Below are positions 1-64,000 of a stretch of 64,000 nucleotides of DNA, in pieces. The position numbers and the translations under genes were made by a program. The notes beneath the pieces are model-generated. The model made no database searches. It was not told the DNA's origin and worked only from the letters and a program-made list of their open reading frames with translations. Numbering within the stretch: the first letter of the stretch is position 1; each line of letters begins with the position of its first letter. Source of the DNA: Candidatus Gastranaerophilales bacterium (lineage in GTDB: Bacteria > Cyanobacteriota > Vampirovibrionia > Gastranaerophilales > Gastranaerophilaceae); the NCBI GenBank assembly GCA_944325025.1, contig CALUYN010000001.1, positions 103,414 through 167,413 on the forward strand, written 5' to 3'.

Positions 1-1014
1 ACTGTTTCCGGTATGGTTACAGCTGTTAATAAAGGAGAAATCGCAATAAGAAACGGCCGTCCTTACCTTATCAGCCCTGGTACAATGTTACAGGTTGAAG
101 CAGGTGCACTTGTTCTGCGCGGTGATAACATTGCAACACTGGTATTTGAAAGACAAAAAACAGGCGATATCGTTCAAGGTCTTCCGAGAGTTGAAGAACT
201 TCTTGAAGGCCGCAAACCTAAAGACTGCGCTATTTTAGCCGAAGAAGACGGTGTTGCTGAAATTGTTACAGATGAAGATCTTCCAAGACTTTATATAGTT
301 AATGACAACGGAAGAACAGAAATTAAATACGCAATTGATGCAAATATCATCGTTCAAAACAAACAGAAAATCACAAAAGGTCAGCCTTTAACAAGCGGTC
401 CTTTGAACCCGCACGATGTTATAAGACTTTGCGGACCGGAAGCTGCACAGCAATACCTTGTAGACGAAGTACAACGTGTATACCGTTCACAAGGCGTTGA
501 AATTGCTGATAAGCACGTTGAAATCATCGTAAGACAAATGACTAAGAAAGTTAAAGTTGTTGATGCAGGTGATACAACATTGTTGCCTGGCGAATTGATT
601 GAAATGCAGACATTTGAAAAAGAAAACAAAGAAGTTGAAGAAAAAGGCGGTACTCCTGCAACTTGTGAATACATGCTGTTAGGTATCACCAAAGCTTCTT
701 TGAACACTGAAAGTTTCATTTCAGCAGCATCATTCCAGGAAACAACTAGAATTCTTACAGAAGCAGCTGTAGAAGGTAAGAAAGACTTACTGAGAGGTTT
801 GAAAGAAAACGTTATCATCGGTCGTTTAATACCTGCAGGTACAGGCTTCCACCATCTTTCAAATGCGAACGAAGAAAAAGAACGCGAAGAAAGAAAACGT
901 GCAGTTGCACAGAGAAATCAGGCAAGAAAACCGTCTGCGATTTTGGAAGAAATCGAAGGAATGTTCGGTGCTCCTGACTTCCAATTAGGCAATGAAAACG
1001 AAGACGAAGAATAA
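1..1014 (+). CDS. rpoC: DNA-directed RNA polymerase beta prime subunit, C-terminal part (5' end outside window)
   Basis: This is the C-terminal part of the RNA polymerase beta prime subunit, which forms the jaw and clamp side of the enzyme that transcribes all genes. The frame is open from base 1 (Thr-Val-Ser-Gly precede the first Met at 13), so the gene starts before the window. Recognisable stretches are [16 protein letters not shown] near residue 60, [16 protein letters not shown] near the start, and the closing [20 protein letters not shown] followed by [17 protein letters not shown], all family hallmarks. The tail after that is acidic and short. Whether the gene is split into rpoC1 and rpoC2 as in cyanobacteria cannot be decided from this piece. 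A strong hairpin terminator follows 20 bases after the stop. Confidence 0.97.
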
Positions 1015-1033
1015 AATACTTCTTTACACTTAC

Positions 1034-1065
1034 AAAAAAGACCTCTTTTTTAAGAGGTCTTTTTT
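1034..1065. terminator. Bidirectional rho-independent terminator
   Basis: A perfect 14-bp stem (AAAAAAGACCTCTT, then AAGAGGTCTTTTTT) encloses a TTTT loop. It has a T-run on either strand and lies between the convergent rpoC and prepilin genes, so it can serve both. Confidence 0.9.
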
Positions 1066-1072
1066 ATTAGCT

Positions 1073-1723
1073 TTAGTAATTCATTTCCCAATTATCATTT
1101 AAAATTTTACCGAAACAACCTGACCAGTTGGAATTAGCTGCGGCACATCCGCTATTATATACCGATTCACGTTCTTCTCTTGTCGCTGGAGCTGCATGAG
1201 AAACTGCTTCATCAATTTTCCCATCATTATATAAATAAATTACAAAAAAATCACGACCAACAACATTAGGTCCCTTTGCTCCATTTGTGTCCAAGTCAAA
1301 AGACATAACATAATAATTATTGTTTGTTACATAACCATAGCCGAAAGATGCACCACTTGACAAAGCTGCAAACTTTGTTCTGCTCGAATTCCAAGATTGT
1401 GCTCCTGAAATCTTTTTATAAGATGCAGACATACAATCACTTTGAGAAGTACAAGTTTGAACCACATTAAAATATTGATTTATAAATTCTTCTGCTGCTT
1501 GCTGAGATCTTAATCCTGCCTCTTTCATTGACAGTGCATTATGATCAGACATATATCTTATTGATGCCTGAGATAACTCTGTATAAAATTTACGTAGTTG
1601 GGTAATATGTACCTTTCTTTGATGATTATTAATTAAAGTTGGCATTGTAACTGCTGCGACAACACCTAAAATCCCTAATGTTACCAAAACCTCAGCTAAA
1701 GTGAATGCATTTTTCTTATCCAT
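1073..1723 (-). CDS. Prepilin-type N-terminal cleavage/methylation protein (canonical form)
   Basis: A 216-residue type IV pilin-like or pseudopilin-like protein. The leader is very short and charged (MDKKNA), followed by FTLAEVLVTLGILGVVAAVTMP. This is the usual prepilin peptidase site (cleavage before Phe) with Glu at mature position 5 and a hydrophobic helix. The C-terminal half holds the motif SFDLDTNGAKGPNVVGRDFF, shared with three other proteins in this window. Four cysteines in the C-terminal part could make disulfides. A GGAG Shine-Dalgarno sits 8 bases before the ATG, so this start is secure, and the gene is the reference for the two disrupted prepilins near 15 kb and 19 kb. The surface structure it builds is unknown. 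It stands alone, with no pilus assembly genes beside it. Confidence 0.9.
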   Translation of the reverse strand: MDKKNAFTLAEVLVTLGILGVVAAVTMPTLINNHQRKVHITQLRKFYTELSQASIRYMSDHNALSMKEAGLRSQQAAEEFINQYFNVVQTCTSQSDCMSASYKKISGAQSWNSSRTKFAALSSGASFGYGYVTNNNYYVMSFDLDTNGAKGPNVVGRDFFVIYLYNDGKIDEAVSHAAPATREERESVYNSGCAAANSNWSGCFGKILNDNWEMNY

Positions 1724-1890
1724 ATTTATTCTCCATTAAAAATCAGATTACTATTATTTTTATTATTTTAATGTATTTTTTTAAATTTTTCAAGAAAAAA
1801 GTAAAATTAAAAAGATTATTTTTAAACCATATATCTGATTTTACAAAAGTTTTTTTGTTTCTAAACCGATATAAAACTTGGAGGTTTAAA

Positions 1891-2055
1891 ATGGCTAGGA
1901 TTATTGAAGGAGAAAGAAGGATTATCAAAATGTCTGTTGATGATATTTTAAACATTGTAAGGGAATACCAGAGGATTTGTCATAAATCCTGCTGTTACGA
2001 ACATACAAGAGAACTTTTAGCTAAAGCTGATTTTTATATTCCTGAGGATATTTAA
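1891..2055 (+). CDS. Small conserved-looking protein, 54 residues, function unknown
   Basis: A longer frame is open from 1705, but the clear start is ATG 1891. It is preceded by TTGGAGG with 6 bases spacing, and the upstream part of the frame is AT-rich non-coding-like sequence. The 54-residue product (starts MARIIEGERRIIKMSVDDIL, ends ADFYIPEDI) is charged and probably helical, with a Cys-Cys pair and a third Cys near residues 30-35 (RICHKSCCYEH). There is no signal peptide or membrane segment. The Cys and His residues could bind a metal, but nothing proves it. I do not recognise the family. The left arm of a foldback repeat begins at its stop codon. Confidence 0.6.
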   Translation: MARIIEGERRIIKMSVDDILNIVREYQRICHKSCCYEHTRELLAKADFYIPEDI

Positions 2056-2419
2056 CCACATAAACTATGTTATCGGAAGTCAAGCAATCTACTAAAGATA
2101 GCTTGTTGGTACTTTCTTGTGCCGACAAGAAAGTACCGCAAAGAAGCTCCCGGCAGTCACTTCGTTCACTAATCAATTGTAATTGCTCAACTCAAGCCGG
2201 CTAAACTCGCTCATAGGTCATTCTGAACTTGTTTCAGAATCTTTAAATTTTACGCTCAGACAATAGCCGGTTTTGTTGTTGTTTCGCAAACATTGATTGT
2301 TCACTACGTTAAATGCCGGATTATTTTTTTTATTTTACGTGCGCTTCGCGCACCGTAATGACTTATTCGCTTATTCACCTATTTACTTATTCACTTCCGA
2401 TAACATACTTTATGTAGTT
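2054..2419. repeat. MITE-like foldback element A (27-bp terminal inverted repeats)
   Basis: The whole 366-bp block is framed by inverted ends: 2054-2080 matches the reverse complement of 2393-2419 at 25 of 27 positions (core TATGTTATCGGAAGT). Inside lie a perfect 13-bp hairpin (GGTACTTTCTTGT at 2108-2120 pairs with 2125-2137), a smaller hairpin around TCTGAACTTGTTTCAGA (about 2222-2238), and GTGCGCTTCGCGCACCGTAA at 2340-2359. From 2340 on, the right end is nearly the same as 21936-21993 in element B. No transposase is encoded. Apart from the repeat I see no gene between 2056 and 2497. Confidence 0.75.
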
Positions 2420-2497
2420 CGACAAAACTACCCGACTGTGGTTTTGAAAAATTCCTTTTTGGTTTATGCTAAAATTAAAACAGAAAGGAGTTTTCTA

Positions 2498-2884
2498 ATG
2501 AAAAAAAATGCTATTATTATTACCCTCATATTTGCAATCCCTTTGTTTGCATATATGCTTCTCACAGCATCAAATTCAACCACAGCTCAAACAACACAAA
2601 GCGGTAAGCCACAGGTTATAAAATTCACATCCGCAATGTGCTTGGACTGCCAGACAATGAATAAAATTTTTAAAGAAATCTTCCCAAAATATGAAGGAAA
2701 AATCGTTCTGACAGAAATTCAAGTTCAGGATAAAAATTCTTTTAATGATGATCAAATAAAAAAATACAATGTAACCCTTGTGCCGACAATTATTCTTTTA
2801 AATTCTGCAGGTCAACAGGTTAAAAGATTTGAAGGTGCTGTTTCAAAAGAAGAAATTGATAACTGCTTAAAAGGTCTTAAATAA
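2498..2884 (+). CDS. Membrane-anchored thioredoxin-like protein (CLDC active site)
   Basis: A 128-residue protein with an N-terminal signal or anchor helix (residues 1-22, MKKNAIIITLIFAIPLFAYM) and one thioredoxin fold. The redox site is CLDC in KFTSAMCLDCQTMNK, and the cis-proline region is VTLVPTIILLNSAG. It should act outside the cytoplasmic membrane as a thiol oxidoreductase. The next gene (ccdA) overlaps its stop by one base and would supply electrons from cytoplasmic thioredoxin. The frame is open further upstream into the repeat, but ATG 2498 has AGAAAGGAG 7 bases ahead and begins a proper signal sequence. A weak promoter (TTGAAA near 2444, TATGCT near 2465) lies just upstream. Confidence 0.88.
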   Translation: MKKNAIIITLIFAIPLFAYMLLTASNSTTAQTTQSGKPQVIKFTSAMCLDCQTMNKIFKEIFPKYEGKIVLTEIQVQDKNSFNDDQIKKYNVTLVPTIILLNSAGQQVKRFEGAVSKEEIDNCLKGLK

Positions 2885-3588
2885 TGGAACAATATATCAA
2901 TCTTTTTACACAACACGGAAGTTTACCAATACTATTTGCACTATCTTTCTTCGGCGGTCTTGTAGCATCATTATCGCCGTGCTCTCTTGCAATGCTTCCG
3001 ATTATTGTAGGATACGTCGGCGGATATTCTGACGCCAAACCTTTTAAAACATTTGTTCAAATGCTGTTTTTCGTATTTGGAACAGCAATTGTATTTTCTA
3101 TAATCGGAATAATCTGCGCAATTACAGGAAAAGTTTTTATTTCTTTTGCAGGAGGGTATTTCGGGATATTCTTAGCGGGAATAATTCTTGTTATGGGCTT
3201 AAAGTTGCTTGGTGTGCTTGATTTTGAACTTCCTGTTATTGTAAAAGAAATGCCCAAAAATGAGCATACAAATACATACCTTTATCCAATAATTTTAGGG
3301 GGAGTATTTGCGCTTGCCGGAACTCCATGTTCAACTCCGATTTTGGCAGGGATTATGGCTTTTGCGTCACTCTCTGCCAGTATCGCCCACGCTATTATAA
3401 TGCTCTTTTTATTTTCTCTTGGACAGGGATTAATTTTAATACTTGCAGGGTTTATAACGTCCCATTTAAAAAACAGCAAATGGTTCTACAAACTATCTGA
3501 CTGGCTTTTAAAAATAAGCGGCGGACTTCTTGTAATCGCTTCAATATATATTTTTTATAAGATTTTTGCTCCTCTTATTGTAAAATAG
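2884..3588 (+). CDS. ccdA: CcdA/DsbD-type thiol-disulfide transmembrane transporter
   Basis: A 234-residue integral membrane protein of the CcdA/DsbD-beta family with about six membrane helices. It moves reducing equivalents from cytoplasmic thioredoxin to partners on the outer face. The two catalytic cysteines are in the family motifs, SPCSLAMLP near residue 32 and GTPCSTPILAG near residue 143. Its ATG overlaps the stop of the thioredoxin-like gene (TAATG), so the two are translated together. The likely role is to keep that partner reduced, for cytochrome c maturation or envelope protein repair. No cytochrome genes are nearby, so the final substrate is open. Confidence 0.93.
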   Translation: MEQYINLFTQHGSLPILFALSFFGGLVASLSPCSLAMLPIIVGYVGGYSDAKPFKTFVQMLFFVFGTAIVFSIIGIICAITGKVFISFAGGYFGIFLAGIILVMGLKLLGVLDFELPVIVKEMPKNEHTNTYLYPIILGGVFALAGTPCSTPILAGIMAFASLSASIAHAIIMLFLFSLGQGLILILAGFITSHLKNSKWFYKLSDWLLKISGGLLVIASIYIFYKIFAPLIVK

Positions 3589-3635
3589 ATACAAATGCGT
3601 TAAAATTATTGTATCTATAATGGAGAGTATAAAAA

Positions 3636-4097
3636 ATGAAAACATATGAAGGTCAGTTAGTTGCAGGTAATGAAAAATTTTGTATAATTATATCAAGGTT
3701 TAACGACTTTATCGGGTCGAAATTATTATCAGGCGCACTTGATGAACTTAAACGACACGGTGTATCAGATGACAATATTGACATTGTAAAAGTTCCCGGC
3801 GCTTTTGAAATTCCAATTACCGCACAAAAATTCGCACAAACAGGAAAATATAATGCAATTATCACACTTGGAGCTGTAATCAGAGGAGCTACGGCTCATT
3901 TTGATTATGTAAGCGCGGAAGTTTCCAAAGGGATTGCACAGGTCAGCCTGCAAACAGGCGTTCCTGTAATATTCGGTGTGTTAACAACAGATAATATAGA
4001 ACAGGCTATTGAAAGAGCAGGAACAAAAGCAGGCAACAAAGGTTCAGACGCTGCAAAATCGGCTATTGAAATGGCTAATCTTTTAAAATTGGTTTAG
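3636..4097 (+). CDS. ribH: 6,7-dimethyl-8-ribityllumazine synthase
   Basis: The 153-residue protein matches lumazine synthase in length and over its whole sequence. It joins 5-amino-6-ribitylaminouracil with 3,4-dihydroxy-2-butanone 4-phosphate in the penultimate step of riboflavin synthesis. Family features are ISRFND near the N-terminus, VPGAFEIPI, the phosphate and substrate loop [15 protein letters not shown], and [16 protein letters not shown] near the end. GGAG lies 9 bases before the ATG. No other riboflavin gene and no FMN riboswitch is visible here, so the pathway genes are scattered. Confidence 0.97.
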
Positions 4098-4123
4098 TGT
4101 TTAGATTATAAAAGGGGTAAAAA

Positions 4124-5017
4124 ATGAGCGACATTATCACGGAATTCAGAAACGAGAATACAAAAAATATTGACCTTCTTCCAACCATTGAAATCGTAAA
4201 GAAAATGAACGAGGAAGATAAACTCGTTGCGCTTGCAGTAGAAGAGGAAAGCGAAAACATTGCAGCCGCAATTGATTTAATTGCAAAACAATTTTTAAAA
4301 GGCGGACGTTTAATCTACTTTGGCGCAGGAACATCAGGCAGACTCGGGATTTTAGACGCTTCAGAATGCCCTCCGACTTTCAGTGTTTCAAGAAATATGG
4401 TACAGGGATTTATCTGCGGCGGAGATGAGGCTATCAGACATTCTATTGAAGGTGCTGAAGATAATGCAGATTTAGGTTATGAAGATGCAAAAATATTAAC
4501 AGATAACGATGTTGCAGTTGTAATCTCAGCAAGCGGAAATCCGAAATATTTGCTCGGGGTTTTAAAAAGAGCAGAAGAAGTTAACTGCAAAACAATCGGA
4601 ATTACATGCAACCCTAAAGGCCGTATTGCAGAAGAAGCAGGACTTGTAATTTGCCCGGAAGTAGGGCCTGAAGTAATTGCAGGTTCATCAAGACTTAAAG
4701 CAGGGACTGCACAAAAAATGATTTTAAATATGCTCTCAACAGGTGCAATGATTAAAATAGGAAAAACCTATGAAAACTTTATGATTGACCTTCAGCCTGT
4801 TAATGAAAAATTAAAAGACAGAGCAATAAGAATTGTCGCTCAAATTGCAAATGTTACACACAGCGAAGCTCTAGCTGCCCTGTTGAAATCCGGTTGGGAA
4901 ATAAAAACTTCCATTGTTTCTATTATGATGAAAATTGATGTTGATAAAGCAAGAACAGAATTAAAAAAACATGGCGGTGTGCTTCGAAAAATATTAAATA
5001 TAGGTCAGGCAGTATAA
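4124..5017 (+). CDS. murQ: N-acetylmuramic acid 6-phosphate etherase
   Basis: A 297-residue SIS-domain enzyme that removes the lactyl ether from MurNAc-6-phosphate, giving GlcNAc-6-phosphate for cell-wall recycling. The phosphosugar-binding loop YFGAGTSGRLGILDASECPPTF (about residues 65-86) includes the catalytic Glu of the family. SASGNPKYLLG is the second SIS loop, and the C-terminal region NVTHSEALAALLKSGW is also typical. The spacing to ribH is 26 bases and to gpsA 9 bases, so it is part of a + strand run. A nagA-like gene at 40770 could act on its product. Confidence 0.97.
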   Translation: MSDIITEFRNENTKNIDLLPTIEIVKKMNEEDKLVALAVEEESENIAAAIDLIAKQFLKGGRLIYFGAGTSGRLGILDASECPPTFSVSRNMVQGFICGGDEAIRHSIEGAEDNADLGYEDAKILTDNDVAVVISASGNPKYLLGVLKRAEEVNCKTIGITCNPKGRIAEEAGLVICPEVGPEVIAGSSRLKAGTAQKMILNMLSTGAMIKIGKTYENFMIDLQPVNEKLKDRAIRIVAQIANVTHSEALAALLKSGWEIKTSIVSIMMKIDVDKARTELKKHGGVLRKILNIGQAV

Positions 5018-5026
5018 GGAGAAAAC

Positions 5027-6028
5027 ATGAAATTAACAGTACTTGGAGCAGGATGCTGGGGGTTAACACTTTCTTGGCTTTTAACAAATAACTTTGATAA
5101 AATAACTGTCTGGGGACGAGAACAGGATTTATCAGACGACTTAAAAATAAATAAACACTGTTCAAAACCGCTAGAAGTTCAGTTGAATGAAAAGGTTGAG
5201 ATTACATCAAATCTTTCAGATGCAATATCAGGGGCTGATATAATTCTTTCTGTTGTTGCAACATCCGGCACGCGCGATGTCTGTGAACACCTTAAAACAG
5301 CAGGAATTAAACCGGAACAAATTTTAGTTAATGCATCAAAAGGTATCGAACTTCCCTCATTGATGAGGATGTCAGAAGTTATTAAAGATGTCCTGCCCGA
5401 ACAAAAACTGGCAATTTTATCAGGGCCTACTCTTGCAAAAGAAGTTTTAGCAGGACTCCCAACAGCAGCAACAGTTGCCTGTGAAGATATAAATACTGCA
5501 GAATTTGTTCAAAAAGCATTGAACGTGCCAAATAAATTCAGACTTTACACAAACACTGATGTAGTAGGTGTAGAACTTGGTGGGTCTTTGAAAAATGTTA
5601 TTGCTATCGCATCAGGCTTTGCCCATACAATGGGGCTTGGCGATAACTGTTCCGGCTCTCTTTTAACCAGAGGAATGGCCGAAATCGTTAGAGTAAGTAT
5701 TAACCTTGGAGCTAATCCGTCAACCCTCTACGGACTTTCAGGTATGGGGGATTTAATAGCAACCTGCTCAAGTCCTATGTCTAGGAATTATACCGTAGGC
5801 TCTATGCTTGCAAAAGGTAAAAAAATTGACGATATTTTAAGAGAACTCGGCTCAGTAGCCGAAGGTGTTAAAACATCAAAAGCGATATGCGAACTTGCAA
5901 AAAAATTGAATATAGAAGTTCCTGTTTCAAATGCGATTTACGAAGCTGTATACACTGATATTACACCGCAGGCGCTTCTTGAAAAACTTATGAATAGAAA
6001 GCTGAAAGAAGAAGAAAGATACGTATAA
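5027..6028 (+). CDS. gpsA: Glycerol-3-phosphate dehydrogenase [NAD(P)+]
   Basis: A 333-residue cytosolic enzyme that reduces dihydroxyacetone phosphate to sn-glycerol 3-phosphate, the backbone of phospholipids. The N-terminal Rossmann motif is VLGAGCWGLTLSWLL. ILSGPTLAKEVLAGLPTAA and the catalytic Lys region VELGGSLKNVIAIASGFA are standard, as is LYGLSGMGDLIATCSS. AAGGAG precedes the ATG. Its last base is the first base of the next gene's ATG, which indicates coupled translation. Confidence 0.97.
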   Translation: MKLTVLGAGCWGLTLSWLLTNNFDKITVWGREQDLSDDLKINKHCSKPLEVQLNEKVEITSNLSDAISGADIILSVVATSGTRDVCEHLKTAGIKPEQILVNASKGIELPSLMRMSEVIKDVLPEQKLAILSGPTLAKEVLAGLPTAATVACEDINTAEFVQKALNVPNKFRLYTNTDVVGVELGGSLKNVIAIASGFAHTMGLGDNCSGSLLTRGMAEIVRVSINLGANPSTLYGLSGMGDLIATCSSPMSRNYTVGSMLAKGKKIDDILRELGSVAEGVKTSKAICELAKKLNIEVPVSNAIYEAVYTDITPQALLEKLMNRKLKEEERYV

Positions 6029-6951
6029 TGAAATTTGCCGTAAAATATTTAAAAAATACCTTTTACCCTCTGGAAGTTCCGGATACAATAAAGCTTGAAG
6101 ACGGTCAGATGGTTCTTGTCAGAACAGAAAAAGGGGAAGAAGCGCTAAAAGCATTCCTTGTTAATTCAAAGATTGCCGAAATTTGGGAACACAGTCAAAA
6201 CAAACCGGCTCCTTTTCAGGTTATCAGAACACTTTCACAGCGCGATTTGCAAACTCTTGACGATATAAAACGTGAAGAAGTACAATCTTTTTTTAAATGT
6301 CAGGCGCTTGTTCAGCAGCATAAACTAAACATGAACCTTGTGCAGTGCAGAATTACATTTGACAGAAGGAAAATAACTTTCTATTACACAGCTCCTGAAA
6401 GAGTTGATTTCAGGGCATTGTTAAAGGATTTAACACAGGTATTTACGCGTGTAAGAATAGATTTACGTCATATCGGCGTTAGAGATGAAACCTCAATTGT
6501 TGAAGGTACAGGAATTTGCGGCAGGCCTTTCTGCTGTTCAAGTTTTTTGAGAAAATTCGCAACAATCAACGTAAAACTCGCAAAAGATCAGGGTATGCCG
6601 ATTGCTCCCGGAAAAATTTCAGGCACCTGCGGAAGGCTGCTTTGCTGTTTAACTTATGAGTATTCTCACTATATTGATGCAGCAAAAGGAATGCCTCCTG
6701 TAGGTTCATCAGTAATGACTCCGGACGGTCTTGGAAAAGTATGCTACCTGCAATTCTTGAACGGTAAAGTAGCTGTAAAAATGGAAGATGGAAAAACCAA
6801 AGAGTTTTTAAAAAATGATATTGAAATGGTTGACGCTGATGTTAACGTTGAAATTGACATACCTGTTATCAACAGCTATGACTACGAAAACGAAAATATT
6901 GATATTAAACAATTAGAAGATGATAAAAACAGTTCAACCGGCAATGTCTAA
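6028..6951 (+). CDS. ricT: PSP1-domain protein, RicT/YaaT-like
   Basis: A 307-residue protein of the PSP1 family. In Bacillus subtilis RicT (YaaT) forms the RicA-RicF-RicT complex, which carries iron-sulfur clusters and steers RNase Y-dependent RNA processing. The diagnostic cysteine motifs are GICGRPFCCSSFLRKFA (about residue 165) and GTCGRLLCCLTYEYSHY (about residue 200). They are preceded by the conserved RVDFRALLKDLTQVF and DLRHIGVRDE. The C-terminal 50 residues are acidic. The start overlaps the end of gpsA by one base. An RNase Y gene is present at 32181, but RicA and RicF partners are not visible in this window, so the same role here is an inference. Confidence 0.9.
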   Translation: MKFAVKYLKNTFYPLEVPDTIKLEDGQMVLVRTEKGEEALKAFLVNSKIAEIWEHSQNKPAPFQVIRTLSQRDLQTLDDIKREEVQSFFKCQALVQQHKLNMNLVQCRITFDRRKITFYYTAPERVDFRALLKDLTQVFTRVRIDLRHIGVRDETSIVEGTGICGRPFCCSSFLRKFATINVKLAKDQGMPIAPGKISGTCGRLLCCLTYEYSHYIDAAKGMPPVGSSVMTPDGLGKVCYLQFLNGKVAVKMEDGKTKEFLKNDIEMVDADVNVEIDIPVINSYDYENENIDIKQLEDDKNSSTGNV

Positions 6952-7142
6952 GCATTCTTTTTGTTTTTATTTGACAATTCGGAAAGAATCATATACCATG
7001 GCTTTTTAACGAACAGATAATAAATCTCACCATTAGTTAACCTGATTTCATATCTCATCATAAACTTATGTTTTTTATCAGGAGCAGTTTCTTTTACTTC
7101 CGAAACAAGTTCGTCATTAGTAATTAATCTCAACTCTTTCAT
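6948..7142 (-). CDS. Small hypothetical protein, 64 residues
   Basis: The frame extends to an ATG at 7193, but the better start is ATG 7142, preceded by AAGGAAG with 8 bases spacing. The consensus promoter at 7200-7228 would begin transcription near 7193, leaving a 50-base leader before 7142. The product (MKELRLITNDELVSEV to SELSNKNKKNA) is charged, with no signal peptide. A middle strand-rich part (MRYEIRLTNGEIYYLFVKKPWYMIL) looks like a small beta fold. The family is not recognised. Its 3' end overlaps the ricT stop by 4 bases on the opposite strand. Confidence 0.6.
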   Translation of the reverse strand: MKELRLITNDELVSEVKETAPDKKHKFMMRYEIRLTNGEIYYLFVKKPWYMILSELSNKNKKNA

Positions 7143-7199
7143 ACTTATGACTTCCTTGTCAACTATCTTCATTAATTTGTAGTAATCACTCATATATAT

Positions 7200-7228
7200 A
7201 TTATATCATATTGTAAATAAAGTTTCAA
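7200..7228 (-). promoter_or_regulatory. Consensus sigma-70 promoter for the small gene at 6948-7142
   Basis: On the minus strand TTGAAA (7223-7228), a 17-bp spacer and TATAAT (7200-7205) make a near-perfect promoter. Transcription would begin at about 7193. Confidence 0.75.
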
Positions 7229-7242
7229 CACTAAGTATCTAT

Positions 7243-7560
7243 CTAAAAACCATTTCTCTTAAAATGTTTATGCTCCTTGAGATTATATTGTTCAAAAATA
7301 TTTGTTAAAATACAGGTATCTAAAACTTGGTGCACAAATGCTATTGCAACAGCATTAGCACGATTTGTTGCAAACAATTTCTTAAATATTGACTCTAATT
7401 CTTTCTTTACAGTGCTTTTGCTCACAAACAATATTTTAGCTATTTCGTGATTTTTAAATCCCATTGCAACAAGGGCTAAATATTCTTTTTCACGTATAGT
7501 CAAAATACTTTCAGCTTCTTCTCTATTAAGAACAAATAATGCTTGCCCTTCTGCTTCCAT
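7243..7560 (-). CDS. Stand-alone LuxR-type HTH DNA-binding protein
   Basis: A 105-residue protein made almost only of a LuxR/FixJ-type helix-turn-helix domain: LTIREKEYLALVAMGFKNHE, then IAKILFVSKSTVKKELESIF (about residues 20-60). Ahead of it are only about 18 residues, so there is no receiver or autoinducer domain. The C-terminal tail ends in a basic His-rich stretch (KEHKHFKRNGF). It probably binds DNA as a dimer and regulates transcription. The target is unknown, and the divergent or adjacent genes give no hint. No clear Shine-Dalgarno is visible before the ATG, so the start is less sure than the domain. Confidence 0.8.
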   Translation of the reverse strand: MEAEGQALFVLNREEAESILTIREKEYLALVAMGFKNHEIAKILFVSKSTVKKELESIFKKLFATNRANAVAIAFVHQVLDTCILTNIFEQYNLKEHKHFKRNGF

Positions 7561-7737
7561 AGAAACATCATATAATTCTGATATAATTTAAAATACTAGG
7601 CTTTTGGCTATAAATTTTCTATGTACGAATTTTATTTTACAAAATAGCAAACAACTAGGTAAAAACAACATATTTAATATGCAGAATATATTACGAATTG
7701 TAAAGAATATCCCATGAATTGTCTTAAAATGAAAAAA

Positions 7738-7819
7738 TGTCGAAGAAGGGACTCGAACCCTCAAGGCGTTAACCACACGAACCTGAATCGTGCGCGTCTA
7801 CCAATTCCGCCACTTCGAC
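7738..7819 (-). tRNA. tRNA-Leu (anticodon CAG)
   Basis: On the minus strand the 82-base sequence folds as a class II tRNA. The acceptor stem is GTCGAAG/CTTCGAC with discriminator A. The D arm contains GGAATTGGTAGACGC. The anticodon arm CACGA-TTCAGGT-TCGTG gives anticodon CAG at 7783-7785. There is a long variable arm, and the T arm is AGGG-TTCGAGT-CCCT. CCA is not encoded. It reads CUG leucine codons. Confidence 0.96.
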
Positions 7820-7883
7820 ATGATTAAACTTTCAATAACCTTAAAATAACACAAATAATACAATCTGTCTATATCTGAAAACT

Positions 7884-7909
7884 GGGACTTATATCGCAGG
7901 GCTGAGTCC
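7884..7909. repeat. Solo copy of the ACTTATATCGCAG repeat end
   Basis: GGGACTTATATCGCAG at 7884-7899 matches 15 of 16 bases of the terminal repeat of the foldback element at 33911-34051. Here it is part of a short hairpin (GGACT at 7885-7889 with AGTCC at 7905-7909), between the tRNA and a hypothetical gene. Confidence 0.5.
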
Positions 7910-7916
7910 GCTGAAC

Positions 7917-8516
7917 CTATTTTATTTTCCTAAAAAATTCATCAGAAATCAGCTGCGAATATTTATCCTTTTCATTTGCAGAAATCAATAATCGCGGCTC
8001 TCCATCTTTTGTCTGCGCTACAGATATTATTCCGCCGACTTCTCCTATAGGTAGTTTTTTTACTTTTGCCTCAAATTTTACAAATGGAACTTCTTTTCCG
8101 TAAGAGCTCATTGTACCGTGTTTTGTTACCTTCAAGTCATCCACAGATATTGCCTGATATTTTACCTTGCTTATTGCTTTTCTTAACTTTTCCTCGACAT
8201 CTGCCGATTTTATATCCTCTGCAGTCAATATCTCCTTATCGCCAGATTCCACAACAAACATTTTTTGGCCAGATGCTTTGTGTTCTGCAACAACTGCGTT
8301 ATATCCCATTATGCCTGCGGCTTTTTCTATTTCAAACTCGTCATTAATCTGTGAAAAATCTCCAACTTTTTGAGCTCTTTCCATAAGTGTGTCATGTGAA
8401 GGATTTATATAATTGTGAATTAATCCCGCAATAAGTTCTTTACCGCCCAATGACATAAAACCTATAACAGCTAGTGTAAGAATTATTGCTCTCAAAATAT
8501 TTTTTAAACAACCCAT
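7917..8516 (-). CDS. Membrane-anchored hypothetical protein, 199 residues
   Basis: The N-terminus MGCLKNILRAIILTLAVIGF is one membrane helix or uncleaved signal. The remaining 175 residues are hydrophilic, with a likely beta-rich extracytoplasmic domain (for example EVPFVKFEAKVKKLPIG). No enzyme motif is visible and I do not recognise the family. AAGGA lies 7 bases before the ATG. It is divergent from mutS, with start codons about 40 bases apart, so the two promoters must overlap. Confidence 0.65.
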   Translation of the reverse strand: MGCLKNILRAIILTLAVIGFMSLGGKELIAGLIHNYINPSHDTLMERAQKVGDFSQINDEFEIEKAAGIMGYNAVVAEHKASGQKMFVVESGDKEILTAEDIKSADVEEKLRKAISKVKYQAISVDDLKVTKHGTMSSYGKEVPFVKFEAKVKKLPIGEVGGIISVAQTKDGEPRLLISANEKDKYSQLISDEFFRKIK

Positions 8517-8517
8517 G

Positions 8518-8546
8518 TTGAAATCCTTATCATGTTATACTATTAT
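8518..8546 (+). promoter_or_regulatory. Possible mutS promoter
   Basis: TTGAAA (8518-8523), a 17-bp spacer and TATTAT (8541-8546). Transcription would begin almost at the mutS ATG, which has no Shine-Dalgarno, so the mRNA may be nearly leaderless. This is a weak prediction. Confidence 0.3.
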
Positions 8547-8553
8547 TATAACT

Positions 8554-11130
8554 ATGAAAAAACCGGAAATCAATTATATCAATACTGCTGACATAAAAGT
8601 GGAAGATCTTACACCTGCAATGCAGGAATATTTAAAAATTAAACACCAACATCCGGATAAAATTCTTTTATACAGATTGGGCGACTTTTATGAAACTTTT
8701 TTTGAAGATGCAGTTACAATGTCAAAAGAGTTGGAATTAACACTTACAGGAAGAGAACAGGGGAAGTTTGGGAGAATACCGCTTGCAGGAATTCCGGCTA
8801 AAGCTGTAGATAATTACCTTGAAAAACTTGTACAAAAAAATTATAAAGTCATTATATGCGATCAGCTTGAAGATCCAAAATTTGCTAAAGGGATTGTAAA
8901 ACGCGGTGTTACAAGAATTATCACCTCAGGCACTCTTACAGAAAGCAACTTTTTAAAACAAAATTCAAATAACTACATTTGCGCGCTCTTCAAGGACGAA
9001 AAAAGTGATTTATACGGTTTTTCATACGCTGATATATCTACAGGGGAATTTAAAGTTACACAGGCGCCATTAGATTTAATAATGGATGAGCTTGCAAGAA
9101 TTGCTCCGAGTGAAGTTATAGGCCCTTCTATCAGAGCTAAAATCATGCCTTTCCAAATTGTTCCTGATGAAAAAATTAATCTCCCTGAAAAAATTACAGC
9201 AGCTTACAACTGCTCAAAAATTCCGACATCAGTGTTTGACGAAAACTTCTCCGCAAACAATCTAAAAGCTGTTTTTAAAACAGAAAGCCTTGATTCTTTC
9301 GGCTATAACCAGTATAAACTGGGATTTAGAGCTGCGGGGGCATTGCTTGCTTATGTGTGGGAAAACATGATGGAAAATGTTCCAAAGTTTGAAAGAATTG
9401 AACCTTATGAGTTATCCGAATTTATGCTGCTTGACGGCAGTACAAGGAGAAATCTTGAATTAACAGAAACTTTGAGAGATAAAAATAAATTCGGTTCATT
9501 ATTGTGGGCAGTTGACAAAACAAAAACCAATATGGGGGCAAGACTTTTAAAAAACTGGATCTGCCAGCCCTTAAAGAATGCTGAAAATATTATCCAACGG
9601 CAGAATTGCATATCTGAACTTGTTGAAAAAAGTGATGAGAGAATTAATTTAAGCAACATTTTAGAAAAAATTTATGATATTCAAAGGCTTGCGACAAGAA
9701 TGTCTAACAGTTCGGCAAACCCTAAAGACTTTTTAAGTCTTAAAGTTTCGCTTGCGCTGCTTCCTGAAATACTGGAAGCCGCATCAACTCTTGAATACAA
9801 TCCGCTTGAGCAAATCGAAAAATATAGAGATGAAATTGTTGAATATACAGCGCTTATAGATAGAACTATTTCAGAAGACGCACCTGCACTTATCAAAGAC
9901 GGAGGTATTTTAAAAGAAGGAGTTTCTGGAGAACTTGATTACTTCAGAGAGCTTTTAACAGGCGGGGAAAAATGGCTGAAAGATTTTGAAGAAAAAGAAA
10001 AAGAAAGAACAGGCATAAAATCTCTCAAGGTCGGATTTAATAAAGTATTCGGGTATTTTATTGAAATTTCAAATTCCTACCTTAATCAAATTCCAGAAGG
10101 CTATATCAGAAAACAAACCCTTACAAACGGGGAAAGATTTATAACAGAGGAACTAAAAAAACACGAAGATGATGTTCTTTCGGCAAAATTTAAGTCTACA
10201 GAACTGGAATACAAATTATTCTGTGATTTTAGAGAATATTCTAAAGAATTTGTTTCAAAAATCAGGGAAATAGCTGAATGTATCGCTTTATGCGATGTAT
10301 ACACAGGTCTTGCTCAAACTGCAGTTGAAAACAACTACTGCAAACCCATTATTGATGAGTCTGATGATTTTATTGTAAAAAACGGACGTCATCCGGTTTT
10401 GGAAAAAATTCTTCCGCTCGGCGAATACGTTTCCAATGATTTGGAATTAAAATGCAATTCATCTGATACCACACAATTTATGATTTTAACAGGGCCTAAC
10501 ATGGCAGGTAAATCAACATATATGCGCCAAAATGCCTTAATAGCAATTTTAGCGCAAATCGGATCATGGGTTCCTGCGGATTTTGCAAAAATAGGTGTTA
10601 TTGACAAGATTTTTACAAGAGTGGGAGCATCAGATGATTTAACACTCGGTCAGTCAACATTTATGGTAGAAATGGTTGAAACCGCATGCATTTTAAATTC
10701 CGCAACAGACAGAAGCTTTATTTTACTGGATGAAATAGGCAGAGGAACAAGCACTTATGACGGCGTTGCAATTGCCTGGGCTGTTGCAGAATACATTGCA
10801 ACAAAAATCAAAGCAAGATGCATATTTGCAACCCATTATCATGAATTAAACGTGATGACTCAAACTTATCCCCAGATTAAAAATTACAGAATAACAATTA
10901 GTGAAGAAAACGGTGAGATTGAATTTTTAAGAAAAATTGTACAGGGCGGGGCAAGCAAGAGTTACGGTATTCAGGTTGCAAAAATGGCAGGACTTCCCAA
11001 TGCTGTTATAAAACGTTCGGAAGATTTGATGACAAGGATGCAAAAAGATTACTCTAACAATCTTGCAACACGCAAACGCTCATCTGATGTTCCGTCGGTT
11101 GAGGTGCCGCAATTAAATTTATTTAACTAG
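8554..11130 (+). CDS. mutS: DNA mismatch repair protein MutS
   Basis: The 858-residue length is normal for MutS, which recognises mismatches and recruits MutL. The N-terminal mismatch-binding domain is intact, with the Phe-x-Glu motif in GDFYETFFEDA (about residues 37-47). The C-terminal ATPase has Walker A TGPNMAGKSTYMRQNA, Walker B FILLDEIGRGTSTYDG, and FATHYHELNVM. The frame is open to 8515, but the ATG at 8554 (MKKPEINYINTADIK) gives the usual N-terminus. No mutL is in the window. Homopolymer tracts such as those near 15.85 kb and 18.8 kb are the kind of sequence whose stability depends on MutS. Confidence 0.97.
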   Translation: MKKPEINYINTADIKVEDLTPAMQEYLKIKHQHPDKILLYRLGDFYETFFEDAVTMSKELELTLTGREQGKFGRIPLAGIPAKAVDNYLEKLVQKNYKVIICDQLEDPKFAKGIVKRGVTRIITSGTLTESNFLKQNSNNYICALFKDEKSDLYGFSYADISTGEFKVTQAPLDLIMDELARIAPSEVIGPSIRAKIMPFQIVPDEKINLPEKITAAYNCSKIPTSVFDENFSANNLKAVFKTESLDSFGYNQYKLGFRAAGALLAYVWENMMENVPKFERIEPYELSEFMLLDGSTRRNLELTETLRDKNKFGSLLWAVDKTKTNMGARLLKNWICQPLKNAENIIQRQNCISELVEKSDERINLSNILEKIYDIQRLATRMSNSSANPKDFLSLKVSLALLPEILEAASTLEYNPLEQIEKYRDEIVEYTALIDRTISEDAPALIKDGGILKEGVSGELDYFRELLTGGEKWLKDFEEKEKERTGIKSLKVGFNKVFGYFIEISNSYLNQIPEGYIRKQTLTNGERFITEELKKHEDDVLSAKFKSTELEYKLFCDFREYSKEFVSKIREIAECIALCDVYTGLAQTAVENNYCKPIIDESDDFIVKNGRHPVLEKILPLGEYVSNDLELKCNSSDTTQFMILTGPNMAGKSTYMRQNALIAILAQIGSWVPADFAKIGVIDKIFTRVGASDDLTLGQSTFMVEMVETACILNSATDRSFILLDEIGRGTSTYDGVAIAWAVAEYIATKIKARCIFATHYHELNVMTQTYPQIKNYRITISEENGEIEFLRKIVQGGASKSYGIQVAKMAGLPNAVIKRSEDLMTRMQKDYSNNLATRKRSSDVPSVEVPQLNLFN

Positions 11131-11284
11131 CACCTTTATCATCACTGTAAGAATTTGCAGAATTTTCTTTTTTATACTTTACTTCAAATTTGTCACGGAA
11201 AGACTCTTCTGACATTATTACAGGCTCCACAAGCATATTTAAAGCTGAAACGATTTTCAGCAAAGCTTTTAATATATCTTTCAT
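11123..11284 (-). CDS. Possible small protein, 53 residues
   Basis: An intact short frame reads MKDILKALLKIVSALNMLVE and ends KENSANSYSDDKGAS. It has an amphipathic N-terminal helix and a charged tail. It overlaps the last 8 bases of mutS in the opposite direction and otherwise fills the 214-bp gap before tgt. TATAAT on the minus strand (11299-11304) is a possible -10 box, but no Shine-Dalgarno is present. The evidence for expression is weak, and it could be a chance frame. Confidence 0.35.
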   Translation of the reverse strand: MKDILKALLKIVSALNMLVEPVIMSEESFRDKFEVKYKKENSANSYSDDKGAS

Positions 11285-11344
11285 AATCAAAATATTTCAT
11301 TATAACCAACGATTATTTTTGTATTAATGAAATATTTAAATAAG

Positions 11345-12469
11345 TCAAATTAATTTGGAATAATGTTCGTTGTAAAAATCGCCAAAACGGTCTTGTAATA
11401 TTGCCTCACGGCATTTTTGAGAAAATTCTACAAGAAATTGAATATTGTGGATAGATAAAAGAGTTGAAGCAGTAGCTTCTCCGCATCTCCAAAGATGTCT
11501 TATATAGGCTCTTGAATGATTTTTGCATGCATAGCAGCTGCAGCCTTCAACGAGAGGTCTTTCATCATCATAATACTGTTTTGTTTTAATATTAGATTTG
11601 CCGTTTGGCGTGAAGAAAGAACCATGTCTTGCATTACGCGTAGGCAAAACACAATCAAACATATCAATTCCGCGTTTAATTCCGTCTAGCAAATCTTCAG
11701 GCGTTCCGACTCCCATAAGGTAACGGGGTTTATATTTAGGAAGCAGAGGAGCCGTAAATTCCGTAAAATGGTTCATTATATCTTTTGTTTCCCCAACACT
11801 CAAACCGCCGATAGCATACCCGACTGCATCATAAGAAGAAATCACCTGAGCGCTTTCTCTCCTTAAATCATCATAAAAAGCCCCCTGAACAATAGGAAAC
11901 AATGCCTGACGCGGGTTAGTTTTTGCTTTAAAACATCTTTCAAGCCATCTGTGCGTACGTTCCATAGCCTTCTTTGCCGTTTCATAATCACAAGGATATG
12001 GTGCACACTGGTCAAATGCCATAATTATATCAGCACCTATGTCCTGCTGAATTTCCATAGAAACTTCAGGATTTATAAAATGTTTTTTCCCATCTTTCGG
12101 ATCGCGGAATTCCACCCCGTCCTCGGTAATTTTATTTAAGTGGCTTAAAGAAAATACCTGAAATCCGCCAGAGTCAGTCAAAACAGGTTTATGCCAGTTC
12201 ATCCAGTCATGAATTCCGCCAAACTGTTTTATAAGCTTTGTTCCTGCTCTCAAATACAAGTGATAAGAATTTGAAAGCATAATTTGTGCGCCGGTATCAG
12301 CAATTTGGTCTGATGTAAGAGTTTTCACGGCAGAATTAGTTCCGACAGGCATAAAAATCGGAGTTTTAATCATTCCGTGCGGAGTAGTCAAAATTCCTGC
12401 TCTTGCGCCTGTCTGTTTACATTCATGAACTAATTCATAGCTAAAATAATCGTTTTTTATCATTTTCAT
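11345..12469 (-). CDS. tgt: tRNA-guanine transglycosylase (queuine tRNA-ribosyltransferase)
   Basis: The 374-residue enzyme exchanges guanine 34 for a 7-deazaguanine base (preQ1) in tRNAs with GUN anticodons. TDSGGFQVFSL carries the general acid Asp, GGLSVGE the substrate loop, and GIDMFDCVLPTRNARHG the nucleophilic Asp. The zinc site CSCYACKNH is complete near residue 312, with a further His in SIHNIQFL. The start codon is weakly marked (GAGTAAG before it), and an alternative Met lies two codons downstream. It lies 81 bases downstream of ndk on the same strand. The other queuosine genes are not seen here. Confidence 0.97.
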   Translation of the reverse strand: MKMIKNDYFSYELVHECKQTGARAGILTTPHGMIKTPIFMPVGTNSAVKTLTSDQIADTGAQIMLSNSYHLYLRAGTKLIKQFGGIHDWMNWHKPVLTDSGGFQVFSLSHLNKITEDGVEFRDPKDGKKHFINPEVSMEIQQDIGADIIMAFDQCAPYPCDYETAKKAMERTHRWLERCFKAKTNPRQALFPIVQGAFYDDLRRESAQVISSYDAVGYAIGGLSVGETKDIMNHFTEFTAPLLPKYKPRYLMGVGTPEDLLDGIKRGIDMFDCVLPTRNARHGSFFTPNGKSNIKTKQYYDDERPLVEGCSCYACKNHSRAYIRHLWRCGEATASTLLSIHNIQFLVEFSQKCREAILQDRFGDFYNEHYSKLI

Positions 12470-12497
12470 CTTACTCGCTCGCGTTTAACGGGTCTGC

Positions 12498-12539
12498 GGT
12501 TGTTACCTTGTATGGCTCTTTGCATAACGGTAACAAGCC
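12498..12539. repeat. Imperfect hairpin between ndk and tgt
   Basis: GGTTGTTACC (12498-12507) can pair with GGTAACAAGCC (12529-12539) around a 21-base loop. The flanking DNA is GC-rich for this genome (CTCGCTCGCG and CTCACTCGCGCG). It could be a weak transcription pause or processing site. There is no T-run. Confidence 0.35.
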
Positions 12540-12550
12540 TCGCCCTCAGC

Positions 12551-13027
12551 TCACTCGCGCGCATCAATATCCTCTGTTACAATTTCCATCATATTTTTAT
12601 AATCAGTACAGAGTTCTTCCGGCTTGAAATAGATATTAATTTCTCTTTCTGCACTCTCGATACTGTCAGAACCATGAATTGTATTATATTCTTTCAATTG
12701 CGCATAATCAGCTCTTATTGAACCAACATCAGCCTCACAAGGGTCAGTTGCACCTAAAAGGTGACGAATGCCCTGAACTGCTTTATAACCCTGAAATACC
12801 ATTGCAACAATCGGACCGCTTGTAATATATTTTACAAGACTCGGGTAAAACGGTTTATTGATATGTTCTTCATAATGTTTTGCGGCAATTTCTTCTGTTA
12901 CCTGAAGCATTTTCATGCCGATAAGTTTATAGCCTTTTTTTTCAAAACGGCTGATAATCTCTCCGACACAACCTCTTATAACTCCGTCCGGCTTAATAGC
13001 CACAAATGTTCTTTCTTCTGTATGCAT
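12551..13027 (-). CDS. ndk: Nucleoside diphosphate kinase
   Basis: A 158-residue kinase that moves the gamma phosphate among nucleoside triphosphates. The N-terminus ERTFVAIKPDGVIRG is typical, and the catalytic His is in NTIHGSDSIESAEREI. An upstream in-frame ATG at 13042 exists, but its own codons contain the GGAGGAAAT Shine-Dalgarno of ATG 13027, so 13027 is the real start. The C-terminus (KPEELCTDYKNMMEIVTEDI) runs about 15 residues longer than the shortest bacterial forms, as is seen in some lineages. It is probably co-transcribed with tgt downstream. Confidence 0.96.
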   Translation of the reverse strand: MHTEERTFVAIKPDGVIRGCVGEIISRFEKKGYKLIGMKMLQVTEEIAAKHYEEHINKPFYPSLVKYITSGPIVAMVFQGYKAVQGIRHLLGATDPCEADVGSIRADYAQLKEYNTIHGSDSIESAEREINIYFKPEELCTDYKNMMEIVTEDIDARE

Positions 13028-13065
13028 ATTTCCTCCATTCAAGTTTATAATATCATAAAGATAAG

Positions 13066-14379
13066 CTATTTAACAGTTTCCAAATTTTTAATACTTTTTA
13101 TTAACATGCAAACCATTATTAAACATAAAATTACAGCAGCAGAAGCAAGCCCGTACCAAAAGCCTTTTAGATTAAGATGAAAATGAAATGCAAGAGTATA
13201 GCCGACAGGAATTGATATCAGCCAGTATGCGATAAAATTTGAAAGCAGTACAATTCCGGTTCTTTTCATGCCTTTAAAAATTCCGGCAAGTGATACCTGC
13301 AAGCCGTCGAATATTTGAAATACTGATAAAATATATAAAATAGGCACGGATATTTTAACAAGAGCCGCATCCTGCGTAAACAACCTGACAAGAAATTGCG
13401 GGAAGCTTGAAAATACAAGTGCGCTGAGCATCATAAATCCGACACACATGACAATTCCGACAAAAGAATATCTCTTTAAATCCTTAATATTGCCTGCACC
13501 GTTCGCAAATCCCACCTTGACAGCAATTGCATTTGATACAGCAAACGGAACCATAAAAGATATTGTTGTTAAAGTACAAACCAAATTTTGAGCAGCTGCA
13601 TAAACACCTGCCACCCTGCCCATAAGTATTGCAATACTGTTAAATGCAATAAATTCCACCATTACAGCACAAGAAATAGGGATACCTATTCTTATAAGAC
13701 TTTTATAATACTCAAAATCCTTATGGTCTTTAAAATTCATTAAAGTAAAGCAGTAAATTAAAAGTGCAAATCCCATAAAATACCGGATAATAAAACTTGC
13801 AACCGCAAGGCCCACAACTCCCATTGAAGGTATAGGGCCAAATCCGAATACCATTGCAAAACAGAGAGCTATATTTAAAAATACGGCAATTGCAGTGATT
13901 AAATTAGGAACAACAACAATTTCAAACGCCTGTAAAAATTCTTTTAAAGCAGAATGCAAATAAGCCCCAAATGTCGCAAAAGCCGTAATAAACATGTATT
14001 CCTTAATCATAGGAACAAGTTTAGGTTCAAAATGCACATAATCAATCAACGGAATAAATGCCAGCACAGCAAGCATTATTATAAATGCTAAAAGCATGGC
14101 AAACCTTATTGTGGGATAAAAATATTTCTTTGCACTTTTTCTTTCGCCTCTGAAATTTGACAAAAGAGGAGAAACGCTAGAAATCAGCCCCACGCCGAAT
14201 GTTTGAATACAATTTGTAATGGCTGTTGCAATACTTATTGCCGCAAGTGTATCTGTAGAATGATGTCCTGCAACAAGCACATCACCCGCACCTATCAGGA
14301 TAAACCCGAGGTTTCCCATAATAATCGGCAGGGCAATGTTTAAAAGTTCTTTAGCGTAATACTTAAATTGTGTGCTCAT
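13066..14379 (-). CDS. MATE-family multidrug/toxin efflux transporter
   Basis: A 437-residue membrane protein with about twelve hydrophobic segments and the MATE pattern: ALPIIMGNLGFILIGAGDVL at the N-terminus, the GVGLISSVSPLLSNFRG loop near residue 60, and the internally repeated second half beginning YYKSLIRIGIPISCAVMVEF. It would export cationic compounds against a Na+ or H+ gradient. The substrate cannot be told from sequence. A -10-like TATAAT lies about 10 bases before the ATG. The end of the SprA-related gene is 27 bases upstream. Confidence 0.9.
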   Translation of the reverse strand: MSTQFKYYAKELLNIALPIIMGNLGFILIGAGDVLVAGHHSTDTLAAISIATAITNCIQTFGVGLISSVSPLLSNFRGERKSAKKYFYPTIRFAMLLAFIIMLAVLAFIPLIDYVHFEPKLVPMIKEYMFITAFATFGAYLHSALKEFLQAFEIVVVPNLITAIAVFLNIALCFAMVFGFGPIPSMGVVGLAVASFIIRYFMGFALLIYCFTLMNFKDHKDFEYYKSLIRIGIPISCAVMVEFIAFNSIAILMGRVAGVYAAAQNLVCTLTTISFMVPFAVSNAIAVKVGFANGAGNIKDLKRYSFVGIVMCVGFMMLSALVFSSFPQFLVRLFTQDAALVKISVPILYILSVFQIFDGLQVSLAGIFKGMKRTGIVLLSNFIAYWLISIPVGYTLAFHFHLNLKGFWYGLASAAVILCLIMVCMLIKSIKNLETVK

Positions 14380-14405
14380 GCATCTTGATTATACTACAAA
14401 CAAAT

Positions 14406-14813
14406 TTAAGCGGAATAATCAAGTTTTTCGCCAACCCCTTTATTTTTTACAGCCTGCGCCTGCATCTTTATATTTTCCGCCTGAGCTTTAACCTTAAAAT
14501 CTTGTGAAGAAGGATCTACAGGAGCCATAGCTGAACGAATTACAGTATTTGCCTCATCAATTGTTTTTTGAGGATTGTTGGGATCTAATGACGGCATTTT
14601 TATATTTACATGACCGCCCACAGGAATTCCGTCGGCATTTTTTTCTATCACAATAGAGCCTGCTAAAGAACCGCCTGCGCTTTTATGCGCAAGTTCATGA
14701 GCATATATTTCATCATAATTTTTCTTTATCAATGCATCTTTTTGAGCCTGACGCTGCTCCTTCTGCTTTTCAAAAGGGTTTGTAAAATTATAGAATAAAT
14801 TAATACCTGCCAT
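14406..14813 (-). CDS. SprA-related putative metalloprotease domain protein
   Basis: A 135-residue protein with a zinc-protease-like HELAH motif in YDEIYAHELAHKSAGG (about residues 36-51), followed by AGSIVIEKNADGIPVGGHVNI. This order and the GGHV/GGEV segment are what I know from the SprA-related family (a putative metalloprotease catalytic domain). The N-terminal 35 residues are charged and helical, and there is no signal peptide. The frame starts at 14831, but ATG 14813 (MAGINLFYNF) has GAGG 8 bases ahead. It is shorter than most family members, so the fold may be minimal. The substrate is unknown. Confidence 0.7.
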   Translation of the reverse strand: MAGINLFYNFTNPFEKQKEQRQAQKDALIKKNYDEIYAHELAHKSAGGSLAGSIVIEKNADGIPVGGHVNIKMPSLDPNNPQKTIDEANTVIRSAMAPVDPSSQDFKVKAQAENIKMQAQAVKNKGVGEKLDYSA

Positions 14814-14913
14814 ACTCGAAACCTCACACACATATACTACCTGCTATAATTGTAGCATATTTATAAATATTTTTCAAGTATTAATACATGGGATATATAT
14901 CCCGAATACATAT

Positions 14914-15780
14914 TTATTCTTGCATTATTTCAGATACGTAATAACCGCCTTTTTCTTTAATTGCACAAACTTCATCCATCACAACAACATCTTTGCTCAT
15001 ACTTTCACGGTTAAGAACCATATAAAATAAATCGTATCCCCATTTATTAGGCCCTTTTGCGCCATTTGTATCTATTGCGAAATAGATATTGTGATGGCTT
15101 CTAAGATCGCTTCCACCATAATTTATAATGTAGCTGCCATCAGATAAAATATTAACTTTTCGCGCACCGTAATCCAGAAAAGAACATGAAGAATTTGTTA
15201 TACTGCCGCCTTCTGCTAAAACTTGTTCTTTTGTTTTATAACTTACCTGCCCGCATTCTTTATCGTCAGCTGCATAATTACAGGTCTTAATTACTTTCAT
15301 TTGCTTCAACAAATCGTTCCAAAATACGGCACAGTCAGTAACATGATAGCCGCCAAATCCCATATTATAACACTCATAAGAGGTTCCATTTTCAGCTATC
15401 GTCATATTTATTGCATTTTGAACAGATGCATAAGATTTTTTAAACTGGCTTACAAGCACCTTTTTTTGATATTTAGATACGATGTTAGGAATTGTCATCG
15501 CCGCAACCACACCAATTATGCCGAGGGTGATGAGGACCTCTGCAAGAGTGAACGCAGCTCGACGAATATTGTTAGAGTTGGCTACGTGCGTAGCACCCTC
15601 GCCTATGGGAGATGGGTAGTGTGAGCACTCTTTTTCCCCTCCCTTGAGGGGAGGGGAAGTAAAGGGGTGGGTGAGGTCAGAAGAACAGAAGCTCGGAGGG
15701 CAGGAAGGCAAGCTAAAGTTAGATGCAAAGATGCGAAGAGGCATAGAGGCAAAGCTATTATCAATAATAACTTTTGTCAC
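14914..15780 (-). CDS. Prepilin-like protein with repeat-derived N-terminal extension
   Basis: The pilin part begins NIRRAAFTLAEVLITLGIIG and ends with the shared motif FAIDTNGAKGPNKWGYDLFY, with several Cys in between. Unlike the gene at 1073, no ATG with a short leader precedes it. The frame runs back through repeat-like sequence to a GTG at 15780 (MTKVIIDNSFASM), giving a leader of about 85 residues rich in Pro, Ser and Cys that is not a normal prepilin leader. Further upstream, ATG codons at 15896 and 15890, right after the accC stop and with GAGG ahead, are out of frame because of a G10 tract (minus strand, 15851-15860). A tract of 8 or 11 would join them to this frame. The gene may be off, phase variable or decayed, and the start is uncertain. 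Confidence 0.7.
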   Translation of the reverse strand: MTKVIIDNSFASMPLRIFASNFSLPSCPPSFCSSDLTHPFTSPPLKGGEKECSHYPSPIGEGATHVANSNNIRRAAFTLAEVLITLGIIGVVAAMTIPNIVSKYQKKVLVSQFKKSYASVQNAINMTIAENGTSYECYNMGFGGYHVTDCAVFWNDLLKQMKVIKTCNYAADDKECGQVSYKTKEQVLAEGGSITNSSCSFLDYGARKVNILSDGSYIINYGGSDLRSHHNIYFAIDTNGAKGPNKWGYDLFYMVLNRESMSKDVVVMDEVCAIKEKGGYYVSEIMQE

Positions 15781-15837
15781 AGTTTTACCTAAATAGCTAT
15801 TGAAACTTGCCTGTCCTCCTGCCTTCCGGACCTCGGT
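15673..15837. repeat. Inverted repeat with period-8 AAG arrays inside the prepilin leader
   Basis: 15673-15712 reads as consecutive octamers (AAGAACAG, AAGCTCGG, AGGGCAGG, AAGGCAAG), and 15720-15755 as TAGATGCA, AAGATGCG, AAGAGGCA, TAGAGGCA. The opposite strand of 15797-15837 gives AGGTCCGG, AAGGCAGG, AGGACAGG. The outer arms can fold back on each other (GAGGTC...GGCAAG against CTTGCC...GACCTC). The block overlaps the N-terminal extension of the prepilin frame. Next to it, 15636-15670 is a GGGGAGGGG-type intergenic repeat. Confidence 0.6.
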
Positions 15838-15850
15838 GGAGCCTACAGCG

Positions 15851-15860
15851 CCCCCCCCCC
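15851..15860. repeat. Homopolymer tract C10 (G10 on the prepilin strand)
   Basis: Ten C in a row in an AT-rich genome, between accC and the prepilin gene. On the minus strand the G10 lies in a reading frame starting at ATG 15896/15890. Only 8 or 11 G would keep that frame open into the prepilin. Tract length in assembled data may be inexact. Confidence 0.85.
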
Positions 15861-15900
15861 GAAGGTCTTAGCATATCTTAGTTTGCACATATACATAACC

Positions 15901-17259
15901 TCAACTTTGCTTTTTGCCTGTACGTTTATAGAAATCCTCGATAAATCCGGTATTGAAATTACCGCTCATAAACACAGGATCTTCTATGATTTCCTGATGG
16001 AACGGAAGAGTTGTTTCAACACCTGTTATAACGTATTCTTTCAAAGCTCTATACATTCTGCGGCGGGCTTCATTTCTTGTTCTGCCCCAACAGATAAGCT
16101 TTCCTATCATTGAATCGTAATAAGGCGGGATTTTATAATCCTGATAAGCGTGAGAATCAACTCTGACTCCAAAACCACCCGGAGTCACGTAACCTGTAAT
16201 TGTTCCAGGATTAGGCATAAAGTCTTTTTCAGGATTTTCAGCATTTATGCGGCATTCAATTGCATGCCCGCGAAGAACAATTTCATCCTGAGTAAAATCG
16301 AGCTTTTGCCCTGACGCTATCATAATCTGCTCTCTTACAAGATCAACATTTGAAATCATCTCTGTTACGCAGTGCTCTACCTGAATTCTTGTATTCATCT
16401 CCATAAAATACCATTTTCCGTCATGGTCAAGCAAGAATTCACAAGTACCTGCGCTTTCATAATTTATTGCCTTAGCAGCGCGAACTGCAGCAGCACCCAT
16501 TTCCTTACGGGTTGCTTCATCAATAGCGGGTGATGGAGCTTCTTCAAGAAGTTTTTGATGGCGTCTTTGAATAGAACAATCTCTTTCACCGAGGTGAACT
16601 ACATTTCCATACTGGTCTGCAAGAATTTGAACTTCAATATGGCGCGGATTTTCAAGATATTTTTCAGCATAAACATCAGGATTGCCAAAAAAGCTCTGAG
16701 CCTCAGACTGACAAAGATTCATATTAGTTTCTACATCATCATCCGAGCGGCAAATTCTCATACCTTTTCCGCCGCCGCCTGCAGTTGCTTTTAAAATAAT
16801 CGGATAGCCGACTTTATGAGCAAATTCTTTAACTTCTTCAGGAGTTTTTAAAATACCGGTTCCAGGAGTTACAGGAACATTATTTTCTATCATTGTTTTA
16901 CGTGCAGTTGCTTTATCGCCCATTTTTCTCATAGCTTCTGCTGTCGGCCCGATAAATTTAATCCCGTGTTTCGCACAAATTTCAGCAAAATCAGCTCTTT
17001 CAGACATAAAACCGTATCCGGGGTGAATTGCATCAGCTCCTGAAACAATTGCAGCTGAGATAATTGCAGGGATACTTAAATAACTCTTTGCACTTGAGGC
17101 AGGCCCAATACAATAAGCCTCGGTTGCCAATCTTACATGCAAAGAATTTGCATCTGCCTGAGAATAAATTGCAACAGTCGGAATACCGATTTCTCTGCAA
17201 GCTCTTATAATTCTTACCGCAATCTCACCGCGGTTTGCTATTAATACTTTTCTAAACAT
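15901..17259 (-). CDS. accC: Acetyl-CoA carboxylase, biotin carboxylase subunit
   Basis: The 452-residue enzyme carboxylates biotin on AccB using ATP and bicarbonate, in the first committed step of fatty acid synthesis. The N-terminus [20 protein letters not shown], the ATP-grasp glycine loop [17 protein letters not shown] (about residue 160), and [18 protein letters not shown] (catalytic and metal-binding region) are complete. AAAGGG precedes the ATG. It is the last gene of an efp-accB-accC run. Immediately after its stop codon the sequence GAGGTT-ATG could start translation of the prepilin leader described at 14914-15780. Confidence 0.98.
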
Positions 17260-17298
17260 TTTAAACCCTTTTCAAATATTCATACTTCTAGCGAAAAG

Positions 17299-17349
17299 GT
17301 GAAGAGTAAAAAGTGAAGAGTGAAATTCGCTTCACTCTTCACTCTTCAC
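17299..17349. repeat. GTGAAGAGTGAA hairpin repeat between accB and accC
   Basis: GTGAAGAGTGAA at 17313-17324 pairs perfectly with TTCACTCTTCAC at 17331-17342 around a 6-base loop. Outer GTGAAGAGT and CTTCAC extend the foldback. It lies inside the acc operon and may affect read-through or mRNA stability. Confidence 0.7.
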
Positions 17350-17357
17350 ATCTCACT

Positions 17358-17798
17358 TCATTCTATATACATCAAAACCTGGCCGAATTCTACAGGCTGT
17401 CCGTCTGAAACACAAATTTCAGTAATTTTGCCTGACACTTCAGCTTCAATTTCGTTCATAAGCTTCATAGCTTCAACAATACAAACAACGTCACCTTCTT
17501 TGACTGTCTGACCGACTTTAACAAACGGTTCAGCATCAGGAGAAGGTGCTGAATAAAATGTTCCAACCATTGGAGAAGTTAAAGGTTTACCTTTTTTTAC
17601 TTCTTTTGCTTCAGCAGGAGCAGGTACAGCAGGTGCTGCTGCAGGCTGAGGAGCAGTAACAACAGAAGCTGCTGCCACTTCCATAACTTCTTTTCTCAAA
17701 GTTATAGCTTGTTCGCCGTCTTCCAAAGAAATTTCGGTCAAAGAATTATCAGCTAAAACTTTGGCTAATTTTTCAACATATTCAATATCAAATTTCAT
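17358..17798 (-). CDS. accB: Acetyl-CoA carboxylase, biotin carboxyl carrier protein
   Basis: A 146-residue carrier. The C-terminal biotinyl domain has the canonical [15 protein letters not shown] (the Lys is biotinylated), preceded by [18 protein letters not shown], the thumb-containing segment typical of acetyl-CoA carboxylase. A Pro-Ala-rich flexible linker spans about residues 45-65, and an N-terminal helical domain contains [20 protein letters not shown]. It lies between efp (upstream, 92 bases) and accC (downstream, 98 bases with a hairpin repeat). Confidence 0.97.
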
Positions 17799-17890
17799 TC
17801 TTTTGCCTTTCTTTTATACACAGAGAAAAGTGAGGGGCGAATAAAAGGAGCATTAAAAAGATTGTGCCCCTCACACTCAAAAACTTTTAA

Positions 17891-18448
17891 TTATGCACGA
17901 TCCAAATATTCGTTAGTTCTGGTATCAACTCTAATTTTGTCACCATTTGAAATAAAGAACGGAACGTTAACAACCGCACCTGTTTCAAGAGTTGCAGGTT
18001 TTGTACCGCCTTGTGCAGTGTTGCCTTTTTCGGAAGGCGGAGTGTCGGTAACTTCAAGAATAACGTGAGCAGGAAGATCTACACCGATAATTCTACCGTC
18101 ATGCATTAAAACCTGAACAATCATATTTTCTTTTAAGTATTTAATGCCGTCGCCTATTTGATCTTCAGTCAATTGAAGCTGTTCGTAGGTTTCGTTATCC
18201 ATCATAACGTATTCTTTACCTTCTTTATATAAATATTGCATTTCGCGTCTGTCAAGCATAGCTTTTGCAACTTTTTCGCCGGCACGGAAAGTTTTTTCAA
18301 CAACCTGACCGGTTTCAACGTTTTTAAGTTTTGATCTTACAAACGCTGCACCTTTACCGGGTTTTACGTGTAAAAATTCAACAACAGACCACAAACCGTT
18401 GTCCAATTGAAGCGTCAAGCCTGTTTTTAAATCGTTTACTGAAATCAT
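17891..18448 (-). CDS. efp: Translation elongation factor P
   Basis: The 185-residue protein has the three-domain EF-P length. It binds the ribosome E site and rescues stalling at polyproline. The domain I loop is [15 protein letters not shown], with Lys at the tip position that is modified in many bacteria. The C-terminal signature is [19 protein letters not shown]. The start is marked by AAGGGG 5 bases ahead. No gene for a known EF-P modification enzyme is visible here. The efp-accB neighbourhood is also found in cyanobacteria. Confidence 0.98.
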
Positions 18449-18708
18449 ATTTTTCCCCTTATAATACTGTCATTTTAACTATAGGTTGATAATACCACAA
18501 ACATTCAAAACTTCAAATATTTGTTACAATTTAGCAAAATATTAACAAAACAGCATAAAATATCAAAATCAGCTTTATCAAATCAGACTATAAAACAGAA
18601 CTTTAAAATTTTTAAAGATTGTTGTAACAGCCGGTTTAACTACTATCAACGGAATGTAAATGCCTTAAAAAGGCAAAAAATAGGGCGGCAGACTTCGTCA
18701 ATACAGGC
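18449..18708. other. Divergent intergenic region between efp and the 18.8-kb prepilin
   Basis: About 260 bp, AT-rich, without a supported gene. It holds the efp leader and a small hairpin (TGCCTT-AAA-AAGGCA, 18661-18675). The first bases after efp presumably contain the efp promoter, but no convincing -35/-10 pair stood out. Confidence 0.5.
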
Positions 18709-18737
18709 TTGACAAATAACAAAAAATCGTAAATAAT
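18709..18737 (+). promoter_or_regulatory. Strong promoter for the 18.8-kb prepilin locus
   Basis: TTGACA (18709-18714), a 17-bp spacer and AATAAT (18732-18737). The predicted start near 18744 is followed by AAGAGG (18755-18760) and an ATG at 18769, so transcription and translation signals are aligned with that ATG. Confidence 0.7.
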
Positions 18738-18783
18738 AAATTTAATTAAGGAACAAGAGGTACTGAAAATGAATCGAGAAGCA

Positions 18784-18913
18784 GCTTTTAGAGTTGCCCC
18801 CCCCCGCAAAACGTGGCAGTATAAGCGTTTCTAACAAATGGCTTTACGTTAAAAAAAACATATGTCATAGTAGTGATATTATACATTACAATATTTTCCA
18901 ATATACCAAACGA
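18784..18913 (+). other. 130-bp insertion splitting a prepilin start, flanked by an imperfect direct repeat
   Basis: GCTTTTAGAGTTGCC begins at 18784 and GCTTTTACTCTTGCC at 18914, so the two copies are exactly 130 bp apart and identical except for three bases. The first copy sits in ATG-AAT-CGA-GAA-GCA-GCT-TTT from 18769. The second is the real FTLAEV start of the pilin. Deleting one repeat unit gives MNREAAFTLAEVLITLG in frame, a canonical prepilin start behind a good Shine-Dalgarno. The segment carries a C9 tract and no gene. Confidence 0.7.
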
Positions 18914-19588
18914 GCTTTTACTCTTGCCGAGGTATTAATAACACTCGGGATAATAGGAGTTGTTGCGCCAATTACAATGCCCGTGCTTATCACTAAATAT
19001 CAAAAAGACGTCACGGTAAACAAACTTAAAAAGAGTTATACAACTATATCCCAAATGTTTCAAATGGCGCAAAATGAAAATGGTGATCCATCAGGTTGGA
19101 ATTTTGATTTTACAGGTTCAGATGATACAAACGCATCATTAAGCGATTTTATTAACACATATATGATACCTTATTTGAAAGTTGCTGATAACTGCGGCAC
19201 ACAATGCAAAAGAATTCCAGAAATGTATAGTTTTTTAAATAATAATCCTTTTAATACAACCCAGCACTACATAATATTTTTACAAGATGGAACTACTCTG
19301 ATTTTATCTATTGATAGCAACAAGCATGCAGTTATTATACACGTTGATATAAATGGCAATAAAAATCCAAATAAAGTTGGCAGAGATGTTTTTACATATT
19401 ATCTCAATACTTCTAAAACAATTACAAAACAAAATTTTTGGGGATTAGACGGCAATTTTTCTAATGTTTCACGTGATTTCTTGTTAAATGACGGCAACAG
19501 GGGCTGTAAGAAAAATTCTCTCGGCTACTATTGCGGTGCATTGATTCAATATGACGGCTGGAAAATTAAAGATGATTATCCCTGGTAA
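18794..19588 (+). CDS. Prepilin-like protein with interrupted 5' end (possibly switched off)
   Basis: The pilin proper runs from RAFTLAEVLITLGIIGVVAP to the stop, with the shared motif HVDINGNKNPNKVGRDVFTYYL near residue 200 and Cys residues in the second half. The frame can only be opened at a TTG (18794) that has no Shine-Dalgarno and leads straight into the C9 tract. This would give an unusual leader of about 35 residues. The well-marked ATG at 18769 is one base out of frame and stops at 18834. C8 or C11, or loss of the 130-bp segment, would join them. I therefore read this as a phase-variable or recently interrupted gene rather than a gene with a TTG start. The body of the pilin is undamaged. 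Confidence 0.75.
   Translation: MPPPAKRGSISVSNKWLYVKKNICHSSDIIHYNIFQYTKRAFTLAEVLITLGIIGVVAPITMPVLITKYQKDVTVNKLKKSYTTISQMFQMAQNENGDPSGWNFDFTGSDDTNASLSDFINTYMIPYLKVADNCGTQCKRIPEMYSFLNNNPFNTTQHYIIFLQDGTTLILSIDSNKHAVIIHVDINGNKNPNKVGRDVFTYYLNTSKTITKQNFWGLDGNFSNVSRDFLLNDGNRGCKKNSLGYYCGALIQYDGWKIKDDYPW
18797..18805. repeat. Homopolymer tract C9
   Basis: Nine C between the ATG at 18769 and the prepilin body. The reading frame from the ATG enters the prepilin only if the tract is 8 or 11 long. Confidence 0.85.
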
Positions 19589-19629
19589 GAATTTGCGATA
19601 TCACTTTGTTTATGCTATTATAACCCTGT

Positions 19630-20631
19630 ATGGAAAAGGGACAAATTTATAAAATTCACTCTGATTTCTACTATGTTGATGATGGACAAAATACTCATGA
19701 ATGCAAAATTCGTGAAATTCTAAAAAAACAGAAAGAAAAAATTCTTGTCGGGGATTTTGTCGAATTTGAAAACGGTGTTATTAAAAATATTATTCAGAGG
19801 AAAAATTTTATTAAACGCCCGAGTGTTGCAAACATTGACCAAATCATAATAGTTTCAGCGCTTAAAGAACCCGATTTGGAACTTCACCAGTTAAACCGCT
19901 ATATTGCACTTGCAAAATACTATAAGGTACCTGCTGTCCTTTGTTTTAACAAGGAAGACTTAAAATGGGACAAACATCTTAAAGAAAAAATAAAAAAAAT
20001 TTATGAGCCGTTACACTACAAAATTGTTTACACTTCCGCAACAGAGCATAAAGGAATTAAAAATTTTGAAAAACTTCTTGAAGGAAAAACAAGTGTTCTG
20101 TGCGGGAATTCAGGTGTCGGCAAATCAAGCCTTATTAACGCAATAAATCCCGAATTAAACCTCAGAACAAAACAAGTCAGCGAAAAAACTCAGCGCGGCA
20201 CACACACAACCAGACACTGCGAAATTATAAAAATTAACGACACATCAAGAATTGTCGACACTCCAGGCTTCAGCAACGTAAAATTTGATTTTATACTTCC
20301 TGCTGATGTGGATTTATTATTTGATGAAATAGCACAATTTCGCAGCGGATGCAAATACGCAGACTGCCTGCATATAAGAGAAGACGGGTGTAATGTGCTT
20401 GAAAATATTGATAAAATTGATGAAACACGATATGAAAGCTATCTTGAATTTGTAAAGGAAGCTGAAATATACAAAGAAAAAGTTAAATATGAAGGAAGAA
20501 AAGAAGAAAATTCAAAAAAACTTGTTCATAACAAACATATTGCCAAAATAAGCGAAAAGAAACGTCAGAGCGCAAGAAACACTCTTAAGCAAAGAATTTA
20601 TAAGGACATAGAAAATAATGAAGATGAATGA
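19630..20631 (+). CDS. rsgA: Ribosome small subunit-dependent GTPase A
   Basis: The 333-residue circularly permuted GTPase acts in late 30S subunit maturation. It has the N-terminal OB fold (about 1-70), then G4 FNKED, and then G1 CGNSGVGKSSLINA and G3 DTPGF, the permuted order that defines the family. The zinc-binding part has Cys in FRSGCKYADCLHIREDGCNV. The lysine-rich tail (SEKKRQSARNTLKQR) is typical. The next gene starts 14 bases before its stop. Confidence 0.96.
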   Translation: MEKGQIYKIHSDFYYVDDGQNTHECKIREILKKQKEKILVGDFVEFENGVIKNIIQRKNFIKRPSVANIDQIIIVSALKEPDLELHQLNRYIALAKYYKVPAVLCFNKEDLKWDKHLKEKIKKIYEPLHYKIVYTSATEHKGIKNFEKLLEGKTSVLCGNSGVGKSSLINAINPELNLRTKQVSEKTQRGTHTTRHCEIIKINDTSRIVDTPGFSNVKFDFILPADVDLLFDEIAQFRSGCKYADCLHIREDGCNVLENIDKIDETRYESYLEFVKEAEIYKEKVKYEGRKEENSKKLVHNKHIAKISEKKRQSARNTLKQRIYKDIENNEDE

Positions 20632-21520
20632 TTACATAGAACTTATAGACAAAAATATTGACGAATTTATGCCTGTAGAATATCCGCAGCGGATTTTCAA
20701 AGCAATGAAATATACTGTAACATTGCCGGGCAAAAGGCTTCGCCCTGTTATGTGTCTTGAAACATGCAGAATGTTCGGCGGGAATTATAAAGATGCAATC
20801 CCGACAGCCTGTGCAATAGAAATGCTTCATGCACAAACTCTTATTCATGACGATTTACCATGTATGGATAATGACGATTACAGACGGGGCAAGCTCACCA
20901 ACCACAAAGTTTTCGGAGAAGCACATGCCGTTCTTGCAGGTGACGCTCTCTTAACATTTGCTCCACAGCTTATACTTAAACATTCAAAAAATCTGGGGGC
21001 GGAAAAACTTATAAAAATTCTGGAAGAATATTTTCAAGCTGCAGGAGCCTACGGCGTTATTGCAGGTCAAGTCGTTGATATTGAAAGTGAAAAATTAATG
21101 CAGTCTTTTGAGTTTTCCGGAAAAATTGATATTGAAAAAAGTGAACTTGAAAAAACTCTTGAATATATACACACCCATAAAACAGGAGATTTATTTAAAC
21201 TTGCTTTAAGAACAGGTGCAATAATCGCAGATGCAAATGACGAACAGCTTAACCAAATAACAGAATTCGGCCAAAATTTAGGAGTAGCTTTTCAAATAGC
21301 TGATGATATCCTTGATGAGACCTCTACTTTTGAACAAATGGGCAAAACAATCGGCAAGGACAAAGCAGAAGGTAAATTAACTTATACAAGCCTTTACGGA
21401 CTTGAAAAATCTAAAGAAGAATTAAATAAACTCATCGACAGATGTTTTAATATATTAGAAAGAAATAACCTGAAATCAGAAGTTTTTGAACAAATTCTCA
21501 ACAAAATCAAAGCTTGTTAA
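20618..21520 (+). CDS. ispA: Polyprenyl (farnesyl/geranylgeranyl) diphosphate synthase
   Basis: A 300-residue trans-isoprenyl diphosphate synthase that condenses isopentenyl diphosphate with allylic primers. It has the first Asp-rich motif LIHDDLPCMDNDDYRRG, GEAHAVLAGDALLTFA, the Lys-Thr helix HTHKTGDLFKLALRTGA and the second Asp motif FQIADDILDETS. The short residues before the first Asp motif (EMLHAQTLIHDD) suggest a C15-C20 product rather than a long chain, but the exact chain length is not certain. An alternative Met lies two codons in. It overlaps rsgA by 14 bases. The last gene before a 564-bp repeat-rich gap. Confidence 0.93.
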   Translation: MKMNDYIELIDKNIDEFMPVEYPQRIFKAMKYTVTLPGKRLRPVMCLETCRMFGGNYKDAIPTACAIEMLHAQTLIHDDLPCMDNDDYRRGKLTNHKVFGEAHAVLAGDALLTFAPQLILKHSKNLGAEKLIKILEEYFQAAGAYGVIAGQVVDIESEKLMQSFEFSGKIDIEKSELEKTLEYIHTHKTGDLFKLALRTGAIIADANDEQLNQITEFGQNLGVAFQIADDILDETSTFEQMGKTIGKDKAEGKLTYTSLYGLEKSKEELNKLIDRCFNILERNNLKSEVFEQILNKIKAC

Positions 21521-21523
21521 AAT

Positions 21524-21993
21524 AAGTCGATAAGACGTTAAGACGACAGGACGTTAAGTTCTTTACGGTGCGCTAAAGCGCACGTAAAAATTTACTTTTC
21601 CTCTCTCGGGAGAGGGATTAAGGGAGAGGGTTTATTTTTTTATGCGGGGACTATGCGTCCCCACACCCCTCACCAAATATTCTTTTTCTTTTTTGCGATG
21701 AAAAGAAAAAGAATATTGGATAAGAAAAAGAAACACGCTGACCGTTTAATCTGCACTAAATTCAACCCAAGCGGATGAACTCGCTATATATTCGTCATGC
21801 TGAACTCGTTTGACTGCTTTTGCCAAAATCTATTGATTTTGTGCAAAATGTCCGGTTTTCCGCAGCATCTCTTTACCGCTCAAACAGCATCCGCTTTGCT
21901 ACTGTTTCATTAAGTGCAGATTATTGAAATTTTAAGTGCGCTTTGCGCACCGTAAAGACCTATTCGCTTATTAACCTATTTACTTATTCACTT
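21524..21993. repeat. Foldback element B with flanking period-8 arrays
   Basis: Outer arms: 21524-21560 is AAGTCGAT, AAGACGTT, AAGACGAC, AGGACGTT, AAGT, and 21958-21993 is its inverse type (ACCTATTC, GCTTATTA, ACCTATTT, ACTTATTC). Next inside, TTTACGGTGCGCTAAAGCGCAC (21562-21583) is inverted at 21936-21956 with a one-base gap. TAATCTGCACTAAAT (21747-21761) is inverted at 21909-21923 with one mismatch. A perfect 16-bp hairpin (ATATTCTTTTTCTTTT and its inverse) spans about 21677-21716, and 21600-21630 is a CCTCTCTCGGGAGAGGG repeat. The right end matches element A at 2340-2396. No gene or transposase is present. Confidence 0.7.
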
Positions 21994-22020
21994 ATGATAA
22001 TATTTGTTATATTCATATAT

Positions 22021-22050
22021 TTTACAAAAATTCCATTCTTATGTTATACT
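22021..22050 (+). promoter_or_regulatory. Promoter for the DUF212 gene
   Basis: TTTACA (22021-22026), an 18-bp spacer and TATACT (22045-22050), followed by AAGGA and ATG 22085. Confidence 0.55.
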
Positions 22051-22084
22051 TTAATAACATGAGAGAGGAAAATTAAGGATATAT

Positions 22085-22549
22085 ATGATAGAAAGCATCT
22101 TAAATACAGGTTATGAAGCCTTAGCAACTGGTATTCTAGCCGCTTTTATCGCACAGCTGATAAAATTTATTATTTTTACGATTAAAACCAGAAGAGTCAA
22201 TTTCAAAATCTTTACCACAACAGGAGGAATGCCAAGTTCACACTCTGCAGGAGTAATGGGGCTTGCCACTATTGTCGGAATTGTAGAAGGCTTTGATTCA
22301 ATGTTTTTTGCGATTGCCTTCGGGTATGCTTTGATTACAATGTATGACGCGGCAGGCGTAAGACGTGCAGCAGGAAAAACTGCAGCCTGCTTAAATAGAA
22401 TGATGGATGATTTTTACAAACACGATGTTCAGGCAATCGGCGGGAAACTAAAAGAACTGCTCGGGCATACTCCGTTTGAAGTTATTATGGGAGCACTTTT
22501 CGGAATCGTATTTGCATATTTCTTCCATTTTCATGTTTTATTAGGATAA
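22085..22549 (+). CDS. Divergent PAP2 family protein (DUF212/YuiD-like)
   Basis: A 154-residue membrane protein with the family signatures GGMPSSHSAGVMGLATIVGI (about residues 48-67) and YDAAGVRRAAGKTAACLNRM (about 95-114). These resemble acid phosphatase and haloperoxidase (PAP2) active-site segments, but the family's substrate is unknown. There are four or so hydrophobic segments. AAGGA lies 6 bases before the ATG, and a promoter is visible upstream. It stands alone between a foldback element and the SNF2 gene. Confidence 0.9.
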   Translation: MIESILNTGYEALATGILAAFIAQLIKFIIFTIKTRRVNFKIFTTTGGMPSSHSAGVMGLATIVGIVEGFDSMFFAIAFGYALITMYDAAGVRRAAGKTAACLNRMMDDFYKHDVQAIGGKLKELLGHTPFEVIMGALFGIVFAYFFHFHVLLG

Positions 22550-22671
22550 ATCTATTGCCTTTTTTTATTCTTTGTGTAATAATATTATTGTTGTTATTAA
22601 GGGCTTATAGATTTAATTCTATATCCGGTAATTTGTACCCTTAGGGAAAGAAAGAGATACTCTAAAACACA

Positions 22672-25600
22672 ATGAGTGTTAAACCGCAGGAATTTAACTA
22701 CAAGTATATAAAAGAAAATGCAAGCGCGGGAAGTTGGCGCAGAGGCTATGAATATCATCTTAAAGACATGGTATTCGATAATTACCCTGAAAAAAATTTC
22801 TATATGGCAAAGGTCAAAGGAAATTTTCAGGATCATTACAATACGGATTTAATCTTTAAGAAAAACAAAGTGGAAGCCAGATGCAACTGTCCGTTGAAGG
22901 AAGAATGGTGCAAACATGCCGTTGCGGTTGCTCTAAAAGCAATTGATGAGCATGCTTATGAAGATTGGCTTGAAACAAAATACGGAATGGAATTTGATTT
23001 TCCGGACGAAAATACGGCACTAACAGAGGAACCGCAGGGAAACTACATATTCCATTTTAATTCCAAACGAAAAGCAAACTTTTTCTCTGTTCTTGTACGT
23101 TCTAGAGAAACAGGAAAAGTTGTAAGACAAATTGAACCTATCCTCAGAGCGCTTATTGAAGCGCAAAAACAGGATAAAAATTTTGAGCTGAATAATTCAC
23201 AAAAAGTTGAAGTTGCAATATTTCAACAGCTTTTAACAATTTCTAGACAGGACAAAAAAGCAGGTTGGTACGATATTCCAATTACAAAATTCGGGCCGAT
23301 GTTTACACTTCTTTCAAAAGCTGATGAAGTTCTTGATGAAAAAACAAAAGATAGACTCAAATTCACTGATGAAGAGTGGAAACTTGTTTTGACAGTTAAT
23401 ACAGGTGCTCAGGGAACAATTCTTTTGTCTTTGGAATGGAAACGTCCAGATAAAGATGATGTTTACCCGCTTGAAGAAGTCAGGTATTTCTCAAGACATT
23501 TGAAATGGGGAAGATACAAAAATATTATTTTCCCGACAAATATTGCAATGAATTCTCTGCCGCAAAATATTTTAAAATCTTCATTTACAGATTTGAAAGA
23601 TGCAGACGGCGGCAAATTTATTTATGAAGAACTGCCCAAACTACGTGAGATTATGGACGTTGAAATTGCAGACAATATCAGCAAACTTATGTTGGAAGAA
23701 CGTCCGCCTCTGAACATTGTTACAATGGGAATTGATTATGACCAGTCTTTAAAAGCTTCGTTGGAATTTGAATATGACGGAGTAGTCGTTCCTTATTCAA
23801 AAACAACTGCAGAAAAAGCTCCTTATATCACAATTAAAAAACCTGGAGAAGATTTAGTTTACTGGATTAAACGAAATCTTAAACATGAACAGGAAGCTTA
23901 CCAAATGCTTTTAGCCTGCCGGTTCGTCCCTATGCAGACTAATAACCTCGCGCTTGAAAAAGAAAATGCAATAGATTTTTATAACTATTATATCAAACAG
24001 GCCGGTGAGGGCTGGAAGTTTGTAGAAAAAGACGACATGAGCTTTTTCAAACTGCTCGATGACCCGTTCAGATTGTGCGCAAAAATTGATTTCTCAGAAG
24101 AATCCGAAGACTCATTTGAAATATTCTTATACGGTCAGGTCGGAGATGAAATTATTAACTTTGATGAGATTTATGACACCATTCAAAGCGGCGAAAAATA
24201 CAGCAGGATAAGGAGCTTAGGCTTTGTAGAATATCCTGCGCAAAATATTTATGCTATGATGAGGGCATTTAACTCATTTGATGTTTACAGAAACAACGAT
24301 AACAAATTTATTGTAAAAACATACCGCGCAGGCTTGATTAACGAACTTAAAAACCTTGATGTGGAACTTGTTTTGAGTGACGAATTCCAGAAATTCTGGG
24401 AACAGATGTCAACATTTTCAACATCTGAAAATCTGGAACTACCTCAAGGTATCAACGCAGAATTTCGTGAATATCAAATTAAAGGTTTTGGTTGGCTCTG
24501 GTTCATGTACAAATACGGACTTAACGGAATTCTTGCTGATGATATGGGGCTTGGTAAAACACTTCAGGCACTTGCAGCTATTCAAAAAGCTAAAGAAGAA
24601 GACGGGCCTATGCCTACACTTGTTATATGTCCGACAACCGTTGTATTTAACTGGGAATCCGAAATTCAAAAATTTGCCCCGACTTTAACAACATTAAAAA
24701 TCTCTGGAGCTGACAGAAAACAACTATTTAAAGAAATTCCGAATTATGATGTTGTAATTACAAGCTATGCGCTTGTCAGACGCGATATAGCAAAGCTAAA
24801 AGAATACAATTTCAGATACGTAATACTTGATGAGTCGCAGAATATTAAAAATGCAATGTCGCAAACAGCTCAAGCTGTAAAAAAACTGCAAGCTGCGCAT
24901 AAACTGGCACTTTCTGGAACCCCAATTGAAAACAAACTTGAAGAACTTTGGTCTGTATTTGATTTTCTTATGCCGGGATTTTTGTTCAGCGTTTCTGAAT
25001 TTAATTACAGATATGTAAATCCGATTATGGAACGTCAGGACAAAACAGTTGAAAAACGTTTGAAATTGCAGATTTATCCGTTTATTCTCCGCCGTATGAA
25101 ACGCGATGTTGCAAAAGATCTTCCTGATAAAGTGGAAAACATTGCATACTGCGAACTTACAGATGAACAAAAAGATTTCTACCTGCAGGTTCTTGACAGT
25201 ACTAAAGAAGAATTATTTAAATCAATTGAACAAAACGGACTTGAAAAGAGCAGACTTTCAATATTCTCAGCGCTTCTCAGATTGCGTCAAATCTGCTGCC
25301 ACCCGCGACTTTACGATAAAGAAAATGTTAAAAACATAATGAAATCAGGCAAATTTGAAAAACTCAAAGCAATGCTTGAAGAAATTATTGATGAAGGGCA
25401 CAGAATTCTTTTATTCAGTCAGTTTGTTGATATGTTGGATATAATTAAGGCATGGCTTGAAAGAGAAGGAATTCCTTACGAATATTTGACAGGGAAAACA
25501 AAAGACAGGCAGGGTGCTGTTGAAAGATTTAATTCAACGCCGTCAATTCCTATCTTCCTGATAAGTTTGAAAGCCGGCGGAACAGGGTTGAACCTGACAG

Positions 25601-25857
25601 GCGCGGATTACGTAATCCATTACGATCCGTGGTGGAACCCTGCTGTTGAAGATCAGGCAACAGACAGAGCCTACCGTATCGGACAGACTAAAAAAGTTTT
25701 TGTCTATAGACTTATTACAAAAAATACTGTTGAAGAAAAAATCCAGAAATTAAAAACCGTTAAACGTAACCTTGTAGACAGTGTAATTTCGGTTGACAGA
25801 AATATCGTTAAATCTCTTACAATGGACGATATAAAAGAAATATTCTCAGTCGACTAA
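22672..25857 (+). CDS. SWIM zinc-finger SNF2-family helicase
   Basis: A 1061-residue protein. A SWIM zinc finger near residues 60-85 has the CxC...CxH pattern (ARCNCPLKEEWCKHAVAVAL). A long middle region (about 100-590) has no clear motif. A complete SNF2 ATPase follows: Walker A ADDMGLGKTLQALAAI near residue 622, DEAH-box equivalent ILDESQNIKN near 719 (DESQ), SGTPIENKLEELWSVFDFL, and a helicase C domain with SLKAGGTGLNLTGADYVIHY and DQATDRAYRIGQ near 994. It is probably a DNA-translocating ATPase acting on nucleoprotein, as in bacterial RapA/HepA-like proteins. The specific role is not known. No methyltransferase or nuclease is adjacent, so nothing suggests a restriction or defence island. 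Confidence 0.92.
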   Translation: MSVKPQEFNYKYIKENASAGSWRRGYEYHLKDMVFDNYPEKNFYMAKVKGNFQDHYNTDLIFKKNKVEARCNCPLKEEWCKHAVAVALKAIDEHAYEDWLETKYGMEFDFPDENTALTEEPQGNYIFHFNSKRKANFFSVLVRSRETGKVVRQIEPILRALIEAQKQDKNFELNNSQKVEVAIFQQLLTISRQDKKAGWYDIPITKFGPMFTLLSKADEVLDEKTKDRLKFTDEEWKLVLTVNTGAQGTILLSLEWKRPDKDDVYPLEEVRYFSRHLKWGRYKNIIFPTNIAMNSLPQNILKSSFTDLKDADGGKFIYEELPKLREIMDVEIADNISKLMLEERPPLNIVTMGIDYDQSLKASLEFEYDGVVVPYSKTTAEKAPYITIKKPGEDLVYWIKRNLKHEQEAYQMLLACRFVPMQTNNLALEKENAIDFYNYYIKQAGEGWKFVEKDDMSFFKLLDDPFRLCAKIDFSEESEDSFEIFLYGQVGDEIINFDEIYDTIQSGEKYSRIRSLGFVEYPAQNIYAMMRAFNSFDVYRNNDNKFIVKTYRAGLINELKNLDVELVLSDEFQKFWEQMSTFSTSENLELPQGINAEFREYQIKGFGWLWFMYKYGLNGILADDMGLGKTLQALAAIQKAKEEDGPMPTLVICPTTVVFNWESEIQKFAPTLTTLKISGADRKQLFKEIPNYDVVITSYALVRRDIAKLKEYNFRYVILDESQNIKNAMSQTAQAVKKLQAAHKLALSGTPIENKLEELWSVFDFLMPGFLFSVSEFNYRYVNPIMERQDKTVEKRLKLQIYPFILRRMKRDVAKDLPDKVENIAYCELTDEQKDFYLQVLDSTKEELFKSIEQNGLEKSRLSIFSALLRLRQICCHPRLYDKENVKNIMKSGKFEKLKAMLEEIIDEGHRILLFSQFVDMLDIIKAWLEREGIPYEYLTGKTKDRQGAVERFNSTPSIPIFLISLKAGGTGLNLTGADYVIHYDPWWNPAVEDQATDRAYRIGQTKKVFVYRLITKNTVEEKIQKLKTVKRNLVDSVISVDRNIVKSLTMDDIKEIFSVD

Positions 25858-26071
25858 GGAGCGTAGCCGCTCCACCCGCCACAAAGGTTTTGCATAAGTT
25901 TTTCTGGTATTAACTAAAGAAGAGCGTAGCCGCTCCATCCGCCACACAGATTTTGCATAAATTTTTCTAGTCTTAACTAAAGAAAAGCGTAGCCGCTCCA
26001 TCCACCACAAAGGTTTTGCATAAGTTTTTCTAGTCTTAACTAAAGAAGAGCGTAGCCGCTCCATCCAATAC
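25858..26071. repeat. 63-bp tandem repeat (about 3.4 copies)
   Basis: Units begin GAGCGTAGCCGCTCCA at 25859, 25922, 25985 and 26048, an exact 63-bp spacing. The first follows the SNF2 stop directly. Each unit starts with a small hairpin (GGAGCG-TAGC-CGCTCC in copy 1) followed by GGTTTTGCATAAGTTTTTCT. Because 63 is a multiple of three, the minus strand stays open for 86 codons as 21-residue repeats, which I do not regard as a gene. A solo copy lies at 59553. The rest of the gap up to 26286 holds another repeat and the HU terminator. Confidence 0.85.
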
Positions 26072-26189
26072 TTGGGTTTTACATATATTAGGAGAATGCG
26101 GAGCATTCAACGTAGTAATCTCATTATTATTGCAGCTATCTTGCGATTGCGGATCAGCTGCGCCGTCCGCAATGACGAATAGCGCAGCA

Positions 26190-26221
26190 CCCTCTCCATT
26201 AATCCCTGTCCCAAGAGAGGG
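26190..26221. repeat. Intergenic repeat, GAGAGGG family
   Basis: Its reverse complement (CCCTCTCTTGGGACAGGGAT and on to GGAGAGGG) closely matches 21600-21630 in foldback element B. Just left, TTGCGGA and TCCGCAA around 26150-26171 form another hairpin. Confidence 0.5.
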
Positions 26222-26238
26222 AAAACATAATATATAAA

Positions 26239-26264
26239 AAAGGCACTCCTGATGGAGTGCCTTT
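26239..26264 (-). terminator. Rho-independent terminator of the HU gene
   Basis: AAAGGCACTCC (26239-26249), loop TGAT, GGAGTGCCTTT (26254-26264). On the minus strand the stem is followed by TTTATATA. Confidence 0.8.
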
Positions 26265-26286
26265 AATTTTTGAACTCAAAAACTGC

Positions 26287-26565
26287 TTATTTTTTGTTAA
26301 CAGCTTCTTTGAATTTTTTACCAGCTGAGAAAGCAGGAACTGTAGTTGCAGGGATTTTTAATTCCTTGCCAGTTTGTGGGTTTCTGCCGATTCTTGCAGC
26401 TCTTTTTCTTGATTCAAATGTACCAAAGCCTACTAAAGTAACTTTTTTGCCTTTAGAAACTGTTTTTTGGATAGTTTCAATTAAAGCGCTCAAAACTTCT
26501 GAAGCTTCTTTTTGTGTAACACTTGATTTTTTTGCAATTTCTTGTACTAATTCTTCTTTGTTCAT
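26287..26565 (-). CDS. hup: HU-family DNA-binding protein
   Basis: A 92-residue nucleoid protein that bends and compacts DNA. The N-terminus MNKEELVQEIAKKSSVTQKE and the core LVGFGTFESRKRAARIGRNP (with the intercalating Pro in RNPQTG) are standard, and the length matches HU. A longer frame starts at 26598, but that Met lies in the promoter -10 box. ATG 26565 has AAGGAG 7 bases ahead. A clear promoter and terminator frame it as a single-gene transcript. Confidence 0.97.
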   Translation of the reverse strand: MNKEELVQEIAKKSSVTQKEASEVLSALIETIQKTVSKGKKVTLVGFGTFESRKRAARIGRNPQTGKELKIPATTVPAFSAGKKFKEAVNKK

Positions 26566-26596
26566 GATAAAACTCCTTCTTCTTTGTACATAAATC

Positions 26597-26624
26597 ATTA
26601 TAGCCTAATTTTTTTATAACGCAA
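26597..26624 (-). promoter_or_regulatory. HU gene promoter
   Basis: On the minus strand TTGCGT (26619-26624), a 16-bp spacer and TATAAT (26597-26602), with a leader of about 25 bases to the ATG at 26565. Confidence 0.65.
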
Positions 26625-26782
26625 GCATTTTAACGTTTTTTTACAATTTTTACCCCGAAAAACATATAAACAGATGAATTATTTTACAAAAAGTAATGAA
26701 AAACCTTAAAATTCAACACTTAAATTTAGTTTTTGATATAATATTGTAGGAATTACGGGAGTACAAAAAAGGTTTTTTACAG

Positions 26783-28279
26783 ATGAAAGAAAGAGTTATA
26801 TTATTTACGATAGTCTTTGGGCTCGGAATTTTTATTTACATCTTTCAAAGTTATTTTAATACAGTTTGGGGGCTTGCGCTTTTATGCACATTCATGTTTA
26901 TTTACGCACTTTTCCTCAATCTTTCTTACAAACTACAAAAAAGGAAACTGCAAAAATACCCGCAGATTATCAATCCGGATTATAAACCGTTTGTATCTGT
27001 ATTAATACCTGCTCACAATGAAGAAACAGTTATTTCAGCTACAGTGCAAAATATTTTAAATATGGATTACGAAAACTTTGAAGTAATCGTAATTGACGAC
27101 AGAAGCACTGATAACACTGCAGCTGTTATAAAAGATTTAGAAAAAAAATATGATAAAGTTACTGCTTTAATAAGAGATAAAGAGGCATTTCCCGGCAAAT
27201 CCGCAGTTTTAAACGATGCATATAAAATTGCCAGAGGAGAAGCTATTCTTGTATTTGACGCTGATGCAACAGTTGATGCTGATTTCTTATCAAAGCTTAT
27301 TCCACAACTTGAACCAAAGGATGTCGGCGCTGTTCAGGCAAGAAAAGTTATAAGAAACAAAAATGCAAACATTTTAACCAGATGCCAGAACAATGAATAT
27401 ACGATGGACACACATTTTCAGGTAGGAAGAGATTCTATAAAAGGTGCTGTTGAACTTAGAGGAAACGGCGAACTTATCAAACGTCAGGCATTAGATGATA
27501 TCGGCGGTTGGAATAATTACACAATTGTAGATGACCTTGATATGTCTACAAGACTTCATATTAAAGGGTGGGACATAAGATTTTGTCCTGATGCCATTGT
27601 TTATGAAGAAGGTATTATGTACATAAGGCCTCTTTACAGGCAGAGAAGAAGATGGCTTGAAGGAACGATTAGAAGATATCTTGAATATGCAGGTGATGTA
27701 TTATTTTCAAAAGATATGTCACTGCGTGCAAGCCTTGATATGACAGCATATATAACTCAATTCATTATGCCTGGGTGGTTTATAATGGAAATACTCATAA
27801 GAGGCTTTAAAGTGCTTGCAAAACAGGCTCCACCTCATATGCTTTATTCTTCAATATTTATCGGATGCATAATCGGGTTTGGATTTTTCTTTGCAGCAAG
27901 ATATGCGCTTAGAAGATATGATTACATGCCAAGACTTGATGCAACTTTTGAGGCTTTAGAAACTTCAGTTTATCTGTTTATAATCTGGTTCCCGCTAGTA
28001 TTATATATATGTTTTAAAATTCTATTTATGAAAAAAGATATGAATTGGGGTAAAACAGCACACGGCCTTGTTATGGAAGAAGAAGCAAGTATTAAAGCAT
28101 TTATAAAAAAAGAACTTGAAAAAACAAAACAATATACAAAAGAATATACAGAAAAATATACTGAAAAATTGAAACAAATACTCGCAGAAAAGACTGAAAT
28201 TCTAGCAGCTGGTTACACTAAAAATAATAATGAAGCCGAAAAAGGAGAAAAAATAAATGACAACAGAAACACTTATTAA
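26783..28279 (+). CDS. Family 2 glycosyltransferase, membrane-bound (processive type)
   Basis: A 498-residue enzyme with two N-terminal membrane helices (about 5-45), a cytosolic GT-A domain and C-terminal helices. Motifs are FVSVLIPAHNEETVISATVQ, VIDDRSTDNTAAV, the DxD in LVFDADATVDADFL, the acceptor-side TIVDDLDMSTRLHIKGWDIR, and QxxRW as RQRRRWLEG. This set is typical of PgaC/hyaluronan synthase-like enzymes that build beta-linked surface polysaccharide. The polymer made here is not known. The last 60 residues are a charged coil with a YTKEYTEKYTEK repeat. It overlaps apt by 23 bases. TATAAT lies at 26737-26742. Confidence 0.9.
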   Translation: MKERVILFTIVFGLGIFIYIFQSYFNTVWGLALLCTFMFIYALFLNLSYKLQKRKLQKYPQIINPDYKPFVSVLIPAHNEETVISATVQNILNMDYENFEVIVIDDRSTDNTAAVIKDLEKKYDKVTALIRDKEAFPGKSAVLNDAYKIARGEAILVFDADATVDADFLSKLIPQLEPKDVGAVQARKVIRNKNANILTRCQNNEYTMDTHFQVGRDSIKGAVELRGNGELIKRQALDDIGGWNNYTIVDDLDMSTRLHIKGWDIRFCPDAIVYEEGIMYIRPLYRQRRRWLEGTIRRYLEYAGDVLFSKDMSLRASLDMTAYITQFIMPGWFIMEILIRGFKVLAKQAPPHMLYSSIFIGCIIGFGFFFAARYALRRYDYMPRLDATFEALETSVYLFIIWFPLVLYICFKILFMKKDMNWGKTAHGLVMEEEASIKAFIKKELEKTKQYTKEYTEKYTEKLKQILAEKTEILAAGYTKNNNEAEKGEKINDNRNTY

Positions 28280-28790
28280 CGTAAAAAATAAAATCAGAGA
28301 TGTAAAAGATTTTCCAAAGCCGGGAATTATTTTCAGAGATATTACAACAGCACTAAAAGACCCTGAAACTCTTAGAGTAATGATTGATTATCTTTGCGAC
28401 CAATTCAAAGACGTGAAAATAGACTATATTGCGGGTATTGAAAGCCGCGGCTTTATCTTTGGAATGCCTATGGCATATAAGCTTAATGCAGGCTTTGTAC
28501 CTATTAGAAAGCCCAATAAACTGCCGGCAGAAACCTATTCACAGGAATATTCGCTTGAATACGGCACAGATAAAATCGAAGTGCATAAAGACGCTTTCCC
28601 GCAGGGTGCAAATGTTTTAATCGTAGACGATTTACTCGCAACAGGGGGAACAGCAGAAGCAGCCTGCAAGCTTGTCAAAAAAACCGGAGCAAACCTTGTG
28701 GGTATTGCATTTTTAATTGAACTGACAGATTTGAACGGTCGAGAAAAATTAACAGATTCTCCAAGAACCGTTTCAATGCTGAAATATTAA
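28257..28790 (+). CDS. apt: Adenine phosphoribosyltransferase
   Basis: A 177-residue purine salvage enzyme that makes AMP from adenine and PRPP. The N-terminus VKDFPKPGIIFRDITTALKD, the base-binding ESRGFIFGMPMAYKL, the flexible loop RKPNKLPAETYSQEYSLEYG and the PRPP loop VLIVDDLLATGGTAEAA are all intact. AAAGGAG lies in the 3' end of the glycosyltransferase gene, which it overlaps. A terminator follows directly. Confidence 0.97.
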   Translation: MTTETLINVKNKIRDVKDFPKPGIIFRDITTALKDPETLRVMIDYLCDQFKDVKIDYIAGIESRGFIFGMPMAYKLNAGFVPIRKPNKLPAETYSQEYSLEYGTDKIEVHKDAFPQGANVLIVDDLLATGGTAEAACKLVKKTGANLVGIAFLIELTDLNGREKLTDSPRTVSMLKY

Positions 28791-28823
28791 AAAAAAACAG
28801 GCTTAATGCCTGATTTTTTTTTT
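28791..28823. terminator. Bidirectional terminator between apt and the gene at 28831
   Basis: An A-run, CAGGC (28798-28802), loop TTAAT, GCCTG (28808-28812) and a run of T to 28823. It works for the + gene and, with the A-run as T on the other strand, also for the - gene. Confidence 0.85.
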
Positions 28824-28830
28824 ATACATA

Positions 28831-29079
28831 TCAGGAGGCAACTTTGTTCACCAGTTTATCAACTTCTTTCAACGCTTCGTCTTTAGTTAATGCATTCGGA
28901 CTATTATCCTCAACTAAACCTGGCTGATTACAATATTGTTTTTCGGCATTACGCCATGCAATTTCAGCATTTTTATATTCCATTGAATTTTTTTGATTTT
29001 TCAAAGATTTTAATCTGTCAATAGCAGCTTCTAATCTGTTAACAGAACTAATAAGCAGCGGATTAACTTTTGAACCCAT
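28831..29079 (-). CDS. Small hypothetical protein, 82 residues
   Basis: A highly charged, mostly helical protein (MGSKVNPLLISSVNRLEAAI to EVDKLVNKVAS) with one Cys and no signal peptide or membrane segment. AGGAG lies 9 bases before the ATG, and it has its own terminator at the 3' end, so it is probably a real gene. The helices around residues 12-50 could form a coiled coil. The family is not recognised. Confidence 0.65.
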   Translation of the reverse strand: MGSKVNPLLISSVNRLEAAIDRLKSLKNQKNSMEYKNAEIAWRNAEKQYCNQPGLVEDNSPNALTKDEALKEVDKLVNKVAS

Positions 29080-29143
29080 AATTTTAACTCCTATATTCCT
29101 CTATAATTAATATAAAAATTTTCAGGAGAAAAATTGCTTTTTA

Positions 29144-29734
29144 TTAACGTTTGTAAATATGCTCTTTCGTCACCACGAGATTTTCTGGCACATAATTTTT
29201 TAAATATTCAACAGCTTCAGAGGGAGTATCTGCAATATAATAAAGATTTTCTGCCTCATCACGGGCAAAATTCTGTTCTATAATTTCATCAAAAAAATCT
29301 CTTAATTTATTATAAAAACCGTTTGTGTTTAATAAAACTATCGGTTTTTGATTATAACCGAGCTGTTTTTGTACAATCATCTCGGCAAGCTCTTCTAATG
29401 TCCCGAAACCACCGGGCAAAGCAGCAACGGCATCTGAAAGTTCATCCATTTTTGCTTTTCTGCTCCGCATACAAGGAGTTACAAAAAGTTCCACACATTC
29501 ATCAGTGTTAACGCCCATATTATGCAATTTTTCCGGCATTACACCTATTATTTGCGAACCGTTTTCTTTAACTTTTTCCGCGCATGCCCACATAAGCCCC
29601 AGTGAACTTCCGCCATAAACCATGTCAAAACCGGATTTGCCGAGCAAATCGCCGAATTCAGCTGCTGCTTCATAATAAGAACTGTCAAGGAAATTACAGG
29701 AAGATGCAAATACACAAACTCTTTTGATATTACT
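29144..29734 (-). CDS. LOG-family protein (TIGR00730-type Rossmann fold)
   Basis: A 196-residue protein with the PGGxGTxxE motif as ALPGGFGTLEELAEMIVQKQ and the N-terminal VCVFASSCNFLDSSYYEAA. These are typical of cytokinin riboside 5'-monophosphate phosphoribohydrolases (LOG), formerly called lysine decarboxylase-like. It probably hydrolyses nucleotide monophosphates to free base. The start at 29734 has GGAGG ahead and overlaps the end of the upstream pilin-like gene (ATGAGTAA), so the pair is translationally coupled. The frame itself is open further upstream. Confidence 0.88.
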   Translation of the reverse strand, partial: SNIKRVCVFASSCNFLDSSYYEAAAEFGDLLGKSGFDMVYGGSSLGLMWACAEKVKENGSQIIGVMPEKLHNMGVNTDECVELFVTPCMRSRKAKMDELSDAVAALPGGFGTLEELAEMIVQKQLGYNQKPIVLLNTNGFYNKLRDFFDEIIEQNFARDEAENLYYIADTPSEAVEYLKNYVPENLVVTKEHIYKR

Positions 29735-30371
29735 CATCAAAGCCTCCGCCGATTTTGTAATAGTAAGAACAACTAACACCGGTTCCTGTTTCAGAACAAT
29801 CTTTTTTCAATTCATCCATATCGAGGTCAAATCCAAATGGTTCTATCCTTCCGCCATCATAAATGTTAACGCCGAAAATATCTTTTCCCCACCTGTTAGG
29901 CGGCAAAAGACCATTCATATCAAACATCATTATAAATAATGCATCATCCGTTTTTTCATTTTTAATATCTTTTATCCCGACAATCGTATTATTTTCAGCA
30001 AAATAAAAATCATCAAAATAGTATCGCTGGCCTTTATAAACCTTTGTACCATTCATATAACGTGGCCTGTAATGCCTTACAGGAATATTATAAGTTCCGA
30101 TACGCAAATAAGGTTTAACAATCGCAAGAAGTATTGATTCCCTATCTTCCGGAGTTTTTGCCTTATTCATGCTTTTTAGCATGTCATCCGTAATATGAGC
30201 ATTTATCACAGAAAACATATATTCTACACGATTGAATTTTTCATTCCACTTGGAGATAAAGTTTGCCTGACGGGTATTTTCGATAGAAACCGGCATAATA
30301 AGCAAAAGTACACCTAACATTACAAATAATGCTATAGAATATTCAAGTTTCCATCGCTTTTTACCCGCCAT
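29730..30371 (-). CDS. Pilin-like protein without prepilin signature
   Basis: A 213-residue protein with one N-terminal membrane helix (about residues 12-30, YSIALFVMLGVLLLIMPV) after a basic start MAGKKRWKLE, then an extracytoplasmic domain. It lacks the FTLAEV cleavage site. The C-terminal part, MFDMNGLLPPNRWGKDIFGV, matches the D-x-N-G/P-N/G-x-D-x-F motif of the three prepilins in this window, and the two Cys near the end are similarly placed. GAGG lies a few bases before the ATG. It sits in one operon with PHP, YmdB and RNase Y genes, an odd setting for a surface protein. Its function is unknown. Confidence 0.7.
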   Translation of the reverse strand: MAGKKRWKLEYSIALFVMLGVLLLIMPVSIENTRQANFISKWNEKFNRVEYMFSVINAHITDDMLKSMNKAKTPEDRESILLAIVKPYLRIGTYNIPVRHYRPRYMNGTKVYKGQRYYFDDFYFAENNTIVGIKDIKNEKTDDALFIMMFDMNGLLPPNRWGKDIFGVNIYDGGRIEPFGFDLDMDELKKDCSETGTGVSCSYYYKIGGGFDE

Positions 30372-30381
30372 ATAACCTCAC

Positions 30382-31236
30382 TTATGCCATATCAATACGT
30401 TTCTTTTCTTCTATAAGCTTATCGTAAACCCATTCAGGAACAAAGTTTTTGCCAAGAATTATCTGTCCGTTCATAATGTTGGGGGCATGGAAATCCGAAC
30501 CGCCAGTTACTATAAGCCCTAATTCTTCGGCCATAGAAGAAAAATATTCAACACAGGCAGGTGAATGTTTTCTGTGGTAAGCCTCAATACCGCGTAAGCC
30601 GTATTGCATGAGTTCTTTAATTAGTTCTTCCGCAATATCAATATCATGAGGATGGGCTATAACAGGCACTCCGCCTGCATCATATATAATTTCAACAGCA
30701 TCATGCGGTGAAACTGTTTTCCTTTGCACATAAACAGGAGAATCATCATGGATATACTTTGAATAAGCTTCTATAACACTTGTGGTTCCGCCTGCATTTG
30801 TAATAGCTTTTGCGATATGCGGACGGCCTATGCTGCCGCCTTCGGCAACCTGTTTTTTGATATCATCAAATTTTATTTTTATACCTTCTTTTTTAGCAAG
30901 AAGATTGATGATTTCTTTTGTTTGTTTTACACGCGCCTGCTGTTGAATTTTCAACATATTTTGAAAATCGCTGTCAGTAACATCCATAAAATATCCTAAA
31001 ATATGGACTTCATAATTTTTATAAAGAGTATTGACTTCAATCCCCTGAATAATTTCAAGTTTGTTTTCTCTGTTTGTCTTTTTTAAATAATCCTTTGCCA
31101 CAGGATATGACAGTACATTGTCGTGATCTGTCAAAGCGATTACCTGCAGCCCGACATCAAGTGCCGTGTCTACAATCTTTTCGGGCGAAAAAACACCGTC
31201 CGAATAAAGGGTATGAATGTGTAAATCACTTTTCAT
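30382..31236 (-). CDS. PHP-domain metal-dependent phosphoesterase
   Basis: A 284-residue PHP protein. Metal ligands are visible in DLHIHTLYSDG (residues 4-14), ALTDHDN, the central ECxGIE-like QGIEVN, VIAHPHD and the closing GGSDFHAPN. This set is shared by the YciV/RNase AM group, which removes nucleotides from 5' ends or hydrolyses 3',5'-bisphosphonucleotides. With RNase Y and YmdB upstream in the same run, a role in RNA end processing or oligonucleotide turnover is reasonable but unproven. It overlaps ymdB by 11 bases. Confidence 0.88.
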   Translation of the reverse strand: MKSDLHIHTLYSDGVFSPEKIVDTALDVGLQVIALTDHDNVLSYPVAKDYLKKTNRENKLEIIQGIEVNTLYKNYEVHILGYFMDVTDSDFQNMLKIQQQARVKQTKEIINLLAKKEGIKIKFDDIKKQVAEGGSIGRPHIAKAITNAGGTTSVIEAYSKYIHDDSPVYVQRKTVSPHDAVEIIYDAGGVPVIAHPHDIDIAEELIKELMQYGLRGIEAYHRKHSPACVEYFSSMAEELGLIVTGGSDFHAPNIMNGQIILGKNFVPEWVYDKLIEEKKRIDMA

Positions 31237-32092
31237 TGGCCGCTTCCTTTTCTTTATCTGATAACAAAAAAATTCTTTTTATAGCAACAGTATGCCCGCT
31301 TATCCGGTTGATTTCAACCTCAACAGCATTAATTTGGACGACATTACTGTCTGCTACATCATAACGTTCAGGTATAACTGTTGTGAAACGGTTAAGAGAA
31401 GTTTTATAGTCCATACCGATAACACTATCTGCAGCCCCGCAAAAACCTGCATCTGTGATATACCCCATATTATTCATAATTTGTTCATCAGCTGTCTGCA
31501 CATGCGTATGTGTGCCGAAAAATGCACTGACGCCGAGTTCAGAACAAAATCTTGCGAAACAGATTTTTTCAGCAGTAGCTTCCGCATGAAAATCAACTAT
31601 TACAACAGGGGTAATATTTTTTAAGCGGATTATTTCATCTCTTACGACAGTCCATTGAGATTCAACAGGAGCCATAAATACTCTGCCCAAAACATTTATA
31701 ACAGCAATTTTTATTCCGCTTTCCATCTCAAAAATACGACTGCCTGCACCCGGAGTATTTTCAGGGTAATTAAAAGGTCTGACTAATTTGTCAGCTTTAT
31801 CGATGTAGTTAAAAATTTCTTTTTTATCCCAGATATGGTTGCCTGATGTCATACAGTCAACCCCATATTCTGAAATTTCATTATAATTTTTTTCCGTAAG
31901 ACCAAACCCGTGAGATGCATTTTCAACATTAGCAATTATAAAAGTTGAGGGGTTTAATGGTTGAACATTGGAAGGGGTTTCAATACAATTAAAACTTCCG
32001 CTCAAAAAATCACGCACGGCAAACCTGCCAGGCTTACCCACCAGATCACCGAAAAATAGTATTTTTATATTTTGCTCATCACTTGTTAACAT
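31226..32092 (-). CDS. ymdB: YmdB-family metallophosphoesterase
   Basis: A 288-residue protein of the TIGR00282 family. In Bacillus subtilis YmdB is a 2',3'-cyclic nucleotide phosphodiesterase encoded beside rny. Motifs are KILFFGDLVGKPGRFAVRDF, CMTSGNHIWDKKEIF, VVIVDFHAEATAEK and AFFGTHTHVQTADEQI, giving the two-metal site. An insert around residues 33-45 (NCIETPSNVQPLNPS) makes it slightly longer than usual. It lies just downstream of rny, with an inverted repeat between them, and the gene order rny-ymdB is conserved in other phyla. Confidence 0.93.
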   Translation of the reverse strand: MLTSDEQNIKILFFGDLVGKPGRFAVRDFLSGSFNCIETPSNVQPLNPSTFIIANVENASHGFGLTEKNYNEISEYGVDCMTSGNHIWDKKEIFNYIDKADKLVRPFNYPENTPGAGSRIFEMESGIKIAVINVLGRVFMAPVESQWTVVRDEIIRLKNITPVVIVDFHAEATAEKICFARFCSELGVSAFFGTHTHVQTADEQIMNNMGYITDAGFCGAADSVIGMDYKTSLNRFTTVIPERYDVADSNVVQINAVEVEINRISGHTVAIKRIFLLSDKEKEAANEK

Positions 32093-32106
32093 AATTCAGA
32101 TGTCCT

Positions 32107-32182
32107 GAGGTCAGGAGGGCAGGAAGTCAGGCTATTATCATTAATTAGCTTGCCCTCCTGTCTTCTGAACTTCTTGTCTTCT
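32107..32182. repeat. Inverted period-8 arrays between rny and ymdB
   Basis: Left arm 32107-32130 is GAGGTCAG, GAGGGCAG, GAAGTCAG. Right arm 32150-32181, on the other strand, is GAAGACAA, GAAGTTCA, GAAGACAG, GAGGGCAA. AGGAGGGCA and TGCCCTCCT pair, with GGCTA/TAGC closing around an AT-rich loop. The right arm ends at the rny stop codon. Confidence 0.6.
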
Positions 32183-33701
32183 ATTTTGCTATTTCCGTTG
32201 TTCTGAACTCTCTTACAACCGTGACTCTAATTTGTCCCGGGTAATCAAGTTCATCTTCTATACGTTTTGCAACATCTCTTGCGAGTTTTTGAGAAGCCAG
32301 ATCGTCAAATTTTTCAGCTTCAACAATAATTCTAACTTCGCGTCCTGCCTGTACTGCAAAAGACTGTTTTATACCATCATAACTGTTTACAATTTCCTCA
32401 ATTTTTTGTAAACGTTTGATATAAATTTCAAGAGTGTCACGTCTTGCGCCCGGTCTTCCTGCAGAAATCGCATCTGCAACTTTTACAAGAACGGCTTCTA
32501 TTGTATTTGCAACAACATCATCGTGGTGTGCTTCTATTGCATGGATTACTTCCGGACTTTCACCATAACGGGCAGCAAGTTCAACACCGAGCTGAATATG
32601 TGTTCCTTCTTGAGTTTGGTCAACTGCTTTTCCAATATCGTGCAAAAGCCCTGCACGTTTTGCAATTTTTTCATTTGCCCCGATTTCAGCTGCCAGCATG
32701 CCTGCGATATGGCCGACTTCCAGAGAATGTTTCAGAACATTCTGCCCGTAGCTTGTCCTGTAATATAAACGGCCTAATGTTTTTATGAGTTCTTTATTTA
32801 AGCCCATAACACCCATTTCTAAAGCGGCATTTTCACCTTCTTCCCAGATTTTTCTGTCAATTTCTTCCTGAGCTTTTTCAACCATTTCCTCAATACGAAC
32901 AGGGTGAATACGGCCGTCTACAATAAGTTTTTCTAAAGCAAGTTTTGCAATCTCGCGTCTGACAGGGTCAAAGCTTGATAATACAACAGCTTCGGGCGTA
33001 TCATCAATAATCAGATCAACACCTGTCAAAGTTTCTAATGCTCTGATGTTTCTGCCTTCACGTCCAATTATGCGCCCTTTCATCTCGTCGTTAGGAAGGG
33101 CTACAACTGAAACTGTTGTTTCAACAACCTGTTCTATCATACATCTTTGCATTGTTGTTGATAAAATCTCTTTTGATTTTTCAAGAGAAATTTCTTTTAT
33201 TTTAGCTTCATTTTCTCTTATAAGCTGCATCTGTTCCTGAGCCAAATCATGCTTTAGCTGTTCAAGAAGCATATTTTTAGCGTCTTCTGCAGACATGCCG
33301 GAAATTCTTTCAAGCTCTGTTGTCTGCTTTTGAACAATTTCTGCAAGATAATCTTCTTTTTCAAGGAGCTCATCTATTTTCCTCTGCACTTGAAGGTCTT
33401 TATCAGTATATTCCTGAATTTTGTCTTCAAGCATATCTTCGCGCTTTGCAAGTTTTTGTTCCTGTCTTGTAAGCTCCTGTCTTCTCTCTCTTTCTTCTTC
33501 GTTAAGTTTTTCTCTGTCCTCTTGAAGCTCTTCTATTGCTTTAATTCGTGCTTCCTTCAAAAGGAGCTTCTCTTTTTCTTCTAATGCTTTTTTGTCTTTT
33601 TCAACGGATAGAAATGCAGATTTCATTTTGCTTTGTTGGACAAAAAGCACAGCGACTAAAGCTATTACCGCAATAACCGCAATAATTAATAAAAAGTCCA
33701 T
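32181..33701 (-). CDS. rny: Ribonuclease Y
   Basis: A 506-residue endoribonuclease that starts mRNA decay at the membrane. An N-terminal membrane helix (about residues 3-21) is followed by a long coiled coil (about 25-170, rich in Glu, Lys and Gln). Then come a KH domain with [20 protein letters not shown] and an HD domain with [15 protein letters not shown] and AIEAHHDD. The order and length match the family. It heads a - strand run with ymdB, PHP, pilin-like and LOG genes. Confidence 0.97.
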
Positions 33702-33910
33702 AAAGTTTTATACCTTATCCTTTTCTATTTTTTAATAATACACGCAATGCCCGATACATATATCCTATCGAGCTTCAAACTATTTAATTATTTAAATATA
33801 TTTTATTGCATATATTTCCAAAAAATATTTACCTACTACATCTGTCAATATAATATCATGATTATACATTTTTGTATAGTATAAATTTAAAAATTGATAC
33901 ATATAACACA

Positions 33911-34051
33911 GGTACTTATATCGCAGTTTAGACAAAACAATACTAAATTGTCACCATGAACTCGTTTCAGGGTTTAAGTGCTGTGAGATGCTGAAACAAG
34001 TTCAGCATGACGTTTTTACTCGTAATTAGTACAAACTGCGATATAAGTACC
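33911..34051. repeat. 141-bp foldback element with 19-bp terminal inverted repeats
   Basis: GGTACTTATATCGCAGTTT (33911-33929) is perfectly inverted at 34033-34051. Inside are two opposed copies of the CTGAACTTGTTTCAG-type hairpin (about 33955-33972 and 33989-34009). ATAACA occurs just outside both ends and could be a target duplication. The rest of the 418-bp gap between rny and pepA (33702-33910) is AT-rich, and I see nothing certain in it. Confidence 0.75.
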
Positions 34052-34063
34052 ATAACATAATGA

Positions 34064-34092
34064 TTTACAAAAAACGGTAAAAGTGCTATACT
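34064..34092 (+). promoter_or_regulatory. pepA promoter
   Basis: TTTACA (34064-34069), a 17-bp spacer and TATACT (34087-34092), followed by AAGGAG and ATG 34120. It begins 12 bases after the foldback element ends. Confidence 0.65.
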
Positions 34093-34119
34093 GTCGACTG
34101 AAAAAGGAGAGAAACAGAT

Positions 34120-35520
34120 ATGGAAATTAAAGTTTCACAAGACGTAAAAAATACATCCACAGAAGTTTTGGTTATCAACAAGTTTGAAGGTGAAAAAACT
34201 TCTCAAGAACTTGCAAATACTTATGCAGTCGATAAGGATCATTTTGAAGGCAAATTCGGACAAACTTATCTTTTGCATACTTTAGGCAAAATTCCGGCAG
34301 ATAAAATTTTAGTTGTCGGGTTTGGCAAAAAAGAAGAATTTGACCACAATAAAATGAGAGAAGCTGTTGCAAAAGCAGTAAAAAAATTACATCAAATTAA
34401 AGCAAAAAAAGCTGTTTTTGATTTTGATGTAAATGCAGATTACGGTAAATCTGCGGCAATCGGGGCAATGATTGCTGATTATGCTTATGACAAATACAAA
34501 TCCGAAAAAGCTCATCACCTTGATGAAATTACATTCGCAAGATTTTCTGAAGGCGACCTTAATGAAGGAATTATTTTTGGAGAAGCAATGAAATTTACAA
34601 GGGATCTTGCAAATACTCCGGCTCAAATTGCAACTCCTTCTAAGCTTGCTGAACTTGCAAAAGGTCTGGAAGATATTGAAACAAAAGTCTTTGATAAAGA
34701 TGAAATTGAGCGGATGGGAATGGGAGCTTACTTAGCCGTAGGTCAGGGAAGCGTTCAGCCGCCAAAATTCATTCACATGAAATATACAGGTAAAAACGTT
34801 AAGAAAAAAATCGCCCTTATCGGAAAAGGCATCTGTTTTGATTCAGGCGGACTTGATATCAAACCGCCGTCATCAATGCTTACTATGAAAGATGATATGT
34901 CAGGTGCCGCATGTGTTTTAGGCGTTATGAAAGCATTATCAAAACTACAGCCTGATATGGAAGTTCACGGGATTATCGCAGCCTGCGAAAATATGCCGTC
35001 AGGTTCTTCTTACAAACCCGGTGATATTCTGACAGCCAAAAATGGAAAAACAATTGAAGTTGATAATACCGATGCAGAAGGAAGATTAACACTTGCTGAT
35101 GCACTATGTTATGCCTGCGAACTTGGTGTTGATGAAGTGATTGATATTGCAACCCTTACAGGGGCCTGCATGGTAGCTCTCGGCACAGTTGCTTCCGGCA
35201 TTATGGGCAACGATGAAGAAATGATTGCAAGATTAATTAAAACTGCAAAAGATTCAGGCGAAACTTACTGGCAGCTGCCGATGTTCAAAGAATATATGGA
35301 CAGCCTTAAATCAGATATTGCCGATATGAAAAACACAGGTTCACGTTACGGCGGAGCATCAACTGCCGGATTATTCCTGCAGGAATTTGTAAAAGATACA
35401 AAATGGTGCCACATAGATATTGCAGGCACTGCATATCTTGAAAAACCGCAGAAAGAATTTATTGCAGGCGCAACAGGCGCAGGCGTAAGAACTCTTTTGA
35501 ATTACGTAACAGGGAAATAG
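34120..35520 (+). CDS. pepA: Leucyl aminopeptidase (M17 family)
   Basis: A 466-residue cytosolic exopeptidase with two metals. The C-terminal catalytic domain has IGKGICFDSGGLDIKP (metal Asp and Lys region), MKDDMSGAACVLGVM, and the family signature VDNTDAEGRLTLADAL. The N-terminal macro-like domain spans about 1-150. It releases N-terminal residues from peptides. In some bacteria PepA also binds DNA in site-specific recombination, but no such site is evident here. It has its own promoter. Confidence 0.96.
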   Translation: MEIKVSQDVKNTSTEVLVINKFEGEKTSQELANTYAVDKDHFEGKFGQTYLLHTLGKIPADKILVVGFGKKEEFDHNKMREAVAKAVKKLHQIKAKKAVFDFDVNADYGKSAAIGAMIADYAYDKYKSEKAHHLDEITFARFSEGDLNEGIIFGEAMKFTRDLANTPAQIATPSKLAELAKGLEDIETKVFDKDEIERMGMGAYLAVGQGSVQPPKFIHMKYTGKNVKKKIALIGKGICFDSGGLDIKPPSSMLTMKDDMSGAACVLGVMKALSKLQPDMEVHGIIAACENMPSGSSYKPGDILTAKNGKTIEVDNTDAEGRLTLADALCYACELGVDEVIDIATLTGACMVALGTVASGIMGNDEEMIARLIKTAKDSGETYWQLPMFKEYMDSLKSDIADMKNTGSRYGGASTAGLFLQEFVKDTKWCHIDIAGTAYLEKPQKEFIAGATGAGVRTLLNYVTGK

Positions 35521-35525
35521 TTATT

Positions 35526-35560
35526 AAGAAGATAAGAGGATATGATGCTAGGAAGATAAG
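35526..35560. repeat. Period-8 AAG array after pepA
   Basis: Reads AAGAAGAT, AAGAGGAT, ATGATGCT, AGGAAGAT, AAG. The AAG/AGG frame is the same as in the arrays at 21524 and 32150, but the other bases differ. Confidence 0.5.
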
Positions 35561-35615
35561 CCTGTTTCATACAAAATAATCTTCATAAAATTTTTCCACA
35601 ATAATAATAAGTCTT

Positions 35616-35644
35616 AATAAGCCGGACTAAAGTCCCGGCTTATT
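35616..35644 (+). terminator. Hairpin, possible pepA terminator
   Basis: AATAAGCCGG (35616-35625) pairs with CCGGCTTATT (35635-35644) around a 9-base loop. The T-run after it is poor, so this is a weak call. Confidence 0.45.
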
Positions 35645-35785
35645 TGCTTAATCGCTAGCCTCAAACCTGCAGTACCCAAAATGATTAAAGCAATTATAAC
35701 AAATAAATATTTTTTACTTATAATTCTATTAATATTTTTATGTTCGTGAATGAGATATGATTAAAGTTATCATTAAATTAATTAA

Positions 35786-36049
35786 ATGATACAAAAAGAA
35801 AAACTAGAAATATTTAAACAAGCCTTATCCAGAGCTTTAAAGAAAATAACATCAGGAACATCTGCTTCAACTATTGCCGCATCATATGATATTTCACCTG
35901 CAATAATAAGTAAAATTCACAATGGCAAAAAAGATCCGCAGATGTCAACTTTTTACAGAATAGCAGAGGCATACCAAATTGACCCTGCAGAGTTTACTTC
36001 CATGATATTTGCAGAACTGCCAAAAGGATTTATGTTTGCAGAAGAATAA
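35786..36049 (+). CDS. Small XRE-type HTH regulator, 87 residues
   Basis: The helix-turn-helix is in TIAASYDISPAIISKIHNGK followed by DPQMSTFYRIAEAYQIDPAE, the usual Cro/CI pattern. Nothing else is present except a short N-terminal helix (residues 1-25). It probably binds DNA as a dimer, and its target is unknown. No Shine-Dalgarno is obvious before the ATG. Its stop is directly followed by the stop of the convergent amidase gene. Confidence 0.82.
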   Translation: MIQKEKLEIFKQALSRALKKITSGTSASTIAASYDISPAIISKIHNGKKDPQMSTFYRIAEAYQIDPAEFTSMIFAELPKGFMFAEE

Positions 36050-37411
36050 TTATTTTTCAAAATATTTTTCCAAACTATCAGCAAGAGCTTTTGCGTACTG
36101 CTTTTGAAATTCAGGGTTAACCAAATTTGCGTTATCTTCAGGGTTTATCAAATACGAAACTTCTATCAAAAGGCTCAAAGCATTGGTGTTGCGAACAACT
36201 GCTAAACTACCCTGTCTTACTTTATCATTCGGCACGCCTATTTCTGATACCAGAGTGTTCATAATTAAATCTGCAAGCGGTTTTGCCTGCGGGTAATAAT
36301 AATATATACTTGTCCCCCGGTTTTTATTCGGATCAGAACCGTCAGGAAGAGCGTTTCCGTGGATACTCAAAAATACAACGGCATTTCCGTAATTAGCGAT
36401 TTCAACCCTGTCTTTTAACCCGACATAATTATCGCTGCTTCTTGTCATAATGACCTTTGCTCCGCGTTTTTTTAGTTCAGTTTCAAGATATTTGGCAATT
36501 GATAAATTTATATCTTTTTCCTTATCTCCCAGACAGCCTGTAGCTCCGTTTTCAGAACCGCCATGCCCTGCATCAACCGCAATTTTTATATTGTGCAGCG
36601 GGCGAAGAGAGTGCGTGATTACAGGTTTTCGAATTTTTAATATAAAATCATTGTCTTTATATTCTCCGCTGTAACCTAATAACTGACGACCGCTTAAAAC
36701 ATCTTTGACAGGTATCTTCATAACATAAGTTTCGTCAGGCTGCTCTTTCACGTTGTAAAATTTCATCAAAAAAGTGTCCCCTTCAACCATCTCAAACGGA
36801 ACTTTTTTATCTAAATGAAAAATAAACGTATAAAAGTCCTTGCTGTCAACATATTCATAGCCAAACAATTGAGCCGGTGTTACTGAAAAATTTTCAAAAG
36901 CTTTTACATTGGATTTTGAAATCCAACCGAATTTGTCTTTGCCGAGCACTATTCTGTAAAATCCGCTTTGTTCTCCGTCTGCCAAAAGCTCAATATTTCG
37001 CTGCAAATGCGCAATTCTGTTTATTCCGGCATCAACGGGCGTAGATCGAAGCGGTGCATCTTCAGTTGTGACATAAAAAGATTTTTTATCTTTATAAGGG
37101 GTAAATACAGCAGGTTTTAGATTTACAGGCTTTATAACCGGACGGGTAATTACAAAAACCTCTTTTTCATCACCAGATTGCAAAACAAAAGTGTTTTCTC
37201 CGGTATTTAAATTAACAACATAGGCAAAAGCACCTGTCGGGTGCAATGGAACATCTTGAGCGTTGATTTTTAACGGTTTGTCAGACGAGCCGATAAAAAA
37301 TGTTGAATTTGCATTTATTATTACATCGTTTTTTGAAGGGTAAACGACATTAAATGCAAACACCTGTGAACCAAATAACAACAACCCCATTAATAAAATA
37401 AATTTTTTCAT
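36050..37411 (-). CDS. Secreted N-acetylmuramoyl-L-alanine amidase (Amidase_3) with SH3-like domain
   Basis: A 453-residue cell-wall hydrolase that cuts between MurNAc and the stem peptide, used in daughter-cell separation or wall turnover. The signal peptide is MKKFILLMGLLLFGSQVFA. A beta-rich region occupies about 20-110, and an SH3-like segment about 115-175 (APLRSTPVDAGINRIAHLQ). The catalytic domain starts near 270 with IAVDAGHGGSENGATG. The zinc ligands continue in FLSIHGNALPD and the catalytic Glu is in LLIEVSYLINPEDN. It is divergent from ftsI, which fits a role in division. Confidence 0.93.
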   Translation of the reverse strand: MKKFILLMGLLLFGSQVFAFNVVYPSKNDVIINANSTFFIGSSDKPLKINAQDVPLHPTGAFAYVVNLNTGENTFVLQSGDEKEVFVITRPVIKPVNLKPAVFTPYKDKKSFYVTTEDAPLRSTPVDAGINRIAHLQRNIELLADGEQSGFYRIVLGKDKFGWISKSNVKAFENFSVTPAQLFGYEYVDSKDFYTFIFHLDKKVPFEMVEGDTFLMKFYNVKEQPDETYVMKIPVKDVLSGRQLLGYSGEYKDNDFILKIRKPVITHSLRPLHNIKIAVDAGHGGSENGATGCLGDKEKDINLSIAKYLETELKKRGAKVIMTRSSDNYVGLKDRVEIANYGNAVVFLSIHGNALPDGSDPNKNRGTSIYYYYPQAKPLADLIMNTLVSEIGVPNDKVRQGSLAVVRNTNALSLLIEVSYLINPEDNANLVNPEFQKQYAKALADSLEKYFEK

Positions 37412-37501
37412 AATTTAATTATACACCAAAGTTAAAATTATTTAATATTTATTTCTTTTATAACTTGTTATGCTAAAATTAAAAAAAGAGAGGGATATGT
37501 T

Positions 37502-39250
37502 TTGAGAAGAAGATCGCGCAACGAGCCGGAAAATGAAATAGAAAAACGCAGCAAAACTTTTGATCAGGTAGTAGGATTTTTACACATATTTTTTATATGT
37601 TTTATGGTTCTACTTGTCATTTATCTGTTTTTTATACAGGTAATTGATGTTAGAAAATACAGAGCAAGAGCAAGAAGCCAGAGAGTCGGCAGAATATTTT
37701 CAATGCGCGGAGATATTTTCGACAGAAACGGGATTAAACTCGCAACAGATAAGGTTTATTCAGATGTTTACGCACACCCTGCAGATTATGACCATTCTCC
37801 GGAAGAACTTGCCAAAATGCTCGCACCTATTTTGAAAATGCCAAAAGATACTTTACTGCAAAAACTCAAAAAACCGGGGCCGGTTATAACATTAAAAAAA
37901 GATATCGATAGAAGCGCTGCAAAAGAAATTTCAAAACTTCATTTAAGAGAAATCAGTTTAGGAAAGAAAAATACAAGAGAATATCCGCAAGGAACCCTTG
38001 CAGCCCACGTTCTCGGGTATTACAACTTTGACGCAGACATCGCAAACGGAGTTGAATATACAGCAAAAGACAGACTTGAACACGTTATTAATACCGTAAA
38101 ATACCAGAAAACACGCGACGGTAAAATAATTTACGATTTTACAACCGATCCCGTTGCAACAACAACAAACCCTAAAGGTGAAAACGTAACTCTTACCATT
38201 GATGCAGCAATCCAACACGTTTGCGAAAAAGAAATTGAAAAAATGGTTAAGGAAAAAGAAGCTGAACGCGGTACAGTAATTGTAATGAACCCCAAAAATG
38301 GCGAAATTCTTGCATACGCAGTTTATCCAACATTTGACCCGAACAATTACAGAAAAGCAACCCCGCAGCAGCTCAAAAATTGGACTTTAACAGATGTTTT
38401 CCCGCCGGGCTCAACTTTCAAAACAGTTACAGTTGCAAGCGCTATGGATTTAGGCAAAATTAATGAAAATTCAAAAATTCTTGATACAGGAAAAACATCA
38501 ATCGGCAAATGGGAAATAAAAAACTACGATTACGATGTTCACCCTTATCCAGGAGAAATATCTCTTGAATATCTGTTTGAACACTCAAGCAACATTGGTT
38601 CAATCAATGTTGCAAGAACGATGTCACCCGCTGAATTTTATAGCGTGCTAAAACGTTTTGGCTTCGGAGAAAAAACAGGAATAGATTTACCGGGAGAATC
38701 TGTCGGCCTGCTCCCTTATTGGACTCACTGGGATCAGGGAATACACGCAACAATGGCTTATGGATACGGAACATCCGTTACAGCCATTCAAATGATTTCT
38801 GCTGTTCAGCCGCTTGCGAATAACGGCGTAAGAGTAACACCGCATGTTATTAAATATACATCACAGGAAGAATATGATAACAAAATACATCATACTCAGG
38901 TAATAAAACCGGAAACTGCACACACTATCACTAAATTGCTTGCAGCGTCAGTTAATAACGGCCGCTCAGTAATTAAAATGAAAAAATATAATGTTGCCGC
39001 AAAAACAGGTACATCCAGAAAACCCAAAGAAGGCGGAGCAGGTTATACTCCATATATGTATACTTCCACCATAGGTTATTTCCCGGCATCAGACCCGCAG
39101 GTACTGATTTATGTAATGGTAGACAGCGCAAAAGTCGGTGCTATTTGGGGCAACACTGTTGCAGGGCCGGTTTTCCACGAAGTTGCCGTTCAGGTTGCCC
39201 GAATTTTAAACCTAAAACCAGACAAAGCCCCGACAACAGACAAGAATTAG
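37502..39250 (+). CDS. ftsI: Penicillin-binding protein 2 / FtsI-type transpeptidase
   Basis: A 582-residue class B penicillin-binding protein that cross-links septal peptidoglycan. It has a short basic cytosolic tail, a membrane helix (about 28-50, FFICFMVLLVIYLFF), the PBP dimer domain with MRGDIFDRNGIKLATD, and the transpeptidase domain with SxxK in PPGSTFKTV (about 302-307), SxN in EHSSNIG and KTG in AAKTGTSRKP (about 501). The start is TTG, with GAGAGGG 8 bases ahead. The nearby ATG is followed by an immediate stop in its frame. The order ftsI-murE is the same as in division/cell-wall clusters elsewhere, which favours FtsI over PBP2/MrdA. Confidence 0.93.
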   Translation: MRRRSRNEPENEIEKRSKTFDQVVGFLHIFFICFMVLLVIYLFFIQVIDVRKYRARARSQRVGRIFSMRGDIFDRNGIKLATDKVYSDVYAHPADYDHSPEELAKMLAPILKMPKDTLLQKLKKPGPVITLKKDIDRSAAKEISKLHLREISLGKKNTREYPQGTLAAHVLGYYNFDADIANGVEYTAKDRLEHVINTVKYQKTRDGKIIYDFTTDPVATTTNPKGENVTLTIDAAIQHVCEKEIEKMVKEKEAERGTVIVMNPKNGEILAYAVYPTFDPNNYRKATPQQLKNWTLTDVFPPGSTFKTVTVASAMDLGKINENSKILDTGKTSIGKWEIKNYDYDVHPYPGEISLEYLFEHSSNIGSINVARTMSPAEFYSVLKRFGFGEKTGIDLPGESVGLLPYWTHWDQGIHATMAYGYGTSVTAIQMISAVQPLANNGVRVTPHVIKYTSQEEYDNKIHHTQVIKPETAHTITKLLAASVNNGRSVIKMKKYNVAAKTGTSRKPKEGGAGYTPYMYTSTIGYFPASDPQVLIYVMVDSAKVGAIWGNTVAGPVFHEVAVQVARILNLKPDKAPTTDKN

Positions 39251-39267
39251 ACTAGTAGGAGATAAAA

Positions 39268-40743
39268 ATGAAATTAGATGAATTAATTGAGTATTTGGAT
39301 TACAAAGATTTAATAAATTTTAAAAACGTAAATATCACGGGAATTTCATATAATTCTAAAACTACAAAAAAAGGGGACATTTTTGTTTGTCTGGTAGGTG
39401 AACACACAGACGGGCATGAATTCGCTCTTAATGCGATTGAAAATGGTGCTGCAGCTCTGCTTGTTGAAAAAAAAGTTGAAGGTACTAAAATTCCGCAAGT
39501 AGTTGTGTCATCCACCCGTCATAAAATTGCAGATATTGCAGACCGATTTTATTCAAGCCCTTCAAAAGGTATAAATTTAATCGGAATTACAGGAACTAAC
39601 GGAAAAACAACAGTAACACACTTAATTCAAAAAATATTTGAAGAAAACGGACAAAAATGTGCACTTATCGGAACGCTTGGTTATAAACTGTCATCAAATA
39701 GTGAATACCGCGATGCAAAACATACAACTCCGCAGGCTCCTGAACTTCAGGCGACTCTTAGAATGATAAAAGATGTTGAAAAAATTGATAATGTTGTAAT
39801 GGAAGTAAGTTCACACGCACTTGACCAGAACAGAGTCGGAGGCTGCAGGTTTAACGGCGCAGTTTTAACAAACTTAACTCAGGATCACCTTGATTACCAT
39901 ATAACAATGGATAATTACTTTAAAGCTAAAGCTTTACTTTTTGAAAGACTAAAAGAAGGGAATTTCGCAGTAATTAACGCAGATGATGAGTACGGCGACA
40001 GATTTATAAGTGTTGTGCCTGAAGGGGTAAAAGTTTATACATATGGCGTAAAACAGCAAAGTGATGTTATGGCTCATGATATAAATTTTTCATTAAATGG
40101 TGCTGAATTTACTCTGGTTGCAAATGCAAAAGAATACAAAGTAAATCTCCACATGAACGGAATGTTCAGTGTTTATAACGTTCTTGCGGCAGTAACAACA
40201 GCGCTTGCAATGGGTATTGATATTGAAATTGCACTGAAAGCTCTCCAAAACGTAAAAGGAGTTGCCGGCAGGTTTGAAGTTGTTGTGAAAAAACCTCTTG
40301 TAATTGTAGATTACGCGCACACTCCAGACGGGTTAGAAAATGTATTAAAATCCGCAAGAGAGATTACACCTGAAGACGGCAAACTTATATGTCTTTTTGG
40401 CTGCGGAGGCGACAGGGATGCTACAAAACGTCCCAAAATGGGCGCAATAGCCGAAAAGCTTGCAGATAAAATTGTTATTACAAGCGATAATCCGCGCTCT
40501 GAAGACCCGCAGGTTATTATAACCGACATTATTGCAGGGCTTAAATCTGTTAATACAGAAAACGTTATTGTTGAACCCGATAGAGGCTCTGCAATTGCTC
40601 TTTTGAAAACAATTGCGAACAATAATGACGTTGTGGTTATTGCAGGAAAAGGTCATGAAGATTATCAAATACTCAAAGACAAAACAATTCACTTTGATGA
40701 CAGAGAAGAAGCCCGTAAAGTCTTTGAAGTAAGCGTCATATAA
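39268..40743 (+). CDS. murE: UDP-N-acetylmuramoyl-tripeptide synthetase
   Basis: A 491-residue Mur ligase that adds the third amino acid to UDP-MurNAc-L-Ala-D-Glu. The ATP loop is GITGTNGKTTVTHLI, with TTPQAPELQATLRMI and VMEVSSHALDQNRV for the UMAF substrate. The specificity motif is DNPRSEDP (about residues 408-415), the form associated with meso-diaminopimelate, so the wall is probably of the DAP type. AGGAG precedes the ATG, 18 bases after ftsI. Confidence 0.97.
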   Translation: MKLDELIEYLDYKDLINFKNVNITGISYNSKTTKKGDIFVCLVGEHTDGHEFALNAIENGAAALLVEKKVEGTKIPQVVVSSTRHKIADIADRFYSSPSKGINLIGITGTNGKTTVTHLIQKIFEENGQKCALIGTLGYKLSSNSEYRDAKHTTPQAPELQATLRMIKDVEKIDNVVMEVSSHALDQNRVGGCRFNGAVLTNLTQDHLDYHITMDNYFKAKALLFERLKEGNFAVINADDEYGDRFISVVPEGVKVYTYGVKQQSDVMAHDINFSLNGAEFTLVANAKEYKVNLHMNGMFSVYNVLAAVTTALAMGIDIEIALKALQNVKGVAGRFEVVVKKPLVIVDYAHTPDGLENVLKSAREITPEDGKLICLFGCGGDRDATKRPKMGAIAEKLADKIVITSDNPRSEDPQVIITDIIAGLKSVNTENVIVEPDRGSAIALLKTIANNNDVVVIAGKGHEDYQILKDKTIHFDDREEARKVFEVSVI

Positions 40744-40769
40744 TATTAGCGGCTAGCGGTGGAGGTATT

Positions 40770-41678
40770 TTGAAAACCAAACTATTAATAGAACAGCATT
40801 TCCACGGATGTTTTGGAATTAATTTTAACAAGGCGTCAGCAGATGACGTTTTATATCTTTCCAAAGAGATTTTAAAATACGGTATCGGCGGAATTTTTCC
40901 GACACTTGTTACAGATACTGTCGAAAATACCAAACGAGCAATTGCCGAGATAAAAGAAGCCGCATCCCGACAAACTGCCGATATGGCAAAAATTCTAGGG
41001 GTTCATCTGGAAGGTATTTTCATAAATCCCGAAAAAAAAGGAATTCATAACCCCGCACATTTTATGAAACTCACGCCTGAAAATTATAAGCTGATAGAAG
41101 ATGATTTCATAAAAATTATCACACTTGCCCCCGAGCTTGATGAAGGTCTGCTCGATTATTTATCTGATAAAAATATAAAAATTCAGGCAGGCCACTGTAT
41201 TGGCGGGGATTTGAGTAAATGTACAGGTGCTACTCATCTTTTCAATGCAATGTCTGGAATTACGCACAGAGGGAAGTCAACGGCACTTTCTTCACTAATT
41301 AGTGACACTATTTTTACTGAAATTATTGCAGACGGGGTTCATGTTTCAAATGAAGCATTAAAACTTGTTTTTAAAACTAAACCGGCAGGCAAAATTATTT
41401 TGATAAGCGACAGCCTGCCAATAACCAAAAGCAGTTTAAAAGAAATAAATTTCTGTGACGAAACAGTGTATTATGATGGATTTAAAGCAACATCAAAAGA
41501 AGGAACTCTTGCCGGCAGTACGACTTTATTACCAGATATAATAAAACATCTTTATGAAATCAATATGTTCAATCCAGAATACATAAACAATCCATATAAA
41601 TATCATAATATTGATTTAAAAGGTTTTGTTGAATGGGATGAAAACTGGAATATTATAAGGGTTGTAAATGAAAAGTGA
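40770..41678 (+). CDS. nagA: N-acetylglucosamine-6-phosphate deacetylase, short form
   Basis: A 302-residue TIM-barrel amidohydrolase. The metal-binding HxH is in [12 protein letters not shown], the Glu in [20 protein letters not shown], and further ligands in [17 protein letters not shown] and [12 protein letters not shown]. The catalytic Asp is in IILISDSLP. The family is usually about 380 residues. Here the N-terminal half of the small beta-sandwich domain is absent, because the protein begins right at the HxH strand. The start is TTG with GGAGG 4 bases ahead, and no earlier start is possible because murE ends 26 bases upstream. It would convert GlcNAc-6-P (for example from MurQ) to GlcN-6-P. 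Confidence 0.88.
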
Positions 41679-43317
41679 CATCATAAAAAAAGGAATAGCC
41701 AGAACTCCGCACCGCGGACTTTTAATGGCAACAGGTGTTAGCAAGAAAAACATGAATGCTCCATTCATTGGAATAGCGAGTTCTTTTTCAGACCTCGTTC
41801 CCGGGCATATCGGGATGCGCGATTTGGAACGCCAGATTGAAAAAGGAATACATTCTGCGGGCGGTCAGGCATTTGTATTCGGCGTACCTGCAATTTGCGA
41901 CGGCATTGCTATGGGACACAGCGGCATGAGATACTCTCTGCCTTCTCGAGATTTAATTGCAGATTGCATAGAAACCGTGGCAGCTGCACATCAGCTTGAC
42001 GGAATAGTCTTACTGTCGAACTGCGACAAAATTACTCCGGGAATGCTTATTGGTGCATTGAGATTAAATATTCCGGCTATTCTTGTTACTGCAGGCCCCA
42101 TGCTTGACGGGGAATGCCGCGGACAGCATAAACTGACAATGGTAACAGGGTCTTTCGAGGCTGTAGGACGTTTCAGAAAAGGAGAAATCTCTGAAGAAGA
42201 GCTTCTTGCTTTTGAAGAAGAATCATGCCCTTCTGCAGGAGCCTGTCAGGGAATGTATACGGCAAACACTATGGCATGCCTTGCCGAGGTTATGGGAATG
42301 AGCCTGCCTTATTGTTCATCTTCTTCTGCAGTTTCTGCTAAAAAACGAAGAATAGCATTTGAAAGCGGTATGCAAGTAGTTGAACTCGTAGAAAAGGATG
42401 TTAAACCTTCAGATATTATCACTCGAGAAAGCTTAAGGAATGCAATCACAGTAGATTTGGCACTCGGCGGCTCGACAAATACATTTTTACATCTGCTTGC
42501 AATAGCAAATGCAGGCGGAATTGATATTACTTTAAAAGATTTTGAACAAATAAGTGAATATATTCACCAAATAGTGAAGATTAACCCGTCCTCAACTTTA
42601 ACCATGGCAGACTTTCATAATGCAGGCGGAATTCCTGCTGTCATAAAATCGCTGAAAAAGTTTCTTAAAGATACTAAAACTGTAAACGGATTAACAACAA
42701 ATGAAATATCTGAAAAAGCCTGGGCTGACACAAATATTATACCAGAATACGACAAATCTTCGTACACTCAGCCAGGTTTAAGCATCTTATACGGAAACCT
42801 TGCAAAAGACGGATGTGTCATAAAAACATCCGGAGTTGCACCTGAATGTTATACATTTGAAGGCAGCGCAAAAACTTTTGACAGCGAAGAAGATGCTATG
42901 TATGCTCTTGAAAATGACGAAATTAAAGAAGGAGATGTTATAGTAATTCGCTATGAAGGGCCAAAAGGCGGGCCAGGTATGCGGGAAATGCTTGCGCCGA
43001 CATCGCTGCTTGTAGGCAAAGGGCTCGGGACTAAATGTGCGCTTATAACAGACGGCAGATTTTCCGGTGCAACCAGAGGGATTTGCGTAGGCCATATTTG
43101 TCCGGAAGCCGCAGCAGGCGGAACTATTGCCTTAATAGAAAACGGCGACAAAATAAAGATTGATATTCCAAACCACACAATCAGCCTGCTTGTTGATGAA
43201 AAAGTACTTGAAGAACGAAGAAAAAATCTTAAGCCGTTTGAACCAAAAGTTAAATCAGGCTATTTATATAAATATGCACAAAACGTTCAAGACGCCTCAC
43301 ACGGAGCCATTGTTTAA
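41668..43317 (+). CDS. ilvD: Dihydroxy-acid dehydratase
   Basis: A 549-residue iron-sulfur enzyme of branched-chain amino acid synthesis that turns 2,3-dihydroxy-isovalerate into 2-ketoisovalerate and acts likewise in the isoleucine branch. Cluster cysteines lie in [12 protein letters not shown] and [15 protein letters not shown], with a third in the VPAICDG region. The C-terminal signature [12 protein letters not shown] and [20 protein letters not shown] are complete. It starts 11 bases before the nagA stop. No other ilv gene is present here. Confidence 0.97.
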
Positions 43318-43319
43318 GA

Positions 43320-44387
43320 ATGAATGAATTAAAAGACTTTGCCGGAGATATTAATAAATGCTCTAAATGCGGACTTTGCCAGTCGGTTTGCCCGGTTTAT
43401 AAAGAAACAGGAAACGACTGCGCAGTATCGCGCGGAAAATTTGTTATGCTCGACGGTGTTTTAAAAGGAGATTTAAAGCTTAACAAAAATATTAATAAAT
43501 ATCTGGATTTATGCTTAAAATGCGGTAAATGTACGGACTTTTGCCCGAGCGGAATAGATGTTTGTAAAATTTTTGAAACAGCAAAATATCAATATGCAAA
43601 AAATACTATCACAGGCAAAATAATTTTCTTTCTTCAGTCAAAATTTATTTTTGGCAATTTTATAAACCTCTTTAAGCATATAACAAAGCCTTTCAGAAAA
43701 AGTACACAGGGCAAAACTCCTCAAACACTTAAACTGCTCTATTTCAAAGGCTGTGTAAATAATTTATGCCCGAAAAATGACAATTATCTGAATAAAATTT
43801 TAAAAAACTCAGACGTTGAAATTATTGAAAGAGATTTTGACTGCTGCGGTCTGCCGTTTCTCTCAAGCGGAAACCTTGACAGATTTGAACAAGTAAAAAA
43901 ACATAATTTGAAAATGCTTGAAAATTGTGAGTTTGATTACATCTTGACAGATTGTGCAAGCTGTGAAAGCACGCTTAAACAATACATAAACGCAAAATTT
44001 ATAAATATCGGAGAACTGATAAATCTGCTCGGGCTTAAATTTACATTTCCAAAATCTGTAAAAGTGACATTCCACAAGCCTTGCCACCTTGAAAATGACA
44101 AATTTCTAATACCTTTATTAAATAATTGTGAAAATGTCCAATACGTTCAAATGGAGGGTTATGACAGCTGCTGCGGGTTTGGCGGAGAATTCTCAATAAA
44201 AAATCATAAAATTTCAAAAGCCATATCAAATAAAAAAGCTGAAAATATTCTTAAAATCGGTGTTGATTATGTTATAACAACCTGTCCCGGATGTATTATC
44301 GGATTGAAACAAGGACTTGTCGGGCGTAAAAACAGCCCAAAAGTTCTCGGTTTGACAGAATTTTTAAATAAATCAAATACACTTTAG
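43320..44387 (+). CDS. GlcF/LutA-like iron-sulfur protein
   Basis: A 355-residue protein with two 4Fe-4S ferredoxin motifs at the N-terminus (CSKCGLCQSVCP about 13-24 and CLKCGKCTDFCPSG about 64-77). Two CCG domains follow (FDCCGLPFLSSG and YDSCCGFGGEFS), the layout of the glycolate oxidase GlcF and lactate utilisation LutA subunits. The flavin partner (GlcD-like) is not in this window, so the electron donor is unknown. It begins two bases after ilvD. Its 3' end overlaps the convergent hypothetical gene by 15 bases. Confidence 0.87.
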   Translation: MNELKDFAGDINKCSKCGLCQSVCPVYKETGNDCAVSRGKFVMLDGVLKGDLKLNKNINKYLDLCLKCGKCTDFCPSGIDVCKIFETAKYQYAKNTITGKIIFFLQSKFIFGNFINLFKHITKPFRKSTQGKTPQTLKLLYFKGCVNNLCPKNDNYLNKILKNSDVEIIERDFDCCGLPFLSSGNLDRFEQVKKHNLKMLENCEFDYILTDCASCESTLKQYINAKFINIGELINLLGLKFTFPKSVKVTFHKPCHLENDKFLIPLLNNCENVQYVQMEGYDSCCGFGGEFSIKNHKISKAISNKKAENILKIGVDYVITTCPGCIIGLKQGLVGRKNSPKVLGLTEFLNKSNTL

Positions 44388-44996
44388 TTCCCTAAACTCT
44401 TGATAACCTGCCGATATAGCCTGTTGATCAGCAATCGGGTCTTTAAATTTCAAAAGAGTTTTGTTCGGAATTTCACCAGAGATTAAGGGTTCAATAAAAC
44501 CTTTTGAATATATTCTGGCAATAAATTTTGATATCCTTTCAGGAATGCCGGCAGCTGCACACAAAAATCCGTAGATATGGTTCGACAAATAATTTCCTGC
44601 AACGACTTTCCCGTTATATTTGGCAAACTGAACACGCCCCGATTTGTCACGTCCGGGAAATTCCGGAAGAAATTTTGTATCCCATTTTTCACCGGTTGAA
44701 AAATTATTCAAAAATATCTTTAATACCTTAAATCTTCCAAAAATTTCAGATTTTGTCTTTATAACATCTTTTGCCAGAACGGATTTCAATCGATTAAACT
44801 CTTTTGTTACATCCGGATAAGCTGCAGCACTAAAAGCATTTGCGGTCGGAAATTTATGAATTTTTATACCGGTATATCCGTCGTAAGCGGCATTTACAAC
44901 TGTAGGGCATCCGTTAAGTTCACGCCATTGAAGCATTTTTAATTTATCAGATGTCATTAAATATTTATTTACAAGATTTTTGGGTAATATATTCAT
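44373..44996 (-). CDS. Hypothetical protein, 207 residues
   Basis: A mostly hydrophilic protein with no signal peptide or long membrane helix. It has two Cys in the second half and a conserved-looking core GRDKSGRVQFAKYNGKVV followed by AGNYLSNHIYGFLCAAAGIP (about residues 114-152). The latter has a vague likeness to GN..YG..G.AAG patterns in some polymorphic-toxin domains, too weak to name. The start lies directly at the terminator of proC, so it must have its own promoter, which I do not see clearly. The family is not recognised. Confidence 0.6.
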   Translation of the reverse strand: MNILPKNLVNKYLMTSDKLKMLQWRELNGCPTVVNAAYDGYTGIKIHKFPTANAFSAAAYPDVTKEFNRLKSVLAKDVIKTKSEIFGRFKVLKIFLNNFSTGEKWDTKFLPEFPGRDKSGRVQFAKYNGKVVAGNYLSNHIYGFLCAAAGIPERISKFIARIYSKGFIEPLISGEIPNKTLLKFKDPIADQQAISAGYQEFRELKCI

Positions 44997-45041
44997 AAAA
45001 AATCCGTTTATAAAATATTAAAACTCATAAACGGATTTTTT
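44997..45041 (-). terminator. Terminator of proC
   Basis: A perfect 15-bp stem: AAAAAATCCGTTTAT (44997-45011) and ATAAACGGATTTTTT (45027-45041) around a 15-base loop. The T-run on the minus strand follows the proC stop. The stem abuts the start of the next minus-strand gene. Confidence 0.85.
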
Positions 45042-45057
45042 GCTGTTTTGTAAACAT

Positions 45058-45870
45058 TTATTTACCTAATTCGTGTGCCTTTTGAGCAGTCTTGGAAATC
45101 ACGTCATAGAAAAGCTTTTCAGAATTTCCTTCACTCATTGATGACACTCCGACAAAAGTACAACCGCCCTTTGTTGCAACGTTATCAATAAGAGTTTGAA
45201 CAGACGTTTCGCCTCTGTTCATAACCATTTTGGCAGACCCTAGAGCTGTTTGAGTCGCAAGCAGCAAGGATTTATCATATTCAAGCCCTAATTTTTCACC
45301 GGCACGTGCCATATCTTCTATCACTTTATAGAAAAATGCAGGGCCAGAGCCTGAAATTGCAGTAACAATATCCATCTGGTCTTCCGAAACTTCAATGCAT
45401 TTTCCTATACTTGAGAGCATTTCCATAACAAATTCAGCATCCTCATCGGCTGCATAAGATCCTTTGCAAACTCCGCTCATACCTTCGAGAACAAGTGCCG
45501 GAGTGTTGGGCATAACACGGATAACTCTTTGTCTGCCTATTATATTTTCGATTTTTGATGTTGAAACACCTGCGGCAATAGAAACAATAAGTTTTTCCGG
45601 GGTTAATTCATCTTTGATTTCTTCAAGCACAGATGCAACATAATTTGGTTTTGTCGCAATAAAAATAACATCGCTGTCCATTACAAGAAATTTATTGTCA
45701 GTCAAAACTTCAATTCCCAACCGCTTTTGAGCAGCTTCTGCCACATCGCAGTTAACTTCGGAACCTTTAATATTTTCTTCCGTTACAAATCTTGAAGAAA
45801 TTGCTCCTTTTATTATTGCACTAGCCATTTTACCGCAGCCGATAAAACCAATTTTACATTTTTTGTTCAT
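45058..45870 (-). CDS. proC: Pyrroline-5-carboxylate reductase
   Basis: A 270-residue enzyme making proline from pyrroline-5-carboxylate with NAD(P)H. The Rossmann motif is KIGFIGCGKMASAIIKGAI. IRVMPNTPALVLEGMSGVCKG, VTAISGSGPAFFYKVIEDMA and the C-terminal TLIDNVATKGGCTFVG are the family signatures. It is a single-gene transcript divergent from rpmH with a clear terminator. Confidence 0.97.
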   Translation of the reverse strand: MNKKCKIGFIGCGKMASAIIKGAISSRFVTEENIKGSEVNCDVAEAAQKRLGIEVLTDNKFLVMDSDVIFIATKPNYVASVLEEIKDELTPEKLIVSIAAGVSTSKIENIIGRQRVIRVMPNTPALVLEGMSGVCKGSYAADEDAEFVMEMLSSIGKCIEVSEDQMDIVTAISGSGPAFFYKVIEDMARAGEKLGLEYDKSLLLATQTALGSAKMVMNRGETSVQTLIDNVATKGGCTFVGVSSMSEGNSEKLFYDVISKTAQKAHELGK

Positions 45871-45897
45871 ATTATTTAACCTGCCCCTCTTTTTATG

Positions 45898-45926
45898 TTG
45901 ACTAATATTTTTTTTTCATTTAACAT
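45898..45926 (+). promoter_or_regulatory. Probable rpmH-rnpA promoter
   Basis: TTGACT (45898-45903), a 17-bp spacer and TAACAT (45921-45926), about 40 bases before the rpmH ATG. TTATAC further on is an alternative -10. Confidence 0.4.
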
Positions 45927-45967
45927 TTGAATTATACGACAAATATAAATTAAAAGGAATAAAAAAA

Positions 45968-46120
45968 ATGAGACGTACACTAGAAGGAACAAAAGTAAAA
46001 AGGCAAAAAGTCAGCGGTTTCAGAGCAAGAATGGCAACACCGGGCGGACAGGAAGTATTGAACAGACGCCGTGCAAAAGGACGCCATAAATTAGCTATCT
46101 CCGCTAAAAAACGTGCATAA
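45968..46120 (+). CDS. rpmH: 50S ribosomal protein L34
   Basis: A 50-residue basic protein ([20 protein letters not shown] to KKRA) with the L34 signature [20 protein letters not shown] and [14 protein letters not shown] lies about 10 bases before the ATG. It is part of the large ribosomal subunit and is followed by rnpA, a gene pair conserved across bacteria. The N-terminus is slightly diverged from the common MKRTYQPS form. Confidence 0.97.
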
Positions 46121-46198
46121 ATAGCAGCAAATTTAAAGAATTGAATTATACACAGCAGGTCGGAATATTTCAGGCGTGCTGTGTTGTTCTGGAAAAAT

Positions 46199-46555
46199 AT
46201 GTTAAAAAAACAGTTCAGACTTAAAAACAAATCAGCATTTTCAGCTACCTACAGGGTTAAAAATTCATTCCATAAAGGCGGCATAACCCTATTTGCAGGC
46301 TTGCAGAAAAAAGATGAAAACTCTTTTACTAAAGCAGGTTTTGTTGTAAGTAAAAAAACGCATAAAAGAGCCGTCAAGCGAAACAGACTAAAAAGACTTA
46401 TGCGCGAAAGCTACCGTCTGGCCTTAAAATCAGGCGAACTTTATAATTCACAAAAATATATGTCTTTGATATTTGTCGGCGGAGAACACGCACTTGGCAA
46501 AAGTTTTGACGAAGTGCAAAATATAATTAAAAATCTTTTGCAGAGGCTTGAATAA
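46199..46555 (+). CDS. rnpA: Ribonuclease P protein component
   Basis: A 118-residue basic protein that assists the RNase P RNA in maturing tRNA 5' ends. The RNR signature is KRAVKRNRLKRLMRESYRLA. The N-terminal LKKQFRLKNKSAFSATYRV is also typical. The frame starts at 46181, but ATG 46199 has GGAAAA ahead and gives the normal N-terminus. The next gene overlaps by one base (TAATG). The RNase P RNA gene itself is not seen in the window. Confidence 0.95.
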   Translation: MLKKQFRLKNKSAFSATYRVKNSFHKGGITLFAGLQKKDENSFTKAGFVVSKKTHKRAVKRNRLKRLMRESYRLALKSGELYNSQKYMSLIFVGGEHALGKSFDEVQNIIKNLLQRLE

Positions 46556-47076
46556 TGTTTGAAGGAATATACGTTGAAAAAGTTCTGACCCAGAAATATA
46601 TCCGTCCATACCCGCAGCAGCCGCAGGAAACAGCAGGTTACAGCATTGGCAGTCAGGCAATTTACAGGTATTCGCTAAAGGACTCAGAGTATCCGACACT
46701 TACAATACCTGATCCGATTTATAACGGCGCCGGCGGAATGATAAAACCGGGGCATTATGAAATAGCTCTTTCTGATTCCATGGAATTTTTAATACTTTTG
46801 GAGTCGAAAAATCCTATAGCAATAATTCCAGTTATAAAAATAGAAGAAGATGCGACCGAAAAAGCACGTCTGAACAACAAAACCGTAAAAAAAGAATTAA
46901 AAAAAGAAAAAAAATTACGTGAAGATACCAATAAAAAACGAGCCAAAGTCGGCATGCCGCCTGATGAACCTAAAATTTTTATGAAAGCTACGTTAGAATA
47001 TATTCCAAAAGGGGAATACTATTTAATAAAATATCAAAAGGGCATAATAAAAGCCTGGGGTGCGTTCAAAGGATAA
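46555..47076 (+). CDS. Hypothetical protein, 173 residues, coupled to rnpA
   Basis: It starts on the rnpA stop (TAATG), in the position where many bacteria have yidD and yidC, but it is neither. The N-terminal part (about 1-100) is Pro- and Tyr-containing and beta-like (YVEKVLTQKYIRPYPQQPQ). A Lys/Glu-rich helix follows (about 101-135, KTVKKELKKEKKLREDTNKK). The C-terminal part ends in KGEYYLIKYQKGIIKAWGAF. There is no signal peptide or membrane helix. I do not recognise the family. Its tight coupling to rnpA suggests a housekeeping role. Confidence 0.7.
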   Translation: MFEGIYVEKVLTQKYIRPYPQQPQETAGYSIGSQAIYRYSLKDSEYPTLTIPDPIYNGAGGMIKPGHYEIALSDSMEFLILLESKNPIAIIPVIKIEEDATEKARLNNKTVKKELKKEKKLREDTNKKRAKVGMPPDEPKIFMKATLEYIPKGEYYLIKYQKGIIKAWGAFKG

Positions 47077-47190
47077 TCTATACTTTACATTTCTTAAAAT
47101 TTTCTAAAGTTTAGCAATTTTTAAGCCGTAAAATACTTTATTAATGTATGTGCAATATTGAGAATTATTGTTTTTTTTAGAAAATAGAAG

Positions 47191-47214
47191 AAAAGGAGTA
47201 TAAAAATGGGTTAA
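47191..47214 (+). promoter_or_regulatory. Two-codon leader frame (ATG-GGT-TAA) with perfect Shine-Dalgarno
   Basis: AAAAGGAG (47191-47198) is placed 7 bases before ATG 47206, which is followed by GGT and TAA. It lies 138 bases upstream of the adhesin gene. It may be a minimal upstream frame affecting the leader mRNA, or a remnant of a lost gene start. Confidence 0.4.
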
Positions 47215-47270
47215 TAAAAAATATCTTAATATTTATTCACAAATGCGCAAATTAATATTTTTTTGTGCGT

Positions 47271-47302
47271 TTTATAAGTATACTTGTTTATAAGTATATT
47301 TG
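47271..47302 (+). promoter_or_regulatory. 16-bp direct repeat upstream of the adhesin gene
   Basis: TTTATAAGTATACTTG (47271-47286) and TTTATAAGTATATTTG (47287-47302) are adjacent and differ at one base. The core AAGTATACTT is palindromic. This could be a tandem operator or part of the promoter region for the gene at 47352. The 275-bp gap holds nothing else certain. Confidence 0.4.
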
Positions 47303-47351
47303 TATTTGGATTGTGAAAATTTAATAGAAACTTAACATAAAGGAGTATTTT

Positions 47352-49979
47352 ATGAACAAAAAGCTTATGATTGCGGCGATTGCAGCATTCTTGTCGGTGA
47401 CAAGCGTGTATGCAGATTCCAATATTACCGGTATTACCGGTCAGCCCGGAGCTCCAGGAGGGGGGCAAATTTTTGATATCCATCCTGAAGTGACTAATGG
47501 TGATGTCGGATACAGACATTACGATCAATTCCAGTTAGGTCAGGGCGATATAGCAAACCTACTATATCAGTTAGGTGTAAAAGACGTTGACACTTTCGTT
47601 AACCTTGTTGACGGAAAAATTGATATTAACGGTATTGTAAACACTATGCGCGGCAACAATTTCTATGACGGTCATGCAATATTTATTTCACCAAACGGAA
47701 TGGTTGTCGGAGCTTCCGGTGTATTGAACGTAGGTTCTTTATCTGTTGTAACTCCGAGCCAGGATCACTATGATAACGTATTAATGAAAGATTATGGTCA
47801 GGCTCATAAAGTATTTGACAATATAAACAAAATTTCTGAGATGAAAGACGACAGTAACGCTCCGATTGATATTCAGGGCGGCATCATTGCAAGAAACGGA
47901 GTTGATTTACGCGGTTCCGCAATTGATATTTCAGGTAATGTTGTTAACGGCGTAAACGGTATCAATGTTCTTTCTGACAAAGCACAAGCTGATGCTGTAT
48001 TTAATAATCTGGTTAATACAGACGGCATGTTAACTGCAAATGCTATTGAAAACGGAAGTTTAGTTCTTATCAGATCCGATAACAAAGACGGTGCAGGTAT
48101 CAACGTTTCCGGTAAAGTCGCAAACCTTACCAAAGGCGGCGTTTTCTTAACTAACGAAGGGGAAAACGGTTTAACCGTTGAAAAAGGTGCAGTTATTGCT
48201 TCAAATGATAAAGCACAGCTTTATAACTATAAAGGTGATTTAGACGTTGACGGCACTGTTTCAAGTAAAAATAATACACTTATTGTTACTAACAGAGAAA
48301 CAGGCGCTAACGTTAACATCGGTAAAGATGCAAAACTTGTTACAGATAATGAAATAGCTATTTCTAACAGAGGTACAGGCAAATTAACAGTTGCCGGTAC
48401 TACATCATCCGTCGGTGATACCAATATTACAAACCATGGTGCAGGCGGAATGGAAATCGCAGGCAATATAGGCGACAAAGATGTTGATACCGTAAGAATT
48501 GTCAACTACAACGGTAAAATGACTTTTGCCGGCAGCAGCAACGTTAACGCAGGCAAAGTGTTACAGGTTGAAAACAGAGGTGAAGACGGCCTTGAAATTC
48601 AACAAAATGCAAAACTGACTTCTCAAGAAAACTTTGGTTTGAAAAACAAAGCCGGTGAAATGAAAATTGACGGTGTTGTCGGAGTTGTTGACGGCGATAT
48701 GAACGTTTGGAATGAAGAAAACGGAACTAAGCTTACACTTGCTTCAAACGGTAAAATCAACGGAAACGGTGACCTTTCTATTAAAAACAGCGGTAAAGAC
48801 GGTATGACACTAGAAGGGACACTTACAAATAACGGTGAAACTGCTATTAACAATACTAACGGTGAGTTAATGGTTAACGGTGTTATTAATAATAACGGGA
48901 ATATGGGTATCATTAACAAAGAAAACGGCACCGGATTTGTTATTACCCAAAACGGCAAAATCACTAATGAAGGTGACTTGAAAATTGTTAACTCATCAGG
49001 TGCTGACGGTTTAACAGTTGTTGGTGATGTTGAAAACACCGGTAATATGCGTGTTTACAACGAAAATGGCCAATTGCTCGTTGCTAACAATGAAGATTTA
49101 ACAAAACAGGGTTCATTGAAAAACCATGAAGGATATATGTACATCTTCTCAAGAGGAAATTCAACAGGTATTACAACTCAAGAAGGTACAAATATTTCAA
49201 ATGAAATGGGTAACATTGCTATAAAACATGAAGGCACTACAACTGCAGGCGAACGCGGAATGAACCTCCAGGGTAACATTACAAACGCTGACGGTGAAAC
49301 TGCAATCAATAACTACAGCGGTGATATGTATGTTTCAGGCAACATTAATGTTACAGATGGCAACCTTGGTGTAATTAACAGACAGGGTGGCGGCAAAGCA
49401 ACATTCGCAAGCAACGGTAAAATTAACCAGTCTGGTATCGGAACTACAAATATCAAAAACTACGGTTCCGGCGACATGGAAGTTAACAATGAAATTACTC
49501 ACGAAGGCAGATTGAATATCTTAGGCAATTCAAACCACCTCTACCTCGGCGGTAAAATCCATAATAACGGCGGTGATTACACATACGCTGCTTCAAGAGA
49601 AAACGGTACAGGTTTGACAGCTTCTGAAAACTTCAAAGTTGACGGTTCAGGTAATATCTTAATCAAAAATATTACAGGTTCTGACGGCTTAGACTTCAAC
49701 GGAGTAATTGAAAACACAGACGGTACACAATCAGCTCTTGTTAACCACAAAGGTGATATGAACATCTCTGGTGATATTACAAACAGCGGATCTTCAGTTG
49801 TTATTTCTAACAAAGGCGAAGGCTTAAATATAACTAAAGATAGCACTATCACTAACGATGAAGAAGTAAAAATTGTTAACACAGGTACTAAAGAAGCTCA
49901 AATAAATGGTACAGTTAACGCACCGGAAGGCAAGTACAATTTCATTGAAAAATTGAAAAACCTTTTGGGAATGAAATAA
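47352..49979 (+). CDS. Secreted filamentous-haemagglutinin-type beta-helix adhesin
   Basis: An 875-residue protein. The signal peptide MNKKLMIAAIAAFLSVTSVYA is followed by a two-partner-secretion-like N-terminal domain: PNGMVVGASGVLNVGSLSVV with HAIFIS before it, and FQLGQGDIANLLYQLG and IDINGIVNTMRGN earlier. From about residue 185 to the end come many imperfect repeats of roughly 20-24 residues of the type NNGETAINNTNGELMVNG, predicted to form a right-handed beta-helix. There are almost no Cys. The short C-terminus (KLKNLLGMK) has no autotransporter barrel, so export would need a separate TpsB-like pore, which is not in this window. AAAGGAG lies 7 bases before the ATG, and a terminator follows. 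It probably acts in adhesion or as a surface stalk. Confidence 0.85.
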   Translation: MNKKLMIAAIAAFLSVTSVYADSNITGITGQPGAPGGGQIFDIHPEVTNGDVGYRHYDQFQLGQGDIANLLYQLGVKDVDTFVNLVDGKIDINGIVNTMRGNNFYDGHAIFISPNGMVVGASGVLNVGSLSVVTPSQDHYDNVLMKDYGQAHKVFDNINKISEMKDDSNAPIDIQGGIIARNGVDLRGSAIDISGNVVNGVNGINVLSDKAQADAVFNNLVNTDGMLTANAIENGSLVLIRSDNKDGAGINVSGKVANLTKGGVFLTNEGENGLTVEKGAVIASNDKAQLYNYKGDLDVDGTVSSKNNTLIVTNRETGANVNIGKDAKLVTDNEIAISNRGTGKLTVAGTTSSVGDTNITNHGAGGMEIAGNIGDKDVDTVRIVNYNGKMTFAGSSNVNAGKVLQVENRGEDGLEIQQNAKLTSQENFGLKNKAGEMKIDGVVGVVDGDMNVWNEENGTKLTLASNGKINGNGDLSIKNSGKDGMTLEGTLTNNGETAINNTNGELMVNGVINNNGNMGIINKENGTGFVITQNGKITNEGDLKIVNSSGADGLTVVGDVENTGNMRVYNENGQLLVANNEDLTKQGSLKNHEGYMYIFSRGNSTGITTQEGTNISNEMGNIAIKHEGTTTAGERGMNLQGNITNADGETAINNYSGDMYVSGNINVTDGNLGVINRQGGGKATFASNGKINQSGIGTTNIKNYGSGDMEVNNEITHEGRLNILGNSNHLYLGGKIHNNGGDYTYAASRENGTGLTASENFKVDGSGNILIKNITGSDGLDFNGVIENTDGTQSALVNHKGDMNISGDITNSGSSVVISNKGEGLNITKDSTITNDEEVKIVNTGTKEAQINGTVNAPEGKYNFIEKLKNLLGMK

Positions 49980-49997
49980 TAAACTTCAATAAATAAA

Positions 49998-50032
49998 AAT
50001 AAAGTCCGGATTTAAACAATTCGGACTTTATT
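49998..50032 (+). terminator. Terminator of the adhesin gene
   Basis: AATAAAGTCCG (49998-50008) pairs with CGGACTTTATT (50022-50032), followed by a T-run. Confidence 0.85.
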
Positions 50033-50050
50033 TTTTGCTATAATAAACCT

Positions 50051-50911
50051 ATGCAAATCTTACTGAATACCGGCGCTGTTCTTTTAAGAGTAATAACAAA
50101 TTCTCTCAGCAATGTTTTCCAAAAAGAACTTGCAATAGAGGGAGAAAACCCTGTATATGTAAATTTTATAAACTATCTTTTATTAAGCATAGCATCTATC
50201 CCAATGCTGTTTTTTACAGATTATTCATGTTTCAATTTAACCTTCTGGAAATACGCAATATTAGGCGGAATTTGCGGCACTATATGCAACTGTTTTATGG
50301 TTCTTGCCCTGCAAACAGGAGAATTGTCAGTTCTCGGCCCGATTAATTCGTACAAAGCAATTATTGGGATGGTTTTTGGTATAGTAATTCTTCATGAATT
50401 TCCTAATATCTACGGATTGTTAGGAATAGCCTTAATAATACTTGGTTCATATTTTATCTTTGACAGCGCAAGCCCTAAAGTTTTCTTGAGAAAAGATATC
50501 CAATACAGAATTTATGCGCTTGTTTTCTCCGCAATAGAAGCTGTGTTTATCAAAAAAGTTATACTTCTATCATCTGTTATGACATCTTTTATTGTATCAA
50601 GTGTTTTGGGCGGCATTTTTTCATTTATAACTCTTAAAATATTTACAAAAGAAAATATGAAAAAAGCCGATAAAAGACATTCTATTTTCTATGTTTTAAC
50701 TGCAATATGTTTTGGGATTATGACATTTAGTACAGCATATGTATTCAAGTATATGAATGTAGGTTATGCACTTTCCCTGTTTCAAATCTCAATTATTATT
50801 AATGTAATATTAGGATATAAACTGTTTAAAGAAAAAAATTTATTAAAAAAATTAATAGGTTCCTTAATAATTCTTATAGGTTCAGCAACAATTTTAATTC
50901 TCGGACATTAA
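50051..50911 (+). CDS. EamA/DMT-family transporter
   Basis: A 286-residue membrane protein with about ten hydrophobic helices in two similar halves, the drug/metabolite transporter pattern. Typical segments are VLALQTGELSVLGPINSYKA and VILHEFPNIYGLLGIALIILG in the first half, and KYMNVGYALSLFQISIIINV and KEKNLLKKLIGSLIILIGSA in the second. The substrate is unknown. No Shine-Dalgarno is visible upstream, and it starts only 18 bases after the terminator of the adhesin gene. Confidence 0.85.
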   Translation: MQILLNTGAVLLRVITNSLSNVFQKELAIEGENPVYVNFINYLLLSIASIPMLFFTDYSCFNLTFWKYAILGGICGTICNCFMVLALQTGELSVLGPINSYKAIIGMVFGIVILHEFPNIYGLLGIALIILGSYFIFDSASPKVFLRKDIQYRIYALVFSAIEAVFIKKVILLSSVMTSFIVSSVLGGIFSFITLKIFTKENMKKADKRHSIFYVLTAICFGIMTFSTAYVFKYMNVGYALSLFQISIIINVILGYKLFKEKNLLKKLIGSLIILIGSATILILGH

Positions 50912-50945
50912 TATGATAGAATAATTATAAGAAGGAACTGCTATT

Positions 50946-51590
50946 ATGCTCACACCGGTTTCCGGAAACAAAATTGAATATGATATAAGAACATACAGAA
51001 ACCATAGAACAGTTGTTTCTGACAAATCTGAAGCTCCTTTAAAAATTAAGGTAACAGCAGGCTCAGTAGTTGGTACAGTGTTACCTATGATATATCTTGC
51101 AAAAAAACAAAATGCAAAGCTTTACAATATCAAATACGGGCTAAAAGAATTACTTTTAGTTAGCACCTGCGCTATTGCAGGTGGTACTGCGGCAGGAATG
51201 TTGGCAGAAAAAGAGCATGCAAAACAGAAACTAAATGAAGGTGTATTTCAATTTATGAATGCAGCTGTTCCCGCACTTCTTTGCGGGGGTTTATTAGGTT
51301 TCAGCAAAAAATTCAAATCTTTAGATAACAATATTTTCAAAATCGGCAGTACTGCTGTAGGCTTATTTGCAGGAATGCATATTGCAGCAGCTCTTTCAAA
51401 TAAAATTAATGATCCATTGGACAAAGTACCTGACAGAAAGTTAACAATTAAAGATTCTATAGCAAACATAGATGATGCATTAGGTATTCTTGTTCTAACC
51501 AAAGTACCTATTGCAGAAAAATTACATTTTGACAAAATTTTACCGGTAATTTTCAGTTGGTGCGGTTACAGAGCCGGAATGAGCAACTAA
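50946..51590 (+). CDS. Hypothetical protein with hydrophobic helices, 214 residues
   Basis: The N-terminal 30 residues are polar (MLTPVSGNKIEYDIRTYRNH). Three or four moderately hydrophobic segments rich in Gly and Ala follow (VTAGSVVGTVLPMIYLA, LLLVSTCAIAGGTAAGMLA, AAVPALLCGGLLGFS, STAVGLFAGMHIAAALS), so it is probably a membrane protein with small helices. AAGGAA lies 9 bases before the ATG. The family is not recognised. It ends convergently on the secreted small protein gene, overlapping by 4 bases. Confidence 0.65.
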   Translation: MLTPVSGNKIEYDIRTYRNHRTVVSDKSEAPLKIKVTAGSVVGTVLPMIYLAKKQNAKLYNIKYGLKELLLVSTCAIAGGTAAGMLAEKEHAKQKLNEGVFQFMNAAVPALLCGGLLGFSKKFKSLDNNIFKIGSTAVGLFAGMHIAAALSNKINDPLDKVPDRKLTIKDSIANIDDALGILVLTKVPIAEKLHFDKILPVIFSWCGYRAGMSN

Positions 51591-51886
51591 TCAGAGAATT
51601 GGTCAACCGGTTCTTCACTCTGGATTTTTATCTCACCATTTTCCTCAACAAATTTTTTCTTACTAAAAAGTTTCTGCATTAAAGATTCTTTTGGAGCTGT
51701 CTTTTTTTCAAATCTTGCTTTTTCTGTTTCAACATCATTATAATCATTCAGAACTTCCTGACGAAATCTCTGCTGATTAATCATCTGCATATCATGAACC
51801 TGAATTATTGCAGCATCAGGCGGTGCAACTGCACAGACAGGCACAGCAATAGTACACAATAACAAGATAGATAAAATCTTTTTCAT
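51587..51886 (-). CDS. Small secreted hypothetical protein, 99 residues
   Basis: A signal peptide (MKKILSILLLCTIAVPVCA) is followed by an 80-residue helical, charged mature part (INQQRFRQEVLNDYNDVETE and EENGEIKIQSEEP). TAGGAGG lies 7 bases before the ATG. The mature start VAPPDAAIIQVHDMQMINQQ and the order helix then acidic tail resemble the secreted protein at 54084 only in general character (Q-rich segment with INxQ(R/K)F). The function is unknown. It is probably in one transcript with the SIMPL gene, 15 bases upstream. Confidence 0.65.
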   Translation of the reverse strand: MKKILSILLLCTIAVPVCAVAPPDAAIIQVHDMQMINQQRFRQEVLNDYNDVETEKARFEKKTAPKESLMQKLFSKKKFVEENGEIKIQSEEPVDQFSD

Positions 51887-51901
51887 ATTTTTACCTCCTA
51901 A

Positions 51902-52621
51902 TTATTTTATACGGAACACGACATTAGCAACTGCAGTAACTTTTTTGTCAACAGTTGTTGTATCATTAATTCCCATATCGGAAACATTAGTTGAATCCAC
52001 CGGAGTAATCTGGAAAACTCCCATACGAACGGATTGGATTTTGCCCGGTTTGTTATGAGTAGCTTTCAACATTGCAGTTGCTCTATCTTTTGCATCTGTT
52101 GTTGCATCTTGCAATAATTTAACTTTTAAATCACTCAATTTGGAATAAAAATATTCAGGGGAATGAACATTAATATCTATCCCTTTGTCTAAAAGCTGTT
52201 GTATATCTGTCGAGATTTCTTTTATCTTTTCAACATCATTAGATTTTATAATAACAAGCTGTGATAAGTTAAAATATGCAATATCATTTGTCATATTGCC
52301 GTTTGGAGTGTATTTATAAGTATTGTATCCGGTTACGGTTTTAACTTCAATATCTGTTATTCCTTTATCTTCAAGATATTTCAACACAACCGGCAGTTGT
52401 GTTTTTACAGTATTATAAGCGCTTTGTTTGTCAGGTTTGCGCGCATTCAGTTCAATTTCCAAACGTCCTGAATCAGACTTAACAACCTGATAGGCAGATC
52501 CTGTAACAGTAATACTATCCTTTGACACACTGTTTGTTCCGATTTTTACTGCAAAAACAAGTCCCAATGCCAAAATCAAACCTAACCAAACCAACTGTAA
52601 TTTTTCAAATTTTTCTAACAT
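51902..52621 (-). CDS. SIMPL-domain (DUF541) protein
   Basis: A 239-residue envelope protein with an N-terminal membrane anchor (about residues 10-27, LVWLGLILALGLVFAVKIG) and one SIMPL domain. Characteristic stretches are SKDSITVTGSAYQVVKSD, the middle VKTVTGYNTYKYTPNG with YNLSQLVIIKS-like YFNLSQLVIIKS, and DATTDAKDRATAMLKATHN. The family occurs on bacterial surfaces and envelopes (for example BP26/OMP28), but its biochemical role is not settled. AAGGAG precedes the ATG. Confidence 0.88.
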   Translation of the reverse strand: MLEKFEKLQLVWLGLILALGLVFAVKIGTNSVSKDSITVTGSAYQVVKSDSGRLEIELNARKPDKQSAYNTVKTQLPVVLKYLEDKGITDIEVKTVTGYNTYKYTPNGNMTNDIAYFNLSQLVIIKSNDVEKIKEISTDIQQLLDKGIDINVHSPEYFYSKLSDLKVKLLQDATTDAKDRATAMLKATHNKPGKIQSVRMGVFQITPVDSTNVSDMGINDTTTVDKKVTAVANVVFRIK

Positions 52622-52678
52622 ATTACACTCCTTAAAAAACTATATGTCATATTATAAACTATTTTTATTAAAAATCAA

Positions 52679-52707
52679 TTGCATGTAATAAAAAAATATG
52701 TTACAAT
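52679..52707 (+). promoter_or_regulatory. gdhA promoter
   Basis: TTGCAT (52679-52684), a 17-bp spacer and TACAAT (52702-52707). Transcription would start about 17 bases before ATG 52731. Confidence 0.55.
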
Positions 52708-52730
52708 TTATTACGAATTAGCAGGTGTTT

Positions 52731-54080
52731 ATGAATAAATATTTGAAAAACGTATTAAACGGAGTTAAAGAAAAAAATCCATATGAAACAGAATATCTTC
52801 AGGCAGTTGAAGAGGTATTAACATCAATTGAACCTGTAGTAAAAAATCATCCGGAATATGAAAGGATTGCGCTGCTTGAAAGGATGATTGAACCAGAAAG
52901 AATTATAACTTTCAGAGTCCCTTATGTAAATGACAAAGGACAAACAGTTGTTCATAAAGGCTACAGAGTACAATTTAGCAGTCTTATAGGGCCTTACAAG
53001 GGAGGTTTAAGGTTTCATCCGAGCGTTAATCAAAGTATTATTAAGTTTTTGGGATTTGAACAGATTTTTAAAAATGCACTAACAGGACTTCCTATAGGCG
53101 GAGCAAAAGGCGGGAGCGACTTTGACCCTAAAGGGAAATCTGATGATGAAATTATGCGTTTCTGCCAAAGTTTTATGACTGAATTACAACGGCATATAGG
53201 AGCTGATGTTGATGTTCCGGCAGGTGATATCGGTGTCGGCGAAAGAGAAATAGGGTATTTATTCGGACAATATAAAAGAATTAAAGATGTATATGAAGGC
53301 GGAGTTTTAACAGGTAAAGGTCTTTCCTACGGAGGTTCACTTGTCAGAAAAGAAGCAACCGGATTCGGGCTTATATATTTCATGAAAGAGATGCTCGGGC
53401 AAAACAATATTTCGCTAGAAGGAAAAACAGTTACAATATCAGGGGCAGGGAATGTTGCAATTTACGCATGCCAAAAAGCTTTGGAATACGGTGCAAATGT
53501 TGTTGCAATGAGTGATTCCAAAGGCTGCATTTATGATAAAAACGGTATTGATTTAAATCTGATAAAACAAATTAAAGAAGTTGAACGCGGAAGAATTTAC
53601 GAATACTTAAAAGTTCATCCGCAGGCAGAATACATTGAATGTAACGGTACAGATTCTCCAATCTGGGAAATAAAAACTGACATTGCACTTCCTTGCGCCA
53701 CTCAAAACGAAGTTACGCTGAATTCTGCAAAAAAACTCGTAGAAAACGGCGTAATAGCAATAGGTGAAGGTGCAAATATGCCTTGCGTAAAAGAAGCAAC
53801 TGAATATTTTCTGAATAATAATATTCTTGTCGCACCGGCTAAAGCTGCAAATGCAGGAGGTGTAGCGATTTCTGCTGTAGAAATGAGCCAGAACAGTATG
53901 CGCTACTATCTGCCTTTTGAAAATGTTGATAAAAAGCTCAACGAAATAATGATAAATATTTTTAACTCATGCAAACTTGCATCAAATGAGTATAATTTAG
54001 ACAATAACTATGTTGCCGGTGCAAATATCGCTGCATTTACAAAGCTTGCAAACGCAATGGCTGCACAGGGAATTGTATAA
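52731..54080 (+). CDS. gdhA: Glutamate dehydrogenase (NADP-type)
   Basis: A 449-residue hexameric enzyme that makes glutamate from 2-oxoglutarate and ammonia. Signatures are YKGGLRFHPSVNQSIIKFLG, GLPIGGAKGGSDFDPKGKSD (with the catalytic Lys), DVPAGDIGVGEREIGYLFGQ, and the Rossmann GAGNVAIYACQKALEYG. The closing NAGGVAISAVEMSQN is typical of the roughly 450-residue biosynthetic class, which generally uses NADPH. An upstream GTG at 52725 is in frame, but ATG 52731 is better placed relative to GCAGG. Confidence 0.97.
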   Translation: MNKYLKNVLNGVKEKNPYETEYLQAVEEVLTSIEPVVKNHPEYERIALLERMIEPERIITFRVPYVNDKGQTVVHKGYRVQFSSLIGPYKGGLRFHPSVNQSIIKFLGFEQIFKNALTGLPIGGAKGGSDFDPKGKSDDEIMRFCQSFMTELQRHIGADVDVPAGDIGVGEREIGYLFGQYKRIKDVYEGGVLTGKGLSYGGSLVRKEATGFGLIYFMKEMLGQNNISLEGKTVTISGAGNVAIYACQKALEYGANVVAMSDSKGCIYDKNGIDLNLIKQIKEVERGRIYEYLKVHPQAEYIECNGTDSPIWEIKTDIALPCATQNEVTLNSAKKLVENGVIAIGEGANMPCVKEATEYFLNNNILVAPAKAANAGGVAISAVEMSQNSMRYYLPFENVDKKLNEIMINIFNSCKLASNEYNLDNNYVAGANIAAFTKLANAMAAQGIV

Positions 54081-54083
54081 ATC

Positions 54084-54533
54084 CTATTGAATAGGTGCAA
54101 ATATTCTTTCAATTCTAGCGGGAGAGCAGACTTGCGGGTCTTTTTTCACGTACTTATAAGTATTGTATTTGCAATATTCATTAATTATTGTTCTGTAAGT
54201 TTCAATTTCCCTGTTATTAATATTAATTATAAAATTTGAGACTAAAATCGGATACTGATCTTTATAACTGTCATCCTCAACATTATTTGCACTCGGGAAA
54301 ACTGTGTCAATTAATCTCTGCCTTTCTGATTGAAACATAAGACAGGTTGATCTGATATAGCCTATTAATCTATGGTCTACACGAAAATTATCAGCTGCTC
54401 TCTGACAAACCTCGTTATGAAACTTTTGGCTGTTAATCATTGAGTTATAAGCCTGTCTCTGCGCATTTCTGTCCGCTGCAAAAACAGAACCTGTACAACA
54501 TATCAACAAAATAAGCAATAATAGTTTTTTCAT
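54084..54533 (-). CDS. Secreted hypothetical protein, 149 residues
   Basis: The signal peptide is MKKLLLLILLICCTGSVFA. The mature part is helical and charged with several Cys (VCQRAADNFRVDHRLIGYIR, STCLMFQSERQRLI, NEYCKYNTYKYVKKDPQVCS), suggesting disulfides in the periplasm or on the surface. The family is not recognised. Its stop is 3 bases from the convergent gdhA stop. It may be co-transcribed with the upstream sensor kinase (20 bases apart). Confidence 0.65.
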   Translation of the reverse strand: MKKLLLLILLICCTGSVFAADRNAQRQAYNSMINSQKFHNEVCQRAADNFRVDHRLIGYIRSTCLMFQSERQRLIDTVFPSANNVEDDSYKDQYPILVSNFIININNREIETYRTIINEYCKYNTYKYVKKDPQVCSPARIERIFAPIQ

Positions 54534-54553
54534 AATTATTTATTATACTCAAT

Positions 54554-55852
54554 TCAGCAGGCAATGGCAGAAATTTTACATTCGTTAATACAAGGCAGTT
54601 CTATATTATAAATATTATAATTCGACTCTTTGCTTTCTGCATAAATTACCCCGTTATGAGCATTTATTATCTGTTTTGCAAGATAAAGCCCGAGCCCGCT
54701 TCCGACTTTCCCCATTTTTTCAGCAGCAGTTGAATAACGTTTAAACAAATTCTCGATATTCTCCGACGATATGTAAGGGCTTTCAAAGCCAAGCGATAGA
54801 AATACATTTTTACCGTTGCCTGTTTTTTTGATATCACAAATAATTTCCGTATTTTCGTAAGCACTTGATATACAATGATCTATCAGGTTTTCAAAAGCTT
54901 TTTTTATCTGGCTCTTATCAGCATATACAGTAAAAAACTTTTCCTTTGCTTTTACTTTTATGTGAATATTTTTATGATGCATGGATTTCACGTATTTGTG
55001 AAAACATTCATCCATGAGTTTCATTACCTGTATTTTTTCATAAGTTAACGATATATCTTTATTCTCATATTTATAAGTGGATAAAAGGGTTGAAAGCATA
55101 TCATACATATAGCGGCAGGAATCAAGGGTTAAATTGAGCACTTCTTTTTGCATCTTGTTAACCTTCCCGAGATTGCCGTCAACTAACAATTCTAAAGCTC
55201 TTATTTGTGCAAGTGTAGGAATTTTTAAATCGTGGCTGAGTGTAGATATATAAGTTTCTCTTTGCTTTTGAGCGGCTTTTTCTATATCTATGTTTCTTCC
55301 GAATATTACAAAACCTTTCACATCATCATTATCATTCAGTATGGGAACTTTTCTGATGTTTAGCCAGTTTTGTTTACCTGATTTAAGTTTTACAATTTTA
55401 TCAGTAACAAAAGGCTCTTTTGTTTGAATTATAAGCTCATTTTCTTCGCGAATCATCTCTAACGTATCCTTTTCAAATACTGTTTCAGGATTTCTTAGTT
55501 TTTCAATATTTTCTTCGGCCTCAAAAAATTTTATAGCTTCTGAATTCCCGGTTATAAACCTGCATTCTGTATCAGTAATATAAGCAACCAGAGGCAGATT
55601 ATTAATTATTGTAGTCAGGTGATTTGAACTGTATTCTATCTGACGGATTAACTTGTTTTCTCTTTCTTCATTTTCACGTGAGATCTGTTTTTTTAAAAAA
55701 TATAAAACAAAATAGACATTAACCAAGCAGCACAAAAGAATAAAACTTAAAATGCGCAGTGAGCATTGAAAATTTAATACAAAACAGAATGATGTACTTA
55801 TAATTAGAGATGAAACAACACACAAAATATAATTTTTTGCTAAATTCGGCAT
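54554..55852 (-). CDS. PAS-domain membrane sensor histidine kinase with degenerate ATP-binding boxes
   Basis: A 432-residue protein: two membrane helices (about 8-27 and 33-53), a short coil, a PAS domain (about 75-190, NNLPLVAYITDTECRFITG), a HisKA domain with phospho-acceptor His207 in ISTLSHDLKIPTLAQIRALE, and an HATPase region. In the latter the G2 box GKVGSGLGLYLAKQIINAHNG is good. The N box reads FENLIDHCISSA, with His326 where Asn is normally needed to hold Mg2+. The usual DxGxG of the G1 box is replaced by SLGFESPYIS. So it may have lost kinase activity, or it works as a phosphatase or by another mode. No response regulator gene is adjacent. Confidence 0.85.
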   Translation of the reverse strand: MPNLAKNYILCVVSSLIISTSFCFVLNFQCSLRILSFILLCCLVNVYFVLYFLKKQISRENEERENKLIRQIEYSSNHLTTIINNLPLVAYITDTECRFITGNSEAIKFFEAEENIEKLRNPETVFEKDTLEMIREENELIIQTKEPFVTDKIVKLKSGKQNWLNIRKVPILNDNDDVKGFVIFGRNIDIEKAAQKQRETYISTLSHDLKIPTLAQIRALELLVDGNLGKVNKMQKEVLNLTLDSCRYMYDMLSTLLSTYKYENKDISLTYEKIQVMKLMDECFHKYVKSMHHKNIHIKVKAKEKFFTVYADKSQIKKAFENLIDHCISSAYENTEIICDIKKTGNGKNVFLSLGFESPYISSENIENLFKRYSTAAEKMGKVGSGLGLYLAKQIINAHNGVIYAESKESNYNIYNIELPCINECKISAIAC

Positions 55853-55929
55853 ACTTTCCTCTATTTCCCAATTAGTAAATAAATACTAAATTAAGAGATA
55901 AAAAAATACATTCCCCAACTGTGTAATTA

Positions 55930-56814
55930 TTATTCGCAATTACATTTTTTCTTGCCGACCGGGCTGCCGAAAATAAGCCTTAAACCGCCAAATGGCTTTT
56001 TCATGGTTCTATTTAAACCTGCTGTCATCTCATCAATATTACATAAAACTCTGTTTATCTCATTAATCGTACATCCGATTTGAGGGACTGTTTTACTGAA
56101 TTCATCCGTCATTACTTTCACATTATTGCCCACAGCCTGAAAATCTTCATTAGCCGAATTCATAGCATTTTTGTCAAAAGTTCCGTTTATGTTACCGGTA
56201 ACTGAACTTACGTTTTCAGATATTTTTACAAAGTTGCCGCTGCTGTCTTTTAAGTCATAGGAAGCTTGTACTACATTAGGTTTGACACCTTCAGCTATAG
56301 AATTAATTGTGCCAAACAAATCGCCAAGAGCCTGAACAGTTATATTTAAATTCTCTATAGTCTGTGCAAAATCCTCTTTTATATCGTCTAGAGAGTCCTC
56401 ATCCTGATTGGAAAGATATGTATCTAACTCTACACTGGATTTTCCTGCAATTCGGTCGCCGTCTTTTATTAAAAACTGCGAAGGATGCTCGGGATAAATT
56501 ATATCAATATAATCATACTTGTCATTTTTCTTATTTTTTTCGCGCTTTAAATTTGCGGTAATATTCACAGGCAGCCTCAAATCCATCGGATGAAGCCTCA
56601 ACGTTACAATTGTTGCAGTATACGTTTTATTCGGACGGACTCTAACCACTTTTCCGATTTTAAATCCGTTGTAATAAATAGGAGCTCTGTCATGGAACGG
56701 ACGCAAATTTTTAAACTCCGCAGTTACATAAGTCCGCGTTCTGTAAAAATAATAAGAAACTCCGATTGAAATTAATATCCCTGATAAAATCAAATATTTT
56801 AATAAATTGTTCAT
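55930..56814 (-). CDS. MlaD-family (MCE) envelope lipid-transport protein
   Basis: About 294 residues from Met 56814 (MNNLLKYLILSG). One N-terminal membrane helix is followed by a single MCE domain (about residues 25-120: VTAEFKNLRPFHDRAPIYYN, GFKIGKVVRVRP, VELDTYLSN). A long helical C-terminal region follows, with Asn- and Val-rich heptads and a Cys-containing tail (GKKKCNCE). MCE proteins form hexameric rings that carry lipids between inner and outer membranes. The permease and ATPase partners (MlaE, MlaF) are not in this window. The frame also opens at 56850, and neither start has a strong Shine-Dalgarno. Confidence 0.85.
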   Translation of the reverse strand: MNNLLKYLILSGILISIGVSYYFYRTRTYVTAEFKNLRPFHDRAPIYYNGFKIGKVVRVRPNKTYTATIVTLRLHPMDLRLPVNITANLKREKNKKNDKYDYIDIIYPEHPSQFLIKDGDRIAGKSSVELDTYLSNQDEDSLDDIKEDFAQTIENLNITVQALGDLFGTINSIAEGVKPNVVQASYDLKDSSGNFVKISENVSSVTGNINGTFDKNAMNSANEDFQAVGNNVKVMTDEFSKTVPQIGCTINEINRVLCNIDEMTAGLNRTMKKPFGGLRLIFGSPVGKKKCNCE

Positions 56815-56885
56815 ATAAGAAATATTATTTCCATTAAAATAAAAACACATTCCCGAACAGATTAATTTTATAGTACAATATGATT

Positions 56886-57347
56886 ATGGAAAATAAATAT
56901 TCAAAAAAAGCAGGTGAATTATTCAGAGAAGGCTACAACTGCGCGCAATCTGTCTTTTGTGCATTCTCAGATGAGCTCGGATTTGATTTTGAAACAGCAT
57001 TAAAACTTTCATCATCATTTGGCGGAGGGATGGGCAGACTTAGAGAAGTGTGCGGAGCCGTAAGCGCAATGTTTATGATTGCAGGATTAAAGTACGGTTA
57101 TACAACACCGAATAATGATGAGATAAAAGGAGAGCATTACGCAAGAATTCAAGAACTTGCCGCCAGGTTTAAAGAAAAACATGGAACAATTATATGCCGG
57201 GAACTTTTAGGACTCGACGTAAAACAAGATAACCCTACACCTTCCAAAAGGACTGAACAATATTACAAAGACCGTCCATGTGAGGACATAATCCGGGATG
57301 CAGCAGAAATAACAGCTGAATATATATCTTCAACAAAATGCTCATAA
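56886..57347 (+). CDS. C_GCAxxG_C_C family protein
   Basis: A protein of about 153 residues with the cysteine pattern of this probable redox family: REGYNCAQSVFCAF (residues 14-27), SSFGGGMGRLREVCGAVSAM (about 46-65), and later Cys in TIICRELLG and PCEDIIRDAA. The family is often annotated as a possible membrane-associated redox protein. Its true role is not known. Two Met codons (56880 and 56886) are possible starts, both directly after a TACAAT box, so the mRNA may be leaderless. Confidence 0.88.
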   Translation: MENKYSKKAGELFREGYNCAQSVFCAFSDELGFDFETALKLSSSFGGGMGRLREVCGAVSAMFMIAGLKYGYTTPNNDEIKGEHYARIQELAARFKEKHGTIICRELLGLDVKQDNPTPSKRTEQYYKDRPCEDIIRDAAEITAEYISSTKCS

Positions 57348-57518
57348 CTATTTTGTAACAAAATTATAAATAAAATTAAATTACCGTACAGGAGATTATA
57401 CTTTATACTATAATTACATTATCAAAAAGGATATAAATAATACATTACCTGATTTGTTAATTGCAACCCAAAAATCCGATGATACAATTAACAATTATAT
57501 CAAAGATGAGGTAACATA

Positions 57519-59555
57519 ATGAAAAAACTTTTAGCAAGTATACTTACACTCCTATTTATGTTTAATAGTGCCCCGGCAGTATTTGCAATTAATGCTCCGG
57601 TTATTTCTCAAATAACAAAAACGGAAGAAAATCCTATCATACCATCCAAATTGGAAAAAGAGATTAAAACTTCGCTTGCTAAAGTTTACGGTGCTGAAAA
57701 TGTTGATGAGATTTATTCAAATATATTAAAAATTGCACAGGAAACAAAAGCAAAAAGACCTGCTAGCCTTATTGCAGAAGATTTATCAAGGCCTTCTGAC
57801 TGGTATAAAGATGAAGTAATTTATATGTTTTACGCTAACCATTTCGGAGTAAAAAATCCCGACAAAGCAAATACTTTTAAAGATGACATTCACATGTTGG
57901 ATTACCTTAAAACACTTGGAGTTACAACAATTTATATTCTTCCGTTTGTCGATTCTCCGATGGAAGATGCAGGATTTGATATACGTAATCCCCGCGGAAT
58001 AAGACAGGATCTTGGCGGAATGTTTGAATTCCAAAAATTTATATCAGCCGCAAGACAAAAAGGTTTTAAAATTAAAGCAGATTTAGTTCTTAACCATTTT
58101 TCAGATCAGCACGAATGGTTTCAACAGGCTCTAAAAGGCGACACTTCAAAAATTAACTATTTCGTTGTCAGAGAACAAATGCCTGAATACACAAAATACA
58201 AAGATGAAAAACTCGGCTGGGTTGCAGAATACAAAGAACCAAACGGAAAAATTTCAAAAAGAAGAATTATTTTCCCCGAAATAACCGAAAATAATTATAG
58301 AAAAGTGACAATAAATAAAAAAGATTACTATTTTTACCACACTTTTTACCCCTTCCAACTTGATATAAACTGGAAAAATCCTGAGGTTTTATACTATAAC
58401 CTTGAAACTATTGCATTTTGGGCAAATCAGGGTGTAGATATTTTCAGAATGGACGCAATTCCATACCTGATAAAAGAGGACGGTACTAATGCGGAGAATT
58501 TAGAGGAAACCCACAGAATTATAAAAATTCTTAGTGCCTTTATTCAAGCAGTTGCACCGCGCTCAGTTATTCAGGCAGAAGCCTGCCAGATGCCCAATAA
58601 AATTCTTCCTTATTTTGGCACTGAACGTAAAATCAAAGATAATATAAACGGGCAGGAAAAAGAATTAACAAGAACAGATGAAGTGCAGATAGCCTATCAC
58701 TTTCCCTATATGCCTGCTATCTGGGCATCACTTGTAACAGCTGATAACAGCTATTTCTGGAAAGCTTACAAACAAACCCCGCAAATTCCGACATCCGCTT
58801 CGTGGGCAATATTTTTGAGAGTTCACGATGAACTTACGCTTGAAATGGTTAACGAAAAAACAAGAGAAATTCTCTTTGAAGATTTAGCACCTAAAGGAGC
58901 ATCATTTAGAAAAGGATTTGGAATTTCAGGAAGAATGGCAAACTTTTTAGATAAAAATCCTGACAGGATAGGGATGGCTTTTTCAATATTGATGTCGCTT
59001 CCGGGAATTCCTATTATCTACTACGGCGATGAAATAGGTATTCAAAACAACTTTGCAAACGCAAACAAAAGTGCAAAACTCCGCGAAGCAAAACAAAAAA
59101 ATAACAAAAACCTTAAAAATAAAGTAAAAATGCTCAGTTACTTTGACAGCCGCGACATAAACAGAGGGCCGATAACTCAGAAAACTTTTGAAGACGCTGT
59201 GAACCACAAAGGAACATACAACAACAGAGTCTATGAACGCGTAAAACAGCTTATAAAGGTAAGAAAACAATACCCGGTAATCACAAGAGGGTCGTTTGTA
59301 GAACTTAAAACAAAATCACCGGAAGTTTTTGCCTATGTCAGAGCAACTGAAACAGACAGAGTTGTGGTGATAAACAACCTCTCTGATGACAAAGTTAAAG
59401 CAACAGTTATATTCACAGACGACAACTTCGGTAAAAAAGGCAAAGATATATACCTGAAAAACCTTTTAACAGACAAAATGGTTCGTGCACGGGTTGAAAA
59501 CAAAGAACTCACCGTAAGACTAAACGCTTACGATGCCCTTTGGCTCAAAATGTAG
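57519..59555 (+). CDS. Secreted alpha-amylase-family (GH13) glycoside hydrolase/transferase
   Basis: A 678-residue protein with a signal peptide (MKKLLASILTLLFMFNSAPA, cleaved after VFA), an about 75-residue helical linker, then a complete GH13 barrel. Region I is DLVLNHFSDQHEWF. Region II is DIFRMDAIPYLI with nucleophile Asp312, region III IQAEACQ with acid/base Glu354, and region IV LRVHDELTL with Asp437. The C-terminal beta domain follows from about residue 590. GMAFSILMSLPGIPIIYYGDE is the usual closing barrel segment. The pattern resembles trehalose synthase or sucrose/maltose-type enzymes, but a signal peptide is unusual for those, so the substrate is unsure. GAGGT lies 8 bases before the ATG, and a TATAAT lies at 57409. 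Confidence 0.9.
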   Translation: MKKLLASILTLLFMFNSAPAVFAINAPVISQITKTEENPIIPSKLEKEIKTSLAKVYGAENVDEIYSNILKIAQETKAKRPASLIAEDLSRPSDWYKDEVIYMFYANHFGVKNPDKANTFKDDIHMLDYLKTLGVTTIYILPFVDSPMEDAGFDIRNPRGIRQDLGGMFEFQKFISAARQKGFKIKADLVLNHFSDQHEWFQQALKGDTSKINYFVVREQMPEYTKYKDEKLGWVAEYKEPNGKISKRRIIFPEITENNYRKVTINKKDYYFYHTFYPFQLDINWKNPEVLYYNLETIAFWANQGVDIFRMDAIPYLIKEDGTNAENLEETHRIIKILSAFIQAVAPRSVIQAEACQMPNKILPYFGTERKIKDNINGQEKELTRTDEVQIAYHFPYMPAIWASLVTADNSYFWKAYKQTPQIPTSASWAIFLRVHDELTLEMVNEKTREILFEDLAPKGASFRKGFGISGRMANFLDKNPDRIGMAFSILMSLPGIPIIYYGDEIGIQNNFANANKSAKLREAKQKNNKNLKNKVKMLSYFDSRDINRGPITQKTFEDAVNHKGTYNNRVYERVKQLIKVRKQYPVITRGSFVELKTKSPEVFAYVRATETDRVVVINNLSDDKVKATVIFTDDNFGKKGKDIYLKNLLTDKMVRARVENKELTVRLNAYDALWLKM

Positions 59556-59596
59556 AGCGTAGCCGCTCTACCCACCACTCAGGTTTAGCATAAATC
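59553..59596. repeat. Solo copy of the GAGCGTAGCCGCTC repeat
   Basis: Beginning at the GH13 stop codon, TAGAGCG-TAGC-CGCTCTA is a 7-bp hairpin followed by CCCACCACTCAGGTTTAGCATAA. It matches the 63-bp unit at 25858-26071 in its first 40 or so bases. The position right after a stop codon is the same as for the tandem copies. Confidence 0.7.
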
Positions 59597-59633
59597 TTTG
59601 AGGCTATGGCTATCTGTACCATCCAAGCAAAAT

Positions 59634-59849
59634 TTAATCAAATGTCAACAATTCGATAAGAGATATACCTAATCCGTCTGCAATTTTCTGTAAAACAACT
59701 AAACTCGGATTACGTTCAAGACGTTCAATTCTTCCGATATAAGTCCTGTCAATACCGCAAAGAAAAGCTAACTCCTCTTGTGACAACCCTCTTGTTTCGC
59801 GTATTGAGTTTAATTTTTTAGCAAACTTTTCTAAGACATTGCTTGACAT
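59634..59849 (-). CDS. XRE-family helix-turn-helix regulator, 71 residues
   Basis: A minimal Cro/CI-type protein: KLNSIRETRGLSQEELAFLC, then GIDRTYIGRIERLERNPSLV and VVLQKIADGLGISLIELL. It is all DNA-binding domain and would act as a dimer. Its ATG is overlapped by CATAC-8-GTATG (59847-59864), and a 10-bp palindrome lies upstream, so it may repress itself. Such short regulators are found in phage remnants, plasmids, restriction systems and toxin-antitoxin loci. None of these is evident next to it apart from the micropeptide locus. Confidence 0.88.
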   Translation of the reverse strand: MSSNVLEKFAKKLNSIRETRGLSQEELAFLCGIDRTYIGRIERLERNPSLVVLQKIADGLGISLIELLTFD

Positions 59850-59883
59850 ACAAAATAATGTATGCGATTATGTGACTATAGTC
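59847..59883 (-). promoter_or_regulatory. Possible operators of the XRE regulator
   Basis: CATACAAAATAATGTATG (59847-59864) is an inverted repeat with 5-bp arms covering the start codon. GACTATAGTC (59874-59883) is a perfect 10-bp palindrome containing a TATAGT that could be the -10 box. These are pattern-based and untested. Confidence 0.3.
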
Positions 59884-60089
59884 GACCGCCAATTGGCACA
59901 CCAAATTTTTATATCTGGCCTTTTATATATATTAAATTTAATTTTATTTCCTACTTTTAACTGATTTAAAAATTTCATTTTACTGTAAGATATAGATATA
60001 TAAGGGCTAAAGCTCCTTTATCATTTCTCATAACTCTACGGCGCAAACTGTAAATTTGTCAAACCGATAGAAGAAGGGAGGTGATAAAG

Positions 60090-60164
60090 TTGATATTTAC
60101 AGTAAATGTAAAAGAGCTAGCATTATTATTAATGATAATACTAACTCTCAAATCAACTAAATAA
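60090..60164 (+). CDS. Hydrophobic micropeptide, 24 residues, TTG start
   Basis: A very good Shine-Dalgarno, GGGAGG (60076-60081), is exactly 8 bases before TTG 60090. The frame reads 24 residues, starting (M)IFTVNVKELALL and ending LMIILTLKSTK: one short hydrophobic helix with a basic tail. A composite rho-independent terminator starts right at the stop codon. A hairpin (60002-60018) and a long-distance complement (59978-59990 with 60094-60106) lie in the leader. The layout of strong ribosome site, tiny membrane peptide and terminator resembles type I toxin or holin-like small genes, but no antisense RNA is proven. The function is unknown, and a GTG at 60081 is less likely as start. Confidence 0.55.
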   Translation: MIFTVNVKELALLLMIILTLKSTK

Positions 60165-60207
60165 AGGGGCTTTTAATGGGGCAAGCTAGAACTTGTCCCG
60201 CCCTTTT
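60163..60207. terminator. Composite terminator after the micropeptide
   Basis: The outer stem is AAAGGGGC (60163-60170) with GCCCTTTT (60200-60207). The inner stem is GGGGCAAG (60178-60185) with CTTGTCCC (60192-60199). T-rich sequence follows on both strands, so it can also end the acyltransferase transcript. Confidence 0.7.
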
Positions 60208-60220
60208 CTTATATTATAAC

Positions 60221-61309
60221 CTATTTTTTCAAAATTTCAAGTGCTTTATTATACACCTTTTTCTGCAAAACACCGGCGTATGTTGTAACAACCATAGTCA
60301 CAACAAAATATAAATAAGTTGTCTGCACAGGGTTATAAATCCAGTAAATATCATGGTTTGCACGCTCTGTTATCGGAATTCCGTTTATATGCATAAATAT
60401 TGCCGTAATTATATACATTACAAGCAGATGATTTGCCATTATATGATAGGTTACGTTTCCCATATCCTGAACAAATTTTATATCTTTAACGTAAGGATAA
60501 AGAATTTTTACGGTAAACAATGATGCCCAGATGCCTGTGAGGGCAGTAATTACAGGCACTATTAACTGGTCGTCAAATCTTGCCCAGACAAGCACGTAAC
60601 TCAATCCAATCCCGTGTTCCGGGTCGTAATCTCTGTTAAACATCCACAAAATTGACTGTAGAACAAACACTGCCCCGAACCACTTTGGAGTGAAAATATT
60701 GTAATTATCTTTTATAAAATGTGTGTAAAAATATCCCAAATATACAAAAAACATTGAAAACATTGTTCTTATAACAATAAGCATTAAAGGTGTTACAGCG
60801 AACCATTTAGAAAACGGAATTGCAAGTAAACCGAGAACCGTGAAAAATCCCAGATGAACAAACTTATTTTTTGTAACCGCATTCAATGCCCTGAATACAA
60901 ACAAAAACGTTATCATAGTCATAAACAACTGGGTTACAAACCACAGAGGGCACGACAGGTCAAACTGGTGTCCGTTTAAAAACGGAGTAATAAAAAAATT
61001 TTTAAAACTTAAAGGCATTCCCCAGAATTTTCCGGTCAGCTTGGCAATTAGAATTGTTACACCCATATAAAAAAGATTATACCAGAAATACGGGACAAGA
61101 AGACTTTTAATCCTGCGCTCAACAAACGTTGCAACATCAGTTAAATACTTGTCCTTAAACAAACAGCCCGAAATAAAGAAAAACAACGCAAGCTGAAAAG
61201 AGTAAGGCGGGAAAATACCGAGAAGAGAAAATTCTAAATGCCCCGACACAACAAGCAAAATAGCAAGTGCCTTTAATACATTCATTTCATTTGAAAACAA
61301 TTTATCCAT
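60221..61309 (-). CDS. Acyltransferase family 3 membrane protein
   Basis: About 362 residues from Met 61309 (MDKLFSNEMNVLKALAILLV), with ten or so membrane helices. The N-terminal motif with the key His is VSGHLEFSLL, followed by FQLALFFFISGCLFKDKYL and RRIKSLLVPYFWYNLFYMG, the OatA/NodX-like pattern. It would add acetyl or other acyl groups to cell-surface sugars. The frame opens 21 codons upstream, where there is no ribosome site and the sequence is galE promoter. It is divergent from galE. Confidence 0.9.
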   Translation of the reverse strand: MDKLFSNEMNVLKALAILLVVSGHLEFSLLGIFPPYSFQLALFFFISGCLFKDKYLTDVATFVERRIKSLLVPYFWYNLFYMGVTILIAKLTGKFWGMPLSFKNFFITPFLNGHQFDLSCPLWFVTQLFMTMITFLFVFRALNAVTKNKFVHLGFFTVLGLLAIPFSKWFAVTPLMLIVIRTMFSMFFVYLGYFYTHFIKDNYNIFTPKWFGAVFVLQSILWMFNRDYDPEHGIGLSYVLVWARFDDQLIVPVITALTGIWASLFTVKILYPYVKDIKFVQDMGNVTYHIMANHLLVMYIITAIFMHINGIPITERANHDIYWIYNPVQTTYLYFVVTMVVTTYAGVLQKKVYNKALEILKK

Positions 61310-61365
61310 ACCCAAAATGATAACATAAAAATTTTGATATATAATAGAACAAAAGGAGAAACAAT

Positions 61366-62352
61366 ATGACAATACTTGTTTTAGGCGGAGCAGGCTATAT
61401 CGGTTCGCATACAGTATACGAATTAATTGACAATGGCGAAGATGTTGTTGTTATAGACAATTTACAAACAGGTTACGAAGAAGCAATTCATCCTAAAGCA
61501 AAGTTTTATAAAGGTGACATAAGAAACAGAGAGTTCCTTGATGACGTATTTAAAAGAGAAAAAATTGATGCTGTAATTCATTTTGCAGCCTGCTCGCTTG
61601 TAGGCGAAAGCATGGAAAAGCCGCTTAAATACTATGATAACAACCTTTGCGGGACAAAAATTCTTCTCGATGCAATGGTTGCAAACGGGCTTGATAAAAT
61701 AGTATTTTCTTCAACTGCAGCGACTTACGGGGAGCCTGAACGGGTTCCTATCTTAGAAACAGACAGGACAGAGCCCACAAACACCTACGGTGAAACAAAA
61801 CTTTCAATGGAAAAAATGTTCAAATGGGTTGGCAAAGCCCACAACATCAGATATGTTTCATTGAGATATTTTAATGCCTGCGGTGCCCACGTTTCAGGAG
61901 AAATCGGGGAAGCACATACCCCTGAATCCCATCTTATTCCGTTAATTTTACAGGTTCCAAACGGTAAAAGAGAATTTATATCTGTTTATGGTAATGATTA
62001 CGATACAAAAGACGGAACCTGCGTAAGAGATTACATTCACGTAACGGACCTTGCACAGGCGCATATTCTTGCTGTTAAATACCTTCAAAACGGCGGACAA
62101 AGCGACGTATTTAATCTGGGAAACGGCATAGGATTTACAGTAAACGAAGTAATTGAAACAGCAAGAAAAGTTACAGGACATACAATACCTGCAAAAATTA
62201 CTCCAAGACGACAAGGAGATCCTGCACAACTTATTGCATCAAGTGATAAAGCTAAAAAAATCTTAGGTTGGAAACCCGAACACGCATCATTAGATGAAAT
62301 AATATCATCAGCCTGGAATTGGCACAAAAATCATCCTGAAGGGTTTGAGTAA
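61366..62352 (+). CDS. galE: UDP-glucose 4-epimerase
   Basis: A 328-residue short-chain dehydrogenase-type enzyme interconverting UDP-glucose and UDP-galactose for surface sugars. The NAD motif is VLGGAGYIGSHTVYEL. The catalytic Ser/Tyr/Lys are in FSSTAATYGEP and TNTYGETKLSMEKM. RDYIHVTDLAQAHILAV is typical. AAAGGAG lies 7 bases before the ATG, and a TATAAT (61340-61345) lies just upstream. It overlaps the convergent GNAT gene by 22 bases. Confidence 0.96.
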   Translation: MTILVLGGAGYIGSHTVYELIDNGEDVVVIDNLQTGYEEAIHPKAKFYKGDIRNREFLDDVFKREKIDAVIHFAACSLVGESMEKPLKYYDNNLCGTKILLDAMVANGLDKIVFSSTAATYGEPERVPILETDRTEPTNTYGETKLSMEKMFKWVGKAHNIRYVSLRYFNACGAHVSGEIGEAHTPESHLIPLILQVPNGKREFISVYGNDYDTKDGTCVRDYIHVTDLAQAHILAVKYLQNGGQSDVFNLGNGIGFTVNEVIETARKVTGHTIPAKITPRRQGDPAQLIASSDKAKKILGWKPEHASLDEIISSAWNWHKNHPEGFE

Positions 62353-62870
62353 GATTTATTTAAAGTATAAATCAAATGTTTCATATTTTTCCCGCGGACA
62401 TTTTTGACAAATTCACCTGTTACAAATGCTCCGCATTTTTCGGCAACTTTTCTTGACCTAATATTTTCAGGTCGAATTTCAAATATTACACTTTTTAACT
62501 TTAAATTGTTGAACGCATAGTTTATCATTGCCTTTGCACCTTCAAGTGCATAACCTTTATGCCAAAACTTCTCTTTTAAAATATATCCTATTTCATAATA
62601 TTCAATACCTTCAATTATATCAGGCATTAAAGCAATCTGCCCAACGACTTGCAAAGAACTTTTGTCTACCGCTAAAAAATAACCTAAGCCGTATTTCTTG
62701 TAATATTCTCTGTTCTTCTTTATCCAACTTAAAACATCCACATCATCAAAAACATATTCCCAAGCATACATAACATTTGGATTTTTTAACATTTCAGCGA
62801 GGTCTGAAAAATCTGCTTCAGACATTCTTCTAAAAATAAGTCTTGAACTTTCTGTAAAAATATTATCCAC
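62331..62870 (-). CDS. GNAT-family N-acetyltransferase (RimJ/RimL-like)
   Basis: A 179-residue acetyltransferase of the ribosomal-protein-Ala type: SSRLIFRRMSEADFSDLAEM at the start, EIGYILKEKFWHKGYALEGA for acetyl-CoA binding, and FEIRPENIRSRKVAEKCGAF in the last motif. The substrate may be a protein N-terminus, amino acid or drug. The sequence does not tell. The start Met is close to an AT-rich upstream region with no clear Shine-Dalgarno. Confidence 0.9.
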   Translation of the reverse strand: MDNIFTESSRLIFRRMSEADFSDLAEMLKNPNVMYAWEYVFDDVDVLSWIKKNREYYKKYGLGYFLAVDKSSLQVVGQIALMPDIIEGIEYYEIGYILKEKFWHKGYALEGAKAMINYAFNNLKLKSVIFEIRPENIRSRKVAEKCGAFVTGEFVKNVRGKNMKHLIYTLNKSYSNPSG

Positions 62871-62920
62871 AAAATAATTATATTCAAAAAACTTTTAAAT
62901 TAACCATTTTTTTGAAAACA

Positions 62921-63679
62921 TTATGCGTTAGTTTCCTGTTTTTTGAACTGCATTTCATAAAGAGTTTTGTAGTGTCCATTTTCTATAGACATTAGATCTT
63001 CATGGGTCCCGAGCTCTACTAGCTCTCCGCCATTGATTACAGCTATCTTATCTGCATTCTTTACTGTCGACAAGCGGTGCGCAATCACAAAAACGGTCTT
63101 ATCCTGCATCAAATTGTCTATAGCTTTTTGAACAATAGCTTCGGCCTTGTTATCTAAGGCACTTGTGGCCTCATCCAATATAATTATTGGAGCATCTTTT
63201 AAAAATGCACGGGCAATTGCTACCCTCTGCTTCTGACCGCCGGATAACAAAATCCCTCTTTCTCCAATTTGGGTATTAAGACCGTCTTTTAGCGTCGCAA
63301 TAAATTCATCCAAATATGCCATCTTCACTGCCTGATTAATCTGGTCATCCGTTGCATTCTCATTACCCAGCAATATATTATCTCGTATTGTCCCGGAAAA
63401 TAAAAAGTTATCCTGAAAAACAACGGCAATATTTTGTCTTAATGAGTGCAGAGTATAATCCCGTATATCAATGCCGTCTATTGTGATTGAGCCCGATTTT
63501 ATATCATAAAATCTTGGCAATAGATTTACTATTGTTGTTTTGCCGCCGCCGGAATTCCCGACCAAAGCGACGGTTTCTCCCTGTTTTATGCGAAGGTTAA
63601 TGTTTTTCAGCACAGGAACATTTTTTACATACTCAAAGCAAACATCTCTATACTCTATATTTGTATGCTCCCTGCCCAT
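62921..63679 (-). CDS. ABC exporter nucleotide-binding domain, lacking its membrane domain
   Basis: 252 residues forming a full NBD: IEYRDVCFEYVKNVPVLKNI, Walker A LVGNSGGGKTTIVNLL, Q loop VVFQDNFLFSGTIRDNIL, signature LLSGGQKQRVAIARAF, Walker B PIIILDEATSAL and the H loop VFVIAHRLSTVKN. The strongest likeness is to MsbA-like half exporters, in which an about 330-residue membrane domain precedes the NBD. Here the upstream sequence is unrelated and in another frame, and the first residues (MGREHTNIEYRDV) begin inside the linker. It is therefore a truncated copy. Whether ATG 63679 is used is doubtful. Confidence 0.8.
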   Translation of the reverse strand: MGREHTNIEYRDVCFEYVKNVPVLKNINLRIKQGETVALVGNSGGGKTTIVNLLPRFYDIKSGSITIDGIDIRDYTLHSLRQNIAVVFQDNFLFSGTIRDNILLGNENATDDQINQAVKMAYLDEFIATLKDGLNTQIGERGILLSGGQKQRVAIARAFLKDAPIIILDEATSALDNKAEAIVQKAIDNLMQDKTVFVIAHRLSTVKNADKIAVINGGELVELGTHEDLMSIENGHYKTLYEMQFKKQETNA

Positions 63680-63920
63680 TACAATTGCATTTGCTTTGCA
63701 GAAGATTTAAAGTTATATATAGTTCGCCTGTTGGACAGAATAAGGCGTATATATCGTCAAATTCCAATTTATAAATACTTTTTGTTTTGAGTAGCAAATC
63801 TTTGGCTTTTAATTTATCTGCATAACCGAATTTTATTTTAAAAAAAATGCATTTTAACAAATACTTATATCCAAAATATTGTAAGCTAAATATTTCAATT
63901 CCCAATAACCTAAACGACAA
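63680..63920 (-). pseudogene. Probable N-terminal fragment of a surface-sugar glycosyltransferase
   Basis: The minus-strand frame reads LLGIEIFSLQYFGYKYLLKC, then IFFKIKFGYADKLKAKDLLL and FDDIYALFCPTGELYITLNLLQ. It then runs out of frame into the ABC NBD at about 63680. The opening G-I-E-I-F-S... followed by a basic IKFG segment resembles the start of LPS-type glycosyltransferases in this clade, from memory and not from a search. The apparent start is a TTG at 63920, overlapping an unrelated frame on the other strand. I treat it as a broken piece. Confidence 0.35.
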
Positions 63921-64000
63921 TTTGTATGGCGTTTATGTAATCGCGCTTGATGATGCTTTATATGTAAAAAGACTGCAAATCTTGCCGGGCAAAAAATTAA
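63911..64000 (+). pseudogene. C-terminal fragment of an S24-type (LexA/CI-like) repressor, running off the window
   Basis: The + frame GVYVIALDDALYVKRLQILP plus GKKL is the closing part of a peptidase S24 domain (G-Y-V-I...V-K-R-L with the catalytic Lys region). The preceding residues (MHFNKYLYPKYCKL from 63847) do not belong to the family, and the catalytic Ser half is missing in this window. So the gene is cut, and the break is near 63911. The remainder may continue past 64000. Confidence 0.5.

Follow-up and report, generated by a model that had tools for sequence, protein, structure and literature searches.

Structure of the prepilin locus

The DNA analysed here, hereafter the window, is a stretch of 64,000 nucleotides from a Candidatus Gastranaerophilales bacterium. 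It contains a gene for a type IV prepilin-like protein whose apparent start codon lies upstream in another reading frame, which raises the question of how this pilin can be translated and whether the interruption of the frame is part of a switch. The locus occupies positions 18709-19588 on the plus strand and has the following features.

18709..18737, plus strand: promoter-like TTGACA-17-AATAAT (TTGACA at 18709-18714, 17-nt spacer, AATAAT at 18732-18737)
18755..18760, plus strand: Shine-Dalgarno-like AAGAGG, by sequence reading
18769..18796, plus strand: start codon (ATG 18769) and 5' cassette MNREAAFRV, 28 nt before the tract, with similar cassettes elsewhere
18797..18805, plus strand: C9 tract, candidate switch; with 8 or 11 C, ATG 18769 shares the frame of the pilin, and 9 C is OFF
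18832..18834, plus strand: TAA at which the frame opened by ATG 18769 currently ends, by sequence reading
18806..18916, plus strand: leader, read in the frame of the pilin; its length is 111 nt in each of the three genomes with the locus
18917..19588 (including stop), plus strand: mature prepilin-like protein FTLAEVLITLG..., with matches to TIGR02532 and DUF6613

The promoter, AAGAGG and ATG 18769 are present as an earlier sequence-only reading of this DNA had described them, and its statement that the present state is frameshifted is correct, because ATG 18769 and the FTLAEV at 18917 are in different frames. Between the C9 tract and FTLAEV, the leader of this locus contains no in-frame ATG, GTG, TTG or CTG. 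The TTG at 18794, which is in the pilin frame just 5' of the tract, was considered as a start codon and rejected, because relatives carry TTA and CCA at this position. In a profile search, the prepilin motif of the pilin scored 20.1 bits against TIGR02532 (cut-off, 16.3) and 20.5 bits against PF07963 (N_methyl), slightly below the cut-off of 21.2, and the match to DUF6613 exceeds its cut-off.

The C9 tract lies inside the 130-bp segment on which the earlier reading had focused, and was overlooked there. Only two G/C runs of at least 7 nt exist in the window (C9 at 18797-18805 and G10 at 15851-15860), and both are located in prepilin leaders. Three C9 words are observed in the window versus 0.04 expected, and 1 of 100 shuffles reached three. 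The homopolymer tract therefore exceeds the length expected by chance, a property by which contingency loci are recognized, and it also has the position typical of such loci, between the start signals and the remaining coding frame, where a change of one C in either direction shifts the frame.

Tract-length differences between related genomes

Two relatives, G009 and G012, both of which are metagenome-assembled genomes (MAGs), hold this locus. They keep its promoter, cassette, segment and length after the tract, and the promoter string is thus kept in all three genomes carrying the locus. The number of C is 9 in the window (OFF), 11 in G009 (in frame, ON) and 10 in G012 (OFF). The sequence-only reading had regarded a segment and a tract length common to all relatives as evidence against a switch; the segment is indeed the same, but the tract length is different in each genome. 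Among near-identical loci of different genomes, tract length differs in four of five orthologous groups, and the fifth group differs by one base at the tract edge. These changes are seen between species only, and we infer from them that tract length may also switch within a population.

The second tract-bearing prepilin of the window is encoded on the minus strand.

15888..15890, minus strand: start codon (MCKLRYAKTF), by sequence reading
15851..15860, minus strand: G10 tract (C10 on the plus strand), OFF as assembled
14914..15850, minus strand: long leader and prepilin AAFTLAEVLITLG..., with the motif from 15558 and the stop at 14914

Its counterpart in G009 shows 97.3% identity over 585 nt of the mature part; in the aligned start and leader, the sole internal indel between the two is one base at the G-tract edge, and this base shifts the frame. 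The window's third prepilin lacks a G/C run of at least 7 nt, and its leader is short.

A 729-nt stretch of the window (18969-19697) is identical to G009, whereas other 200-nt bins of the aligned region mostly show 73-93% identity, so that the window pilin gene looks recently exchanged. Another 572 nt identical to G009 (15914-16485) lie within a carboxylase-like gene adjoining the second prepilin and end with the compared locus. Judged from the alignments, the identical stretches of 572 and 729 nt may be signs of recent exchange at pilin loci.

A common cassette for tract-bearing prepilins

Tracts and prepilins were counted in three genomes, G000, G009 and G012, the last being represented by the best-scoring 40 of its 120 prepilin matches. 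G000 contains 168 C8 words and 58 C10 words; its tract list, compiled from the C8 words of contigs C1-C10 and the C10 words of all contigs, is short by about three words' worth of short tracts. Of 55 listed tracts, 32 lie 20-836 nt upstream of a prepilin match on the sense side (the only side searched), and 32 of the 47 prepilin matches carry an upstream tract. Four more tracts (G10/G11) are found in large prepilin-like genes (L095, L098, L099 and L101), and nine in other ORFs at L071, L075, L100, L104, L105 (two ORFs), L108, L109 and L111, which include family-2 glycosyltransferases, AAA proteins and a DUF1796 protein. The context of ten tracts is unclear, although three of them (L061, L092 and L103) have the same start cassette. 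In L095, the one of the four large genes that was tested, an N_methyl/prepilin signal is accompanied by repeats of the YadA head and by a chaperone domain of the Peptidase_S74 family.

The prepilin cassette is uniform and consists of a Shine-Dalgarno-like string, an ATG, mostly ∼30 nt (∼10 codons), CTTC-G10 or TTG-C10, the leader and FTLAEV. The Shine-Dalgarno-like string precedes the start in 30 of 30 genes in G000, 25 of 30 in G009 and 31 of 35 in G012 (sampled from the best 40 of 120 matches). Tract-bearing leaders extend for about 6 to 278 codons after the tract and do not show the short hydrophilic form of a type IV prepilin leader; the leaders of tract-less paralogues are mostly short. 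Of 102 leaders examined across the three genomes, the pilin frame is open in 95, versus 7.5 expected, and the other two frames in 0 and 7. The seven tracts without an open leader were left out of the phase count described below; at least three of them (C1:77560 and C11:23902 in G009, C23:20561 in G012) look by position like the tract of a neighbouring gene.

Leader modules are shared, and where they recur at another distance, the frame is kept in 1189 of 1315 same-strand matches, which are not independent of one another. Because the leaders are open in the pilin frame and their modules keep that frame, the leaders are constrained as coding sequence. The leaders of L063-L110 and of the second window prepilin (15559-15850, minus strand) are built as mosaics from modules that recur, among them SPLPSPIGEGATHVA, VILNLFQNL and SSRFTLHSSLKKRAAFTLAEV, in the pilin frame, and 194 of 1994 module matches are in opposite orientation. 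In other genomes of the genus, the leaders of L012, L018 and L026 contain a partial second FTLAE ahead of the real one, an arrangement suggestive of tandem duplication of pilin starts.

The tract-bearing pilins of G000 have a median identity of 0.88 in their first 25 residues and of 0.30 beyond residue 40, and their heads either match DUF6613 or have no match. The genome has one match to the prepilin peptidase family. In-frame Shine-Dalgarno-like starts between tract and pilin were found in 7 of 30 leaders in G000, 2 of 30 in G009 and 20 of 35 in G012; downstream initiation is therefore possible for those leaders, but not for the window locus.

Reading frame and tract length

In the 95 genes with open leaders, the start codon is in frame with the pilin at a tract length of 8 or 11 in 78 genes, of 10 in 12 genes and of 9 or 12 in 5 genes. 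One sequence cluster comprises 60 of the 95 genes; when counted by cluster, ON falls at 8 or 11 in 15 of 18 (p = 1.9e-5), the unclustered value of 1.8e-22 being one that ignores shared ancestry. The actual tract length, on the other hand, is 10 in 85 of the 102 tracts. As assembled, 78 of the 95 genes are OFF (66 need one extra base and 12 need the opposite shift) and 17 are already in frame, namely 6 of 30 in G000, 11 of 30 in G009 and 0 of 35 in G012 (best 40 of 120 matches).

The tracts in the nine other ORFs of G000 behave differently: all nine are read through in frame, compared with 6 of 30 prepilins (Fisher p = 2.4e-5). This is a count by hand, in which 'in frame' means, for L100 and the two L105 ORFs, that an ORF or domain runs through the tract. 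Tract length is 10 in eight of the nine and 12 in L108. Since these ORFs are read through, a length of 10 is common regardless of the gene, and it is the prepilin frame that is set against it. From these frames, we read the prepilins as probably OFF by default, with ON one step away. Within genomes, close pairs are 10/10 in 23 of 23 cases (two of which look like one tract listed twice), which is more uniform than free drift suggests.

Alternative explanations

The main rival of a slippage switch is that the tracts are recoding sites, where, on G10/C10, slippage by RNA polymerase or a -1 shift of the ribosome would produce a constant small fraction of full-length prepilin. A long homopolymer run is slippery for polymerase and ribosome, and both the one state shared by the 66 genes that need an extra base and the exact length of 10 in 85 tracts are as this explanation would have it. 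However, it does not account for the 17 genes already in frame or for the 12 that need the opposite shift; the tracts of length 10 in other ORFs need no recoding; and lengths differ between near-identical loci. Furthermore, although the slippery run is present, the 95 leaders show no stimulatory RNA structure of the kind associated with ribosomal frameshifting: 0 of 95 have z < -2 after the tract (mean, -0.16), as against 7% at a distance of 200 nt further on. Polymerase slippage needs no RNA structure. On balance, we consider recoding unlikely.

Miscalled tract lengths or dead gene copies would also yield genes that read OFF, as most sampled prepilins do. The genomes are drafts, the relatives being MAGs, homopolymers are error-prone, and 7 of 102 leaders are not open. 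Nevertheless, pilin frames and leaders are intact and diverse, the same pattern occurs in three genomes, and the mature part of the window pilin is identical in DNA sequence to that of G009 over 612 nt. In addition, the tracts of the nine other ORFs are in frame, which makes assembly error unlikely as a general cause. Error or gene decay is thus a very improbable explanation.

The mechanism proposed by the sequence-only reading, in which the two 16-nt repeats recombine, 130 bp are lost and the start is fused to FTLAEV, is almost certainly wrong. Deleting one repeat unit would indeed restore the frame, and the repeats AGCTTTTAGAGTTGCC (18783-18798) and AGCTTTTACTCTTGCC (18913-18928) do lie 130 bp apart, but they are identical at only 13 of 16 positions (81%). 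When these 227 bp were resampled 300 times, 84 copies contained a best 16-mer pair with at least 13 matches, and among 299 real segments of the window 78 did so; by both comparisons, the flanking repeats are therefore at chance level. The supposedly excisable segment is kept in both relatives holding the locus (G009 and G012), with the same length after the tract and a different number of C, and neither assembly shows an allele without it. In the other tract-bearing prepilins, the common element is the tract and not this repeat. MNREAAFRV is also similar to the cassettes at the 5' end of other prepilins with C tracts (MNREDAFRI, MLNREALK, MDREELRI and MRIREAFRV), so there is no need to regard it as a duplicate of the pilin N-terminus. 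What stands of the proposal is an on/off switch at the prepilin start, not a repeat-flanked segment as its mechanism.

Proposed mechanism

The best explanation, to which we assign a probability of about 0.8, is that the window locus is a translational phase-variation (contingency) locus and is one of a large set of prepilins that gut Gastranaerophilales switch by slippage. Slippage of G/C tracts during replication is an established switch. Translation would begin at ATG 18769, proceed through nine codons into the C tract and reach the prepilin signal only at 8 or 11 C; at 9 C, ribosomes would halt at the TAA at 18832, and no pilin would be made from ATG 18769. Slippage in DNA replication would alter the number of C, and the cells of one population would then differ. 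Prepilin peptidase should cut off the tract-bearing leader; as the tract lies within this removable part, switching would leave the mature protein unchanged. A match to the mismatch-repair protein MutS is present, and high switching through loss of that gene is therefore not indicated.

The repertoire would comprise tens of prepilins that share an almost constant export signal and differ in their heads, most being OFF at length 10 and ON at 11. Such a set probably lets cells vary their surface, and its use may be to vary the pilus surface towards the host, phage or other cells. A more far-reaching version, which we offer tentatively and at slightly less than even odds, is that each genome of ∼1.8 Mb in a family of gut bacteria holds from tens to possibly over 100 prepilin switches that are independent and OFF by default, with the ON frame held by selection at 8/11 while the tracts rest at 10. 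Each cell would then display a small random subset of pilins, and the disposable leader would combine the switch with tolerance for inserted modules.

Distribution in the family and phylum

Homologues of the window pilin are present in all 34 genomes of the genus. C10 words occur in 117 of 146 genomes of the family and in 218 of 292 genomes sampled across the phylum, many of the latter having very few. In 60 family genomes, the number of prepilin matches correlates with that of C10 words (rho = 0.67, p = 5e-9; some prepilin counts are given as at least 120): the median number of C10 words is 94.5 in the 24 genomes with at least 30 prepilins and 5.0 in the 36 with fewer. Among 30 loci listed by this prepilin search, 17 had a G/C run of at least 7 nt within 1.1 kb upstream, in 15 of the 17 in the open frame. 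The tract-prepilin design is also found in other genera of the family.

Three genomes, G039, G044 and G059, break the correlation, having 114, 81 and at least 120 prepilin matches but 2, 2 and 16 C10 words, respectively. A large prepilin repertoire can therefore exist without the homopolymer switch, or with a different kind.

Significance and comparison with known systems

Most known slippage switches come from pathogens, and most belong to mixed gene sets; here, a single switch cassette would serve the entire set of prepilins of a gut lineage related to Cyanobacteria. We found no report of such a switched prepilin system in the open-licence PMC literature, including that on phase variation in Gastranaerophilales and on homopolymeric tracts in metagenome-assembled genomes, which is no proof of its absence from print; a study of flagellin diversity reportedly belongs to the literature on Melainabacteria and phase variation. 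If the proposed switch is real, gene callers would misannotate many of these genes, which are in the OFF state or are given wrong starts, and the pilus make-up of gut populations could be traced from tract lengths in metagenome reads. It would also become testable whether a population keeps most of its pilins off and whether the removal of leaders leaves them free to acquire DNA modules.

The proteins resemble type IV prepilins and pseudopilins (PF07963, TIGR02532) in their N-terminal motif FTLAEVLITLG with the conserved E5. They differ from typical type IV prepilins in their very long, module-built leaders with a homopolymer switch; for a prepilin, a leader that is tens to hundreds of codons long is unusual. 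Type IV pilus genes have been reported from termite-gut Gastranaerophilales (PMC5877343).

In being scattered paralogues for surface proteins, each with a repeat switch of its own, these prepilins resemble the opa genes of Neisseria and the slippage-switched gene sets of Neisseria, Campylobacter and Helicobacter. The opa repeat lies in the signal-peptide region, and its units are pentamers. Unlike opa, the present system has G/C tracts and a larger set of genes, of prepilins, in a gut lineage related to Cyanobacteria; the gonococcus has about 11 opa genes (PMC3745409).

A close parallel in a gut commensal is the sortase-dependent pilus of Bifidobacterium breve UCC2003, for which a published study (PMC9187656) describes a G-tract switch and populations that mix tract lengths, with G10, G11 and G12 at one locus. 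There too, the start and translation signals belong to a short upstream ORF with a G10/G11 tract, and the pilin is out of frame. The two systems differ in that B. breve UCC2003 has two such loci, which encode sortase pili with a Sec signal, whereas the genomes analysed here each have tens of type IV prepilin-like genes, with the tract in the leader before the prepilin signal.
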